A model generated the notes under the pieces. That model had not been told where the DNA came from, did no database searches, and saw nothing but the letters and a program-made list of their open reading frames with translations. 64,000 nt of DNA from an uncultured Gammaproteobacteria bacterium (lineage in GTDB: Bacteria > Pseudomonadota > Gammaproteobacteria > Ga0077536): contig CALKCL010000001.1 in the NCBI GenBank assembly GCA_938082545.1, positions 34,664-98,663 on the forward strand, given 5' to 3'. Position numbers and translations under genes: made by a program. Within the stretch, counting starts at the first letter, position 1, and each line of letters starts with the position of its first letter. Shown piece after piece: positions 1-64,000 of the stretch.

Positions 1-2064
1 ATCTAATCTACCTTGTCGAAGTACAATACGTTTTGCTTCTGTCGCAGAAGTATCTAAAACCCAATTACCAGATCCATTTTTTGTGGCAACGACTCCATGC
101 ATTTCATTGACGAAATCGTAGTCAGGGCATGTCCCGCTATCGAGATCTTCTATAACGGCCATAGGGTCTCGATCTAAAGGATCCCCCCAACCACCAGAAG
201 AACCTGCCGCGTCTACGAACAGGTCATTGTGTTCCATAGACAGCTCTGGGCAATCGGTCTTCCAAACTTTCAGGTCATCTACCTTTAGGAGCCCACTGTC
301 TGTCATTTCGAGCATTTCTCTCGCATCACGAGGGGCTAAGCCTTTCGCATTGACTTCGTCTAAGTTTGTCCCTCTCGCAGATATCATGAAGCTAGAAGGC
401 CCCGGATATGCTCCGTTCATTCCTAGTGCGACAGAGGTAGTCGAGGACAAACCACCATTAGGGCGAGTAATGCCAATGTGCTGACCGGGTTCTACGCACC
501 AGTGGACAGCAGATTCGCCAGGTCCACCACGATATTTTCCAGCACCGAAGTAGCCAGGTAGAAGTTTTCTACCTAAGTAAAACATTGGTGGGACTGTACT
601 TTCAAACTCTTCCGCATCACCTATTGTTGCCATTTGTGACCACGCGGCCCAAACGAGTGGCTCTCCGTCCTTGAAGCACCAAGCACCTCTGCTTGAACCC
701 CCCAGCCACTCAAAATTAGTGAAGCCATAGGCTGTGCCATCTTCGGCAGTGCCTTGACCTTGCCAAGCGCCCCAGTTTCCATCCACGCAAAATGCTTCTT
801 CCAAGTAACCGAAGCTGAACATTGCTCGGCTTACGGCTCCGAATCCAATATTGTTCAAAGTGACAGTTTGCGCCCAAGGATTAGCATTACTTGTGAATTC
901 ATTGTCCGGATTCAGAATGCTGCCTTTCGGGTAGTGCCTTTGAACAGCCAGTTCGATCCCGGCCGTTACTTTAGTGTTGTGCGAAAATGAATTAATCATT
1001 CCAAGAAACACTGCTGCATCGGATGCGCCAGGCGTGGCATTATAGGCGTGATGACCCCAACGCGACGTACCTTCGGTATCAATTTTCAATCCGTTTTCAT
1101 TAGGCTCCACACTTGCTCGAATATGTATAAGCGTGTTCTTGTCCGCATGGGACCAAATGGTTTGTAATCCTTTGTATTGGGCCATTCTAAAGGCGGCACC
1201 GGTGTAGGTGCCTGGGACCATTGTGGATTTCATATTATCTAAAACTCGTCGCCTCGATTCTTCTATAACTTCACGGATCGCTGTTTTGTAGTAATCAATT
1301 CCGAACTCGTCAATTAACTTGTGCGTGGCTTCGTGAATCATCGCGCAACCGGCTAGACGCATCTTGTCGTCGAGAATGTTCATGGTCGCTGCACGAGTCC
1401 GTCTTTCCCATATAGCTTTCCACCACGACTCTTGCTGAAGTTTTCTTCCTGTTCGCATGGGAGGGACCACCAGCCCGTCCATAAATGTATCTACTGAGAA
1501 TGTTGCCCAAGATCCCGCAACTGGTGCGCCATTTTCCATTAGGTGATTAATACCTACTGCCCATGCAACGACTTCTTCTTCGATAACAATTGGTACAAAT
1601 GAATAAAAATCACCGGGGTGTGGGACACCACCAGTAAGCCCATCACTGACACCATAAACATCTCCGTCTTCAATACCGTCATTAACATCATAGTTATTTG
1701 CTGCCATATATCTAACAGCGGTAGGGAAAATAGCGGTATGTGACAAGAAACCTAAAGAAAGCGCTAATGTATCCCCCTCTGCAGTAGTAATGCCCCAAAG
1801 GCACTCACCCATTTCTCGTGAACCTGGACTTGCCGCGACAAATCTAGCGGATTCACGGGCGGCCAGGACGGCAGAATGTAGTTTCGAATAAAAGCGCTCA
1901 TATCGGATTGGATCCGCTTTCTTAAGGCTGAGCTCTTTTACTCCGTAATAGTTACCAGTTGACTCAGTCAAACGGTCTCTTTTTTCAACGGCTTCAGCTA
2001 ACGTAGGCGCCTTAATCGCTTTCATATTGGGTTGATTCAATACTTCTTTTTCAATAGTAGCCAT
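1..2064 (-). CDS. Hydantoinase B/oxoprolinase family protein, acetone-carboxylase-alpha-like (3' end truncated by window edge)
   Basis: Not in ORF track because no stop lies in the window. Read codon by codon: minus frame open for 688 codons from ATG at 2064 (MATIEKEVLNQPNMKAIKAPTLAEAVEKRDRL... SPGSREMGECLWGITTAEGDTLALSLGFLSHTAVFPTAVRYMA... GGPGESAVHW). Composition typical of the HyuB/acetone carboxylase family. Confidence 0.85.
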   Translation of the reverse strand, partial: MATIEKEVLNQPNMKAIKAPTLAEAVEKRDRLTESTGNYYGVKELSLKKADPIRYERFYSKLHSAVLAARESARFVAASPGSREMGECLWGITTAEGDTLALSLGFLSHTAIFPTAVRYMAANNYDVNDGIEDGDVYGVSDGLTGGVPHPGDFYSFVPIVIEEEVVAWAVGINHLMENGAPVAGSWATFSVDTFMDGLVVPPMRTGRKLQQESWWKAIWERRTRAATMNILDDKMRLAGCAMIHEATHKLIDEFGIDYYKTAIREVIEESRRRVLDNMKSTMVPGTYTGAAFRMAQYKGLQTIWSHADKNTLIHIRASVEPNENGLKIDTEGTSRWGHHAYNATPGASDAAVFLGMINSFSHNTKVTAGIELAVQRHYPKGSILNPDNEFTSNANPWAQTVTLNNIGFGAVSRAMFSFGYLEEAFCVDGNWGAWQGQGTAEDGTAYGFTNFEWLGGSSRGAWCFKDGEPLVWAAWSQMATIGDAEEFESTVPPMFYLGRKLLPGYFGAGKYRGGPGESAVHWCVEPGQHIGITRPNGGLSSTTSVALGMNGAYPGPSSFMISARGTNLDEVNAKGLAPRDAREMLEMTDSGLLKVDDLKVWKTDCPELSMEHNDLFVDAAGSSGGWGDPLDRDPMAVIEDLDSGTCPDYDFVNEMHGVVATKNGSGNWVLDTSATEAKRIVLRQGRLD

Positions 2065-2406
2065 TTAGTTTTCCCTCAGCTAGACAACTGTTTTAAATTC
2101 CTGAATTCGTATAAAATTACTTTCTAATAGACACCTCGTAAAAAGCGGTATTTCGTATCTATTATTGGGATATTCTAGCTACAGGATACCAGTGGCGCAA
2201 GAGACTGACGTTAAACGCTTCCTCTTGTTTATAATTTGAAGTCTGATGAAAAGCGGGCAGAGGTTTCAACTAGTAGAGCTCTCTAAAAAGAAATCGACTG
2301 ATGCGGTGTGTCGGGGATATCTAGAGCGTTACTGGGATGCAGAAAAAATCATACCTATGGTATACAGATGAGATTGCGTTAAATTTTAAATTGCTAAGGA
2401 CAAGCT

Positions 2407-3429
2407 ATGAAGATTTCTTATATGCCGGATACTCATTTCGGAGAATATGACCAAGCAGCACCCCCAGATCGTGACGATGTCGCAGACGCCATGGAACACT
2501 GTGTCGCAGAAGCGGAATTGGCTGAAAAAGTTGGTTTTGATGGACTTTGGGTGCCAGAGCGACATCAAAGACCAGAAACGTGGTGGCCCAATATCACGTC
2601 GTTACTAGCCGTAATAGCATCTCGAACGAAAAACGTTCAGATAGCTACGACGGTTATGCAGCCTACTTTCCATCACCCGATACACTTAGCAGAGTCTTTA
2701 GCGGCAGTTGATAACTTGAGTCGTGGACGGTTTGTCTTTGGGGCGGGAGTTGGCTATCACCCAGACTATTTTCGCTGTTTTGGAGTTCCGTTTGAGCAAC
2801 GAGGGAAACGTTTTGAGGAGGCTATGGACTGCGTCGTAGGCGCTTGGACTCAAGAAGAATTTAATTACGACGGAGAATTCTTTAAATATGAGGGAGTTAA
2901 ACTTAGTCCAAAACCGTATCAAAATCCTCGGCCTCCCATATGGATAGGAGCTTTTGCTCCCAAGGCTATGGATCGAGCGCTTGATTATGAAGGCTGGTGC
3001 TTATGGTTTCCTCCGCATTTAGATATTTTAGAGCCTGCAGTTAAGGAAATGAGAGAGAGAGCAGCGCAAAGAGGTAAGGATGACTTTCAGATTACTATCG
3101 GATTTGAAGGCTGGCTGGGTGACGATCCTGCGCTCCGAGATAAGCATGTTCATCGGTGGGTAAGGGAATGGAGCTTCTACGCTGACAATGGGTTGTCTCC
3201 GGAAGCAGAATCTTTAGATATGGCGGAACAGGTCGAAAGTATGTTTCTTTGCGTAGGGAACAGGCAGAAATGGATCGATCGGATGAGTGAAATGAAGGAA
3301 AGAATTAATCCAGACTGGTTATGCATTAGGACCAGAAACCCGGTAAACCCTGGCAAATTTTATCCATCGAGAACTGAGTGCTTAGAGGTAATCGAGGCCT
3401 TTGGCGAAATTCTTGATGAGATACGCTGA
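2407..3429 (+). CDS. LLM-class (luciferase-like) flavin-dependent oxidoreductase
   Basis: 340 aa; luciferase-like pattern (AEKVGFDGLWVPERH..., LAAVDNLSRGRFVFGAGVGY). Confidence 0.88.
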   Translation: MKISYMPDTHFGEYDQAAPPDRDDVADAMEHCVAEAELAEKVGFDGLWVPERHQRPETWWPNITSLLAVIASRTKNVQIATTVMQPTFHHPIHLAESLAAVDNLSRGRFVFGAGVGYHPDYFRCFGVPFEQRGKRFEEAMDCVVGAWTQEEFNYDGEFFKYEGVKLSPKPYQNPRPPIWIGAFAPKAMDRALDYEGWCLWFPPHLDILEPAVKEMRERAAQRGKDDFQITIGFEGWLGDDPALRDKHVHRWVREWSFYADNGLSPEAESLDMAEQVESMFLCVGNRQKWIDRMSEMKERINPDWLCIRTRNPVNPGKFYPSRTECLEVIEAFGEILDEIR

Positions 3430-3513
3430 ATATAGTCGACAGGACAAATGTCTCTTGTACGGTTTTATGCAACGATGTTATCGTTGAAACCATAAACATC
3501 TGAGGGAGATGGG

Positions 3514-4554
3514 ATGAAACTAGGACTGGTCTTTGGATATTCTGGCAGCCATGTTAAAGTGCCAATGGAGCTTATTTTAGAAGCTGAATCTTTAGGATAT
3601 GACTCTGTATTTAGCGCTGAGGCGTGGGGATCTGACGCGGTTACTCCTATTGCTTGGATTTTAGCTCAGACCAAAACAATTAAAGCCGGCACCGCCATTA
3701 TGCAGATGGCTGCCAGATCACCTTCAATGACGGCTATGACGGCTATGACTTTAGACCAGTTATCGGGGGGGCGCTTTATATTAGGCATTGGGCCTTCCGG
3801 TCCACAGGTAGCGGAGGGCTGGTACGGCGAAGCTTACGGTCGGCCTTTGACTCGGACTAGAGAGTACATAGACATAATACGTCAGATATTCAAGAGGGAA
3901 GGGCCTCTTATGCATGAAGGCTACCATTATCAGATACCGTATATGGGAGCTGATAGCACAGGATTGGGTAAACCGCTCAAAAGTATTGTACATGGCGATC
4001 CGACGCTTCCCATTTATACCGGTGTCGCTACCGAGAAAGGAGCCCAAACTGCCGCGGAAGTTGCAGATGGGGCATTTCTAGTATGGACAAACCCTAATCG
4101 CTACGATCTGTGGTCACCTGCAATAGAAAGAGGTTTTTCAAAAGCTGATAATGGTAAAAGCTTGGAGAATTTTGATCTTGCCCCATTTGTCAGAGCTGTA
4201 ATGGGGCCGGATATCGATGCCTGTAGACAGGAATTAAAATCAGGCTTCGCGCTTTACATTGGCGGAATGGGCGCTCGTGAAAAAAACTTCTACAACGATT
4301 ATGCGGCTCGGTTAGGTTATGCGGATGCTGCGAGTGAGATTCAAGATTTATTTTTAACCGGTCAAAAGCAACAAGCTTGCGAAGCAGTTCCAGATCAACT
4401 TGTCGACGATTGTTGTTTGGTCGGCCCTGAGGAACACATTAAGGAACAGCTGGTCAGCTGGAAAGATGCCGGTAGGCGAAAAGAGGTTGGCACTATGGTT
4501 ATTTCGACTGCGCAGCCCGAAGTTCTAAGAGTGGTTGCAGAAACCGTGCTATAA
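3514..4554 (+). CDS. LLM-class flavin/F420-type oxidoreductase
   Basis: 346 aa; AESLGYDSVFSAEAWGSDAVTPIAWILAQT, LDQLSGGRFILGIGPSGPQVAEGWYG. Confidence 0.88.
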   Translation: MKLGLVFGYSGSHVKVPMELILEAESLGYDSVFSAEAWGSDAVTPIAWILAQTKTIKAGTAIMQMAARSPSMTAMTAMTLDQLSGGRFILGIGPSGPQVAEGWYGEAYGRPLTRTREYIDIIRQIFKREGPLMHEGYHYQIPYMGADSTGLGKPLKSIVHGDPTLPIYTGVATEKGAQTAAEVADGAFLVWTNPNRYDLWSPAIERGFSKADNGKSLENFDLAPFVRAVMGPDIDACRQELKSGFALYIGGMGAREKNFYNDYAARLGYADAASEIQDLFLTGQKQQACEAVPDQLVDDCCLVGPEEHIKEQLVSWKDAGRRKEVGTMVISTAQPEVLRVVAETVL

Positions 4555-4590
4555 CAAATATCTATATCAAAGCTTATAGGGAGCAAAACG

Positions 4591-5457
4591 ATGAAATGGC
4601 AAATTGGAAAAATTAAGGTAACTCGTATACAAGAAGTAGTCTTCCCGGAATTTTCAGATGTAATCCCTGCCGTTACGAAGGAACTTGTCAAAGAAATAAA
4701 ATGGCTTTTCCCACATTTTGTTACAGCTGATGGACATTTAAGTCTTAGTATCCATTCTTTAATAGTAGAAACGCCTACCCATAAGCTTGTTGTTGATACC
4801 TGTATTGGTGATGGTCGCGACAGAATGCCTATGGAAGGCATGCACATGCTCTCGACAAACTATATGCGGGATATGCAGGCAGAAGGTTATCGGCCGGAAG
4901 ACATGGACTTCGTCTTATGTACACATCTGCACGTTGACCATGTGGGATGGAATACACGACTAGTTGATGGGAAATGGGTACCAACTTTCCCTAATGCAAA
5001 ATATATTATGGATAAAAAAGATTTAGATTTTTGGGGTTCCATTGACGCCGATACCGACATTGATTTCATGCAAGTGCAAAGACAAGTTTTTGAAGATTCT
5101 CTAATGCCTGTAATAAATGCTGGCCTTGCGCAGCCAGTCGATGCGCCATCGATTATTTGCGAAGGCGTAAGACTTATCTCTACACCAGGGCATACCCCGG
5201 GACATGTTTCTGTCGTATTAGAATCGGAAGGGCAAACAGGATTAATTACTGGTGATTTTATTCATCATCCAATTCAGTTTCATGACCCGGCTTTAGTGAG
5301 TCCGTTTGATGTTGACAATGAGATGGCCATCGAGACTCGTCGCAGAATATTTGGCGAGTATGCAGACACTCCGACCTTAATCATAGGCACACATTTTGCA
5401 GGACCGACAGCAGGAACCCTGGTCACTGAGAATGGCACCTATCGATTGAAAGTTTGA
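4591..5457 (+). CDS. MBL-fold metallo-hydrolase
   Basis: 288 aa; HxHxDH motif (CTHLHVDHVGWN), STPGHTPGHVSV, TGDFIHHP. Confidence 0.9.
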   Translation: MKWQIGKIKVTRIQEVVFPEFSDVIPAVTKELVKEIKWLFPHFVTADGHLSLSIHSLIVETPTHKLVVDTCIGDGRDRMPMEGMHMLSTNYMRDMQAEGYRPEDMDFVLCTHLHVDHVGWNTRLVDGKWVPTFPNAKYIMDKKDLDFWGSIDADTDIDFMQVQRQVFEDSLMPVINAGLAQPVDAPSIICEGVRLISTPGHTPGHVSVVLESEGQTGLITGDFIHHPIQFHDPALVSPFDVDNEMAIETRRRIFGEYADTPTLIIGTHFAGPTAGTLVTENGTYRLKV

Positions 5458-5482
5458 TTGAATCGATAGATGCCTGTCTAAA

Positions 5483-6553
5483 CTAAAAAGCGTACTGTAA
5501 GCCTGCTATCAAGTTAAAGTTTTGTTCTAAACGAACACCGTTTAATTCCTGCATTAAAGGCAGTTCCGCTTCGAGGCCTATTCTTACTCCGGAGAAATAG
5601 CCGGACTGGCATATCCAGTTTAAACCTAGCAGCATCGCGACTACGTCTCCGCCATAGTAATCAGGGTTAGCCGCCTGAGTCGGCAACGTTATGAGAGGAT
5701 CTATTCCTTTTATTTTACTGTCATGTCTGTATTTAAGTCTGGTTGATATGCTCAACGTGTCTGCAGGTGCAAACGAAGTCCAGGCTGTTACTTCGTGCTG
5801 CTGTCCTTTCCTATAGCCGTTATGTTTGCCTAAGAACTCTGTGCCAGAATATTGTCCTCCCCAAGTTAATTTTTGGTGCCTGCCAGAGTAGGTTAATCCG
5901 TTTAAGATGCCATAGTTGCCGTTCCCCAATTGCATTGCATAAGGAAGACGTTTTGTTGGCCGCATACCCATTGGTGTCAGGATCTGATCTGTTTCTGAGG
6001 TCGAACCTGTCGGCAAAACAGTTCCTATTGATAGATGGACCTTATGATTGCCTGTACTAAAAAGATGTATCAAACCGGTGAGTTTTGTATCCCCCCACCC
6101 ATTAGATTGGGTGGTAAAAGTGTCTCGTACCGTTGTGCCGGAGCCACCTTTATATGTGGTTAACTTCATTTTTTTGTCAGTGTAGCTAGACATAACCATC
6201 AAGGTTAGCCAATCAGTCGGCGCGTACATTGCGCCGAACATATGCATATGCATGTCCATTTGTTTTGGGACGACTCTAAGGGTTGGTGGTTGGCCGTTGA
6301 TTCTTGAGAAACGGTTAGACACGCTGGTAGCGATTGCGTCTGCCGTAATATTTGAACCGTCGTTTTGAAGATCGCCCATATCCATATACATGTAACGATA
6401 TGAGGCCATGAACTTACCTTTTTTATGCATGTGATCACCCATAACACCTATAGGGGCGTGTGAATCAGCTTTCATTTGTGCAACGGCGATTGAAGAAAAA
6501 TGTACGAGTATGAGAGCATGCAAAAGAATGTGCATTATTATTTTAAATGTCAT
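5483..6553 (-). CDS. Met/His-rich outer-membrane transporter-like protein (beta-barrel, possibly metal related)
   Basis: 356 aa; N-terminal signal-like hydrophobic segment, M/H-rich segments (MGDHMHKKGKFMASYRYMYMDMGD; MDMHMHMFGAMYAP), C-terminal aromatic YAF typical of OM barrels. Confidence 0.6.
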   Translation of the reverse strand: MTFKIIMHILLHALILVHFSSIAVAQMKADSHAPIGVMGDHMHKKGKFMASYRYMYMDMGDLQNDGSNITADAIATSVSNRFSRINGQPPTLRVVPKQMDMHMHMFGAMYAPTDWLTLMVMSSYTDKKMKLTTYKGGSGTTVRDTFTTQSNGWGDTKLTGLIHLFSTGNHKVHLSIGTVLPTGSTSETDQILTPMGMRPTKRLPYAMQLGNGNYGILNGLTYSGRHQKLTWGGQYSGTEFLGKHNGYRKGQQHEVTAWTSFAPADTLSISTRLKYRHDSKIKGIDPLITLPTQAANPDYYGGDVVAMLLGLNWICQSGYFSGVRIGLEAELPLMQELNGVRLEQNFNLIAGLQYAF

Positions 6554-6634
6554 TTATCAGCTTCCTATGGACCCGTGCAAGCAAATGTTAAAGCTTCCGC
6601 AGGGGAACTATAAAATTAAATTTTAGCAGTAGAT

Positions 6635-7078
6635 TTAGATGGGAAGCGTGGGAGGTGCCCGAGGCTGAGGTAGGTTTTGATAGACGTCTTTGAAAAGGGA
6701 TGAGGTTTGCTTGTAGCGAACTGAAGTTGTTGAGCAGTCAACCCTGGAGCGAGGTAGCACAGCTGCCCCAGCTATGGCATTGCTTCCAGCCCACAAGGAA
6801 CACGATTCGCTGGATGAGATTGCTGTATTGTTCTTATGTTCAACATCTTCGCCTATCGCGGAATTGATCGAGTGATGATGGTGATGGGTCGGGGATTCTG
6901 CTGTGTCTAATCCATCAGAATCGAGACTGAAATTATTTTGATTAGGGCAGAGACCTAATTTGACACGAGATAGGTCGTTCTCTTCGGTGCCAGCCAACAT
7001 GTACCCGCCAGGGATCAGCGCCCGCAGAGCAAAAAGCAAAATTAACAAAAGACCAACAGATTGCTTTCTACGAAACAT
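6635..7078 (-). CDS. DUF2946-like small His-rich membrane/secreted protein
   Basis: ORF 6635..7150; likely start ATG at 7078 (MFRRKQSVGLLLILLFALRALIPGGYML). Contains HHHHH and the C-terminal PRAPP motif seen in DUF2946 proteins. Confidence 0.6.
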   Translation of the reverse strand: MFRRKQSVGLLLILLFALRALIPGGYMLAGTEENDLSRVKLGLCPNQNNFSLDSDGLDTAESPTHHHHHSINSAIGEDVEHKNNTAISSSESCSLWAGSNAIAGAAVLPRSRVDCSTTSVRYKQTSSLFKDVYQNLPQPRAPPTLPI

Positions 7079-7160
7079 CAGGTAATTATACCTGAAAGCG
7101 CAAGTAGTTTGGACGCAGCCTAAATCAAATATTGGGCTATTTTGCAACAAAGGAGAAGAG

Positions 7161-8360
7161 ATGACCGACCAGAATAACTTGCAGCAAGGTGCGTTAAAAG
7201 GAATCCGAGTACTTGATTTCTCAAGGTATATAGCTGGTCCCTACTGCGCCGGTCTTCTTGCCTATCTGGGTGCTGATGTGATCCGCATAGAAAAACCATC
7301 TGGGGGCGAGGATAGATTCGTGTCGCCCATATCAGAAGGTTCAAGTCCTTTGATTTTTATGACAGGCAATCGAAAAAGAAGTTTGGGATTAGACTTAAAA
7401 GCGCCTGATGCTATGGCAATTGTTAAGCAATTAGTAACGCACGCAGATGTAGTGGTAGCCAACATGCCGCCGGCGGCGTTGATTCAGTTAGGGTTAGATT
7501 ATGAGACATTAAGAGCAATAAAGCCGGACATCATTCTCACGACACAAACGTGTTTCGGCCATGAAGGTCCTTGGGCTGACCGAGGCGGATTTGATGGGAT
7601 TGCGCAAGCTATGTCGGGTGCTGCTTTCATGTCGGGTTTCCCGAATGAACCCCGTCGCTCCACAGCGCCATATGTGGATTACTCAACTGCTGTTCTGGGT
7701 GCTTTTGGAACGTTGGCAGCAATACGACAGCGTGACCAAACTGGCAAAGGACAGCACGTCCAAGCCTCTCTTCTTGGTTCCGCGATGGCTGTGTTCAGCA
7801 CAGCGATCATAGAACAAGAAGCATTGCAGCCGAATAGAACACCAACAGGCAATCGAGGACAAACAGGAGCGCCAACTGATGTTTTTAAAGCGACTAACGG
7901 TAGTGTAATTACGCAGGTGGTAGGTAATGGTTTGTTCAGGAGAGTGACCAAAGTGATCGGTAAACCGGAATGGAACGACGATCCAAGGTTTTCGACTGAC
8001 GAACTGCGCGGAAATAATCGCGATGTTGTCTGTGATGCTGTAGGGAAATGGGTCGCTGAGCGGACTGCAGAAGAGGCTGTAGAAACTTTTGCCCGTGAAG
8101 GGGTTCCCTGTGGGCCAGTTTTAAATTTGATTGATGCCGCGGCACATCCGCAGGTATCAGCGATGGGATTTTTAGAAGAAGTTAGCTTTCCTAATGTCGA
8201 CAAGAAGACCAAAACTCCACGAGTACCCCTAGATTTCTCAGGATATAAGCCTATGTCTGCGGGCCCGCCGCAAGTAGGTGAGCATTCGGCTGACATACTT
8301 CTTGAAATAGGATTTTCTCAGGAAGAGGTTTCGGAATTAATTGCTAAAAAGATCGTGTGA
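7161..8360 (+). CDS. CaiB/BaiF family (class III) CoA-transferase
   Basis: 399 aa; GIRVLDFSRYIAGPYCAGLLAYLGADVIRIEKPSGGEDR, SLGLDLKAPDA, catalytic-Asp-type GFDGIAQAMSG. Confidence 0.95.
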   Translation: MTDQNNLQQGALKGIRVLDFSRYIAGPYCAGLLAYLGADVIRIEKPSGGEDRFVSPISEGSSPLIFMTGNRKRSLGLDLKAPDAMAIVKQLVTHADVVVANMPPAALIQLGLDYETLRAIKPDIILTTQTCFGHEGPWADRGGFDGIAQAMSGAAFMSGFPNEPRRSTAPYVDYSTAVLGAFGTLAAIRQRDQTGKGQHVQASLLGSAMAVFSTAIIEQEALQPNRTPTGNRGQTGAPTDVFKATNGSVITQVVGNGLFRRVTKVIGKPEWNDDPRFSTDELRGNNRDVVCDAVGKWVAERTAEEAVETFAREGVPCGPVLNLIDAAAHPQVSAMGFLEEVSFPNVDKKTKTPRVPLDFSGYKPMSAGPPQVGEHSADILLEIGFSQEEVSELIAKKIV

Positions 8361-8497
8361 GTCATAGATTTGGAGAATGTCATAGTCTCGATTAGACTTA
8401 ACAAGTAATGAGACTACCCATGGGGTACACCAAAGCCTTTCTACGCACTGCGTCCCAACGGGAAATGCAGTATTTAATAAGATAGTTAATAAAGAGA

Positions 8498-9937
8498 TTG
8501 ATAGCCATGAGTTACGGAATTTTATCGTTTGGGGCATATGTTCCATCTTTGCGTCTAGATAGGAAAGCTGTGTTCGAAGCAGTGGGTTGGGCGACTCCAA
8601 ATTTGAAGGGTTTGGCGTCCGGTGAGCGAAGTGTGGCTAATTGGGACGAAGATGCTATTACTATGGCCGTAGAATCTGGCTTAGACTGCTTAGCAGATAC
8701 TGGATTCGCGGTGCCGCATATATGTATGGCTTCTACCACTTTTCCTTTTTCTGACCGTTCTAATAGCGGTCTTGTAGCGGATGCTTTAAACCTTCAAAGA
8801 TCAATCGCGACGGAGGATTTTGGGGGCAGTCGCCGTGCCGGGACTAGCGCTCTTTCAAGAGCTTTATCTAACAACGAATCTACTTTGATGATTGCGAGTG
8901 ATTGTCGTGAAGCGCAACCAGGCAGTGTTCAAGAAATGAATTATGGTCATGGTAGCGCTTGTGTGTTGCTGGGCGAAGGAAAGCCGGTTGCGGAGTTTTT
9001 ATCTAGCTCTTCAGAGCACGAAGATTTGATTGATCAATACCGGGCGAACGGGATTGAGTATGATTATAGCCTAGAAGAACGCTGGGTTAGAGAAGAAGGT
9101 TGGCTCAAAATAGCTCCTGATGCAATGCAAGGGGCTGCGTCAAAAGCGGGAATAGAACTTAGCGAGATCGATCATTTCGTAGTGCATGGGAATGGAGGTG
9201 CAGTAGCAGCGCTGTCCAAGAAACTTGGCATAGAGCGGTCTCGATTTGCTGATGACTTAAAAGCGACCTGCGGCGATACGGGGGCTGCTCACCCATTTTT
9301 AATGTTGTCTAATGTATTGAGTAATGCTGGGGCTGGTGAAACTGTTATGTTGGTGGGTTTTGGTCAGGGCGTCGATGCCTTGCTGATAAAAACGACAGAT
9401 CATCTGACGACCGGGCGTCAAGGCCGCGGTGCTGAGAGATTTATAGCCCGACGCCGAGCCACAAGTAACTACACTTTTTATCTTTCTCTTAGACAGAGGC
9501 TATCTTTAGATTTTGGTTTGCGGGCAGAGCGCGATAATAGAACTGCATTGTCTGCCTTCTATCGAAAGCGCCGAGACATTAATGCGATGATAGGAGGACG
9601 ATGCAGCAACTGTGATGCTTTACAGTATCCAAAGAGTATCATCTGCGTTAGTTGTGGGACTAGTGACTCACAAGTTGAGGAAAGTTTGTCGGGCTTAACC
9701 GGTCGTGTGAAATCGTTTACAGAAGACTGGCTCGCTTACACACCATCGCCTCCATATATTTATGGCAACGTTGAATTCGATGGCGGAGCCAATGTTATGC
9801 TTGAGTTTACTGACTTCGAGCCGGGCAGTCTTCGCACTGGAGATGAAATACGACTAGCGTTTCGAGTTAAAGACCGAGATGAAAAAAGAAAATTCCATCG
9901 ATATTTTTGGAAACCAGCGCCGTTGACGCGCCTATAA
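8498..9937 (+). CDS. HMG-CoA-synthase/ketoacyl-synthase-III-like protein fused to C-terminal DUF35 Zn-ribbon/OB-fold domain
   Basis: 479 aa; N-terminal thiolase-fold (YGILSFGAYVPSLRLDRKAVFEA), C-terminal GGRCSNCDALQYPKSIICVSCG Zn-ribbon plus OB region (GRVKSFTEDW). Confidence 0.85.
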   Translation: MIAMSYGILSFGAYVPSLRLDRKAVFEAVGWATPNLKGLASGERSVANWDEDAITMAVESGLDCLADTGFAVPHICMASTTFPFSDRSNSGLVADALNLQRSIATEDFGGSRRAGTSALSRALSNNESTLMIASDCREAQPGSVQEMNYGHGSACVLLGEGKPVAEFLSSSSEHEDLIDQYRANGIEYDYSLEERWVREEGWLKIAPDAMQGAASKAGIELSEIDHFVVHGNGGAVAALSKKLGIERSRFADDLKATCGDTGAAHPFLMLSNVLSNAGAGETVMLVGFGQGVDALLIKTTDHLTTGRQGRGAERFIARRRATSNYTFYLSLRQRLSLDFGLRAERDNRTALSAFYRKRRDINAMIGGRCSNCDALQYPKSIICVSCGTSDSQVEESLSGLTGRVKSFTEDWLAYTPSPPYIYGNVEFDGGANVMLEFTDFEPGSLRTGDEIRLAFRVKDRDEKRKFHRYFWKPAPLTRL

Positions 9938-9956
9938 ATTTAAGGATATTTGAGTT

Positions 9957-11159
9957 ATGGCTAGTGGAATAAGAGACAAGGTTGCAATTATTGGAATGGG
10001 TTGTACGCGGTTCGGCGAACGCTGGGATTGTGGTCCAGAAGAGCTGATGGTCGAGGCTTTCAACGAAGCGCTCACTGATTCTGGAGTTTCGCGCGATCAG
10101 ATTGAGATGGCTTGGCTGGGACTTTTTTTCCAGGAGCAAAGCGCCGGGAAATCAGGCTTGCCATTAAGTATGGCGTTGAGACTCCCGAATATCCCCGTAA
10201 CACGAGTTGAGAATATGTGTGCGACCGGGACAGAGGCGCTTAGAGGCGCTGTCTACGCTGTCGCAGCTGGTGCCTGTGACATCGCGATGGCAGTAGGAGT
10301 AGAGAAGTTAAAGGATACCGGTTACCCAGGTTTGCCTGAGCGCAGCAAGGGAACATTTGATGATCTGTGGCTTCCGAATGCAACCGCGCCAGGCGCGTTT
10401 GCGCAACTTGCAAGTGCTTACCAAGCCAAACATGGATGTGATTCTATCGATTTAAAGCGTGCTATGGCACATATCTCAGTCAAGAGTCATGACAACGGTT
10501 TACTGAACCCTAAAGCCCATTTACGGCGAGCTATCACTGAAGAACAGGCTATGAACGCGCCCATGATTGCCGCGCCCCTTGGCTTATATGATTGTTGCGG
10601 GGTCAGTGATGGCGCTGCCTGTGCAATTGTAACGAGTGTTGAAAAAGCCAAAGAGATGGGCATCAAAGATATGATCACGGTAAAAGCAATGCAGTTAGCG
10701 CCCAGTAACGGCTTTGAGATGTCTACAACAGATTGGGATGGTAGTTATCTTCAAACGACGCGCATAGCCGCGGCGAGAGCTTATAAAGAAGCAGGAATAA
10801 CAGATCCTATTAAGCAGCTCGATATGACAGAAGTGCACGATTGTTTTTCAGTGACAGAGCTCGTTGTTATGGAGGACCTAGGCTTATGTGAGGAGGGCGG
10901 CGCTATAAAAGCTGTACTGGACGGAAAGTTCGATAAAGATGGCGAGGTTCCATGCCAAATTGATGGTGGGTTAAAATGCTTCGGTCATCCGATAGGAGCC
11001 AGTGGGTTGCGAATGGCTTATGAAATCTATCTTCAACTTCAAGGTAAAGCAGGGGAGCGTCAATTGGACAACCCTTCTATGGGCCTGACTCATAATTTAG
11101 GCGGGCACCCGTTTAGAAATGTAGCGAGTGTGTCGGTGCTAGGTTTACACTCCGAGTAA
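9957..11159 (+). CDS. Thiolase family protein (SCP-x/acetyl-CoA acetyltransferase like)
   Basis: 400 aa; ENMCATGTEALRGAV nucleophile motif, EVHDCFSVTEL, CFGHPIGASGLRM. Confidence 0.92.
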   Translation: MASGIRDKVAIIGMGCTRFGERWDCGPEELMVEAFNEALTDSGVSRDQIEMAWLGLFFQEQSAGKSGLPLSMALRLPNIPVTRVENMCATGTEALRGAVYAVAAGACDIAMAVGVEKLKDTGYPGLPERSKGTFDDLWLPNATAPGAFAQLASAYQAKHGCDSIDLKRAMAHISVKSHDNGLLNPKAHLRRAITEEQAMNAPMIAAPLGLYDCCGVSDGAACAIVTSVEKAKEMGIKDMITVKAMQLAPSNGFEMSTTDWDGSYLQTTRIAAARAYKEAGITDPIKQLDMTEVHDCFSVTELVVMEDLGLCEEGGAIKAVLDGKFDKDGEVPCQIDGGLKCFGHPIGASGLRMAYEIYLQLQGKAGERQLDNPSMGLTHNLGGHPFRNVASVSVLGLHSE

Positions 11160-11214
11160 CCTCTAATATATTTAGACTGAAAAATGCCGTTAAAAAAACT
11201 GTGAGAACTCAATT

Positions 11215-12360
11215 ATGAATGCTTATCACTCACCCTGGATGACTGAAGATCACGTAATGTATCGAGACGGTGTGCGCAAGTTTCTCGAAACTGAATTTTT
11301 ACCACAACGAGAACATTGGATCGAACAGGGTTACCCAGAGAAAGAATATTGGAAAAAAGCCGGTGAGATGGGATTGCTGTGTCCTGATCTACCGGCAGAG
11401 TACGGTGGTGGAGGGGGTGACTTTGGGTTTGACGTTATTACATATGAAGAGTTAATGAGACTGTGTATTTCAAGCTTTGGAAATGGGATACAAAGCATTG
11501 TTGCTCACTATATACTTAGGTACGGAACAGAAGAGCAAAAATTACACTGGTTACCTGGGATGGCTACCGGTGACTTCATTACATCTATAGCAATGACAGA
11601 ACCGGGTACGGGATCGGATTTGCAATCCATTAAAACTTCAGCGGTTAGAGATGGTGATGAATATGTGCTGAATGGATCTAAAACTTTTATCACTAATGGT
11701 TATAACGCTAATTTAATTTGTGTCGTATGCAAGACGGATCCATCGGAGGGAGCGAAAGGAGTTTCGCTTTTGATGTGTGAAGTTGACGATCTCAATGGGT
11801 TTAGCCGTAATAAGCCGCTAAAAAAAATCGGAATGAAAGGACAAGATACTTGTGAGTTATTTTTTGACGAGTGTCGTATCCCTGTGGGTAATGTATTAGG
11901 TGGAGAAGAAGGGCAAGGCTTCTACCAACTGATGGCTCAACTTCCGCGAGAAAGACTGATTATTGCTGTAAGCGCGATAGCGGCAGTTGAAGCTGTCCTC
12001 GAGCAGACAATAGAGTATACAAAAGAAAGAAAAGCGTTTAATAACCCATTAATGTCGTTTCAAAACACTAAATTTAAACTGGCTGAGATGGCTACTGAAG
12101 CGAAAATTTCCAGGATTTTTGTCGATCATTGTATTGAACAGCTTATGGTTGGCCATCTTGATAATGAAACAGCTTCAATGGCTAAATGGTGGTGTAGTGA
12201 GAAACAATTTGACACGGCTCATCAGTGTCTTCAGTTGCACGGGGGCTATGGGTATATGATGGAATATCCTGTAGCCCACTATTTTACGGATAGTCGTGTG
12301 CAAATGATTTATGGTGGTTCCAATGAAATAATGAAAGAGCTGATTTCTCGAAGTCTCTAG
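11215..12360 (+). CDS. Acyl-CoA dehydrogenase
   Basis: 381 aa; MTEPGTGSDLQSIKTSA, LNGSKTFITNGYNA, QLHGGYGYMMEYPVAHYFTDSRVQMIYGGSNEIMKELI. Confidence 0.96.
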   Translation: MNAYHSPWMTEDHVMYRDGVRKFLETEFLPQREHWIEQGYPEKEYWKKAGEMGLLCPDLPAEYGGGGGDFGFDVITYEELMRLCISSFGNGIQSIVAHYILRYGTEEQKLHWLPGMATGDFITSIAMTEPGTGSDLQSIKTSAVRDGDEYVLNGSKTFITNGYNANLICVVCKTDPSEGAKGVSLLMCEVDDLNGFSRNKPLKKIGMKGQDTCELFFDECRIPVGNVLGGEEGQGFYQLMAQLPRERLIIAVSAIAAVEAVLEQTIEYTKERKAFNNPLMSFQNTKFKLAEMATEAKISRIFVDHCIEQLMVGHLDNETASMAKWWCSEKQFDTAHQCLQLHGGYGYMMEYPVAHYFTDSRVQMIYGGSNEIMKELISRSL

Positions 12361-12398
12361 TTCATGATTGCATTTTTGTTACATCATAAGATCATTTA

Positions 12399-13922
12399 GT
12401 GAGTTCTAACTGTAATTTATTTTCTCGCTTTTCTCAGTGTTTTCCTGCGGAAGAAAATACTTTTTTAATTGACGACGCGGGCGTGTGTCATACCTACGCT
12501 GATTTAGAGAAGAAAAGTAGTGACATCGCTTACAACCTAGTAGAGAAGGGCTTGCAGCCAGGCGATCGAGTCACCTTAATTGCTCAGAAATCCTTAAACG
12601 CGTTGTGGATCTACTTAGGTTGTCTCAGGGCAGGGGCTGTCTTTCATCCGATAAACCCAGATTACTCTAAACCAGAAATGGTATTTTTTTTAAATGATGC
12701 TCGCCCTAAATTTCTAGTCACCGATGGTGGTGCTTCCTTAAAAATAGGGAACCTCGCCTCCCAAGTTGAGTCTATTGAAGAACATCTGCAAATACCTTTA
12801 GTTGATCGAGAAGGCCTACTTTGTTCTCCCGAGAATGAAGATCAGGTTAATTTTCCTTGCCATGTAAATACCCGTAATGATACAGCGGCGTTGTTGTATT
12901 CTTCAGGTACTACGGGGGATCCTAAGGGGATATGTCTAACTCATGGGAATCTTTATGAAAATGCAGCGTCGCTTTGTCGCGCTTGGCAGTTTTCGCCGGA
13001 TGATATCCTTCTTCATGTTTTGCCGGTTTTCCATGTCCATGGGCTTTTTATAGCTTTGGGTCCAGTACTTGTTGCAGGCGCAAGTATGAGATACCAAAAT
13101 AAGTTTGTAGTTGATGCAGTAATAGAAGCATTGCCAAAGGTAACGGTGTTGATGGGCGTCCCTACCTACTATAGTCGTCTGTTGGATAACCCGGAATTTA
13201 CAAATATATCGTCACGAAATATCCGCGTGTTTATTTCGGGTTCTGCTCCATTGACAGAAAGTGTCTTTCGGCGATTTGAGGAGCGCACCAGTCATAAAAT
13301 TTTAGAGCGATATGGGATGACTGAAACTGGAGTGAACACCTCAAATCCTATTGACGGAGATAGAATCCCTGAGTCTGTGGGTGTGGTTCTTCCTGGAGTA
13401 GAACTAAGAATTACTAATGAGGAAGGCATCGAGGTAAAAGATGAGAGTGTTGGGGCCATAGAAGTTAGAGGTGATAATGTTTTCCCGAGATACTGGGGGC
13501 TGACTGATAAGACCAGAGAAGCATTTGACGGGGCCGGATGGTTTGGTACAGGTGATCAAGGTAGCATGGATTCAAATGGATACTTGTTTATCTCCGGTCG
13601 CTCCAAAGATATGATAATTACTGGGGGTTTAAATGTTTACCCAAAAGAAGTGGAGAGAGTGTTGGATAAATTTCCTGAAATTATCGAATCCTCTGTATTT
13701 GGCGTGCCCCATAGTGACTTTGGAGAAGGAGTGATGGCTGCCGTTGTGATGAAGGGGAATGAACCCTTGGAACAGCGAAGAGTTATTGAGTCACTTAACG
13801 AACAACTAGCAAGATTCAAGATCCCCAAGCACATTGTTGCCCTGGAAGAATTACCACGAAATGCAATGGGGAAAGTGATGAAAGGTGAATTGAGAAGCAG
13901 CTACGCTAGCTTTTTTTCATGA
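12399..13922 (+). CDS. Class I adenylate-forming acyl-CoA synthetase (malonyl-CoA-synthetase-like)
   Basis: 507 aa, GTG start; LLYSSGTTGDPKGICLTHGNL, ERYGMTETG, GWFGTGDQG, GRSKDMIITGGLNVYPKEVE. Confidence 0.93.
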   Translation: MSSNCNLFSRFSQCFPAEENTFLIDDAGVCHTYADLEKKSSDIAYNLVEKGLQPGDRVTLIAQKSLNALWIYLGCLRAGAVFHPINPDYSKPEMVFFLNDARPKFLVTDGGASLKIGNLASQVESIEEHLQIPLVDREGLLCSPENEDQVNFPCHVNTRNDTAALLYSSGTTGDPKGICLTHGNLYENAASLCRAWQFSPDDILLHVLPVFHVHGLFIALGPVLVAGASMRYQNKFVVDAVIEALPKVTVLMGVPTYYSRLLDNPEFTNISSRNIRVFISGSAPLTESVFRRFEERTSHKILERYGMTETGVNTSNPIDGDRIPESVGVVLPGVELRITNEEGIEVKDESVGAIEVRGDNVFPRYWGLTDKTREAFDGAGWFGTGDQGSMDSNGYLFISGRSKDMIITGGLNVYPKEVERVLDKFPEIIESSVFGVPHSDFGEGVMAAVVMKGNEPLEQRRVIESLNEQLARFKIPKHIVALEELPRNAMGKVMKGELRSSYASFFS

Positions 13923-14006
13923 AGTGAGATTCGCATGTCCAATGCAAACTTTACTTGAGATATTTTTAACATTCGTAGTAAATAATAATAGAACAAGGAG
14001 ATAGAA

Positions 14007-14462
14007 ATGGCAGGTTTGTTTTTTGAAGAATTTTCGGTTGGTCAAAAGTTCGAACACGCAATAACACGCACAGTAACGGAAACAGATAATGTGATGTTCA
14101 CGACCATGACACATAACCCTGCCAAACTGCATCTCGATGAGGAGTATTGTCGCGAGCATACTGAATTTGGACAGAGAATTGTTAATAGTTGCTTCACTTT
14201 GTCGTTGATGGTCGGCATAAGCGTTTACGATACTACGCTTGGAACAGCAGTTGCCAACTTGGGATGGGATGAAGTTCGCTTTCCTCATCCAGTGTTCCAT
14301 GGTGATACGCTCAGAGTTGAGACGGAAATCCTTGAAACGCGGGCAAGTAAGTCACGTCCTAAAAATGGGATTGTACTTTTTGCCCATAGCGCTTTTAATC
14401 AGAAGAACGAACTTGTAGCGTATTGTAAAAGATCCGGTTTGATTCTAAGGAAGCCTAGCTAA
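14007..14462 (+). CDS. MaoC family dehydratase (mesaconyl/itaconyl-CoA-hydratase-like)
   Basis: 151 aa; hot-dog MaoC pattern [48 protein letters not shown] overlap with the following CitE-like gene. Confidence 0.88.
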
Positions 14463-15340
14463 TGTTTAGATCATTATTGTTTGCTCCTGGTGACAGTGAG
14501 AAAAAAATGCTTAAGGCTTCTAACGTTGGCGCTGATTGCGTTATCCTTGATTTGGAAGACTCAGTTGTAGAATCACGTAAACCAATCGCACGAGAAATGG
14601 TGACTGAATTCTTAAAACAAGGGGGTAACCCGGAAGTCTCTTATTTCGTGAGGATTAATCCTTTAGATTCTGGTAAATTTCTGCAGGATTTGGCAGCAGT
14701 TGTACCTGCAGGCCCAGCTGGGATTGTCTTTCCTAAGTCTAATGGAGTGCAAGAAGCCTTGGTTATCGGAAACTACATCGAGGTGTTGGAAGTTGAGCAC
14801 GGGCTAACAACTGACTCAGTACGACTCTTACCTCTCGTTTCAGAGACGCCAACGGCCATATTTACCATGGGCGAGTACAAGGATGGGCCAGCTCGGATGA
14901 TGGGACTCACTTGGGGAGCAGAAGATCTTGGAGCGGCTGTGGGAGCGAGTGCTAATTTGCAAAGCAATAAGGATTGGACGTCCCCATATCAAATGACTCG
15001 TGCATTGTGTTTGTTTGCAGCTCATGCAGCAAAGGTTCAAGCGATTGATACGGTCATGGCCGACTTCCGCGATCTGGACCGACTGAAAGTGGTTTGTAAT
15101 GAAGGACGCAGAGATGGATTCACAGGGAAAATATGTATTCACCCAGCGCAAGTAGAGGTAATAAATGAGGCTTACTCCCCCAGTTCTGAAGAGTTAAACC
15201 ATGCGCGGGCTGTGATAAAAGCGTTCGCTGAAAACCCCGAGGCAGGTACATTGCAAATTGAAGGCAAAATGATTGATAAACCGCACCTTGTTTTGGCAGA
15301 GCGGGTCCTGGCGTTTGCTGCAGAACTTGCAAACAAATAA
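14462..15340 (+). CDS. HpcH/HpaI aldolase / CitE-like CoA lyase
   Basis: 292 aa; RSLLFAPGDSEKKMLKASNVGADCVILDLEDSV, FVRINPLDSG, GKICIHPAQVEVINEAYSPS. Confidence 0.93.
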   Translation: MFRSLLFAPGDSEKKMLKASNVGADCVILDLEDSVVESRKPIAREMVTEFLKQGGNPEVSYFVRINPLDSGKFLQDLAAVVPAGPAGIVFPKSNGVQEALVIGNYIEVLEVEHGLTTDSVRLLPLVSETPTAIFTMGEYKDGPARMMGLTWGAEDLGAAVGASANLQSNKDWTSPYQMTRALCLFAAHAAKVQAIDTVMADFRDLDRLKVVCNEGRRDGFTGKICIHPAQVEVINEAYSPSSEELNHARAVIKAFAENPEAGTLQIEGKMIDKPHLVLAERVLAFAAELANK

Positions 15341-15359
15341 AATAAAACAGGAGTTGAGT

Positions 15360-16235
15360 ATGAACGATTGGGTGAAGAGTAAAAAAACTGTAGATGTCTT
15401 GGGCCATAAAATGGCTTATGTAGAAATGGGGGAAGGCCGACCAATAATTTTTCAACATGGCAATCCTACGTCTTCATACCTGTGGCGAAACATTATGCCC
15501 AAGCTCGCACATTTGGGCAGGTGTATCGCTATTGATTTAATAGGGATGGGTGATTCTGATAAACTTGCTGAATCTGGCCCAGATAGATACACTTTTGCGG
15601 AGCATAGCCGTTATTTAGAAGGCGCTTTAGATGCCCTTGGCATCAACAATGATATTGTTTGGGTCGTTCATGATTGGGGAAGCGCGCTAGGTTTTGATTA
15701 TATTGCAAGGCACCCCGAGAGAGTGGCTGCGGTGTCCTATATGGAAGGGATCGTCAAAGAAATGACGTGGGATGAGTGGCCAGAAAGTGCCCGCGATATG
15801 TTTAAAACTTTTCGCAGCCCTGCAGGTGACGAAGTTGTTTTAGATAAGAACGTATTCGTTGAACGTGTTTTACCGGCTTCTATCATTAGAGAACTATCTG
15901 GTGAGGAAATGGACGCGTACAAGGCTCCTTTCTTAAACGCGGGGGAAGACCGTCGTCCTACTTTGACTTGGCCCAGACAGATCCCTATCGAGGGAGAGCC
16001 AGAAGATGTTTGCGCGATTGTCCGTAATTATGGTCAACACCTGAGTAAAAGTAATATCCCAAAGCTATTCATTGAAGCAAACCCAGGAATGATACTTAAA
16101 GGAAATTTGGCTAAATACGCGAAAACCTGGCCAAATCAAACGCATGCCTCGGTAAAGGGATTGCACTTTATCCAAGAGGATTCCCCCGTTGAAATTGCGG
16201 ATGCGATTTCAGTCTGGATAGAAAATTTTTCCTGA
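15360..16235 (+). CDS. Haloalkane dehalogenase (alpha/beta hydrolase)
   Basis: Start taken at ATG 15360 (MNDWVKSKKTVDVLGHKMAY). HGNPTSSYLWRN, VVHDWGSALGFDY, SYMEGIVKEMTWDEWPE, GLHFIQEDSPVEI: the expected Asn/Asp-Trp/Glu/His catalytic set of the DhaA-type family. Confidence 0.9.
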   Translation: MNDWVKSKKTVDVLGHKMAYVEMGEGRPIIFQHGNPTSSYLWRNIMPKLAHLGRCIAIDLIGMGDSDKLAESGPDRYTFAEHSRYLEGALDALGINNDIVWVVHDWGSALGFDYIARHPERVAAVSYMEGIVKEMTWDEWPESARDMFKTFRSPAGDEVVLDKNVFVERVLPASIIRELSGEEMDAYKAPFLNAGEDRRPTLTWPRQIPIEGEPEDVCAIVRNYGQHLSKSNIPKLFIEANPGMILKGNLAKYAKTWPNQTHASVKGLHFIQEDSPVEIADAISVWIENFS

Positions 16236-16259
16236 TTCTTAGTCTGAGGACTTTTGGTA

Positions 16260-17078
16260 ATGAGCGCACAATCTGATTTATCTTCCAAAGTTACTATCGC
16301 AACGCTAAAAGCTAAAAAATTAGCTGCGGAGAAAATTACAGCCTTAACTGCCTATGATGCAGCTTTTGCAAGTGTCCTAGATGCTTCTGGAGTTGATTTT
16401 GTTTTGGTGGGGGATTCTCTAGGGATGGTCGTTCAAGGTAGAGATACCACGATTTCCGTAACTGTCGATGAAATCATCTATCATAGTCAGTTAGTGTCTC
16501 GGGGGCTTGAGCGTTCTTTATTGATGGCTGACATGCCATTTATGAGTTACGCAACGCCAGATGATTGTCTTAGAAATGCCGCGAGGATGATGAAGGAAGG
16601 TAATGCTGAAGTAGTTAAACTTGAATGGGGTGCACTTGAAATAGATATGGTTTATCGACTGACTGAGTGTGGTGTTCCCGTATGTGCACACCTGGGTTTA
16701 ACACCTCAAGCTATCCACAAATATGGCGGTTACAAAGTGCAAGGTCGTGAAGCAAGCGCGGCAATTCAGATGAAAAAAGATGCTTTGGAGCTAGAACAGG
16801 CAGGGGCAGACATTTTATTGCTCGAATGTGTCCCTATGACCTTGGCACAAGAAATCACTGACCAAGCAAAGATCCCAGTTATTGGTATAGGCGCGGGGCA
16901 ACACGTCGACGGTCAAATCTTAGTTCTTTATGACGTGTTAGATATAGCTCCTGGCAAGCGCACTCGTTTTTCAAAGAACTATATGGAACAGGAAAGCTCT
17001 ATTCAAGCTGCGGTGTCTGCTTATGTACGCGAGGTTGAACTCAGTGAATTTCCGACAGCAGAATACGCATTTAAATGA
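16260..17078 (+). CDS. panB: 3-methyl-2-oxobutanoate hydroxymethyltransferase
   Basis: ORF begins at TTG 16254; ATG at 16260. ITALTAYDAAFASVLDASGVDFVLVGDSLGMVVQGRDTT, AHLGLTPQAIHKYGGYKVQGR, IPVIGIGAGQHVDGQILVLYD. Confidence 0.93.
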   Translation: MSAQSDLSSKVTIATLKAKKLAAEKITALTAYDAAFASVLDASGVDFVLVGDSLGMVVQGRDTTISVTVDEIIYHSQLVSRGLERSLLMADMPFMSYATPDDCLRNAARMMKEGNAEVVKLEWGALEIDMVYRLTECGVPVCAHLGLTPQAIHKYGGYKVQGREASAAIQMKKDALELEQAGADILLLECVPMTLAQEITDQAKIPVIGIGAGQHVDGQILVLYDVLDIAPGKRTRFSKNYMEQESSIQAAVSAYVREVELSEFPTAEYAFK

Positions 17079-17177
17079 ATTCAATCCACTAATGAAACTG
17101 ATGAATTTTATAGAATAAAGATGATATATAGTCTTTAAGTATCTATTAAATATAGCTAATGTATGATTTTTCCACGC

Positions 17178-17196
17178 TACTTGTTGCGAACAAGTA
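17178..17196. promoter_or_regulatory. Candidate TetR operator: perfect 19-bp palindrome TACTTGTT-GCG-AACAAGTA
   Basis: 8-bp perfect inverted arms with 3-nt spacer, 22 bp upstream of the tetR-type start codon (17219). Confidence 0.55.
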
Positions 17197-17218
17197 ATAG
17201 TTCGCTCATAATTCCTAA

Positions 17219-17872
17219 ATGTCTGTTTCACAACCACTAATTCACGATAGGCCAAGCCACGCTGAGAGAACAGCTCTTTCGGACGCTCGTATGGTTGATG
17301 CAGCCGTTGGACTTATCTGTTCTAAGGGAGCGACAAAGACCACACTTAAAGAAGTTGGTGAGATTGCAGGTTATAGTCGAGGGTTAGCTAGTCAGCGATT
17401 TGGTAGCAAAGACAAGCTTTTTACTTTTATAGTTAGATCAGTCGGGGAACTTTGGTTAGGAGACCTTCGACGGGCGGTGCTAGATAACGTTGGCATAGAA
17501 GCTATAGAGAAAGCTCTCGATGCGCACTACGCTTTGATCGTTAGGGATGCACCCGCTATCCGGGCATTCTACATTCTCTGGTTTAAATCAATAGGGCCGG
17601 ATGAAGAGCTGAAAAAGGTTGTAGCTAATATCCATGACCGGCGGCGTAAAGACGTCGAGAAATGGTTGAGAAAAGCGGTCTTCACGGGGGAGCTTTCTAA
17701 AGAAGTCGATTGTAAAAGCGCCGCTCAGAATTTCTGCGCAGCGATCATTGGTGTGGTTTACCAGTGGCTGGCTAATCCAGCAGACAAAGTACAAATCAAA
17801 GCATTACATGAAACATTGAAGTTACAAACAATTTTGTCTTTGAGACGAAATTCAGTAGGGAGTATGACATGA
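17219..17872 (+). CDS. TetR/AcrR family transcriptional regulator
   Basis: 217 aa; N-terminal HTH (RMVDAAVGLICSKGATKTTLKEVGEIAGYSRGLASQRFGSKDKLFTFIV). Stop overlaps next start (ATGA). Confidence 0.92.
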   Translation: MSVSQPLIHDRPSHAERTALSDARMVDAAVGLICSKGATKTTLKEVGEIAGYSRGLASQRFGSKDKLFTFIVRSVGELWLGDLRRAVLDNVGIEAIEKALDAHYALIVRDAPAIRAFYILWFKSIGPDEELKKVVANIHDRRRKDVEKWLRKAVFTGELSKEVDCKSAAQNFCAAIIGVVYQWLANPADKVQIKALHETLKLQTILSLRRNSVGSMT

Positions 17873-20800
17873 GTATTAGAGCACAAGATGTTGCTGGCAA
17901 TTTAGATATTGTGACTGAGGGATCTCCAATGAGGTTTGTCACCGCGGCATCCTTATTTGACGGACATGATGCAGCTATCAATGTGATGAGAAGAATGATC
18001 CAGGCTGAGGGAGTGGAAGTCATCCACTTAGGACACAATCGCTCAGTTGCCGACGTGGTTCGCGCAGCAATACAAGAAGACGCTGATGGAATTGCGATGA
18101 GTTCCTATCAAGGGGGCCATAACGAATATTTCAAATATATGGTCGATATGCTCCGAGAAGCGGGAGCCGGTCACATCCGTGTATTTGGGGGTGGTGGGGG
18201 AACAATCACACCTGAAGAAATTGCTGAATTAGAAGATTACGGGGTGGAACGTATCTATCACCCTAATGATGGAATGAAAATGGGTCTAGATGGGATGATT
18301 CGTGATCTAGTTGAACGCGCTAGTAAAGCACGACAATCCTCACAACTTCCCGACTCATTATCGATAGACGACTTCTATAGCGTGGCACGGACTTTATCTG
18401 CCCTGGAAGACTGCGTAATTGGGGAACAGAAGTTAGAAACACTCCGAAAAGAATGGAAAATGGCTTCCGGTACTACGCCTGTCATTGGTATTACAGGGAC
18501 AGGTGGCGCGGGCAAAAGTAGCGTTACTGACGAAATAATGTCTCGTTTCTGTCAATATTTTCCCGATAAGAAAATTGCAGTATTGGCGGTAGATCCTACC
18601 CGTAGAAGAACAGGTGGGGCACTGTTGGGCGATCGAATCAGGATGAATAGCCTTAGACATGAAAATCTATTTATGAGGTCGATGGCTACAAGAAGGCAGC
18701 ACCTTTCGACGAGCGAGATGCTAGCTGATGCAATTACCTTTCTGAAATCAGTTGGGTTTGACATGATTATTGTTGAAACGGCAGGCATAGGGCAGAGCGA
18801 TAGTCAGATTGTTGATTTGGTGGATATCTCCGCTTACATCATGACCAGCGAATACGGGGCAGCGAGCCAACTGGAAAAAATCGACATGCTCGACTTTGCT
18901 GATGTGATTGTTTTGAACAAGTACGACAAAAGAGGAGCGGAGGACGCTCTGCGAGATGTAAGAAAACAATGGAAAAGAAACCACGTCAAGTTTGATGCGA
19001 CGGATGAAGAAATCCCCGTGTACCCTACGATTGCAAGTCAGTTTAATGACCCCGGTATTTCCTGGATGTTTTCAGAACTTTGTCAAAAACTATGTACGTT
19101 AGTAGGTGATGATAGGTGGCTGGTGAATGCTGATAATGCTAACAAAGAACCTAGAGCAACAGTGCTGATCCCAGGACAAAGAGTTAGGTATCTAGCTGAG
19201 ATAGCGGAACAAGGGAGAAGTATTAATTCTACGATAGAGACCATGTGTGAGAACGCCGCCCGTGCGCAATACTGTCATGCGGCCTTGCGGGAGATAGGGG
19301 ATGACCTATTGCCTCTAGAGCTAGAGTCGTATTCACATTCTGCTTTAACTGAGGGGTCGGATAAATCTCTTCTGACTCTAAGGCAACGTTATAATTCTTC
19401 ACTCGAAGACATGGGGACTGAAGCACGACAGCTCTTGTTAGCTTGGCCAGAGAGACTTTCCGAAATAACTGCTGAAGAATACAACTACGATGTGCGCGGC
19501 AAAGTTGTCACGGGGAGCAACTATAAATTAAGTCTCAGTCGACAAAAAATTCCAAAGATAGCCCCTCCAAGGTTCGACGGATGGTCGGATCTCCTCCGAT
19601 TTTTGATGAAAGAAAATTTACCTGGTGCCTATCCCTATACCGGAGGTACATTCCCTTACAGACGAGAAGGTGAAGATCCAATTAGAATGTTTGCTGGTGA
19701 AGGGACTCCTGAGCGTACAAATAGACGATTTCATTACTTATCTGAAGGTCAACCCGCGGCCCGACTTTCTACTGCCTTTGATTCTGTTACTTTATATGGT
19801 GAGGATCCGCATGAAAGGCCAGACATTTACGGTAAAGTGGGAAACTCCGGAGTATCCATTGCTACGGTAGATGATGCGAAAAAACTTTATTCTGGTTTCG
19901 ACTTGTGCTCTCCAACTACTTCAGTTTCTATGACTATCAATGGACCAGCACCGATTATTCTTGCTTTTTTTATGAATGCGGCGATTGATCAACAAGTAGA
20001 GAAATACCTAAAAGAAACTGGGCAATGGCCTGCTGCGGAAGAGAAAATAGCTGAAATTTTCAAAGGCAAACAGCGCCCTTCATATGTGGGGCAATTGCCA
20101 CCTCAAAACGATGGTTTAGGACTTGGTTTGTTGGGCCTTTCCGGAGATCAATTGGTCGACGAAGAAACTTATCAAGAAATAAAAAACCGGACGTTAAAGT
20201 CTGTCAGAGGGACTGTCCAAGCGGATATCCTTAAAGAAGATCAAGCCCAAAATACCTGCATTTTTTCAACAGAGTTTGCAATGAAAGCTATGGGAGATAT
20301 GCAGGCGTACTTTGTACAGCAAGAGATTCGAAACTTCTATAGCGTTTCAATAAGCGGATACCATATTGCCGAAGCAGGGGCAAATCCAATCTCCCAACTG
20401 GCATTTACTCTGTCTAATGGTTTCACGATAGTAGAATACTATTTAGCTCGAGGTATGAGTATTGATGAGTTTGCGCCTAATCTAAGTTTTTTCTTTTCCA
20501 ACGGAATGGATCCTGAATACACCGTAATTGGCCGAGTGGCTCGACGGATATGGGCACGAGCGATGAGAGACCGCTATGGTGCTAGCGCCAAAAGCCAACA
20601 ACTTAAATATCATATTCAAACATCAGGACGAAGTCTGCATGCTCAAGAAATAAGCTTCAACGATATCCGAACAACCTTGCAAGCTCTTTATGCGCTTCTT
20701 GATAACTGTAATAGTTTACACACCAATGCCTATGATGAAGCCATAACCACACCTACTGAGGAATCTGTGCGACGTGCTGTTGCCATTCAATTGGTTATAA

Positions 20801-21309
20801 ACCGTGAGTTTGGCTTGAATATTTGTGAAAACACCTGGCAAGGGTCGTTCATTGCTAATGAACTAACGGATTTAGTTGAAGAAGCTGTCTATAAAGAGTT
20901 TGACAGTATATCTGAACGTGGAGGTGTCTTAGGTGCGATGGATACTATGTATCAACGCTCAAAAATTCAAGATGAAAGTATGTATTACGAGCACAAAAAG
21001 CATGATGGGAGTCTTCCCTTAATAGGCGTTAATACGTTTCTTCCAAAAGAAGGGCACGAAGACGCGGTTACCGTGTTAGAACTAATGAGATCAACAGATG
21101 TCGAGAAGCAAGAGCAAATCAAATCTCTAAGAAATTTTCAATCTATCCATAACATGCAGTGTAAAGATGAGCTTGCGGCCTTACAGGAGATTGCCAGGCA
21201 ACGGGGAAATGTATTCGAGAGGCTCATGACTACAGCAAAACATGCAACTCTAGGCCAAATCTCTGGAGCCTTATATGACGTTGGTGGCGAGTATAGGCGC
21301 AACATGTAG
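17869..21309 (+). CDS. icmF: Fused isobutyryl-CoA mutase (B12-binding domain + MeaB-type G-protein + mutase), IcmF
   Basis: 1146 aa; B12 domain (AASLFDGHDAAINVMRRMIQAEGVEVIHLGHNRS), GTPase P-loop GTGGAGKSSVTDE, mutase core (FPYRREGEDPIRMFAGEGTPERTNRRFHYLSEGQPAARLSTAFDSVTLYGEDP). Confidence 0.95.
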   Translation: MSIRAQDVAGNLDIVTEGSPMRFVTAASLFDGHDAAINVMRRMIQAEGVEVIHLGHNRSVADVVRAAIQEDADGIAMSSYQGGHNEYFKYMVDMLREAGAGHIRVFGGGGGTITPEEIAELEDYGVERIYHPNDGMKMGLDGMIRDLVERASKARQSSQLPDSLSIDDFYSVARTLSALEDCVIGEQKLETLRKEWKMASGTTPVIGITGTGGAGKSSVTDEIMSRFCQYFPDKKIAVLAVDPTRRRTGGALLGDRIRMNSLRHENLFMRSMATRRQHLSTSEMLADAITFLKSVGFDMIIVETAGIGQSDSQIVDLVDISAYIMTSEYGAASQLEKIDMLDFADVIVLNKYDKRGAEDALRDVRKQWKRNHVKFDATDEEIPVYPTIASQFNDPGISWMFSELCQKLCTLVGDDRWLVNADNANKEPRATVLIPGQRVRYLAEIAEQGRSINSTIETMCENAARAQYCHAALREIGDDLLPLELESYSHSALTEGSDKSLLTLRQRYNSSLEDMGTEARQLLLAWPERLSEITAEEYNYDVRGKVVTGSNYKLSLSRQKIPKIAPPRFDGWSDLLRFLMKENLPGAYPYTGGTFPYRREGEDPIRMFAGEGTPERTNRRFHYLSEGQPAARLSTAFDSVTLYGEDPHERPDIYGKVGNSGVSIATVDDAKKLYSGFDLCSPTTSVSMTINGPAPIILAFFMNAAIDQQVEKYLKETGQWPAAEEKIAEIFKGKQRPSYVGQLPPQNDGLGLGLLGLSGDQLVDEETYQEIKNRTLKSVRGTVQADILKEDQAQNTCIFSTEFAMKAMGDMQAYFVQQEIRNFYSVSISGYHIAEAGANPISQLAFTLSNGFTIVEYYLARGMSIDEFAPNLSFFFSNGMDPEYTVIGRVARRIWARAMRDRYGASAKSQQLKYHIQTSGRSLHAQEISFNDIRTTLQALYALLDNCNSLHTNAYDEAITTPTEESVRRAVAIQLVINREFGLNICENTWQGSFIANELTDLVEEAVYKEFDSISERGGVLGAMDTMYQRSKIQDESMYYEHKKHDGSLPLIGVNTFLPKEGHEDAVTVLELMRSTDVEKQEQIKSLRNFQSIHNMQCKDELAALQEIARQRGNVFERLMTTAKHATLGQISGALYDVGGEYRRNM

Positions 21310-21313
21310 TCAT

Positions 21314-22135
21314 ATGTCTTTGTTCATCGACGATCACGGACAGAAGCATGAGAGCGCTGGCTCAAACCCCAGGATTGTGTCGTTGGTGCCTAGTATTACA
21401 GAATTGCTCTTTGAACTAGGATTGGAAGAAGAAATAGTTGGTAGAACCGGGTTTTGCATTCACCCCAAAACACAAGTTGAACGAGTCCCTAAACTAGGGG
21501 GCACTAAAGATGTCGATTTGAAAAAACTGAAGGCGCTAGAGCCAACCCATGTGATTCTAAATATAGACGAAAACACTTTAGCAACTTTTAATTTGATTAG
21601 TAAATTTGTCCAAAATATTATTGTCACACACCCTAACGCTCCCGAAGATAATATAAAATTGTATCGATTAATTGGTGGGGTTTTTAACCGTTCTCAAATG
21701 GCTGAATCTCTGGTGGGGCAATTTGAACAAAAACTATTGTGCCTTCGACTGAATCAAAAACACTTGCCGCAGAGGAAAATTCTTTATTTGATTTGGAAGA
21801 AACCGTGGATGTCTGTGAATAGAGACACGTATATCGCAAACATGTTAAAGCTCATAAACTGCAGAGTAGTAACATATAGATGCGAGGCTAGATATCCAAC
21901 ATGCAGCTTGGAGTCGCTACTTTCATATGAGACTGATATGTGCCTGTTAAGTAGTGAACCGTACCCATTTAAGAGCAAACACATTGTGGAACTCGAGTCC
22001 CTTTTAAACCTATTTGATAAAGTACGATTGGTCGATGGAGAAATGTTTTCGTGGTACGGAAGCCGTGCTATTTTAGCTCTCGATTATTTAGACTCATTGA
22101 ACCAAGATTGGCTTGCTCGGGAAACGCGTTTATGA
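21314..22135 (+). CDS. BtuF-like cobalamin/helical-backbone metal receptor family protein without obvious signal peptide
   Basis: ORF 21275..22135, likely ATG 21314. PRIVSLVPSITELLFELGLEEEIVGRTGFCIHP, VPKLGGTKDVDLKKLKALEPTHVI. Confidence 0.85.
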   Translation: MSLFIDDHGQKHESAGSNPRIVSLVPSITELLFELGLEEEIVGRTGFCIHPKTQVERVPKLGGTKDVDLKKLKALEPTHVILNIDENTLATFNLISKFVQNIIVTHPNAPEDNIKLYRLIGGVFNRSQMAESLVGQFEQKLLCLRLNQKHLPQRKILYLIWKKPWMSVNRDTYIANMLKLINCRVVTYRCEARYPTCSLESLLSYETDMCLLSSEPYPFKSKHIVELESLLNLFDKVRLVDGEMFSWYGSRAILALDYLDSLNQDWLARETRL

Positions 22136-22314
22136 AAATAACATCGCCATGTATCAATCTGTGTGTGATTGAAGATGAACATTGTGCTGGATGCCTACGA
22201 ACGAGCGCAGAAATCTCTAATTGGCTGTTATATTCTGAAACAGAAAGAGCTATCGTTATGAGGCAACTTGGAGATAGGAAGAGACAAAAGCTGGAATTAA
22301 ACTTGTCGAAATAA
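22132..22314 (+). CDS. DUF1289 domain-containing small protein
   Basis: ATG at 22132 overlaps the previous stop (ATGA). MKITSPCINLCVIEDEHCAGCLRTSAEISNW: Cys-rich DUF1289 pattern. Confidence 0.85.
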   Translation: MKITSPCINLCVIEDEHCAGCLRTSAEISNWLLYSETERAIVMRQLGDRKRQKLELNLSK

Positions 22315-22347
22315 ATGGCATTAACATATTAAAGAGGGAATTTAGAG

Positions 22348-23139
22348 ATGGATTTTGAAACCATAACATTTGAACGCGACGGTGCAGTTGCGATAATCAC
22401 GTTAAATAGGCCTGATGCCGCAAACAGCTTGAATGCCAAGATGTCAGAAGAGCTGGTTAAAATAGCTACCCATTGTGACTCCAATTCTGACATTCGGGCG
22501 GTAGTGTTTACTGGTGCCGGAAAAATGTTTTCGGCCGGCGGTGACCTCCATTCCTTTGCAGCGGAAGGTGACGGAATGGCTGAGTATATGCGTTATGCAA
22601 CAGCAGGATTGCACGCTGCAGTATCTCGCTTTGCTAGAATGAATGCTCCTTTCTTAGTTGCTGTAAACGGTGTCGCAGCAGGGGCCGGATTTTCTATGGC
22701 AATTACCGGTGATATGGTTTTTGCCGCCGATACTGCGAAATTCACGGAAGCGTACACTAAAGCTGGCGTTTCACCGGACGGAAGTAGTACTTGGTTTCTA
22801 CCCCGTCTAATAGGCAAAGTGAAAGCAATGCAATTAATCATGATGAACGATGTGCTGACCGCGGAACAGGCGCTTGATTGGGGGCTTATCAATGAGGTGG
22901 TTCCTGCGGATAAATTGATGTCTCGAGTAATGGAAGTAGCTCATCAGCTTGCCAAAGGTCCGACTTTGGCTTACGGCGAAGCAAAACGATTGGTTGTCGA
23001 CAGCTTGAGCAATGGATTAGAGACGCAAATGGAATTAGAGACTCGTGCCATTTCGGGACTAGCGAGGGCGTCTAAAGACACCCAAGAAGGTATTGCTGCT
23101 TTTGTCGGGAAGAGAAGCCCCGATTTTAAAGGACATTAG
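22348..23139 (+). CDS. Enoyl-CoA hydratase/isomerase family protein
   Basis: 263 aa; crotonase fold: VAIITLNRPDAANSLNAKM, FSAGGDLHSF, NGVAAGAGFSMAI. Confidence 0.94.
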   Translation: MDFETITFERDGAVAIITLNRPDAANSLNAKMSEELVKIATHCDSNSDIRAVVFTGAGKMFSAGGDLHSFAAEGDGMAEYMRYATAGLHAAVSRFARMNAPFLVAVNGVAAGAGFSMAITGDMVFAADTAKFTEAYTKAGVSPDGSSTWFLPRLIGKVKAMQLIMMNDVLTAEQALDWGLINEVVPADKLMSRVMEVAHQLAKGPTLAYGEAKRLVVDSLSNGLETQMELETRAISGLARASKDTQEGIAAFVGKRSPDFKGH

Positions 23140-23144
23140 ACTTC

Positions 23145-24152
23145 ATGAAAGCGCTAGTTCTTAGGGAAATTGGTGGGCCGGGTAACCTCTCGATAGAAAC
23201 GATTGAGACACCCACGCCGGGTAAAGGACAGGTGAGAGTCAAGCTGAAAGCAGCTGCACTTAACCGTCGTGATGTTTGGATAACTCTGGGCCAATATCCT
23301 AAAATAACCTTTCCTTGTGTTGCTGGTTCAGACGGAGCCGGTATAGTCGATGCTGTTGGAGAAAATGTATCTGATGCCTTAATAGGCAATGAAGTTGTTA
23401 TTTATCCTGCACTGGACTGGGGAGAAGATCCACTGTGCGGGGGAAAAGAATTTAGAGTGCTCGGAATGCCAGACCAAGGCACTTTTGCTGAATATATCTG
23501 TGTTCCCGCGGAGTCCATATCCGCGAAGCCGAAACATTTGAGTTGGGCCGAGGCAGCGGCTATCCCTCTCGCCGGTTTGACAGCTTGGAGAGCCGTTGTC
23601 ACACACGGACAGGTTAAGGCAGGCCAAAAAGTTCTTGTTACGGGGATTGGTGGTGGGGCCGCAGGGTTTGCCTTGAGATGGGCGCTAGCCAAGGGTGCTG
23701 AAGTAGTCTGTACTTCAAGCAGTCAAGATAAAATTGAGGCCGCTTGTCGGTTAGGCGCTCGTGATGGTTATGATTACACCGATGTTAACTGGGTCAAACA
23801 ACTTAAGGCTGAAGTCGGTAGTGTCGACTTAGTGATTGATAGTGCTGGAGGAGATGGCATGCCTCAAGTCCTTGATTCATTGAAAAACGGCGGTCGGTAT
23901 GTCTTTTTTGGCGCGACAAGAGGAAATTGCTCTTCGGGTTTGAATATGGCGAAGCTGTTTTTTAAACAGATTCGAATTCAAGGTACGACGATGGGTATGC
24001 CTGGGGAATTCAAGGAGATGATGGATTTTGTGTCTGAAAACAAAATAAGGCCAGTGATAGATAGTGTTTATGCCTTTGCAGATGGCATAACAGCGCATCA
24101 GAGAATGTTAGATTCAGAACAAATGGGCAAACTAGTGATAACTTTTGAGTAA
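23145..24152 (+). CDS. Zinc-type/quinone-oxidoreductase-like MDR alcohol dehydrogenase
   Basis: 335 aa; ALNRRDVWITLGQYP, VAGSDGAGIVDAVGENV, VLVTGIGGGAAGFAL. Confidence 0.92.
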   Translation: MKALVLREIGGPGNLSIETIETPTPGKGQVRVKLKAAALNRRDVWITLGQYPKITFPCVAGSDGAGIVDAVGENVSDALIGNEVVIYPALDWGEDPLCGGKEFRVLGMPDQGTFAEYICVPAESISAKPKHLSWAEAAAIPLAGLTAWRAVVTHGQVKAGQKVLVTGIGGGAAGFALRWALAKGAEVVCTSSSQDKIEAACRLGARDGYDYTDVNWVKQLKAEVGSVDLVIDSAGGDGMPQVLDSLKNGGRYVFFGATRGNCSSGLNMAKLFFKQIRIQGTTMGMPGEFKEMMDFVSENKIRPVIDSVYAFADGITAHQRMLDSEQMGKLVITFE

Positions 24153-24210
24153 TTAACTGGACGACTAGGCTGCTGAATGAATTGAGATACGGGATATATG
24201 AGAGGTTAGT

Positions 24211-25005
24211 ATGGACGAAGAATTCGAAACTATATTGATTGAAAGACCCAGTCCGCACGTTATGGTTCTTAAATTCAACAGGCCAGAACGTGCTAACGCG
24301 ATGAACACCCAAATGGGCTTAGACTTAAGACAGGTATTCTTGGATCTCTATGTGGATACAAACGATGTTCGCTGTCTCGTGGTTACAGGTGCGGGAGAAA
24401 AAATATTTAGCGCTGGAGGAGATTTAAAAGATCGACACGGGATGACTGAAAGGCAGTGGAAAGCTCAGCATGCCATTTTTGAACAAATGGTTCGTCTTAT
24501 GAAAGATTGTCCTGTCCCTATAATTGGTGCGGTAAATGGCGCTGCTTACGGAGGCGGGTGTGAGTTCGCCTTAGGCTGTGATTTTTTATATGCATCTGAG
24601 ATTGCACGTTTCGCACTCACGGAAATTACCCTAGGTATTATGCCCGGAGCGGGAGGCACCTTAAATCTGCCTCATGCGGTAGGAGAAAGGCGTGCGCGGG
24701 AACTGATATATACGGGAAAACCTTTTAGTGCGAAAGAAGCTTACGATTGGGGATTGGTGAATGAAATTTTCCCGCTAAAAGAACTTATGAATGAGACGCT
24801 GAAGTGCGCCGAAACGATCGCCAACAATGCGCCGTTGTCTGTAAGACAAGCGAAAAAGTCGATCAGTGTGTCTATGCAGGCAGATAGAAGTACAGGTTAT
24901 ATGTATGAACTAGAGGCTTATAATCAAATGATTCCAACGAATGATCGGAATGAGGGAATTACTGCTTTTAATGAAAAGCGTAAGCCAAATTTCACAGGGA
25001 CATGA
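24211..25005 (+). CDS. Enoyl-CoA hydratase/isomerase family protein
   Basis: 264 aa; VLKFNRPERANAMNTQM, FSAGGDLKDRHGM, NGAAYGGGCEFALGCD. Confidence 0.94.
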   Translation: MDEEFETILIERPSPHVMVLKFNRPERANAMNTQMGLDLRQVFLDLYVDTNDVRCLVVTGAGEKIFSAGGDLKDRHGMTERQWKAQHAIFEQMVRLMKDCPVPIIGAVNGAAYGGGCEFALGCDFLYASEIARFALTEITLGIMPGAGGTLNLPHAVGERRARELIYTGKPFSAKEAYDWGLVNEIFPLKELMNETLKCAETIANNAPLSVRQAKKSISVSMQADRSTGYMYELEAYNQMIPTNDRNEGITAFNEKRKPNFTGT

Positions 25006-25011
25006 AACTTC

Positions 25012-25962
25012 ATGAAGACGTCAAATAACCTGTCTAATAATGTTTGGGTTAGAGAAGTGGGGACCAGAGATGGCCTGCAGAGTATAGATACTATCTTCAC
25101 TACAGACTCAAAAATTGAATGGATAAAACAAGAAGCTGCTGCTGGAATTCCTGAAATTGAGGTCGGTTCATTCGTCCCCGCAAAATTGCTGCCTCAATTA
25201 GCTGACACGACCGACGTCATATCACAAACCTGCAAAATTAATGGTTTGCGGGTGTCGGCACTTGTTCCGAATTTTCGCGGCGCAATTGATGGTATGGGTT
25301 CAGGAGTTCATCAATTAAATTACGTTTTGTCGGTTTCAGAAGCGCATAGTCAGGCAAATACAAGAAAAACAGTTGAGGAGGCGGTATTAGATTTCAGCCG
25401 CATTGTCAGTTATCGAAAAGATAATCCAGAATACCACCATGTTCTTCTCGGAGCTGGTTTAGCTACAGCATTTGGTTGCACTATAGCCGGTCAAATTGAT
25501 GAGAAAGATGTACTGAATACATTAGAAGCTCTTCTCGAATTTTCACCTGATGAAGTAGTTGTTGCGGATACAGTGGGTTTTGCGAATCCCGCTCAATGTC
25601 GCAGAATTTTCAAGCAAGTGCTTGCTATGACAGGGAGTATTCCAGTGAGTGCACATTTCCACGATACCCGTGGATTGGGGCTGGCTAATGTCGCTGCGGC
25701 TTTAGATGTAGGCGTTAGACGATTTGATGCGTCGCTCGGTGGACTAGGAGGCTGTCCTTATGCCCCTGGTGCAAGTGGAAACGTCGTGACCGAAGACTTG
25801 GTCTTCATGTTAGACGCCATGGGCATGGATACAGGGATCTCATTGGACAAACTATTGCTCGCTCGAACGTTCATGGAAAGCAATCTAAATGGCGAAGTTA
25901 CGAAAGGTGCATTTGTACATGCCGGGTTCCCCAAAGGGTTCAAGTCAGAAAGTGTATTTTAA
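25012..25962 (+). CDS. Hydroxymethylglutaryl-CoA lyase family protein
   Basis: 316 aa; VREVGTRDGLQSI, EVGSFVPAKLLPQLADT, HFHDTRGLGLAN, GGLGGCPYAPGASGNVVTED. Confidence 0.94.
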   Translation: MKTSNNLSNNVWVREVGTRDGLQSIDTIFTTDSKIEWIKQEAAAGIPEIEVGSFVPAKLLPQLADTTDVISQTCKINGLRVSALVPNFRGAIDGMGSGVHQLNYVLSVSEAHSQANTRKTVEEAVLDFSRIVSYRKDNPEYHHVLLGAGLATAFGCTIAGQIDEKDVLNTLEALLEFSPDEVVVADTVGFANPAQCRRIFKQVLAMTGSIPVSAHFHDTRGLGLANVAAALDVGVRRFDASLGGLGGCPYAPGASGNVVTEDLVFMLDAMGMDTGISLDKLLLARTFMESNLNGEVTKGAFVHAGFPKGFKSESVF

Positions 25963-26025
25963 AACAGTAAATAATTCATGTTTAGCTCATTAAGCCATGA
26001 ATGTAAGAAATGAGGGAGATAGGGT

Positions 26026-27498
26026 ATGAATACAGAAGTCGATTATAAAGTAATTGTTATTGGAGCAGGGTCATCAGGGCTCTGTATGGCTATAAAGTTG
26101 AAAGAGCAAGGAATTGATGATCTTGTACTTTTGGACAAAGCCAGCGGGCTGGGCGGCACTTGGTACCACAACACCTATCCTGGCGCAGAGTGTGACGTCC
26201 AGTCACATTTGTATTCTTTTTCATTCGAACCGAAACTAGATTGGTCGCAACCTTTTGGAGGCCAGAGAGAAATTCTTCAGTACTTAAATCACTGCGCTGA
26301 CAAGTACGATATTCGTCGGCACATAAGATTTAATACGGGCGTAAAAAAAGCCATTTGGAACGATGAGTTAAACTACTGGAAGGTGACAACGGAAGATGGT
26401 CAAACGTTGACTGCAACAGCAGTTGTGAGCGCTCTTGGAATGTTTAACAACGTGGTTTGGCCTAAAATTAAAGGGATGTCTGATTTCAAGGGAAAAACGT
26501 TTCATTCCGCCCGCTGGGATCATGAAATCGACTTGACCAACAAAAAAGTTGCTGTTGTAGGTATAGCCGCTAGTGCCATTCAGTTTGTGCCTGAGATCGC
26601 TGAGAAAGTGTGCCAACTAAATCTTTTTCAACGAACCGCAAATTGGGTTGTGCCAAAAAAGAACACTCCTTATTTACCTGAAGAACTTGAGTCGTTTATA
26701 GCTGATCCTGAATTAGTGTCTACTAGCCGGGAAGAAACTTATAGGTTATGGAATACTTTAGCTACGTTTAACGATAAAAAAATATTGAAGAAAATTGAGC
26801 ATTCAGGCCTTGAACGCATTGCTCAAGTGGATGATCCTGAAACGCAAAGGAAGCTGACGCCGAAGCACCCGTTCGGCTGTAAGCGTCCTTTGTTTTCGGA
26901 CGTCTATTATCCGGTCTTCAATATGCAGCATGTGAGTTTGATTACCGAGGATATTGCTGAGATCACAGAAGCAGGTGTTGTCACCGTGGATGGACAGGTC
27001 AGTGAAGTCGATGTCATTATTTATTCTACGGGTTTTGAGACAACAACTTATCTAAACGCTATTGAAGTGTGCGGAAGGAAAGGACAGAGCTTAACTGATG
27101 CATGGTCTGATGGAGCACAAGCCTATCTAGGCGTGACAACCAGCGGGTTTCCAAACTTATTTATGCTTTATGGGCCTAACACTAATCAGGGGTGTATCTT
27201 GGTTATGATTGAACAACAGGTCAAATACATTATGAGGCAGCTTAATCGTCTGGAAACAGAGAACATAGCTTGGTTGGACGTTAAAAAAGATGTCATGGAT
27301 CATTTTAACGAGCAGCTTCAAGTTGATATTAAAAATGTTGACGTTTGGCAACATTCGTGTGGAAATGATTTTTATTATAGAGCGGGGCCATCTGGACGGT
27401 TTGTAACTCAGTGGCCGAAATCTATGGATGATTTTGCATTGGCCGCGGGAAAGAAGGATGAAAGTTTCTATGAAGCTGGAGAGCTACCTGCTAACTAA
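26026..27498 (+). CDS. Flavin-containing Baeyer-Villiger-type monooxygenase
   Basis: 490 aa; GAGSSGLCMA Rossmann motif, FKGKTFHSARWD matches the BVMO fingerprint FxGxxxHxxxW[PD]. Confidence 0.92.
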   Translation: MNTEVDYKVIVIGAGSSGLCMAIKLKEQGIDDLVLLDKASGLGGTWYHNTYPGAECDVQSHLYSFSFEPKLDWSQPFGGQREILQYLNHCADKYDIRRHIRFNTGVKKAIWNDELNYWKVTTEDGQTLTATAVVSALGMFNNVVWPKIKGMSDFKGKTFHSARWDHEIDLTNKKVAVVGIAASAIQFVPEIAEKVCQLNLFQRTANWVVPKKNTPYLPEELESFIADPELVSTSREETYRLWNTLATFNDKKILKKIEHSGLERIAQVDDPETQRKLTPKHPFGCKRPLFSDVYYPVFNMQHVSLITEDIAEITEAGVVTVDGQVSEVDVIIYSTGFETTTYLNAIEVCGRKGQSLTDAWSDGAQAYLGVTTSGFPNLFMLYGPNTNQGCILVMIEQQVKYIMRQLNRLETENIAWLDVKKDVMDHFNEQLQVDIKNVDVWQHSCGNDFYYRAGPSGRFVTQWPKSMDDFALAAGKKDESFYEAGELPAN

Positions 27499-28624
27499 GG
27501 CGTTTGAGACCGGCAACTAGCTTTAACAAAGACTGTGCATTGAACGCTGGTAAGAATTCGTCAATGTAGGGCATGGCTGCTTTCATTGTTTTAGCTCTAA
27601 TTTCAAAACTTGAAGACCCATACATAGGATTAATCCAGACGATAGACCTAGTTCTTCGCTTTGCAAGTTCAAGCTCACGTGTGACGCCAGCAATATCACC
27701 AGTGTCGTAGCCGTCGCTGACTACTATTAAAACAGTACTCCGGGAAGAACCTTCTGCGAGAACATTTCTATTAACGTCCGTCAGCGCTTTGGCTATGTTG
27801 GTGCCCCCGCTCCAATGGCGTACAGTTTTAGCTACCTTAGCAAGGACCTCTACTACGTCATGGCCTCTAAGAAGCGGTGTAATGTCATTTGTTTGAGTGC
27901 TAAAGACAATTGTTCTCGAGTTCTTCAGTGTTTTTTGTACACCAAGCATCAATTGCAGAAGAAAAGGATTGAAAACGTCCATCGAGCCACTGACATCACA
28001 CAGCAAGACGATTCGGGTTTTGCGTACCTTAGGGATTGTGCGAGACAAGTTTATAAGTTCCATACCAAAAGGCACGGATTTTCTGACTGACTTGCGTATG
28101 TCAATCTTAGCGCCATGAAGATCGTTTTGGCTTCGTCGAGATGGTCGGGTAGCTAGGCGTCTGGATAATTCACGAATAAGCTTATGAAGGGGAGGTGCTA
28201 ATGGGTCCCATCTCATGCGCAAGTTAGCTTTACGAGCAACAGCAGCCTCGGAAAAAGAATCACTTTCGCTAATCATGTCTCTATGGCCTTCGTTAGAAAG
28301 CCCGGCGTCCAGAGATCCTTTGATCATTTCCGAATTAGCTAAAATATAATCGCCTTCACTTTCTGAGGTATTGTTCCAATAACGATTGAAAACCCGATCA
28401 AAAATGATTTCTTCTTCCTTAGTGGATGCTAGGTTAAGACGAAGCGCCAGCTGATATTCATCTTTGTTGCTTATATCTATACAGCTAAGAGTTTTGAACA
28501 CGTCGATGCTACGAGCGGGAGTAATTACCAGGCCAGCATTTCTTGCCGCGCTACAAATATTGAGTGTATGAGATGCAACTGCGTTATTTTCGTTGTTATT
28601 TTCTTCAAATTTTTTTGTCGTCAA
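27491..28624 (-). CDS. VWA domain-containing protein (CoxE-like)
   Basis: 377 aa; MIDAS-type LLCDVSGSMDVF; adjacent to a MoxR ATPase. Confidence 0.88.
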   Translation of the reverse strand: MTTKKFEENNNENNAVASHTLNICSAARNAGLVITPARSIDVFKTLSCIDISNKDEYQLALRLNLASTKEEEIIFDRVFNRYWNNTSESEGDYILANSEMIKGSLDAGLSNEGHRDMISESDSFSEAAVARKANLRMRWDPLAPPLHKLIRELSRRLATRPSRRSQNDLHGAKIDIRKSVRKSVPFGMELINLSRTIPKVRKTRIVLLCDVSGSMDVFNPFLLQLMLGVQKTLKNSRTIVFSTQTNDITPLLRGHDVVEVLAKVAKTVRHWSGGTNIAKALTDVNRNVLAEGSSRSTVLIVVSDGYDTGDIAGVTRELELAKRRTRSIVWINPMYGSSSFEIRAKTMKAAMPYIDEFLPAFNAQSLLKLVAGLKRLS

Positions 28625-29516
28625 TGAGGCTCTCCATATTGAGCACTTTTAATCTTTCGATATCATCTTTATATTTAAGTAAGACACCTGCTGTATCAAA
28701 TAAAATTTCTGAGTTAATACTGTCGACCTTTAAAGAAAGTAGCGCTTGTGCCCAATCTAAAGATTCAGCAACTCCCGGTTTTTTGAAAAAGTCTATTGAG
28801 CGGAGATTGTGTACGATTTTTGAGATAGAGCGAGTTAATTCGGCATTAATTTCGGGCACATGTTGCGCAATGATTTCTTGCTCTTTTTCCATCGATGGAT
28901 AGTCCACCCATAAGTATAAGCAACGTCTTTTTAAGGCATCGTTGAGTTCACGTGTACGATTTGAGGTGAGAATGACGATTGGGCGAACTTGTGCTTCAAA
29001 CGTACCAAGTTCAGGAATAGTTACTTGGAAGTCTGAGAGCAACTCTAAAAGATATGCTTCAAATTCCTCGTCAGCTCTATCTATTTCATCGATGAGTAAG
29101 ACCGGCGGAGTCGGACCATCATGTCGGACTGCTTGTAATAAAGGGCGTGTAAATAAATAATCTTCAGTAAAGATTGAGCTTTCTATTTCAGTTTGTTTCG
29201 ATTTGCTTGATTCTGCAAGACGTATCGCTAAAATCTGTTTTGCATAGTTCCACTCATACAAAGCCGAAGAGGTATCAAGTCCCTCGTAGCATTGCAGTCG
29301 TATTAGACGGGTTTCCAATATGGCAGCGAGAGTCTTTGCTAGTTGAGTTTTCCCAACACCTGCTTCCCCCTCAAGTAAAATAGGTTTTCCCAAGTCAAAA
29401 GCAATTTTTGTTGTAAGAGAAATCGCACGGTCTGCTATGTAACCATGAGCTTTAAAAAGCTCAGGGATGTCCGGCATATGCTGAAAAGGGTGGTGAAAAC
29501 GTGCCTGTGTATCCAT
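28605..29516 (-). CDS. MoxR-family AAA+ ATPase (CoxD-like)
   Basis: 303 aa; Walker A LLEGEAGVGKTQLAK, Walker B VLLIDEIDRADEEFEAYLLELLSDF. Confidence 0.92.
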   Translation of the reverse strand: MDTQARFHHPFQHMPDIPELFKAHGYIADRAISLTTKIAFDLGKPILLEGEAGVGKTQLAKTLAAILETRLIRLQCYEGLDTSSALYEWNYAKQILAIRLAESSKSKQTEIESSIFTEDYLFTRPLLQAVRHDGPTPPVLLIDEIDRADEEFEAYLLELLSDFQVTIPELGTFEAQVRPIVILTSNRTRELNDALKRRCLYLWVDYPSMEKEQEIIAQHVPEINAELTRSISKIVHNLRSIDFFKKPGVAESLDWAQALLSLKVDSINSEILFDTAGVLLKYKDDIERLKVLNMESLIDDKKI

Positions 29517-29691
29517 ATCTAAAAAGAACCTTTTTGAGTGTCTTTACCGTTATCTTCCGTAGTTAGAGTTGAACAGGTATTATAATAACTAATAAGAAAT
29601 AATTTTAAATTTTCGAGAGAAAGAGATTTGCAGACACAAGAATAATTTATTCTTATATAACATATGTTTAGATAGACTTTGGAGAAAACGC

Positions 29692-30687
29692 ATGAGTGAT
29701 ATATTTAATGCAGTAGTAGCAGAAAAAGATTCTGAAGGGGTTTTTTCTGTGGGTATTAAAGCTTTGTCTACATCAGATTTGCCGTTAGATGGCGTGCTGG
29801 TAGACATTGATTATTCTACTTTAAATTACAAAGACGGCCTTGCAATAACTAATACCAGCCCTATTTGCCAGAAATTCCCTATGGTGTGCGGGATAGACCT
29901 CGCTGGAACTGTCATTGAATCCGATTCTGGGCAATGGGTGGCGGGCGACAAAGTATTAGTTAACGGTTACGGGCTTTCCGAGCGTCATTGGGGCGCATAC
30001 AGTCAAAAACAGAGAGTAAATGCTAAATTCTTGGTGCGAATTCCTTCTCAGTTATCCACTGAGCAAGCCATGGCGATCGGGACGGCTGGTTATACTGCGA
30101 TGCTTTGCGTGAATGCCGTGAGAGATCACGGAACTGTGCCTGAAGATGGTCCGGTGCTCGTGACGGGTAGTGCGGGTGGCGTGGGATCCATTGCGATCAT
30201 GCTTTTGGCTAAATTAGGTTACTCGGTTACTGCGTCTACCGGTCGACCAGAGACTGCTGCATACCTTAAGGCACTCGGTGCTTCAGATATCATTGCGAGA
30301 GATGACCTGGCTAGGAAAAGTAAACCATTGGAAAAGGAAATCTGGGCTGCTGTTGTGGACAGTGTTGGTTCGACCACTCTGGGAACTGCATTGGCACAAA
30401 CAAAATACAACGGGGTAATAGCTGCGTGTGGCTTGGCAGCCGGCTTAGATATGCCAACGACGGTATTGCCTTTCATCCTTCGGAATGTCCGCTTACAAGG
30501 GTGCGATTCAGTGATGGCCCCCATGAACCTGCGAGAGCGGGCTTGGGATGATCTTGCTTCTTTACTAGACACTTCAATACTATCCGAGGTCTATCGTATT
30601 GAACCGATGTCAAATATAAAGAGCTTGGCCTCTGCCATTTTACGTGGAGAGATTAAAGGCAGAGTAGTCATTGACGTAAATGCCTAG
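29692..30687 (+). CDS. acuI: Acryloyl-CoA reductase / YhdH-family MDR oxidoreductase
   Basis: 331 aa; DIDYSTLNYKDGLAITNTSPICQKFPMVCGIDLAGTV, VLVTGSAGGVGSIAIMLLAKLGY. Confidence 0.85.
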   Translation: MSDIFNAVVAEKDSEGVFSVGIKALSTSDLPLDGVLVDIDYSTLNYKDGLAITNTSPICQKFPMVCGIDLAGTVIESDSGQWVAGDKVLVNGYGLSERHWGAYSQKQRVNAKFLVRIPSQLSTEQAMAIGTAGYTAMLCVNAVRDHGTVPEDGPVLVTGSAGGVGSIAIMLLAKLGYSVTASTGRPETAAYLKALGASDIIARDDLARKSKPLEKEIWAAVVDSVGSTTLGTALAQTKYNGVIAACGLAAGLDMPTTVLPFILRNVRLQGCDSVMAPMNLRERAWDDLASLLDTSILSEVYRIEPMSNIKSLASAILRGEIKGRVVIDVNA

Positions 30688-30796
30688 ACGATACCCCAAG
30701 ATTGCATTTCTCAAAGAAATGCAAATAACTCAATTATGTTTATAATTACCACTTTATTTTAACGCAAGATTCAAGGCACTGAAAAGGAAAGAAGTT

Positions 30797-32881
30797 ATGG
30801 GAGAAGTAGTCAACTACAACCGCGAAAATGAGATCGCATATATCTCGGTAAACAGCCCGCCTGTTAATGCCCTTTCTTTGCCAGTTAGAGCTGGCCTTCA
30901 AAAAGCTTTTCAAAAGTTCAGCACTGACTCGGAAGCTAAAGCTGCGATCTTAATATGTGAAGGACGCACTTGGATTGCTGGCGCAGACATCACTGAATTT
31001 GGTAAACCACCTGAGGATCCTTGGTTGCCGAAAATTGTCGAGCAAATGGAAGATTGCGAGAAAATCATAGTGGCAGCAATTCACGGAACAGCATTGGGTG
31101 GAGGCTTTGAAACGGCCATGGGCTGTCATTATCGCTGTGCAGTAACAACAGCAATGGTGGGACTACCGGAAGTAACTTTAGGCTTGCTAGCAGGCGCAAC
31201 TGGTACACAAAGATTGCCGCGATTAATAGGAGTGAAAGCAGCACTCGATGCTATGGTCAGCGGCGCTCCTATTCCAGCTAAGGCTGCCTATGAAGCCGGA
31301 GCAATTGATGAGTTGATTGAAGGGGACCTTAGAGAAGGCGCTACTGAGTATGTTAAACGCCTCTTGGCTCAGGGTGCAAAACCAATCAAAGTTCGCGAAA
31401 TTGAAATTGATACTTCTGATATTGGAGAACATTTTTTCGCAGAATATCGTAATGGGATGGCTAGGCGGACACGCGGATATTTTGCACCAGAGCAGATTGT
31501 TAAATGTGTCGAGGCGGCAGTTTCTTTGCCATATGAGGAGGCTGTAAAAAAAGAAAGTGAGTTATTTATGGAATGCATGATGTCCTCACATTCAGTAGCA
31601 CAGAGACATTTATTCTTTGCTGATAGAGCTTGCGGTAAGGTTCTTGACGTCCCCAAAGACACGCCTCTCAGACCAATCAAGAAAGTCGCAGTGATCGGTG
31701 GCGGCACTATGGGAGGCGGTATCGCGATGAATTTTGCAAATGCTGGCATTCCAGTGGTGCTCAAAGAGATCAATGAAGCCGCTTTAGAAAAGGGCCTAGA
31801 GATTATCCGTTCTAATTACAACGCGACAGTTACTAAAGGCCGGATGAGTGCTGAACAAATGCAAGATAGATTGAGCATCATATCGGGAACAATCGATTAC
31901 AGTGGTGTAGGCGACTGTGATTTGATAATTGAAGCAGTATTTGAAAATATGGCACTGAAAAAAGAGATATTTGGTGAGCTTGATAAGGTAGCTAAAGCTG
32001 GTGCAATATTGGCAAGTAATACTTCGACGTTGGATATTGATGAAATAGCGAAAGCTACTAACCGACCTGGAGATGTTATTGGCTGGCATTTCTTTGCGCC
32101 GGCAAACGTAATGACACTGCTGGAGATAGTGAGAGGTGAAGCAACCTCCAAAGAGGTGATCGCAACCTCCATGGCCATGGCTAAGAAAATCAAGAAAATT
32201 GCAGTGCTGGTGGGAGTATGTTTTGGGTTTGTCGGAAATAGAATGTTCTTCCCATACGTTCGAGAGGCGCAGCAGATGATTTTAGAAGGAGTTTCCCCTG
32301 AGAGAATTGATCAAGTTGCTTTTGATTGGGGAATGGCTATGGGCCCAAATGCCGTATCGGATCTATCAGGTTTGGACGTGCTAGATAAAGTTAAAAGTGA
32401 GTGGGCGGACCGTCCAGAAGATCCATCGTTGTGGGCAGTTGGAAGTAAGCTTGTAGAAATGGGTAGGTTAGGACAAAAAACAAAGGCTGGCATCTTTACA
32501 TATGCCGGACGTACGGCAGTGCCTGATGAAGCTGTTGCTAGGATTGCTAGGGAAGAGGCCGTGCGGTTAAATGTCAAACAATTAGAAAATGTGACCGATG
32601 AAGAAATAATTGAGCGCTTGATGTACTCGATGATTAATGAAGGTGCACTAATATTAGAGGAAGAGATTGCCATGCGGTCCAGCGATATTGACGTGGTTTT
32701 TGTCCATGGTTATGGCATGCCACGTTATAGAGGTGGTCCAATGCGTTATGGTGACACTGTTGGTTTGGCCAAGGTGGTTCAAGCGATGGAAAAATACCGG
32801 GTGCGATATGGAGATACCTACTGGACGCCTGCGCCATTACTATCTAAATTAGCAGCATCTGGCGGTTCTTTTAGTGATTAA
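30797..32881 (+). CDS. Bifunctional enoyl-CoA hydratase / 3-hydroxyacyl-CoA dehydrogenase (FadJ/FadB-like)
   Basis: 694 aa; N-terminal crotonase (GTALGGGFETAMGCHYR), central NAD Rossmann (KKVAVIGGGTMGGGIAMNFANAGIPVVL), NTSTLDIDEIA, GWHFFAPANVM. Confidence 0.95.
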   Translation: MGEVVNYNRENEIAYISVNSPPVNALSLPVRAGLQKAFQKFSTDSEAKAAILICEGRTWIAGADITEFGKPPEDPWLPKIVEQMEDCEKIIVAAIHGTALGGGFETAMGCHYRCAVTTAMVGLPEVTLGLLAGATGTQRLPRLIGVKAALDAMVSGAPIPAKAAYEAGAIDELIEGDLREGATEYVKRLLAQGAKPIKVREIEIDTSDIGEHFFAEYRNGMARRTRGYFAPEQIVKCVEAAVSLPYEEAVKKESELFMECMMSSHSVAQRHLFFADRACGKVLDVPKDTPLRPIKKVAVIGGGTMGGGIAMNFANAGIPVVLKEINEAALEKGLEIIRSNYNATVTKGRMSAEQMQDRLSIISGTIDYSGVGDCDLIIEAVFENMALKKEIFGELDKVAKAGAILASNTSTLDIDEIAKATNRPGDVIGWHFFAPANVMTLLEIVRGEATSKEVIATSMAMAKKIKKIAVLVGVCFGFVGNRMFFPYVREAQQMILEGVSPERIDQVAFDWGMAMGPNAVSDLSGLDVLDKVKSEWADRPEDPSLWAVGSKLVEMGRLGQKTKAGIFTYAGRTAVPDEAVARIAREEAVRLNVKQLENVTDEEIIERLMYSMINEGALILEEEIAMRSSDIDVVFVHGYGMPRYRGGPMRYGDTVGLAKVVQAMEKYRVRYGDTYWTPAPLLSKLAASGGSFSD

Positions 32882-32922
32882 TACTAATCTAGTTTTGAAA
32901 GGTTGACGAAACGGGAGAGCGC

Positions 32923-33486
32923 ATGTCTAGGATTAAATTAGTTGAGAAAGAAGGTTGTAACGAAGAAGCCGAGGCTCTATTTGAACGTATGGAGGCCATG
33001 GGATTTTCGTTGCTGAATGTATTCAAACTTTGGGCGAACAACCTGAAAGGTGCTACAGGCTTCTTGCATATTGCTGAGGCCTTGTATGTCGATGCGTCCC
33101 TGTCAGCGCGTTACAGAGAGTTAGCATACTTAAGAGCTTCTCAAGTAAATAATTGCCATTACTGAATACCTACTCATCAGATGCTCGGTCGGAGCGTCGG
33201 TATAACAGAACAAGAACTTGCGTCTATGGAGACGCCGAACACCTGTGCGTCCTTCAATGATGTCGATAAGCTGGTATTAACCTATTCGGAAAACCTTACC
33301 GCTACTAATGTAGTGGGGGACGAGGTATATTCTCGCTTGCAGAAGGCTTTTAGCAACGAAGAGATTATGGAACTGGCGATGACAGTCGGCCTATCAGCTA
33401 TGGTTAACCGAGTCCATGCAACATTTGAAACAGATGTTGACGACTCTACCCAAGATTTTGTCTCGACATTGACTTGTCCTTTGTAA
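32923..33486 (+). CDS. Candidate selenoprotein: carboxymuconolactone decarboxylase/AhpD-like family with in-frame UGA (Sec) at 33163-33165 (CxxU)
   Basis: Track ORFs 32923..33165 and 33181..33486 are in the same frame (258 nt = 86 codons apart), separated by one TGA. Joined: ...RYRELAYLRASQVNNCHY[U]IPTHQMLGRSVGITEQEL...FSNEEIMELAMTVGLSAMVNRVHATF. TGA replaces the second Cys of the AhpD/CMD CxxCxxxH motif. Confidence 0.75.
33180..33198 (+). promoter_or_regulatory. Candidate bacterial SECIS element within the CMD/AhpD-like reading frame
   Basis: GATGCTC-GGTCG-GAGCGTC: 7 bp stem (one G·U), 5-nt apical loop GGUCG starting with GG, loop begins 22 nt after the UGA. The GGU-containing loop resembles the SelB-contacted loop of E. 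coli fdhF. Confidence 0.6.
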
Positions 33487-33504
33487 AACTGTTTGCATTA
33501 ACTC

Positions 33505-35199
33505 TTAGGCAGTCTTAGCCTCCAGAAGGTTGTACTTTTCAGACATTCGGTCTCGCATTACAAATTTTTGAATCTTGCCTGTGACTGTCATTGGGAACTC
33601 ATCAACGAATTCAATATAAGCGGGCACCTTGTAATGGGCTATCTGGCCAGTGCAAAACTCTATTACTTCCTCAGCTTCACAAGACTCTCCAGGTTTTAGT
33701 TGGATCCAAGTGGCTACCGTCTCCCCAAACCGTTGATCTGGAACCCCAAAGACTGCTACATCTTGTATTTTTGGATGCCGATACAAGTATTCTTCAATCT
33801 CACGAGGATAAATATTCTCGCCGCCACGGATTATCATATCCTTGACGCGTCCTGTGATATTACAATAGCCTTCTTGATCGATCACGGCTAGGTCACCCGT
33901 ATGCATCCAATTATTAGCGTCGATTGCACCATCTGTTTTCTCTTTGTCTCCCCAATAACCCTGCATGACACTATATCCTCGGGTACAAAGTTCTCCTTGT
34001 TGCCCAACGGGTTGAGTTCGACCTTCCTCGTTGATTATTTTCACCTGTACGTGCGGCATTACCCTTCCAACAGTAGATACTCTCTTATCAACAGGATCAT
34101 CAGTGCTAGATTGAAAGCTAACAGGACTAGTTTCCGTCATTCCGTAAGCAATTGTGACTTCTTTCATACCCATCGTCGTCTGGACTTGTTTCATAACCTC
34201 TATGGGGCAAGGTGCCCCCGCCATTACACCAGTTCTCAGGGATGAGAAATCCGTATCACTGAATTTCGGGTGAGCAAGTTCAGCTGTAAACATGGTCGGC
34301 ACGCCGTGTAGCGCAGTGCATTTCTCAGATGCGAGAGCTTGAAGTACTTCACCAGCATCAAATCCTTCCCCAGGAAAGATCATTGTTGCTCCATGTGTTA
34401 AACAACATAAGACTCCCATCACCATACCAAAGCAATGATAAAGGGGAACTGGTATACATAATCTGTCTGCCTCAGTGAAGCGCATCGCATGGCCTACAAA
34501 GTAGGCATTATTAATAATGTTGAAATGAGATAAAGTCGCGCCTTTAGGAAGGCCAGTAGTCCCGCTAGTGAACTGAATATTAATCGGTTGGTCAGGATCT
34601 AACGTGTCTTCTATCTCTACTAGCGTGCGTAAAATCTTGTTGTCGGTCTGCATGGAAATGTCTTTATATCGGGAGGTGCCCGGAACTAATTTATCGGACA
34701 TAACGATGATGTGTTTGAGTGAGGGGAGGCGACGGCTTTCTAAATTGCCGGGTGACGAGTCTTTTAACTCTGGGGCCAGTGACTGAATCATTTCTACGTA
34801 GTTACTGCTCTTGAATGTCTCAGCAGACACTAATGCCTTGCATTGCACTTGGTTAAGCGCGTGTTCTAGCTCGGAAATACGATATGCAGGGTTAATGTTA
34901 ACGAGAATGACACCAATTTTTGCCGTCGCGAACTGCGTAACCACCCATTCAGGCCTGTTAGGAGACCATATACCCAGACGATCTCCTGGTTTAAGTCCTA
35001 TTTTCAATAACCCAGCCGCAAACTCATTAGCCGCGTTGTTCAGTTGTTGGTAAGTCATTCTCAGATTACTAGGACAAAAGACGAGGGCCTCGTTTTCTGC
35101 GAAGACGTTAGCAGAATTTTCTAAGGCCTTTCCTATCGTTTGAAATATCAACGGCTTGCCGCTAGTTCCGCTAACGTAGCTTAATTGTGATTCTGACAT
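33505..35199 (-). CDS. AMP-binding acyl-CoA synthetase (fatty acyl-CoA ligase family)
   Basis: 564 aa; [58 protein letters not shown]. Confidence 0.95.
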
Positions 35200-35223
35200 G
35201 TAAAATCCCCTATATGAAAAATA

Positions 35224-35520
35224 CTAAAGCTTACTAGTAACGCTATCAATTTTGTCTTGCATAGATTGCTCTCGGTCGGTTCTCGTCCCTACTTTTAGAG
35301 AAGTGAATACCCTAGGAGCTCCCATCTCATGGACACGTTGATGACATTTTTTAACAACTGAAAAAACCAAGTCCCACTCTCCTTCGATTACGGTACCGTA
35401 GGGGTGCAGCTGAGATTTTAGGTCATTTTTTAAAATTATCTTTTCACATTCAGCAATATATTCAGAGACAGACACTCCAACTCCGATAGGGACTACACAA
35501 AGATCTATCATAACTTTCAT
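35224..35520 (-). CDS. MTH1187/YkoF-type thiamine-binding (DUF77) family protein
   Basis: 98 aa; MIDLCVVPIGVGVSVSEYIAECEKII...LHPYGTVIEGEWDLVF. Confidence 0.85.
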   Translation of the reverse strand: MKVMIDLCVVPIGVGVSVSEYIAECEKIILKNDLKSQLHPYGTVIEGEWDLVFSVVKKCHQRVHEMGAPRVFTSLKVGTRTDREQSMQDKIDSVTSKL

Positions 35521-35521
35521 A

Positions 35522-36901
35522 TCAGAACTCTAAATTTTTAGGCGTACGAGGAAACGGGATAACATCGCGTATATTTGACACACCCGTGACTAACATTATT
35601 AATCTCTCGAACCCCAATCCAAAACCAGCATGAGGCACCGAGCCATTCTTCCGAGTGTCTAGGTACCACCAATAGTCTTCTTGACTAAAGCCCTTGTCAG
35701 TCATAGATGCAAGCAACAAATCCAGTCGTTCTTCTCTCGCGCTTCCACCTATTAGTTCACCAATGCCCGGCACGAGAAGATCCATTGCAGCAACAGTTTT
35801 CGCATCATCATTCCTACGCATATAAAAAGCTTTAATATCTATGGGCCAATCGTAAACGAAAACGGGTTTTTTAAAATGCGCTTCAGTCAAATAACGCTCA
35901 TGCTCAGATTGTAGATCTTTCCCCCAATCTGGTTTAAATGCAAATTCTTGATTGCTTGCACTCAAGATTTCAATTGCTTCACTATAGGTAATTCTTATGA
36001 AATCGCTCTCAATTATGTTGTCTAATCTTTCTAACAAACCTTGGTCTACGTGCTGAGCAAACAAATTTAAATCCGCCGCACTTTGAGTTTTTATCGTAGA
36101 TACGATTGATTTGACAAATTTTTCCGCAACATTCATATCATCAAAAATATTGGCGAAGGCCATTTCTGGTTCGACCATCCAAAATTCGGCCATATGTCGG
36201 GTAGTATTGGAGTTTTCAGACCGAAAAGTCGGTCCGAAGGTGTATACCTTATTGAGAGCCATACAATAGGTCTCCAGCGCAAGTTGTCCCGATACTGTTA
36301 AGTGGGCTTTTTTACCAAAAAAATCTGAGGAATAGTCATTATCAGTGTTTTTAGGATCTAGCGTAGTTACTTGGAACATTTCTCCGGCGCCCTCACAGTC
36401 AGAACCAGTAATAATAGGCGTATTTATTAGATGAAAACCTTCTCCTTGGAAAAAAGTGTGTATAGCAAAGCTTAACCTTGAGCGGATACGCGCAATAGCT
36501 GAGTATTTGTTTGTTCTAGGTCGGAGATGTGCAATTTCCCGCAAAAATTCATCGCTATGTCGCTTTTTTTGCAGTGGGTAGCTATCTTCACAGCGACCGA
36601 TCAGGGTGAGCTTGGAGGCATGAATTTCCCACACTTGCCCTTTTCCAAGGGACTTGATTAAATCCCCAATGACATGAACTGCAGCTCCCGTCTGAATCTC
36701 ATTTAATATTTCCGCACCTGCTGTTTCTTTGTCCACGATTATTTGGATATTAGCTAGACAGCTACCGTCGTTTAATTCTATAAACGAGAATGATTTGGCA
36801 ACTCTTTTTGTACGAACCCACCCCGCAACAATAACCTGCTCCCGAGCCACTGTTTCATTAATTAAATTGACAACGTCATTTTTTTCTTCGAACAAAGACA
36901 T
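35522..36901 (-). CDS. asnS: Asparagine--tRNA ligase
   Basis: 459 aa; class II aaRS with N-terminal OB fold, [64 protein letters not shown]. Confidence 0.95.
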
Positions 36902-36909
36902 GACAGCAT

Positions 36910-39900
36910 TTATTCCTCAGGCTCGTAGCTAAGACTGCTCGATAGCCATCTCTCAGCTTCCTTTGAAGTGAAGCCTTTCCTCGACGCATAATCATCCAGC
37001 TGGTCTCTGTTGATTTTCCCCACACCAAAATATCGTGCACTAGGATGACTAAAATACCAACCAGATACTGACGCTGCCGGATTCATCGCATAGTTCTCTG
37101 TTAGGGTCATTCCAATATTTTTTTCAACATTAAGAATTTCCCACAATGTCTTTTTTTCAGTGTGATCGGGACATGCGGGGTATCCAGGTGCAGGTCGAAT
37201 CCCTTGATAACTTTCAGAGATAAGGTCTTCTCCAGACAAGCTTTCATCGGCGGCATAACCCCAATAGTCTTTACGAACAATTTCATGGAGCTTTTCAGCA
37301 AAAGCTTCAGCTAATCTATCTGCCAAAGCCTTTACCATAATAGAACTGTAATCGTCATGGTCAGCCTCGTACTTCTTAACCAGTGCGTCTACGCCTAAGC
37401 CGGCCGTTAGAGCAAAAGCTCCGAGATAATCTTCTTTGGCAGCTGTTTTAGGAGCGACAAAATCAGCCAACGCATAGTTAGGTTGACCGGGTGGTTTGGG
37501 TTGTTGTTGACGCAAGGTGTGGATACGTGCGCTTATTACAGATCTACTATTATTTTCATAGCACTCAACATCTTCTGTACCGCTACTGTTAACAGGAAAT
37601 ACTTTGAACACTGCCTTTGCTTTTATTTTTTTGTGAAGGACTATATCTGATAACATCATTTTTGCATCATGGAGCAACGCTGTTGCTTGGTCTCCAACTA
37701 TTTCGTCCGTCATTATTCTCGGGTATTTACCTGCTAACTCCCAAGCCATAAAGAACGGAGTCCAATCTATATAATCGACTAGTTCTTCTAAAGGATAATC
37801 ATTTAACACGATTATTTCTGTAGACTTAGGTGGTATTGGGGTGTAGCTGTTCCATTCGATTGCAAGGCGATTTAATCGAGCTTTGCTCATACTGATCAAA
37901 TTGGAGCCTTTTTTCCTATCGGTATATCTTTTACGAAGCGTTGCGTATTCATCTTGTATAGAAGAGACGAAACTAGGCTTTAATTCTTTGCTGACTAGTT
38001 TGGTCATAACTCCTACTGCTCTAGAAGCATCTTTCACATGGACTGTAGGCCCGGAATAGACGGGCTCCACTTTGACTGCGGTGTGCGCTCGCGAGGTTGT
38101 TGCTCCGCCTATAAGTAGAGGGATGTTGAGCTTTCTTTTTTCCATTTCTTTGGCGACGTAAACCATTTCGTCCAAAGATGGTGTAATTAAACCACTTAGG
38201 CCTATAATGTCGGCTTTTTCTCTTTCCGCAGCATCCACAATGTTTGTAAGCGATACCATCACACCTAGATCTATCACCCTGAAATTGTTGCATTGTAGGA
38301 CCACACCCACAATATTTTTCCCAATATCATGAACGTCACCTTTGACGGTGGCCATGATTATGGAGGGTTGCGCCGAATTATCTCCCGAGCTCGTTTTCTC
38401 GTCTTCGATGAAGGGGATCAAGTGTGCAACAGATTTTTTCATGACTCTGGCACTTTTTACTACTTGAGGCAGAAACATTTTCCCGCTACCAAATAAATCC
38501 CCAACTATCCCCATGCCATCCATCAAAGGACCTTCTATCACTTCAATTGGCTTACTATATGTTCTTCTAGCCTCTTCGGTATCATCAATGATGAAATCAG
38601 TTATTCCCTGAACTAGCGCATGGCTAAGCCTTTCCTCGACACTTTTAGTTCTCCATTCTGCAAGTTCTTCTTCTGCTTTTTCTCCCTCGACGACACCACT
38701 GGCGAGCTCTATAAGATTATCAGTGCCGGCTGTGTTCTTGTTGAAAACGACATCCTCAATAGCAATCAACAAACCAGACTCGATTTTTTCGTACATTCCT
38801 AATTGGCCAGCATTAACAATTGCCATGTCTAGCCCATATTTTATTCCATGGTAAAGAAAAACGGAGTGCATCGCTTCCCGTACTGGGTTATTGCCCCTGA
38901 ATGAGAAAGAAACATTACTTAGCCCTCCACTTACAAGAGCATGTGGCAGTTGCTCTTTAATTAAACGAGTGGCTTCGAAAAAATCTTTGGCGTAATTATT
39001 ATGCTCCGCTATCCCTGTAGCAATAGTTAGAACATTAGGATCGAAAATGATGTCCTCAGGTGGAAAATCTATTTTTTCTGTAAGTAACTCATACGAGCGT
39101 TTACAAATCTTAAATTTTCGCTCCGTACTATCTGCTTGACCTTCTTCATCAAAAGCCATCACCACTGCAGCAGCGCCGTAACGTTTAATTAATCGTGCTT
39201 GGGTGAGAAATTTTTCTTCGCCTTCTTTAAGGCTGATCGAATTGACAATCCCTTTGCCTTGCAGACATCTTAATCCGGCTTCAAGGACTTCCCATTTTGA
39301 TGAGTCGATCATTATTGGGACTCGGCTTATATCAGGGTCCGAACTTATTAGATTAATGTACTTGGTCATAAGTACTACCGAGTCGAGCATTCCTTCGTCC
39401 ATGTTGACATCAATGATTTGCGCACCATTACTGACTTGCTGGCTAGCAATTTTAGCTGCACTTTCAAAGTCATTGTCTTTGATTAATCTTGAGAATTTGG
39501 GTGAGCCTGTAACGTTTGTTCTCTCGCCTATATTAACGAAACCTTTATCTGGGGATAAGTTAAAAGGTTCTAGCCCGCTGAGTCGGCAATAGCGGGTTAT
39601 TTGAGGTACGGTTCTGGGTCGATATTTCGATGCCAAGTCAGATAGTGTTTTTATGTGTTCAGGCGTTGTGCCGCAGCAACCTCCTATAATATTTATGTGT
39701 CCGGCTTTTAGCATGTGCTCAATAACTTGTCCCATATAAGCGGGCGTCTCGTCGTATTCTCCAAAAGCGTTGGGTAGTCCAGCATTAGGGTGCGCACTTA
39801 CCAAACAGTCAGAAATTCGCGACAATTCTTCAATATAAGGGGCTAGATCCTCCGCACCAAGCGCACAGTTAAGCCCTATAGAGATAGGTTGGGCATGCCT

Positions 39901-40605
39901 AACCGAGTTCCAAAAAGCCTCTGTTGTTTGCCCAGTCAAGGTCCTACCACTTTTGTCAGTTATGGTTCCTGAGATCATTATAGGAAAGTCAGTTTTAGTT
40001 TGTTCTAGATATCGATTTACGGCAAAAATTGCAGCTTTGGCATTTAAGGTGTCAAAAACTGTTTCAATTAAAAAGAGGTCAGCGCCTCCTGCTACCAATC
40101 CCTGGCAAGCTTCGTAATATGCTATCTCAAGCTCCTCAAATGTGACATTACGTGCGCTGGGATCATTGACATCTGGAGACACTGACGCGGTTCGATTGGT
40201 TGGTCCTAATACACCGGCAACAAACTTTTTTGTTGTACCTAAATTATTATTTTGGAATAGATCAATAGAGCGTCGAGCGTTTAAAGCTGCTTGTTTATTC
40301 AATTCGAAAACTATTGATTCGAGACCATAGTCAGATTGCGCGATAGAAGTTGAGTTGAACGTGTTCGTCTCAAGAATATCAGCACCTGCATCAAGGAAGG
40401 CAGTGTGTATCCCTTCAACAATATCAGGCGCAGTGAGAGTTAGTAGGTCATTATTTCCTTTTAAGTCAAATTTATGGTCCAGGAAAAGCTCGCCGCGAAA
40501 GTCTGTCTCTGTCAAATTATGTTGCTGTATCATCGTTCCCATCGCTCCGTCGAGGACGATGATTTTTTCCGAGGCAAGCTCTTGGAGCATTTTTTTTACT
40601 GACAT
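36910..40605 (-). CDS. metH: Cobalamin-dependent methionine synthase
   Basis: 1231 aa; [65 protein letters not shown]-activation domain [16 protein letters not shown]. Confidence 0.98.
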
Positions 40606-40699
40606 TATTACTAAATCACGCTAATTTTTTTCAAGAAGCCATTTTAACACGGCTCAGGAAATTAATTTAGCTATTTGGTTGTGCTGGGAGGGCGGATCT

Positions 40700-41776
40700 C
40701 TAATTTTTCTTAAACCGAAGTCTGTTTTCAAGATCTAAGTAGAGCAGTAAAATTAAAGTGCCAAAAAGAAGATGAACTGGCGCGAAAGCCAAGAATGTTG
40801 AGACTTCTTCCTTTTTCATCAGAGCTTTGAAAATTCCTAACGCATTTAGGTAGCTAAAATAAACACCTAAGGCTGTCGCAAAGCCTAGATACCAGCTCCC
40901 TGACTTCTGTTTTAAAGCAATTAAGAGGGCTATTAATGGCGCTATAAAGACAAATAATGGTAGTGCTAATCTCCAATGAAGCTCTGCGACATAATTGGCG
41001 TTTTTAGACCGTGCCAAATCAGCGGTAGCTACAAAAGTCGGATATCTGGACACATCAGCCATGCCTGCAGATTTAATTTTGACCGAATAACGCTTGAAAT
41101 CTGTGATTGTGTAACCCAGCGTCCCTGACGCTCCCTGATAACTAGTTCCATCTTCAAATATAGCTGATTTTTGCCCAGTTTCTGGATCGTTTAAAATAAA
41201 AGATCGTTTTGCCAGCATCACTGCGTCCGCGGGTTGAGTATCGTCATGCACAAAGACGTCTGTGAGAAAGTTCTTCTCATTCTCCTCACCCTGGGCAAAA
41301 AATATTTTATCGCCACCAGAAAATCTCTTAAATACGCCCGGCGCCACGTTTGCGATAGTAGCTGTCCGTTTCCCTAAATCTTTTAATTCAACCAATTTTA
41401 ATTCGGCTATCGGGGTTATTACACAAGTCATGAGCGCAACTATTAAAGCGGTTATCCCCGAGAGTTTAGAAACTACAGACAAAATATTTAAATGGCTCAT
41501 TCCATTAGCCTTCATGCTCACTAATTCAGAATGTTTTTGTAGAGATGTGATCACTGTATAAGATCCGAGGAAAATGGATATAGCCACCAAGTCTTGTATT
41601 GACACCAGCATTTTCAGAGCCACTATCTCCAATACGTATTGTGAAGCTAGACTCCCGCTCGCCGCGTCCGCAAAATAGGTTGCTAATCTCATACTAAGAA
41701 AAATTGCTAGCAGAGCGATTAAGATAGCAGAGCTTGTTTTAACAATTTCGGTTAAGAGATGTTTATGAAGAATCAT
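40700..41776 (-). CDS. lptF: LPS export ABC transporter permease LptF
   Basis: 358 aa YjgP/YjgQ-like membrane protein; SLQKHSELVSMKANGMSH, YTITDFKRYSVKI. Confidence 0.8.
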   Translation of the reverse strand: MILHKHLLTEIVKTSSAILIALLAIFLSMRLATYFADAASGSLASQYVLEIVALKMLVSIQDLVAISIFLGSYTVITSLQKHSELVSMKANGMSHLNILSVVSKLSGITALIVALMTCVITPIAELKLVELKDLGKRTATIANVAPGVFKRFSGGDKIFFAQGEENEKNFLTDVFVHDDTQPADAVMLAKRSFILNDPETGQKSAIFEDGTSYQGASGTLGYTITDFKRYSVKIKSAGMADVSRYPTFVATADLARSKNANYVAELHWRLALPLFVFIAPLIALLIALKQKSGSWYLGFATALGVYFSYLNALGIFKALMKKEEVSTFLAFAPVHLLFGTLILLLYLDLENRLRFKKN

Positions 41777-41934
41777 CTTCGGGAACTACCTATCATTCTT
41801 TTTTATTCTGTTATTATGCACGATTGACCGGATATAATACTCACTCTGAATTTTAATAAAAAATGTTTACTACCTAATAAATGCTTGAGTGCCTTTAAAA
41901 GGTAGTTGCAGTTGAAATCTTACGAGGTGTATGA

Positions 41935-42477
41935 ATGGGTAATCGACTATCAAAAATCTACACTAAGACTGGAGATTCTGGGACCACTGGCCTAGGAGAT
42001 GGAAGTCGCATCAGTAAAGCCAGCGATAGGATAAATGCAATTGGCGAGATTGATGAATTGAACTGTAATATAGGGCTTTTGCTTAACCACGAGCTCAGAG
42101 AAGACACGAAGCGCCTTATGATTGACATCCAGCATGATTTGTTCGTTGTTGGTGGTGAGCTATCCATTCCAGGAAGTGCATTTGTAGAAGAAAATTCAGT
42201 CAAAAAGCTGGAGAATGCTATCGATCAGTACAATGAAGAACTACCCCCTTTAAAAGAGTTTATACTGCCAGGAGGGAGTTCTGCGGCCTCAGCGGCGCAT
42301 TTGTGCAGAGCTGTATGCCGTCGTGCTGAGCGAGCCACGCTTGAAATAGAACCCGGTGAATCGATAAACCATGACTTAACAAGCTATATAAACAGGTTGT
42401 CGGACCTTCTTTTTGTAGTAGCACGAATTATCAGTAAGGATTCTAGTGTGGGAGAGATTTTGTGGCAAAGAAAATGA
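41935..42477 (+). CDS. Cob(I)yrinic acid a,c-diamide adenosyltransferase (PduO type)
   Basis: 180 aa; KIYTKTGDSGTTGLGDGSRISKASDRINAIGEIDELN, FILPGGSSAASAAHLCRAVCRRAER. Confidence 0.94.
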   Translation: MGNRLSKIYTKTGDSGTTGLGDGSRISKASDRINAIGEIDELNCNIGLLLNHELREDTKRLMIDIQHDLFVVGGELSIPGSAFVEENSVKKLENAIDQYNEELPPLKEFILPGGSSAASAAHLCRAVCRRAERATLEIEPGESINHDLTSYINRLSDLLFVVARIISKDSSVGEILWQRK

Positions 42478-42508
42478 ACACAATAAATAATTTGAAGAGT
42501 TGCGTAGA

Positions 42509-43108
42509 ATGAAAATAGCATGTCTTGATTTCGAAGGAGTGTTAGTTCCTGAGATTTGGGTCAATTTGGCCGAACAAACAAAAATACCCGAGTTTCGCGT
42601 AACTACCCGTGATATAGCAGACTACGATCAATTAATGTGTTATCGACTCGATCTAATGAAAGAGCACAAGATTAGTTATCATGACTTAAATAAGGCTGCG
42701 GAGAAACTGGATCCTTTGCCAGGGGCTTTAGAGTTTCTTATTTGGCTGAGAGGTCATTATCAAGTGGCTATCATTTCCGATACTTTTTACGAGCTTGCTG
42801 GACCTCTCCTTAGCAAGCTAGATAACCCCATGACGTTATGTCACCGTTTAACTATAGGTTCGGATGGCAATATCATTGACTATCGATTAAGACAAGCAGA
42901 TCCAAAACGTCATTGTGTAAAAGCATTTCAATCTTTGGGCTATGAAGTAGCTGCAGCTGGGGACTCCTACAATGATATATCAATGCTAGAACAAGCGGAA
43001 AATGGAATTCTGTTCCAACCTTCTGAAAAGGTAGTTAATGACTTCCCAAATTTTCCTATCGCCTTAGACTATGAAGAATTAAAAGCAATGTACTTAGAAC
43101 TTATTTGA
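42509..43108 (+). CDS. thrH: Bifunctional phosphoserine phosphatase/homoserine phosphotransferase
   Basis: ATG at 42509 (track ORF begins at TTG 42500). MKIACLDFEGVLVPEIWVNLAEQTKI, AIISDTFYELAGPLLSKL, AAGDSYNDISMLEQAENGILFQP. Confidence 0.92.
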   Translation: MKIACLDFEGVLVPEIWVNLAEQTKIPEFRVTTRDIADYDQLMCYRLDLMKEHKISYHDLNKAAEKLDPLPGALEFLIWLRGHYQVAIISDTFYELAGPLLSKLDNPMTLCHRLTIGSDGNIIDYRLRQADPKRHCVKAFQSLGYEVAAAGDSYNDISMLEQAENGILFQPSEKVVNDFPNFPIALDYEELKAMYLELI

Positions 43109-43112
43109 AAAA

Positions 43113-43967
43113 TTAATTTTGTCTTTTCGAGTTCACGATTTGCCATTGGGTCAATGCCCAAGTCAGGAGGACTGAGCTAGCCTCTCGCATCATTTCGGGT
43201 TTCGGATTCAAGCCCAAGTGCAAAAGAGCCTTCACCATGGTTTTTTGCGCAGAGTCGATAGTGATTGCGGTTGCACCTCCTTGTTTGCTTAACTTTTTGC
43301 CATTAGCGTCGCAGACTAGAGGGATATGGCCATAATTGATGTCTTTAAAAGACAAAAGATTCTGAAGGTAGACTTGCCTGAGTGTTAAGCGGGCAAGATC
43401 TGCACCACGTATTATTTCTGTAATGCCCATTAATTCATCGTCAATAACGGTTGAAATATCATAACTAAAAACGCCATCTGCACGTTTGACTATGAAGTCT
43501 CCTGAGTCTTTTTTGAGGTCACCCTCAATTCGACCCAAGTAGGCATCATTAAAAGAAATACGCGACTCTTCCAGTCTCAAACGCAATTGAGTGTTAGCAA
43601 AAGAAAGTCCTTCTAAGCGAGAACAATTACCAGGATAAGGTCTGCCTCCGATTTTCTTTCGCGTACAAGTACATGGGTAAAGTAATTGGCGCTCAATTAA
43701 AGAGTCAATGACTGAGGCATAGCTACTAATTTGTTGACTTTGATACACTACAGGACCATCCCACTCCATACCTAAGGCATCGAGCACATATAGTATGGAT
43801 TTACCACTGCCGGGAACCTCTCTGGCTTTGTCTATGTCATCTATCCTTACTTTCCAAAGGCCGCCTTGAGCACGAGAGTTGAGAAAGCTTGCTACAGCAG
43901 CGCATAAAGAACCTAAATGAAGACCTCCAGATGGTGTGGGTGCAAATCTACCTATCGTTTGTTGCAT
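43113..43967 (-). CDS. gluQ: Glutamyl-Q tRNA(Asp) synthetase
   Basis: 284 aa; GRFAPTPSGGLHLGSLCAAVASFLNSRA, lacks anticodon-binding domain, KLSKQGGATAI. Confidence 0.94.
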   Translation of the reverse strand: MQQTIGRFAPTPSGGLHLGSLCAAVASFLNSRAQGGLWKVRIDDIDKAREVPGSGKSILYVLDALGMEWDGPVVYQSQQISSYASVIDSLIERQLLYPCTCTRKKIGGRPYPGNCSRLEGLSFANTQLRLRLEESRISFNDAYLGRIEGDLKKDSGDFIVKRADGVFSYDISTVIDDELMGITEIIRGADLARLTLRQVYLQNLLSFKDINYGHIPLVCDANGKKLSKQGGATAITIDSAQKTMVKALLHLGLNPKPEMMREASSVLLTWALTQWQIVNSKRQN

Positions 43968-44718
43968 GCGGAGTTATCAATTCCTTCCGTATTTTTTGGT
44001 CATAGAAGAGCGTTCCAGCGGCGACCCCAATTGGCATTGCTAAAATATTGACGATGGGGAGGAGCGTAAGGATTGTGAGGCTAAAACCTAACCCAAGAGT
44101 AAGTCCTCGTTCTTGGGCAGCATAGTTTCTAGCCGCGGGAAATTCCTTGCCATTATTTGATAAGGGATAATCGATGTACTCTAACGAGAGCATCCAGGAA
44201 CCAAATAACAGCCAAGCAATAGGCGCAAAAAGATTCAGGCCCGGTATTAAACTGAATATCAGTAGAGGCAAGCCTAATTTCAAAAAACAACCAAGCTTTT
44301 TTATTTCGGAACCAATCGAAATGATGCTATCAGCAATATTTTTAAGAGCCCCCGCATCTGAGTTGGAGTTTCTGTTCTGATTTCTCAGTTTGCATTCTAC
44401 AGCAGCGGATAGTTGACTATTAAAAGGTGCCGCCAAAAGATTAGATACTGCAAAGAGCAGAAACGAAAGGGTGCTAGACAGGGTGTAAATGAGGAACCAC
44501 CATATAATATTACGTAGGTAGTTCGGCCAGATACTTAGGTATTGTTCGAGTTGCGAGTACAAAATAAAACCTATCATTAAGAGCCCGCCGACCAGAATGA
44601 TTGCACTTACACAAATTGGCACAATCGCCCACTTGAACATGTCACGTCCGCATATTAAACGAGCAGCAGGATATGTGAAGCTAAATCCTTCTTTAAAAGC
44701 TCTAAAAAATATGAGCAT
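43948..44718 (-). CDS. cysZ: CysZ/EI24-family membrane protein (sulfate transporter)
   Basis: 256 aa; AFKEGFSFTYPAARLICGRDMFKWAIVPI, LLAAPFNSQLSAAVE, GSWMLSLEYIDYPLSNNG. Confidence 0.88.
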   Translation of the reverse strand: MLIFFRAFKEGFSFTYPAARLICGRDMFKWAIVPICVSAIILVGGLLMIGFILYSQLEQYLSIWPNYLRNIIWWFLIYTLSSTLSFLLFAVSNLLAAPFNSQLSAAVECKLRNQNRNSNSDAGALKNIADSIISIGSEIKKLGCFLKLGLPLLIFSLIPGLNLFAPIAWLLFGSWMLSLEYIDYPLSNNGKEFPAARNYAAQERGLTLGLGFSLTILTLLPIVNILAMPIGVAAGTLFYDQKIRKELITPHATNDR

Positions 44719-45113
44719 TAAATATTAGGAATGTAGGACGAGTCTGAGGGTTCCCAAGACGTTTGGCGATGTTCGACAGTAATAGTAGGGTAAGTCCCAC
44801 CTCTGACATTAAATCGTGCGGATAATCGCGCAAATCTTGGAGAGCAAGCTTCTACTATGTCATCTAAAATTGAGTTGGTGATAGCCTCATGGAAGGCTCC
44901 TTGGTCCCTGAAAGACCAAATATAGAGCTTGAGCGCCTTCAACTCAATGCATTTTTCAGCCGGAATGTATGCAAGGGTCATTTCGGCAAAATCTGGCTGT
45001 CCTGTTTTTGGACAAAGGCAAGTAAATTCGGGTATTTGAATTTCTATCAAGTAGTCTCGTTTTGAAGCGGGATTTTCGAAAACGTCTAATTTTTTTGTGG
45101 GTTTGGTGCTCAT
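44718..45113 (-). CDS. queF: NADPH-dependent 7-cyano-7-deazaguanine reductase
   Basis: ORF to 45137; likely start ATG 45113 ([14 protein letters not shown]). [42 protein letters not shown]. Confidence 0.94.
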
Positions 45114-45298
45114 GTATATAAAGATTCCATGTTTCAATAACTTAATCGGGAGGAAACTCTAGCATAAGCTGGGTTGCACGTGTAGATCGATAGAGTTTTA
45201 CGGGCGAAACTGACCAGTCAAGTGCTTTATCTAGGAAATAATTCTGAAATAGATAATGAGATTGTACGAGCTTTCGCCTATCAGGTATGCTTAAAGGT

Positions 45299-48200
45299 AT
45301 GCGTATTAACAAAATTAAGTTAGCTGGCTTTAAGTCTTTTGTCGACCCTACCAGTCTAGCATTACCGGGCAATTTGACTGGGGTGGTGGGGCCAAATGGT
45401 TGCGGAAAATCAAATGTTATAGATGGATTAATGTGGGTGCTGGGTGAGAGTTCTGCAAAACACCTTCGTGGTGACTCCATGACAGACGTAATTTTTAGCG
45501 GGTCGAGTTCTCGAAAACCAGTTGGGCAAGCAACAGCTGAGATCATATTTGATAATTCTGAGAACAAGCTTGCAGGTCAATATGCCTCTTTTTCTGAAAT
45601 ATCAATAAAAAGAACATTAGGTCGCGATGGAATCTCAAGTTATTTCCTGAATGGTACGCGTTGCAGAAAGAAAGATATTACCAACGTTTTTCTAGGCACT
45701 GGCGTGGGGCCTCGCGGATATTCGGTGATAGAGCAGGGAACGATATCACGAGTGATAGAAGCTAAACCTGAAGAGCTTAGAGCATATCTAGAGGAAGCCG
45801 CTGGAATTTCACAGTACAAAGAACGACGACGCGAAACGGAATCTAGAATTAAAAGAACTGAGGAAAACATTGAGCGTTTAAGCGATATTCGGGGCGAGCT
45901 TGAAAAACAATTGAAACACCTTAAACGTCAAGCGAACGCTGCTGAGCGCTACAAAGAATTGAAAAAAGATGAACGGAAACTTAATGGGTTATTGATAGCT
46001 TTTAACTGGCGTAAAACTAAAGAAGATGCTGCGGCTAATCTTTTACGTAAGGAAGAGTCTGAAACGAAGTTACAAAAATTAATTGCGGACCAGCGTGAGA
46101 TTGAATCATTGCAAGTGGCTCTTAGTGAGGAGCATCAGGAAATCACAACAGATTTCAATACTTTTCAGGCGAAATTTTATTCTAAAACCGCTGATATTTC
46201 ACGGCTTGAACAGGAGTTAAAGTATTCAAAAGAAAAAAAACTTGCCTTAGAAAAAAGCCAAATCGACATAAATACTAAGTTAGTCAGCCTGGTAAATATT
46301 CTTGCTGATGATGAGAAACATATTATTTCCGCCTCTACAGAGCTTCAGGAATTAGAGCCTCTGCTGGTTCAATATAAAACAGCGTCTGAGAAAATGAAAA
46401 GTGTATTGGAAGAGTCCGAGATGGCTTCGGCTCAGTGGCAGGCAGAATGGGATAGCCATACTGTCATAAAAAATAGGCTATCTGAAGAAGTTCACTCTAA
46501 AAAAATACGCCTTGAACATCTTACTGACGCGATAGCGTCCCACAACGAAAGAAGACTAAAAATATCCGACGAGTTGGCAATAGATAACTCAAAAGCTTTG
46601 TCTATGAAGGCTGATACTTTGCGGAGCCATATAGCGAATCTTAACTCGGAGGAAGAGATTCTTACCGAGAAAAAAAATGTTACAGCGGAACTGTTGTCTG
46701 ATTATAGGAATAAAGCTGAGACTCAGCTTAGTCAGTTACATGAATCTGAGTTATTGAGAGAGAAAAAACGGGGAGAACTGGCTTCTGAGAAAGCACTTCA
46801 AGAGAGAGCGCTAGGAGGAGATCAGAGTGATACGGCAGACTGGCTCAAGCAAAAAGGAATCACCGACGTATCTAGACTAGCCGAGAAAATAACAATAGAG
46901 AAAGGGTGGGAAACTGCTGTTGAAACTGCGTTAAGAGTTCCTCTCAATGCATTATGTGGCAATAACGTTGTTGATGACTTGTTCCGACCTGGAGACCAGG
47001 TGTCCGTTAATAAAGCAACGATTACAATCTTAGAATCCGACGATAAAAAGTATGAGAGCCCTTTCTCTTCCTTCCCTTTACTAGCTGACCGTGTGAAAGG
47101 GGTATTCAAAGTCTCTCCGTTTTTAGATGGTGTATATTCGGCTGACTCAGAAGAAGAGGCTTTGAGCGCAAGAAAATCTTTAAGTCCACATGAAGTAATA
47201 GTGACGAAAGATGGATGTCTGTTCGGTCGTTACTGGGCTCAATTACCTGCTAATAATCCCGATGAAATTGGAATTCTAGCGAGAGAGAGAAACATCCACG
47301 ATTTAGAGAACGAATTAGCAGATCTTGGTCTTATCACGACAAATTTAAAGAAAGAGCTGGAAACAACACATGCTGATGTAGAGAAAATAACAGCCAATGA
47401 AAAACTGATTCTTATGTCAACGAGTGAAGTTTCTCAGAAACTTGCTCAACAGGGAGAACAGTTACAAAAACTAATTTCAGAACTGGGCATTCACGATCAC
47501 AAATTTAACGATTTGTCCCAACAGTTAAAAGATATAGACATTAAACTAAAAAATGATGCCACAAGCTCAGGGACACTGTCTGTCGACTTGAGTCTTGGAT
47601 TGGAGCGGTTAAATAGGAAAGAAACTGAAAGTGACCGTTTGACAGAAGCTAAGAGTGCTATTCAGCAGACAGTAGACGATGCAAGGAAAAAATGGGCTGA
47701 GTTGCGCGACGAGTCACATGCGAAAGAACTGGCAGCGCAGGACCTTCGGGCGAAGCTGAGCAACTATAAAGAGGGACAAAAAAGGAACATATCAGCACGA
47801 GAACAGTCGAAAGAAGAACTCGCGAATATTGAGAATAGTATTAGCCAAATGCATAATCCTATTAAGGATATGTCCGATAGGCTGGGCAAAGAGCTGTCTG
47901 AAAAGCTAAACATGGACAAAGAACTCTCTGTACTTAGAATTAATCTAGACCTCTGTGGCGAAAAAAAACAAAAAGCTTCCAAGGCTAGAACTGACGCAGA
48001 GGGGTTGGTGGGGGAATGTAAACATAGCCTCGAGAATGACCGGCTAGAGGAAAGAACTTATTCCGTAAAGCTCGATGAACTTAATACTAGGTTCCAAGAA
48101 ACTGGTGAAAATATTGAAGAAGCTCTTGCAGCAATAGAAGAAAAATTTGAATTGCACGAGATTGCTAGTGATATCGAATCCTTGAACGTCAGATTGGTCC

Positions 48201-48820
48201 GGTTAGAACCTATTAACTTGGCGGCCATTGATGAGTTTAACGAGCTTTCAGAGCGTAAGGAGTATCTTGACGCGCAAGATACAGACTTAACGGACTCATT
48301 AAGCACTCTGAAGTCAGCAATTCGTAAAATCGACATTGAAACAAAAACTCGCTTCAAAGACACCTATGACAAAGTAAACAGCAAACTCCAAGAAACATTC
48401 CCAGTGCTATTTGGTGGTGGACAAGCATATTTAGAAATGACTGATGATGACTTGCTCGAGACCGGAGTTACTGTTATGGCGCAACCTCCCGGAAAGAGAA
48501 ATACCTCTATCCATCTGTTGTCAGGAGGTGAGAAAGCTCTGACCGCGCTAACCTTTATTTTCTCTATCTTCGATTTAAATCCCGCACCTTTTTGTTTGTT
48601 AGATGAAGTTGACGCGCCTTTGGATGATGTGAATGTAGTGCGGCTGATCGACATGCTGAAAACCATGTCTAAGAGCGTGCAATTTCTGTTCGTGACTCAC
48701 AATAAAATAACAATGGAAATTGCTGAGCAGCTCATTGGAGTGACTATGCAAGAGCCGGGAGTTTCTCGGCTAGTGAGCGTGGACATGGCTGAAGCTGTTG
48801 AATTAGCGAAAATCGCTTAG
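45299..48820 (+). CDS. smc: Chromosome segregation protein SMC
   Basis: Start ATG 45299. MRINKIKLAGFKSFVDPTSLALPGNLTGVVGPNGCGKSNVIDGLMWVLGE, hinge region, C-terminal LLSGGEKALTALTFIFSIFDLNPAPFCLLDEVDAPLDDVNV. Confidence 0.97.
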   Translation: MRINKIKLAGFKSFVDPTSLALPGNLTGVVGPNGCGKSNVIDGLMWVLGESSAKHLRGDSMTDVIFSGSSSRKPVGQATAEIIFDNSENKLAGQYASFSEISIKRTLGRDGISSYFLNGTRCRKKDITNVFLGTGVGPRGYSVIEQGTISRVIEAKPEELRAYLEEAAGISQYKERRRETESRIKRTEENIERLSDIRGELEKQLKHLKRQANAAERYKELKKDERKLNGLLIAFNWRKTKEDAAANLLRKEESETKLQKLIADQREIESLQVALSEEHQEITTDFNTFQAKFYSKTADISRLEQELKYSKEKKLALEKSQIDINTKLVSLVNILADDEKHIISASTELQELEPLLVQYKTASEKMKSVLEESEMASAQWQAEWDSHTVIKNRLSEEVHSKKIRLEHLTDAIASHNERRLKISDELAIDNSKALSMKADTLRSHIANLNSEEEILTEKKNVTAELLSDYRNKAETQLSQLHESELLREKKRGELASEKALQERALGGDQSDTADWLKQKGITDVSRLAEKITIEKGWETAVETALRVPLNALCGNNVVDDLFRPGDQVSVNKATITILESDDKKYESPFSSFPLLADRVKGVFKVSPFLDGVYSADSEEEALSARKSLSPHEVIVTKDGCLFGRYWAQLPANNPDEIGILARERNIHDLENELADLGLITTNLKKELETTHADVEKITANEKLILMSTSEVSQKLAQQGEQLQKLISELGIHDHKFNDLSQQLKDIDIKLKNDATSSGTLSVDLSLGLERLNRKETESDRLTEAKSAIQQTVDDARKKWAELRDESHAKELAAQDLRAKLSNYKEGQKRNISAREQSKEELANIENSISQMHNPIKDMSDRLGKELSEKLNMDKELSVLRINLDLCGEKKQKASKARTDAEGLVGECKHSLENDRLEERTYSVKLDELNTRFQETGENIEEALAAIEEKFELHEIASDIESLNVRLVRLEPINLAAIDEFNELSERKEYLDAQDTDLTDSLSTLKSAIRKIDIETKTRFKDTYDKVNSKLQETFPVLFGGGQAYLEMTDDDLLETGVTVMAQPPGKRNTSIHLLSGGEKALTALTFIFSIFDLNPAPFCLLDEVDAPLDDVNVVRLIDMLKTMSKSVQFLFVTHNKITMEIAEQLIGVTMQEPGVSRLVSVDMAEAVELAKIA

Positions 48821-48840
48821 TGTCTTTAAAGTAGTAATCT

Positions 48841-51631
<2,791 letters not shown>

Positions 51632-51652
51632 GAGGCCCAACAAGTTTATACG

Positions 51653-52387
51653 CTATAAAATATTTCCCTGGTTAGCATGAGATGGTTGCGTTAGGAGCTT
51701 TATATATGGCGATACAACGGCCTCTGGTTTGGCTAGCATGTCATGATTTTCAGCGGGATAAGCAGTCATTCTAATAAGAGTCTTGGTCGGGGGAGGGAGG
51801 ACTCCCGCAACACGGAATTGTTCGCTGTTACTGTTTTCAAGTGCATATATCTTCATAAATGCTCCCAATGCGGATTTAGACGCGGCATATGCCCCCCAAT
51901 TTGCTTTGGGCGCAATGCCTTCGCTGGCCAATGTGAATATAACTGTGCGTAGTGCTGATTCTTTCAATAGCGACCGAGTCGCTTGCAATAGCATCACTGC
52001 ACTATGCAAATTAACTTGAAATACTTCAATCCAAGTTTTTAATGAGTAATTGTCGCAGGGTGTTACCTCACCTAGCATGGCAGCATTTAGGACTACAGCG
52101 TCGAGCGTTCCAAATTGCTTTCCAATATGTTCTGCAACGGTCCGGTAGTCATCTACGTTTGCAGTCGCTAAATTGATAGGCAGTAGAGTAGACAGTCCAT
52201 TAGTTTCTGTTCCTATCTCATCTGACAGAACTTCAAGATCTTGTACATTTCGGCCACATGCAATTACATGTGCGCCTTCTCCAGCGCAGGCTTTAGACAA
52301 AGCTTTCCCTATACCTCGGCTTGCCCCAGTGATCAAAATAGTTTTTCCATGGAGAATCGCAGAGTTTATGTTCGAGTTCAAATTCAA
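51653..52387 (-). CDS. SDR family oxidoreductase (YciK-like)
   Basis: 244 aa; ILITGASRGIGKALSKACAGEGAHVIACGRN, NAAMLGEVTP, WGAYAASKSAL. Confidence 0.92.
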   Translation of the reverse strand: MNLNSNINSAILHGKTILITGASRGIGKALSKACAGEGAHVIACGRNVQDLEVLSDEIGTETNGLSTLLPINLATANVDDYRTVAEHIGKQFGTLDAVVLNAAMLGEVTPCDNYSLKTWIEVFQVNLHSAVMLLQATRSLLKESALRTVIFTLASEGIAPKANWGAYAASKSALGAFMKIYALENSNSEQFRVAGVLPPPTKTLIRMTAYPAENHDMLAKPEAVVSPYIKLLTQPSHANQGNIL

Positions 52388-52421
52388 GTGTCTTCCTTTA
52401 AATCTAGCTATCCTAGTCCGC

Positions 52422-54017
52422 TTAAGTATTAATGTTTATGATAGTGTTGCGTTTAAATGCATTCTCATCTTTGTCAGGATAATCTAAGGTGTAGTGCAAG
52501 CCCCTGCTTTCTTTGCGACTTAATGCAGATACAACTATTAATTCAGCTACTAAAGCTAGGTTTCTCAATTCGATTAAGTCAGTGCTTATTTTAAAGTGAC
52601 TATAAAACTCATTAATCTCCCTTTGTAGCAGTTCGATGCGTTGTTTAGCACGACCCAAGCGCTTATCGGACCTAACTATACCGACATAATTCCACATTAA
52701 GCGTCTCAACTCATCCCAACTATGAGAAATGATTACGTCCTCATTTCCTTGTACCACTTTACTTTCATCCCACTCAGGTGGATTAACAGATAGAAAATCA
52801 TTCGCCATGTCTTTGGTAATACTTTTTACCGCTGACGAGGCAACGACTATGCACTCTAGCAGTGAGTTGCTGGCCATTCTATTGGCTCCGTGGAGACCTG
52901 TACATGCCGTCTCACCTACGGCATAGAGCCCATCTAACTCAGTTCTCCCTTTGACATCGGTAAGAACACCTCCACACAGATAATGAGCCGCCGGAACCAC
53001 AGGAATAGGGCTAGTGGTAATGTCTATTCCGTATTTCTTACATGTTTTATAGGCATTTGGGAAATGTTCAAGTATGAATTTTTTTGGCTTATGAGAAATA
53101 TCTAGATACACACACTCTAGCCCTAGTCGTTTCATTTCATGGTCGATCGCTCGCGCAACCACATCCCTAGAGGCGAGCTCGCCCCTGGAATCAAACTTTT
53201 GCATGAATCGCTCACCATCTGGGAGTATTAATTTCCCACCTTCCCCCCGAAGCGCTTCTGTTAAAAGTATTGTTTTAGCATGGGGATGGTAGAGGCAAGT
53301 AGGATGAAATTGAACAAACTCCATATTTGTAATGCTACAGCCCGCTCGCCACGCCATTGCAATACCGTCACCGGTGGCTACATCGGGATTGCTCGTGTAC
53401 AGATAAACTTTGCCAATACCACCGGTTCCTAACACTACAGTTTTAGCAGCGATAGTGACTATCGCGCTATTTATAGAATCATATAGATAGGCGCCTACAC
53501 ATTTAGAGCTGTTCGATGAAGTTTCTTTTGTCGTAATTAGATCGATAGCGGCATGACGTTCTAGTAACGTAACATTCGGCAGTTCTCTGACTTTTTTAAC
53601 AAGCGTTTTTTCAACAGCAGCCCCGGTTGCATCTGCCGCATGCACGACTCTTCTATGTGAGTGTCCGCCCTCCTGTGTGAGGTGGAATTCCTCTATACCC
53701 GATTTAGAGGTTCTAGTGGAGAAAGGAACCCCTTGCTCAATAAGCCACTCTATTCTATCTCTGCCGTTGCTAACTATATTTGTGACGGCATCGACGTCAC
53801 AAAGGCCCGCTCCTGCAATTAGTGTGTCTGTGATATGCGCTTCGGTTGTATCAGCATGGTCCATTACCGCCGAGATCCCTCCTTGGGCATAAAAAGTCGC
53901 GCTTTCATCTATACTACTTTTGCTTATTAGCACGATATTAAGTTCGCTCGGTAATGCTAAGGCAACGCTGAGGCCTGCAGCTCCACTGCCTATTATCATT
54001 ACATCGTAGTGTTTCAT
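52422..54017 (-). CDS. nadB: L-aspartate oxidase
   Basis: 531 aa; IIGSGAAGLSVAL, YAQGGISAVMDHADTTEAHITDTLIAGAGLCD, GLYAVGETACTGLHGANRMASNSLLECIV. Confidence 0.97.
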   Translation of the reverse strand: MKHYDVMIIGSGAAGLSVALALPSELNIVLISKSSIDESATFYAQGGISAVMDHADTTEAHITDTLIAGAGLCDVDAVTNIVSNGRDRIEWLIEQGVPFSTRTSKSGIEEFHLTQEGGHSHRRVVHAADATGAAVEKTLVKKVRELPNVTLLERHAAIDLITTKETSSNSSKCVGAYLYDSINSAIVTIAAKTVVLGTGGIGKVYLYTSNPDVATGDGIAMAWRAGCSITNMEFVQFHPTCLYHPHAKTILLTEALRGEGGKLILPDGERFMQKFDSRGELASRDVVARAIDHEMKRLGLECVYLDISHKPKKFILEHFPNAYKTCKKYGIDITTSPIPVVPAAHYLCGGVLTDVKGRTELDGLYAVGETACTGLHGANRMASNSLLECIVVASSAVKSITKDMANDFLSVNPPEWDESKVVQGNEDVIISHSWDELRRLMWNYVGIVRSDKRLGRAKQRIELLQREINEFYSHFKISTDLIELRNLALVAELIVVSALSRKESRGLHYTLDYPDKDENAFKRNTIININT

Positions 54018-54291
54018 GAAAATTGCACTTAAAAAATCCTGTCAAAGAGTCATTATTGTCTTCCATTTTATTCTATAGGTTTCGCTACGGCTACTAATCA
54101 CTAATCTTGATGTATTTTGATCCTAATAGAAGAGAACAGACGTAAGTTAGGAGGGGTAAAGCCGGGCTTACAGCCTATACATTGGAGTGCTACCATAGCC
54201 TCGCTTGCCCACTTAGTTACATTTTGGTAACTAAGCATTCGGTTAGAGTTTGCTCTATGATTACCTTTAGCCAACAAGGATACTTGTCGTT

Positions 54292-55737
54292 ATGATTCAA
54301 TTTCTATATAAATATCTCTTTCTTTTGACTTTGACTACCGTAGCAGCCTTCTCTCTGCAAGCCAGTGACCTGCCTGACTTTACAGAGCTGGCAGCTAAAA
54401 ACAGTCCCACTGTAGTTAACATAAAAGCGATACCAAAAAAGCAAGAAGTTATAGCTGATAAGCCCCAAGGCATGCCTTTTGAACGGCCTTTTGGGCCGGA
54501 TGGAGGTCTTCCTGATTTCTTTAGATACTTTTACGATGAACAGCCAGGCCAAAGGAAAAAACCACGACGAGACGCGCGGCCATCGCAGGGGTCTGGTTTC
54601 ATCATGTCTCCGGACGGATATATCATCACTAATCACCATGTCGTAGATGGAGCAGGAGAACTGATAGTAACCTTGTCCGATAGAAGTGAACTCATAGCTA
54701 AGTTGATTGGTTCTGATGAGCGGAGTGATATCGCTGTTCTTAAGATTGATGCACCTTACGATCTCCAGACTGTAATTTTAGGGGATTCTGATTCTTTGAA
54801 AGTTGGAGAATGGGTGCTTGCCATTGGTTCCCCCTTTGGATTTGATTATTCTGTGACCGCGGGGATTGTCAGTGCTAAAAGTCGGAGCCTTCCTGACGAC
54901 AACTACGTGCCTTTCATACAAACCGATGTGGCGATTAACCCTGGAAATTCTGGAGGGCCTTTATTTAACTTGCAAGGTAAAGTGGTAGGCGTCAATTCTC
55001 AAATTTATAGCAGGACTGGCGGATTCATGGGTCTTTCTTTTGCTATCCCAATGAAAGTGGTTCTGAATGTTTACGAGCAAATAAAGCAAACCGGCACAGT
55101 GAGCCGCGGTTGGTTAGGCGTTTTCATACAGGACGTTACGCAAGAACTTGCTGAATCCTTCGGAATGACTAAGCCTGCAGGAGCACTTATTTCTAAAGTT
55201 TTGCCGAATAGTCCAGCTAAAAAAGGTGGTATTAAAGCTGGGGATATCGTTGTTGAGTTTGGTGGATCTGCTGTTGATCGCTCCAGCGATCTTCCTCCCT
55301 TGGTAGGCCAACAAGAAGTTGGCTCAAAAGTAAAAGTGCAGATTATTCGGAATGGTAAGAAAATGCGCTTGACTATTGTCATAGGAGCGTTGAAAGATGA
55401 GCCTGAAGTGGCCTTAAAAAGCAAAGCTAAGCAAGCAGATGAATTTAACATCCATGAAAAGTTAGGAATAGCGGTTACAGCGATTAATAGCGATCAACGG
55501 ATAAAGTTACGAGTCGAGCGGGGGGGGGTGCTTATTGCCAACCTAGAAGATGGGCCAGCAACTGAAGCTGGACTGCAACAAGGTGACGTGATACTGAAAA
55601 TGGCTAGCTCTTTAGTCCTTGGGGTTCAGAGCTTTAAAAATATCTTGCGCTCGCTTGCTCCTAACTCCGTGGTGCCAATCTTAATACAGCGGGAAGGCTC
55701 ACCATTGTATGTAGCTGTGCGATTAGGTGAAAAATAG
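54292..55737 (+). CDS. DegP/MucD-type periplasmic serine protease (Do family)
   Basis: 481 aa; signal peptide, catalytic H (ITNHHVVDGA), D (RSDIAVLKI), S (NPGNSGGPLF), two PDZ domains. Confidence 0.96.
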   Translation: MIQFLYKYLFLLTLTTVAAFSLQASDLPDFTELAAKNSPTVVNIKAIPKKQEVIADKPQGMPFERPFGPDGGLPDFFRYFYDEQPGQRKKPRRDARPSQGSGFIMSPDGYIITNHHVVDGAGELIVTLSDRSELIAKLIGSDERSDIAVLKIDAPYDLQTVILGDSDSLKVGEWVLAIGSPFGFDYSVTAGIVSAKSRSLPDDNYVPFIQTDVAINPGNSGGPLFNLQGKVVGVNSQIYSRTGGFMGLSFAIPMKVVLNVYEQIKQTGTVSRGWLGVFIQDVTQELAESFGMTKPAGALISKVLPNSPAKKGGIKAGDIVVEFGGSAVDRSSDLPPLVGQQEVGSKVKVQIIRNGKKMRLTIVIGALKDEPEVALKSKAKQADEFNIHEKLGIAVTAINSDQRIKLRVERGGVLIANLEDGPATEAGLQQGDVILKMASSLVLGVQSFKNILRSLAPNSVVPILIQREGSPLYVAVRLGEK

Positions 55738-55826
55738 AAGCTCGAACCTGCTTTTGTTTGTTCTTATGACACCGTATTATGGCGGCTTAACTTTGAAGCT
55801 AGCCAGATAATACAGTGACACGCACA

Positions 55827-55855
55827 CACATCTCTGTGTTTTAAACAGAGATGTG
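55827..55855 (+). other. Intergenic hairpin, 10-bp perfect stem CACATCTCTG/CAGAGATGTG with 9-nt loop
   Basis: Direct inverted repeat between degP/mucD-like and lepA; no downstream T tract. Confidence 0.5.
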
Positions 55856-55942
55856 CTTGATGTTAGTCTCTTCTGCGGGAGGGTTCAGTCCTTTCCAACG
55901 CTTACTCGTTTATTCTAATTAACTGGAGAAATCAAGGAACAT

Positions 55943-57745
55943 ATGTCTTGGGAAATGGCAAACATAAGGAATTTTTCGATAATTGCACATATCGATCATG
56001 GAAAATCAACGTTAGCCGATAGGTTTATTCAGACGTGCGGGGGGCTCAGCGAGCGTGAGATGTCAGCACAAGTCCTCGATTCTATGGATATCGAAAAAGA
56101 AAGAGGGATCACCATAAAAGCTCAGAGTGTAAGCCTCTCTTACGAAGCAAATAATGGTCAGAGCTATCTCTTTAATTTCATCGATACACCAGGCCATGTC
56201 GATTTTAGCTACGAAGTATCTAGATCACTTGCCGCATGTGAAGGGGCATTATTAGTCGTGGATGCTGCTCAAGGGGTTGAGGCACAATCAGTGGCTAATT
56301 GCCATGTTGCGATCGACCAAGGTTTAGAAGTCGTACCCGTTTTAAATAAAATTGATTTGCCTTCATCTGAGCCTTTGCGCGTCCGTGAAGAAATTGAAAA
56401 TGTTATTGGGATAGATGCTGACGATAGCATTAATGTTAGCGCAAAAACCGGTATTGGAGTCCCTGATTTACTGGAAGCAATTGTTTTGCGAATTCCGTCT
56501 CCATCGGGGGATAGAGAGGGGGCACTTAAGGCGCTTATTATTGATTCTTGGTTCGATAATTATCTTGGAGTTGTGTCATTAGTGCGCGTTTATGAAGGAA
56601 CGCTACGGAAAGGTGATAAAATCATCACAATGTCCAATATGAATTCAGCTGAAGTAGGGGATGTAGGTATATTTACCCCTAAACGAGTAAGCACTGGAAT
56701 ATTGAAAGCGGGCGAAGTTGGTTATCTTGTTGCAGGCATAAAAGACATTTATGGAGCTCCTGTCGGAGACACCGTAACCACGACTAAAAAGCCTGCTGCA
56801 GAAGCTTTAAAAGGGTTTAAAGAATCGAAACCTAACGTTTTTGCCGGCTTATACCCAGTAGATTCAGGAGAGTACGAGGCTTTTCGAGAATCGTTATCAA
56901 AACTTAGATTAAATGATGCAGCACTTCATTACCAGCCGGAAACATCAGAGGCTTTAGGCTTCGGTTTTCGATGTGGGTTTTTAGGCATGCTGCATATGGA
57001 AATCATACAGGAACGGATTGAAAGGGAGTACGGCATAGAGCTAATCATGACATCTCCAACTGTTGTGTATGAAGTTGTCGACAAGAACGGTGGAATACAC
57101 ATGATCGACAACCCTGTGAGACTACCCGAGCCTAATATGATCTCACTAGTTAAAGAGCCTATGGTTATTGTTGATATTTTGTCGCCCCAAGAACATGTAG
57201 GTAATATCATGAAGATGTGTCTCGAAAAACGGGGAGTGCAAAAGAAGATGAGCTATTTAGGTAACCAAGTTGCTATTAGCTACGAGGTTCCAATGGCCGA
57301 GATAGTGACAGACTTCTTCGATCGCCTGAAATCTACAACTAAAGGTTATGCTTCAATGGATTACAACTTTTCTCATTACCAGGAAGCCAACATGGTGCGC
57401 TTAGATATTCTCATAAACAGTGAAAAAGTTGATGCATTGTCGGTTATCGCGCACAGTGATCAAGCACTTTGGAAAGGGCGGGAGCTTGTTAAAAAAATGA
57501 GAGAAATTATTCCACGACAAATGTTTGATATTGCTATCCAGGCTTCTATCGGTTCAAAAATCATAGCAAGAGAGAGCGTTAAAGCCCTAAGGAAAAACGT
57601 GACTGCAAAGTGTTACGGAGGGGATATATCTCGTAAACGCAAGCTATTAGAAAAGCAAAAAGCTGGAAAGAAGAGAATGAAGCAGTTCGGCTCAGTGGAA
57701 ATTCCTCAAGAGGCATTTATGGCCGTTCTTAGAGCTGGCAGCTAA
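55943..57745 (+). CDS. lepA: Elongation factor 4 (LepA)
   Basis: 600 aa; [47 protein letters not shown]. Confidence 0.98.
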
Positions 57746-58527
57746 TGATGGTTTGGGATTTTACAGCCATACTTTTCTTGTTGTCAGTCAGCACTGGCCT
57801 CATTATCGTTTCGTATAAAGTCGCCAGAAGGAAAAGCACTGAAAGCTTCGCCTTAGGTGATGAAAGACGCCAAGATAATATGTTACTTAGGTTTTCTAAA
57901 TCCTTCTTTCCTGTCTTCGCCTTTGTTTTTGTACTTAGAGCTTTCGTAGTCGAACCGTTTCGCATTCCTTCTGGCTCCATGATCCCAACACTTCTTATTG
58001 GAGACTTCATATTGGTTAACAAATATGAGTATGGAATAAAATCTCCTATTTTTAATTCTCAGTTGATTCAAATTGGCCGTCCAGAGCACGGTGATGTTGT
58101 AGTTTTCAGATATCCGCTGGACCCATCCACTCCGTTTATTAAACGCGTAATAGGCCTACCCGGAGACCGTATTCGGATCGACAACAAGCATGTGTATGTA
58201 AATGATAACGAAGTTGCGTGGCAAGATGAGAAGACTTACATAGGTATTGACTCTGCCGCGAGGCACACTGGTGCGAAAGTGCATCGAGAAATGGCGGGTA
58301 AAAATAGTCATGAGGTACTGATATCTCCTGGTTACTACGGGACTGATGGAAATTTTAGTGTACCTCCTGACCATTACTTCGTCTTGGGAGACAATAGAGA
58401 TAACAGCAGAGACTCTCGTTTTTGGGGTTTCGTTCCAAAAGAAAACTTAATGGGGAAAGCGTTCTATATCTGGTTTAATTGGGATGGGGGGCCTAACTTT
58501 GCTCGCGCAGGGCTGCGGATCAAATGA
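57745..58527 (+). CDS. lepB: Signal peptidase I
   Basis: 260 aa; VEPFRIPSGSMIPTLLIGDFILVNK, FIKRVIGLPGDRI, HYFVLGDNRDNSRDSRFWGFVP. Confidence 0.97.
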   Translation: MMVWDFTAILFLLSVSTGLIIVSYKVARRKSTESFALGDERRQDNMLLRFSKSFFPVFAFVFVLRAFVVEPFRIPSGSMIPTLLIGDFILVNKYEYGIKSPIFNSQLIQIGRPEHGDVVVFRYPLDPSTPFIKRVIGLPGDRIRIDNKHVYVNDNEVAWQDEKTYIGIDSAARHTGAKVHREMAGKNSHEVLISPGYYGTDGNFSVPPDHYFVLGDNRDNSRDSRFWGFVPKENLMGKAFYIWFNWDGGPNFARAGLRIK

Positions 58528-59228
58528 CGGAATTCCAGCGGCTTACGTACCCAACTAGCTATATGACCCTTGATTATGTTTTCAAAGTACCGAATTTGAA
58601 GACACAGGCTCTAACGCATAGAAGTAAGGGTCCTCAACATAACGAGAGGCTTGAATATCTCGGAGATGCGCTCTTAGGAGTTATCGTGGCTGAATACCTC
58701 TTTGAGAATTTCCCAACGGCTGATGAAGGGCAATTAACCAGGGCACGAGCAGCGTTAGTCAATAGCGAAGTTTTAGCATCCATAGCGGTGCGTCTTAGGC
58801 TGGGAAAGAAATTGTTACTCGGTGATGGCGAAAAAAATTCTGGAGGCTGCGAAAGGAGTTCGATTTTGGCAAATACCACAGAAGCTTTAATAGGAGCAGT
58901 ATATCTCGATTCTAACTATCCGGAATGTTGCAATATAGTGCGTGCTCTTTACAAAGACTATTTTTCTCTAGTTGATCCGTTAGCTGTTGAAAAAGATGCG
59001 AAAACAGAACTACAAGAATCATTACAGGCCTTAAATTTTGGCCTGCCCGTATACACTACGAGCCAGGTAGTCGGTCCTCCCCATAATCGTACTTTCTCCG
59101 TAATATGTACCACCAAAGCTATTGCCGACGGCTTTCAAGGATCTGGCTCTAGTAGAAGAAAAGCTGAGCAAGTTGCTGCGAGAATGACATTAGATGCACT
59201 TAAGGAAAAGTCGTTGAATGGAAAATAA
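58524..59228 (+). CDS. rnc: Ribonuclease III
   Basis: 234 aa; HNERLEYLGDALLGVIVAEYLF, dsRBD at C-terminus (SGSSRRKAEQVAARMTLDAL). Confidence 0.97.
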   Translation: MTEFQRLTYPTSYMTLDYVFKVPNLKTQALTHRSKGPQHNERLEYLGDALLGVIVAEYLFENFPTADEGQLTRARAALVNSEVLASIAVRLRLGKKLLLGDGEKNSGGCERSSILANTTEALIGAVYLDSNYPECCNIVRALYKDYFSLVDPLAVEKDAKTELQESLQALNFGLPVYTTSQVVGPPHNRTFSVICTTKAIADGFQGSGSSRRKAEQVAARMTLDALKEKSLNGK

Positions 59229-60108
59229 ATGTGGGCTAATAGCAATCGTAGGGCGGCCGAATGTCGGAAAATCTACGATGCTTAATCAAATGCTAAAACA
59301 AAAGATCAGTATTACGTCAAGAAAGCCACAGACAACTCGATACCAAATCATAGGGATACACACTGAAGGTGACTCACAAATTGTTTTTGTTGATACCCCA
59401 GGGTGGCAAATATCACCTAAAAATCGCTTGAATCGACTGATGAATCGAGAGGTCAAACAAGCTCTAAGTGATGTAGATCTTGTACTAATGCTTTGTGATT
59501 CGAGACAATGGACACTCGGTGATGAAAAAATAGCGGCTTTGGCTGACGAGAGTGGTGTCCCAGCGATATTGGCTTTGAATAAGATTGATTTACTGAAAAA
59601 CAAAAAATCACTACTTCCAGCCATAGCGAAAATATCCGAAAATTATACCAACTTTTCTGAGTTCATCCCTGTTTGCGCGAAAACTGTTTCAGGCGTTGAA
59701 GCTCTGCTAGAATTTATTATGTTTTCGTTGCCGGAAAGGCCATTTATTTTCCCGAAAGGTCAAGTGACCGACAGACCAGAGCGTTTTCTTTGCGGCGAAA
59801 TAATTCGCGAAAAAACAATGAACTATTTAGGTGACGAGCTACCGTATACCACTACGGTTGTCATTGACGACTTTGAAGAATTAGAAACTATTACAAATAT
59901 AATCGCCACGATTTGGGTTGGTCGAGATAGTCAGAAACCTATAGTTATAGGGAAGAACGGCTCGCTGTTAAAGCGGATTGCTAGCGACGCCCGTTCCGAT
60001 ATAGAAGAGCTGTTGCAGCGTAAAGTGTTCATGAAAGTATGGGTCAAAACTAAACGAGGATGGCTTGATAGCACCGAGGCCATGAAAACGATCGGTCTAT
60101 TGGATTAG
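59218..60108 (+). CDS. era: GTPase Era
   Basis: 296 aa; IVGRPNVGKSTMLNQMLKQKISITSRKPQTTRYQIIGIHTEG, KH domain. Confidence 0.97.
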   Translation: MENKCGLIAIVGRPNVGKSTMLNQMLKQKISITSRKPQTTRYQIIGIHTEGDSQIVFVDTPGWQISPKNRLNRLMNREVKQALSDVDLVLMLCDSRQWTLGDEKIAALADESGVPAILALNKIDLLKNKKSLLPAIAKISENYTNFSEFIPVCAKTVSGVEALLEFIMFSLPERPFIFPKGQVTDRPERFLCGEIIREKTMNYLGDELPYTTTVVIDDFEELETITNIIATIWVGRDSQKPIVIGKNGSLLKRIASDARSDIEELLQRKVFMKVWVKTKRGWLDSTEAMKTIGLLD

Positions 60109-60111
60109 AGT

Positions 60112-60816
60112 TTGTTGGAACCTGCATTTATTCTTCATAGCAGGCGTTATCAGGAAAGTAGCTTAATTGTTCAAGTTTTGACAGAATCTAAAGGTAGGTT
60201 TGCTGCAGTAGCGAGAGGCGCTTTGCGAAAAAAATCTAGGTTGTCAGGCTTGCTTCAACCATTGTCTTTGCTGGCTATTGAAGTAAAAGGTAGGTCTAGT
60301 TTACTAACGCTAACTCACGCTGATGTAGTCCAAATATTTGAAGTCCAGCTGCCGAAAAACTTGTATGCGGTTTTTTATATGAATGAGCTGCTGATGAATT
60401 TGACAGTTGAACACGACGAATCTCTAGGAATTTTCAATTTATATAGAAAGTGTTTAAAAAAAATCACAGACAGCCGTAATAGTCAGGCTCTTGAGCCTGT
60501 GTTACGTCAATTTGAAATTTCTTTACTCCAAGAAATTGGGTTGGGTATGAATTTCACTGAAGAATTCCTAAACGGTAAGGCCGTAGAAGAAAATATGGCG
60601 TATATATATGTGCCGGACAAAGGATGTACTACTGATAGAGGTATGGTTGGGGGAGTGGAAGTCTCTGGAGGTACTTTGTTGTGGTTGTCAGGACAAATCG
60701 ATTACACAGCAGAGTTTGCGAAGGATGCAAAAAAGCTAATGAGACACGTGCTAGCATTCCATTTGGGTGGGAAGAAGATAAATTCCCGCAGTTTTTTTCA
60801 AAACAAAAGTGAGTAA
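60112..60816 (+). CDS. recO: DNA repair protein RecO
   Basis: 234 aa, TTG start; AFILHSRRYQESSLIVQVLTESKGRFAAVARGALRKKSRL. Confidence 0.92.
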   Translation: MLEPAFILHSRRYQESSLIVQVLTESKGRFAAVARGALRKKSRLSGLLQPLSLLAIEVKGRSSLLTLTHADVVQIFEVQLPKNLYAVFYMNELLMNLTVEHDESLGIFNLYRKCLKKITDSRNSQALEPVLRQFEISLLQEIGLGMNFTEEFLNGKAVEENMAYIYVPDKGCTTDRGMVGGVEVSGGTLLWLSGQIDYTAEFAKDAKKLMRHVLAFHLGGKKINSRSFFQNKSE

Positions 60817-60845
60817 AATGACAAAATTCAATTTTTATCGGTCGA

Positions 60846-61604
60846 GTGAACACTTATATGATTCCTAATGCTAATGAGCCTGTAAGACTAGGTGTTAATA
60901 TCGATCATGTTGCAACGGTTAGACAAGCAAGGGGTGGGCTTTCTCCAAGCGTCAGTGAAGCTGCCAATCTAGCTGTGCGTGGGGGAGCAGATCTAATCAC
61001 AGTGCATTTGAGGGAAGATAGAAGGCACATTCAAGACTCTGACGTTTACAGTTTGAAGCGCGAATTAAATGTCCCATTGAATCTTGAGTTGGCGGCTACG
61101 GCGGAAATGGTTAGCATTGCTTGTGATATAAAACCAGCATCGTGCTGCCTAGTGCCGGAGAGAAGAGCTGAAATCACCACTGAGGGCGGGCTTGACATCC
61201 ATACCTTATCCAACGGTTTAGAACACATCGTGGAAACTCTCGATGCTGCCGGAACGACCGTGTCCGCATTTATAGATCCAAAGCCTATACAAGTGCAGGC
61301 TGCTGCTAACATCGGGATAAAAGTCATAGAGTTTCATACTGGTAAATATTCTTTGGCTACTAATGCTGCTAGGAGAGCGCAGGAACTAAATGGATTAAAA
61401 GAAGCCATCAGTATGGCATCATCATTAGGCCTTCGGGTGCATGCGGGCCATGGACTGGACTACCAAAACGTAGGATTAATTTCTCAAATCAAAGATATCA
61501 GAGAATTAAATATTGGACACGCTATTGTTGCGCGCGCCCTCTATGTGGGTCTAGAGAAAGCTGTCGCCTTAATGAAATGTCTTATATTGGAAGCCGACCA
61601 GTGA
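60846..61604 (+). CDS. pdxJ: Pyridoxine 5'-phosphate synthase
   Basis: 252 aa (GTG 60846 or ATG 60858); RLGVNIDHVATVRQARGG, ITVHLREDRRHIQDSDV, LRVHAGHGLDYQNV. Confidence 0.97.
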   Translation: MNTYMIPNANEPVRLGVNIDHVATVRQARGGLSPSVSEAANLAVRGGADLITVHLREDRRHIQDSDVYSLKRELNVPLNLELAATAEMVSIACDIKPASCCLVPERRAEITTEGGLDIHTLSNGLEHIVETLDAAGTTVSAFIDPKPIQVQAAANIGIKVIEFHTGKYSLATNAARRAQELNGLKEAISMASSLGLRVHAGHGLDYQNVGLISQIKDIRELNIGHAIVARALYVGLEKAVALMKCLILEADQ

Positions 61605-61990
61605 TTTATGGGATTGGAGTTGATATCACAGAAATCTCGCGCTTCCAGATCTCTTATGACCGATTTGGCGACCGTTTGATACAAAAAATACTGACTCTAG
61701 ATGAAGAAAAATTTTTTATGCGCTCTAAAAACAAGGCTCGTTTTCTTGCGATGCGCTTTGCAGCTAAAGAAGCCACTTCAAAAGCTCTTGGTACAGGATT
61801 TAAACAAGGTGTGGCACCTCGTCAAATTGGCGTTACTCACGCTAAAAGTGGAAAACCTAATCTAAAAGTCCACGGTAGAACTTATGATATTTTTAAACAA
61901 GAGCGGATCGTTAACTCTCACTTAAGTCTATCTGATGATGCAGGGCTTGCTATAGCCTATGTGGTGTTGGAGACAGAAGGTCTTCCATAA
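61601..61990 (+). CDS. acpS: Holo-ACP synthase
   Basis: Likely GTG start 61601 overlapping the pdxJ stop (GTGA); IYGIGVDITEISRF, RFLAMRFAAKEATSKALGTGF. Confidence 0.94.
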   Translation: MIYGIGVDITEISRFQISYDRFGDRLIQKILTLDEEKFFMRSKNKARFLAMRFAAKEATSKALGTGFKQGVAPRQIGVTHAKSGKPNLKVHGRTYDIFKQERIVNSHLSLSDDAGLAIAYVVLETEGLP

Positions 61991-62089
61991 GTAAGGTATA
62001 ATCTTTTTTTCTGTAGCTAAACAAAAACTAGCACGGGATTAACACATCTCTTTAATAAATAGCAACCCATAGAGCACCTGAAAACCCTT

Positions 62090-63679
62090 ATGTCCACGAT
62101 TGATAGTGAAGTCAAAAAGCGGCGCACGTTCGCCATCATTTCTCACCCGGATGCTGGTAAAACAACAGTAACTGAAAAATTGTTACTATTGGGAGGTGCT
62201 ATCCAAGTAGCAGGAACCGTAAAAGCAAGAAAAAGTGCACGACACGCTACTTCGGATTGGATGGAAATTGAGAAGCAACGTGGTATATCCGTGACTTCTT
62301 CTGTGATGCAGTTCGATTACAAAGGGCATATTATCAATCTACTTGACACCCCTGGTCACGAAGATTTTAGCGAAGACACATATCGGACTCTTAGCGCAGT
62401 TGATTCTGCAGTAATGATAATTGACGCGGCTAGAGGCGTTGAAGCTCGCACCATAAAATTGCTAGAAGTCTGTAGATTGAGAAAGACACCGGTAATAACT
62501 TTTGTGAATAAATTAGATAGGAATGGACGAGAGCCGCTAGATTTACTTGATGATATAGAGTCCGTGCTGAACATAAAATGCTGCCCTATAACTTGGCCTC
62601 TGGGCTCGGGTCCCCATTTAGAAGGTATATTCGATTTTCGTGAACGTGTTGTATTGCCCTATGACAGGAATGTGAAATCAACTCAGGAGCAGCCAAATAG
62701 GGTCAGTTTGACCGTTGCGCACGATGACGAAAGGTTCAAAGAAGGTATTTCAAAACTGGAAGACGAAATTGCCTTATTGGACGGTGCAGGCAATGAGTTT
62801 ACTAAGGAAGCATATCTATCTGGAGAAATCACACCTGTTTTCTTTGGTACAGCTTTGAGAACTTTTGGGTTGACGGAGATGCTTGATATGTTCATTGATA
62901 TCGCTCCGAGCCCTTTACCCAGACCCACGAGCTCAGTCGATATTGTAGACCCAACAAGTAATAAATTCTCTGGTCTCATTTTTAAAATACAAGCTAATAT
63001 GGATCCTAAACATCGCGATCGTATAGCTTTTATGAGAATTTGTTCGGGTAAATATCAGGATGGCCAAAAATCTTTTAATGTTCGTTTGGGGCGAGAGATA
63101 AAGCTCAGTGGAGCCGTACAATTCATGGCTCGCAGCAGAGACGCAACGGGGAGCGCGTGGCCTGGAGACATCATTGGTTTGCACAATCACGGAACTATTC
63201 AAATTGGAGACACATTTACAGAAGGCGACAAATTTATGTTCTCGGGTATCCCGAGCTTTGCGCCTGATTTGTTTCGCCAAGTCCGGTCTCTAGATCCCCT
63301 GAGGAACAAGGCATTACTCAAAGGGCTAACGCAATTATGCGAAGAAGGTGCAGTTCAAGTCTTTAATTATAAGAACAGGTCTGAGATCGTTGTTGGCGCG
63401 ATCGGACAGTTACAGTTTGAGGTAGTCGCATGGCGTTTGGAAAATGAATACTCTGTCGAATGCCTATTCGAGGGCTCTCAAGTGCAGTCCGCACGATGGC
63501 TAGTATCCGAAGACAGTAAGGAACTACAGAAGCTTGAACTCCATTCTCCCTCTAATATTGCGATAGATGGGGCCGGGCAGTTAGTCTACTTAGCCCCTTC
63601 CATGGCAAATCTAAAAGTTACTCAAGATAGGTGCCCGTTAGTATCTTTCCGAAGCACGCGGGAAATGCTAGTCGGCTAA
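62090..63679 (+). CDS. prfC: Peptide chain release factor 3
   Basis: 529 aa; RRTFAIISHPDAGKTTVTEKLLLLGGAIQVAGTVKARKSARHATSDWMEIEKQRGISVTSSVMQF. Confidence 0.97.
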   Translation: MSTIDSEVKKRRTFAIISHPDAGKTTVTEKLLLLGGAIQVAGTVKARKSARHATSDWMEIEKQRGISVTSSVMQFDYKGHIINLLDTPGHEDFSEDTYRTLSAVDSAVMIIDAARGVEARTIKLLEVCRLRKTPVITFVNKLDRNGREPLDLLDDIESVLNIKCCPITWPLGSGPHLEGIFDFRERVVLPYDRNVKSTQEQPNRVSLTVAHDDERFKEGISKLEDEIALLDGAGNEFTKEAYLSGEITPVFFGTALRTFGLTEMLDMFIDIAPSPLPRPTSSVDIVDPTSNKFSGLIFKIQANMDPKHRDRIAFMRICSGKYQDGQKSFNVRLGREIKLSGAVQFMARSRDATGSAWPGDIIGLHNHGTIQIGDTFTEGDKFMFSGIPSFAPDLFRQVRSLDPLRNKALLKGLTQLCEEGAVQVFNYKNRSEIVVGAIGQLQFEVVAWRLENEYSVECLFEGSQVQSARWLVSEDSKELQKLELHSPSNIAIDGAGQLVYLAPSMANLKVTQDRCPLVSFRSTREMLVG

Positions 63680-63690
63680 AGAAGGCTCTT

Positions 63691-63999
63691 TCATCTGTTC
63701 CCGTTAACGTCATTATTGTTGTTGAGTTGTTCCATTTCTTCAGATTCTGTTGCCATCGGGCTAGCACTTCTCTTCTCTTCTTTTATAACTGGCGCGCGAG
63801 ATACATCTTTGTTCTCGGCAGTTAGCTGAGAACGAGCACCGTATGAATAGACTTTTGTAGGGGGTAATGATTCAGCCACTTCAGCCACTTCAGCCACTTC
63901 AGCCACTTCAGCCACTTCAGCCACTTCAGCCACTTCAGCCACTTCAGCCACTTCAGCCACTTCAGCCACTTCAGCCACTTCAGCCACTTCAGCCACTTC
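63691..63999 (-). CDS. C-terminal part of a low-complexity (VAE)n repeat protein, 5' end beyond window (tentative)
   Basis: Minus frame open to the window edge; tandem VAE repeats then [60 protein letters not shown]. The track's M start is just a repeat-internal GTG. Confidence 0.4.
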
Positions 64000-64000
64000 A
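63871..64000. repeat. Perfect 9-bp tandem repeat (TTCAGCCAC)n, 14 full copies plus 4 nt, running off window end
   Basis: Direct reading; all visible copies identical. Confidence 0.97.

Follow-up and report, generated by a model that had tools for sequence, protein, structure and literature searches.

Two short open reading frames (ORFs) in the analysed DNA, a 64-kb stretch hereafter called the window, are almost certainly parts of one intact gene whose internal UGA, judged by comparison with its orthologs, would specify the active-site selenocysteine (Sec) of an AhpD/carboxymuconolactone decarboxylase (CMD)-type redox protein. We hold the explanation as a whole with very high confidence: a SelB-decoded selenoprotein with an AhpD-type fold and with the redox chemistry at Sec81 that its family would suggest.

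Reading frame and domain content

The original prediction described two ORFs in the same frame joined by a single TGA at 33163-33165, a continuous CMD/AhpD-like domain in the joined protein, and placement of the TGA at the second Cys of a CxxCxxxH motif. Read-through translation bore out this arrangement (Table 1). When the TGA is translated as an amino acid, the TAA at 33484-33486 ends a 187-residue product in which U is residue 81 (...NNCHYUIPTHQ..., motif CHYUIPTH). Two domain matches, Pfam CMD (PF02627; residues 47-102, 47 bits against a cut-off of 23) and NCBIfam ahpD_dom (TIGR00778; 43.5 bits against 27.8), contain the UGA, and distant homologs carry Cys at that column within CxxCxxxH.

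Table 1. Coordinates of the split gene, its elements and its neighbours within the window.
Feature	Position	Strand	Basis
ORF 1, 80 aa	32923-33165	+	ORF listing
ORF 2, 101 aa, same frame as ORF 1	33181-33486	+	ORF listing
Single CDS, AhpD/CMD-like selenoprotein (almost certain), 187 aa; ATG start, TAA stop	32923..33486	+	TGA read-through translation; Pfam CMD and ahpD_dom matches; same arrangement in 25 orthologs
In-frame TGA, codon 81, predicted selenocysteine; second position of CxxC motif (CHYU)	33163..33165	+	Invariant TGA in every ortholog
Active-site helix pair: E66, C78, Y80, U81, H85	33118..33177	+	Columns invariant in 21 orthologs; AhpD relay (PMC3141380); helices 62-76 and 81-91 in model
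SECIS-like hairpin, seven-pair stem GATGCTC/GAGCGTC, loop GGTCG at 33187-33191	33180..33198	+	Folding of 22 orthologs; consensus structure; suppressed synonymous variation
Upstream neighbour, enoyl-CoA hydratase / 3-hydroxyacyl-CoA dehydrogenase fusion (FadB/J-like)	30797..32881	+	Pfam
Downstream convergent neighbour, AMP-binding acyl-CoA synthetase-like	33505..35199	-	Pfam

The ORF listing could also be read as two separate genes, or as a regulated stop with read-through that yields a short and a long product, in either case with no selenocysteine, and an ATG at 33181, 15 nt past the TGA, does open the 101-aa ORF. This ATG, however, is the codon for Met87, which falls within the active-site helix (residues 81-91) and also within the hairpin described below. 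Moreover, the CMD and ahpD_dom matches cross the junction, the codon is always TGA and never TAA or TAG, and the gene co-occurs with selB and adjoins selABC. We regard a pair of genes or a regulated stop as very improbable.

A scan of the 64-kb window for ORFs read through a single TGA returned one other case, at 24211-25962, which was dropped as a second read-through gene because it consists of two adjacent intact genes. The CMD/AhpD-like gene is the sole convincing case of this kind in the window.

Selenocysteine decoding genes in the host genome

The genome to which the window belongs (2.03 Mb in 40 contigs, 88.5% complete) carries selA, selB, selC and selD. None of them lies within the 64-kb window, as the original prediction had noted; a genome search of the kind it proposed, for selA, selB, selD and tRNA-Sec, found all four on other contigs. 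In a profile search, selB was located on contig 21 (412 bits against a cut-off of 242) with selA immediately upstream (SelA Pfam score of 510 bits), and tRNA-Sec (anticodon TCA) was found by both Rfam (67 bits) and ARAGORN; selD is on contig 7 (310 bits against 125). The genes run in the order selA, selB, a serine-hydrolase-like ORF and tRNA-Sec, the third being a member of the beta-lactamase/serine-hydrolase family (L001:3425-4663).

The same genome contains a SelW-like (Rdx) gene with an in-frame TGA and the motif CGIU (L106, G000:C5:54958-55161), and the decoding machinery therefore probably makes at least one classic selenoprotein too. In this genome the gene for the formate dehydrogenase alpha subunit lacks a TGA (L103, G000:C34:23799-25847) and apparently has Cys at the Sec position of E. 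coli FdhF, a position judged by eye.

Conservation of the UGA and co-occurrence with selB

Orthologs were found in 22 of 57 sampled related genomes (the window's own included), each with exactly one TGA and the motif CHYUIPTH. A species-wide scan, covering one genome for each of 85,462 species, gave 24 loci with TGA at the codon in 24/24 and Cys in 0/24; the motif reads CHYUVPTH in two. These loci comprise 20 from the sampled relatives and four from further genomes (L074, L080, L082 and L083), two or three of which are Binatia, and the titles of the 24 records name Proteobacteria, Gammaproteobacteria, Binatia and a few loosely named MAGs. Adding the window's own gene and that of genome G019 brings the total to 26 genes, with TGA in 26/26 and Cys in 0/26. 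Identity is 49-94% in the 21 other orthologs from the bacterial family and 47-94% across all orthologs. No close Cys ortholog was found in any species of the 85,462-species scan, and no ortholog was found outside the bacterial family in a class-wide sample of 369 genomes (E 1e-20).

Downstream of the UGA, dN/dS is about 0.07-0.17 in nine close pairs; by this measure, the half of the gene after the UGA is under purifying selection and is not decaying. Two features of a bacterial selenoprotein gene are present: an in-frame UGA after which the coding frame stays conserved and, in the distant homologs, Cys at the UGA column.

The same comparisons bear on whether this is a pseudogene or truncated gene, in which the TGA would reflect an ordinary nonsense mutation or an error in sequencing and the part after it would be decaying. 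Two short ORFs in an automatic listing are compatible with such a gene, but the same TGA occurs in all 25 orthologs, down to 47% identity, the reading frame is intact, the post-UGA region shows purifying selection and the downstream hairpin is conserved. Sequencing error is ruled out because the 25 orthologs sharing TGA at this codon come from other assemblies, and a pseudogene or truncated gene, refuted by the conserved codon together with the conserved downstream frame, is left with a negligible probability.

selB is present in 26/26 genomes that carry the gene, the four further genomes included. Within the bacterial family, selB was found in 31 of 36 genomes (in one as a fragment just under the cut-off), and the gene occurs in 22 of the 31 genomes with selB versus none of the five without it (Fisher p about 0.005, calculated by hand from the counts). 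Eight relatives have the gene immediately next to selA, followed by selB and tRNA-Sec. In the window's genus it sits in a fatty-acid-oxidation neighbourhood instead; here the FadB/J-like upstream neighbour is retained beside the gene within the genus but not in most other genera, while the AMP-binding acyl-CoA synthetase-like neighbour is conserved only within the genus. This neighbourhood is not conserved outside the genus and tells little about function.

Because the clade is Sec-only, always accompanied by selB and, in eight relatives, adjacent to selABC, it can usefully mark Sec use in these uncultured bacteria and lends itself to the question of why selenium would be needed by an AhpD-like enzyme. 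A stronger proposal, that these AhpD-like enzymes form a Sec-obligate clade, lacking a Cys ortholog in the species searched and often encoded next to selA-selB-selC, and that they catalyse a selenium-requiring reaction other than ordinary peroxide reduction, seems improbable to us.

Decoding of the UGA as Sec, which the original prediction had put forward, is supported by the sel genes, the invariant TGA, the post-UGA conservation and the SECIS-type hairpin. Its suggested alignment of homologs and dN/dS analysis gave the results above, and none of the three observations it had named as contrary evidence (absence of selB/selC, TGC or TGT at the codon, a decayed 3′ part) was made.

A conserved SECIS-like hairpin downstream of the UGA

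The loop of the hairpin begins 21 nt after the UGA, and the element is kept in all orthologs as GATGCTC-GGTCN-GRGYGTC, with one having an AGTCG loop. Bacterial SECIS elements have a small apical loop with an expected G (PMC1088965) that may lie 16-37 nt after the UGA (PMC10778597), and GGTCG at 21 nt agrees with both descriptions. The consensus fold of 22 orthologs contains eight pairs, in which one-sided G-C/G-U changes keep the pairing; no covarying pair with both sides changed was found in this structure.

The minimum free energy of the post-UGA region was not exceptional in most of the 22 orthologs (mean z -0.56), and the case for a SECIS therefore rests on conservation of the hairpin, not on its stability. 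Accordingly, codon-level conservation was used as SECIS evidence in place of a free-energy test. Synonymous variation is zero at Leu+7 (CTC), Gly+8 (GGT) and Val+11 (GTC) of the hairpin; conserved residues outside it draw on most of the codons available to them (mean normalised entropy of 0.87), and in a permutation test of the hairpin codons 0 of 100,000 permutations reached the observed mean entropy. As a natural SECIS, the conserved hairpin has a synonymous-site signature that can be measured. Its GGUC loop presumably resembles the SECIS loop of E. coli fdhF. On the comparative evidence, SelB would bind the GGUC-loop hairpin just downstream of the UGA at codon 81 and bring in the tRNA-Sec that decodes this codon during translation.

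Predicted fold and active site

An AlphaFold model of the protein (pLDDT 92.8, pTM 0.88) has the all-helical AhpD-type fold, and its best PDB matches are AhpD-like (Mlr4105, D. radiodurans AhpD, PA0269 and Bmp8). The proton relay Glu-Cys-Tyr/His-Cys-His described for PA0269 of P. aeruginosa and M. tuberculosis AhpD (PMC3141380) maps to E66, C78, Y80, U81 and H85, all five invariant in 21 sequences, with Sec replacing the second Cys. The 12-residue Glu-to-Cys spacing and the helical-hairpin active site are likewise shared with these two proteins; however, both are Cys enzymes, and the window protein is 26% identical to PA0269. gamma-Carboxymuconolactone decarboxylase has the CMD fold without the CxxC redox motif (PMC3141380), and this identity was rejected for the window protein, which has the CxxU motif and the relay residues.

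From the relay match, the 12-residue spacing and the invariant columns, we infer a Sec-based peroxide-reducing or thiol-redox cycle that would involve a Cys78-Sec81 selenenylsulfide. According to this model, the product would have an AhpD-type helical fold, Sec81 would stand where CxxC has its second Cys, and the Glu66-Tyr80-His85 relay would most likely activate Sec81. By analogy with the family, Sec81 would then attack a hydroperoxide or similar oxidised substrate, Cys78 would resolve it through the selenenylsulfide, and a cellular thiol reductant would re-reduce the Cys78-Sec81 pair.

A true selenoprotein could nevertheless have another chemistry, acting either as a Bmp8-like thiol/selenol-dependent reductive dehalogenase or as an AhpD-like disulfide reductase/adaptor for another peroxidase, and we treat this as a possibility worth keeping in mind without favouring it. 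In its favour, the structural matches include the debrominase Bmp8 (TM 0.81, 14% identity), M. tuberculosis AhpD is described as an adaptor for AhpC (PMC3141380), and the neighbourhoods of the relatives showed no recognisable conserved peroxidase partner next to the gene. Across its two structures (PDB 6OHI/6OHJ) Bmp8 has the same fold, with a TM of 0.77-0.81, but only 14-15% identity and another reaction, its assignment as a debrominase being taken from the PDB records. By sequence, however, Bmp8 is no closer than the AhpD-like proteins, and the neighbours scanned with Pfam included no recognisable dehalogenation gene. The AhpD-like relatives include a weak peroxidase, PA0269 (PMC3141380).

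Relation to known selenoproteins

The original prediction was also correct that the AhpD-like and CMD families have bacterial selenoprotein members. Work on the Sargasso Sea had already described CxxU selenoproteins of both the AhpD-like and the CMD-domain type in 2005 (PMC1088965), and a 2026 review includes them (PMC13188914), which makes the finding less novel than first rated; the deep-Sep paper mentions neither AhpD nor CMD. The AhpD-like selenoprotein of the Sargasso Sea and GOS surveys (COG2128 / TIGR01926, CxxU; PMC1088965, PMC2398784) has, like the window protein, a CMD/AhpD domain, Sec at the second position of CxxC, a bacterial SECIS and a proposed redox role. However, the window protein scores 62.1 bits against the peroxidase-related subfamily TIGR01926, below the cut-off of 81.8, and the survey families have many Cys homologs whereas the window's clade is Sec-only in everything searched. 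With the CMD-like selenoprotein (PF02627, CxxU; PMC1088965, PMC13188914) it shares the Pfam domain and CxxU, although those lists define the family at the Pfam level only.

Among other NCBIfam models, NF053654 (YciW-related (seleno)protein, a family named for its selenoprotein members) shows similarity over residues 1-156, but the window protein reaches 48.8 bits and the other clade members 47-60 bits against a cut-off of 310. Similarly, NF041238 (AhpD-related CFYUT (seleno)protein) gives 21 bits against a cut-off of 175. Every full-length NCBIfam (seleno)protein model matched by the window's clade gave scores under that model's cut-off. The clade is apparently a new, so far unmodelled branch of a known kind of selenoprotein, one that may overlap with the published AhpD-like sequences. 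Automatic annotation easily splits or drops selenoprotein genes and, because the clade lies below all of these models, about two dozen genomes probably have this gene annotated wrongly.

Two further CMD-like groups with an in-frame TGA

The same bacterial family contains two further CMD-like groups with an in-frame TGA at CxxU, one with the motif CPFU (L087, L091, L092, L093 and L094) and one with CFLU (L088, L089 and L090); two examples, both partial sequences, score below the cut-offs of the full-length NCBIfam selenoprotein models. The window's own genome yielded no CFLU member, and its matches in the ortholog search included no CPFU sequence. One TGA is present in 16 of 17 matches to the CFLU group (its position was checked in three). 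The exception, in family genome G013, has TGC (Cys) at the UGA column (L099, G013:C11:164823-165155), and no selB was found in G013. This natural exchange between Sec and Cys serves as a control for the reading of UGA as Sec in these bacteria.
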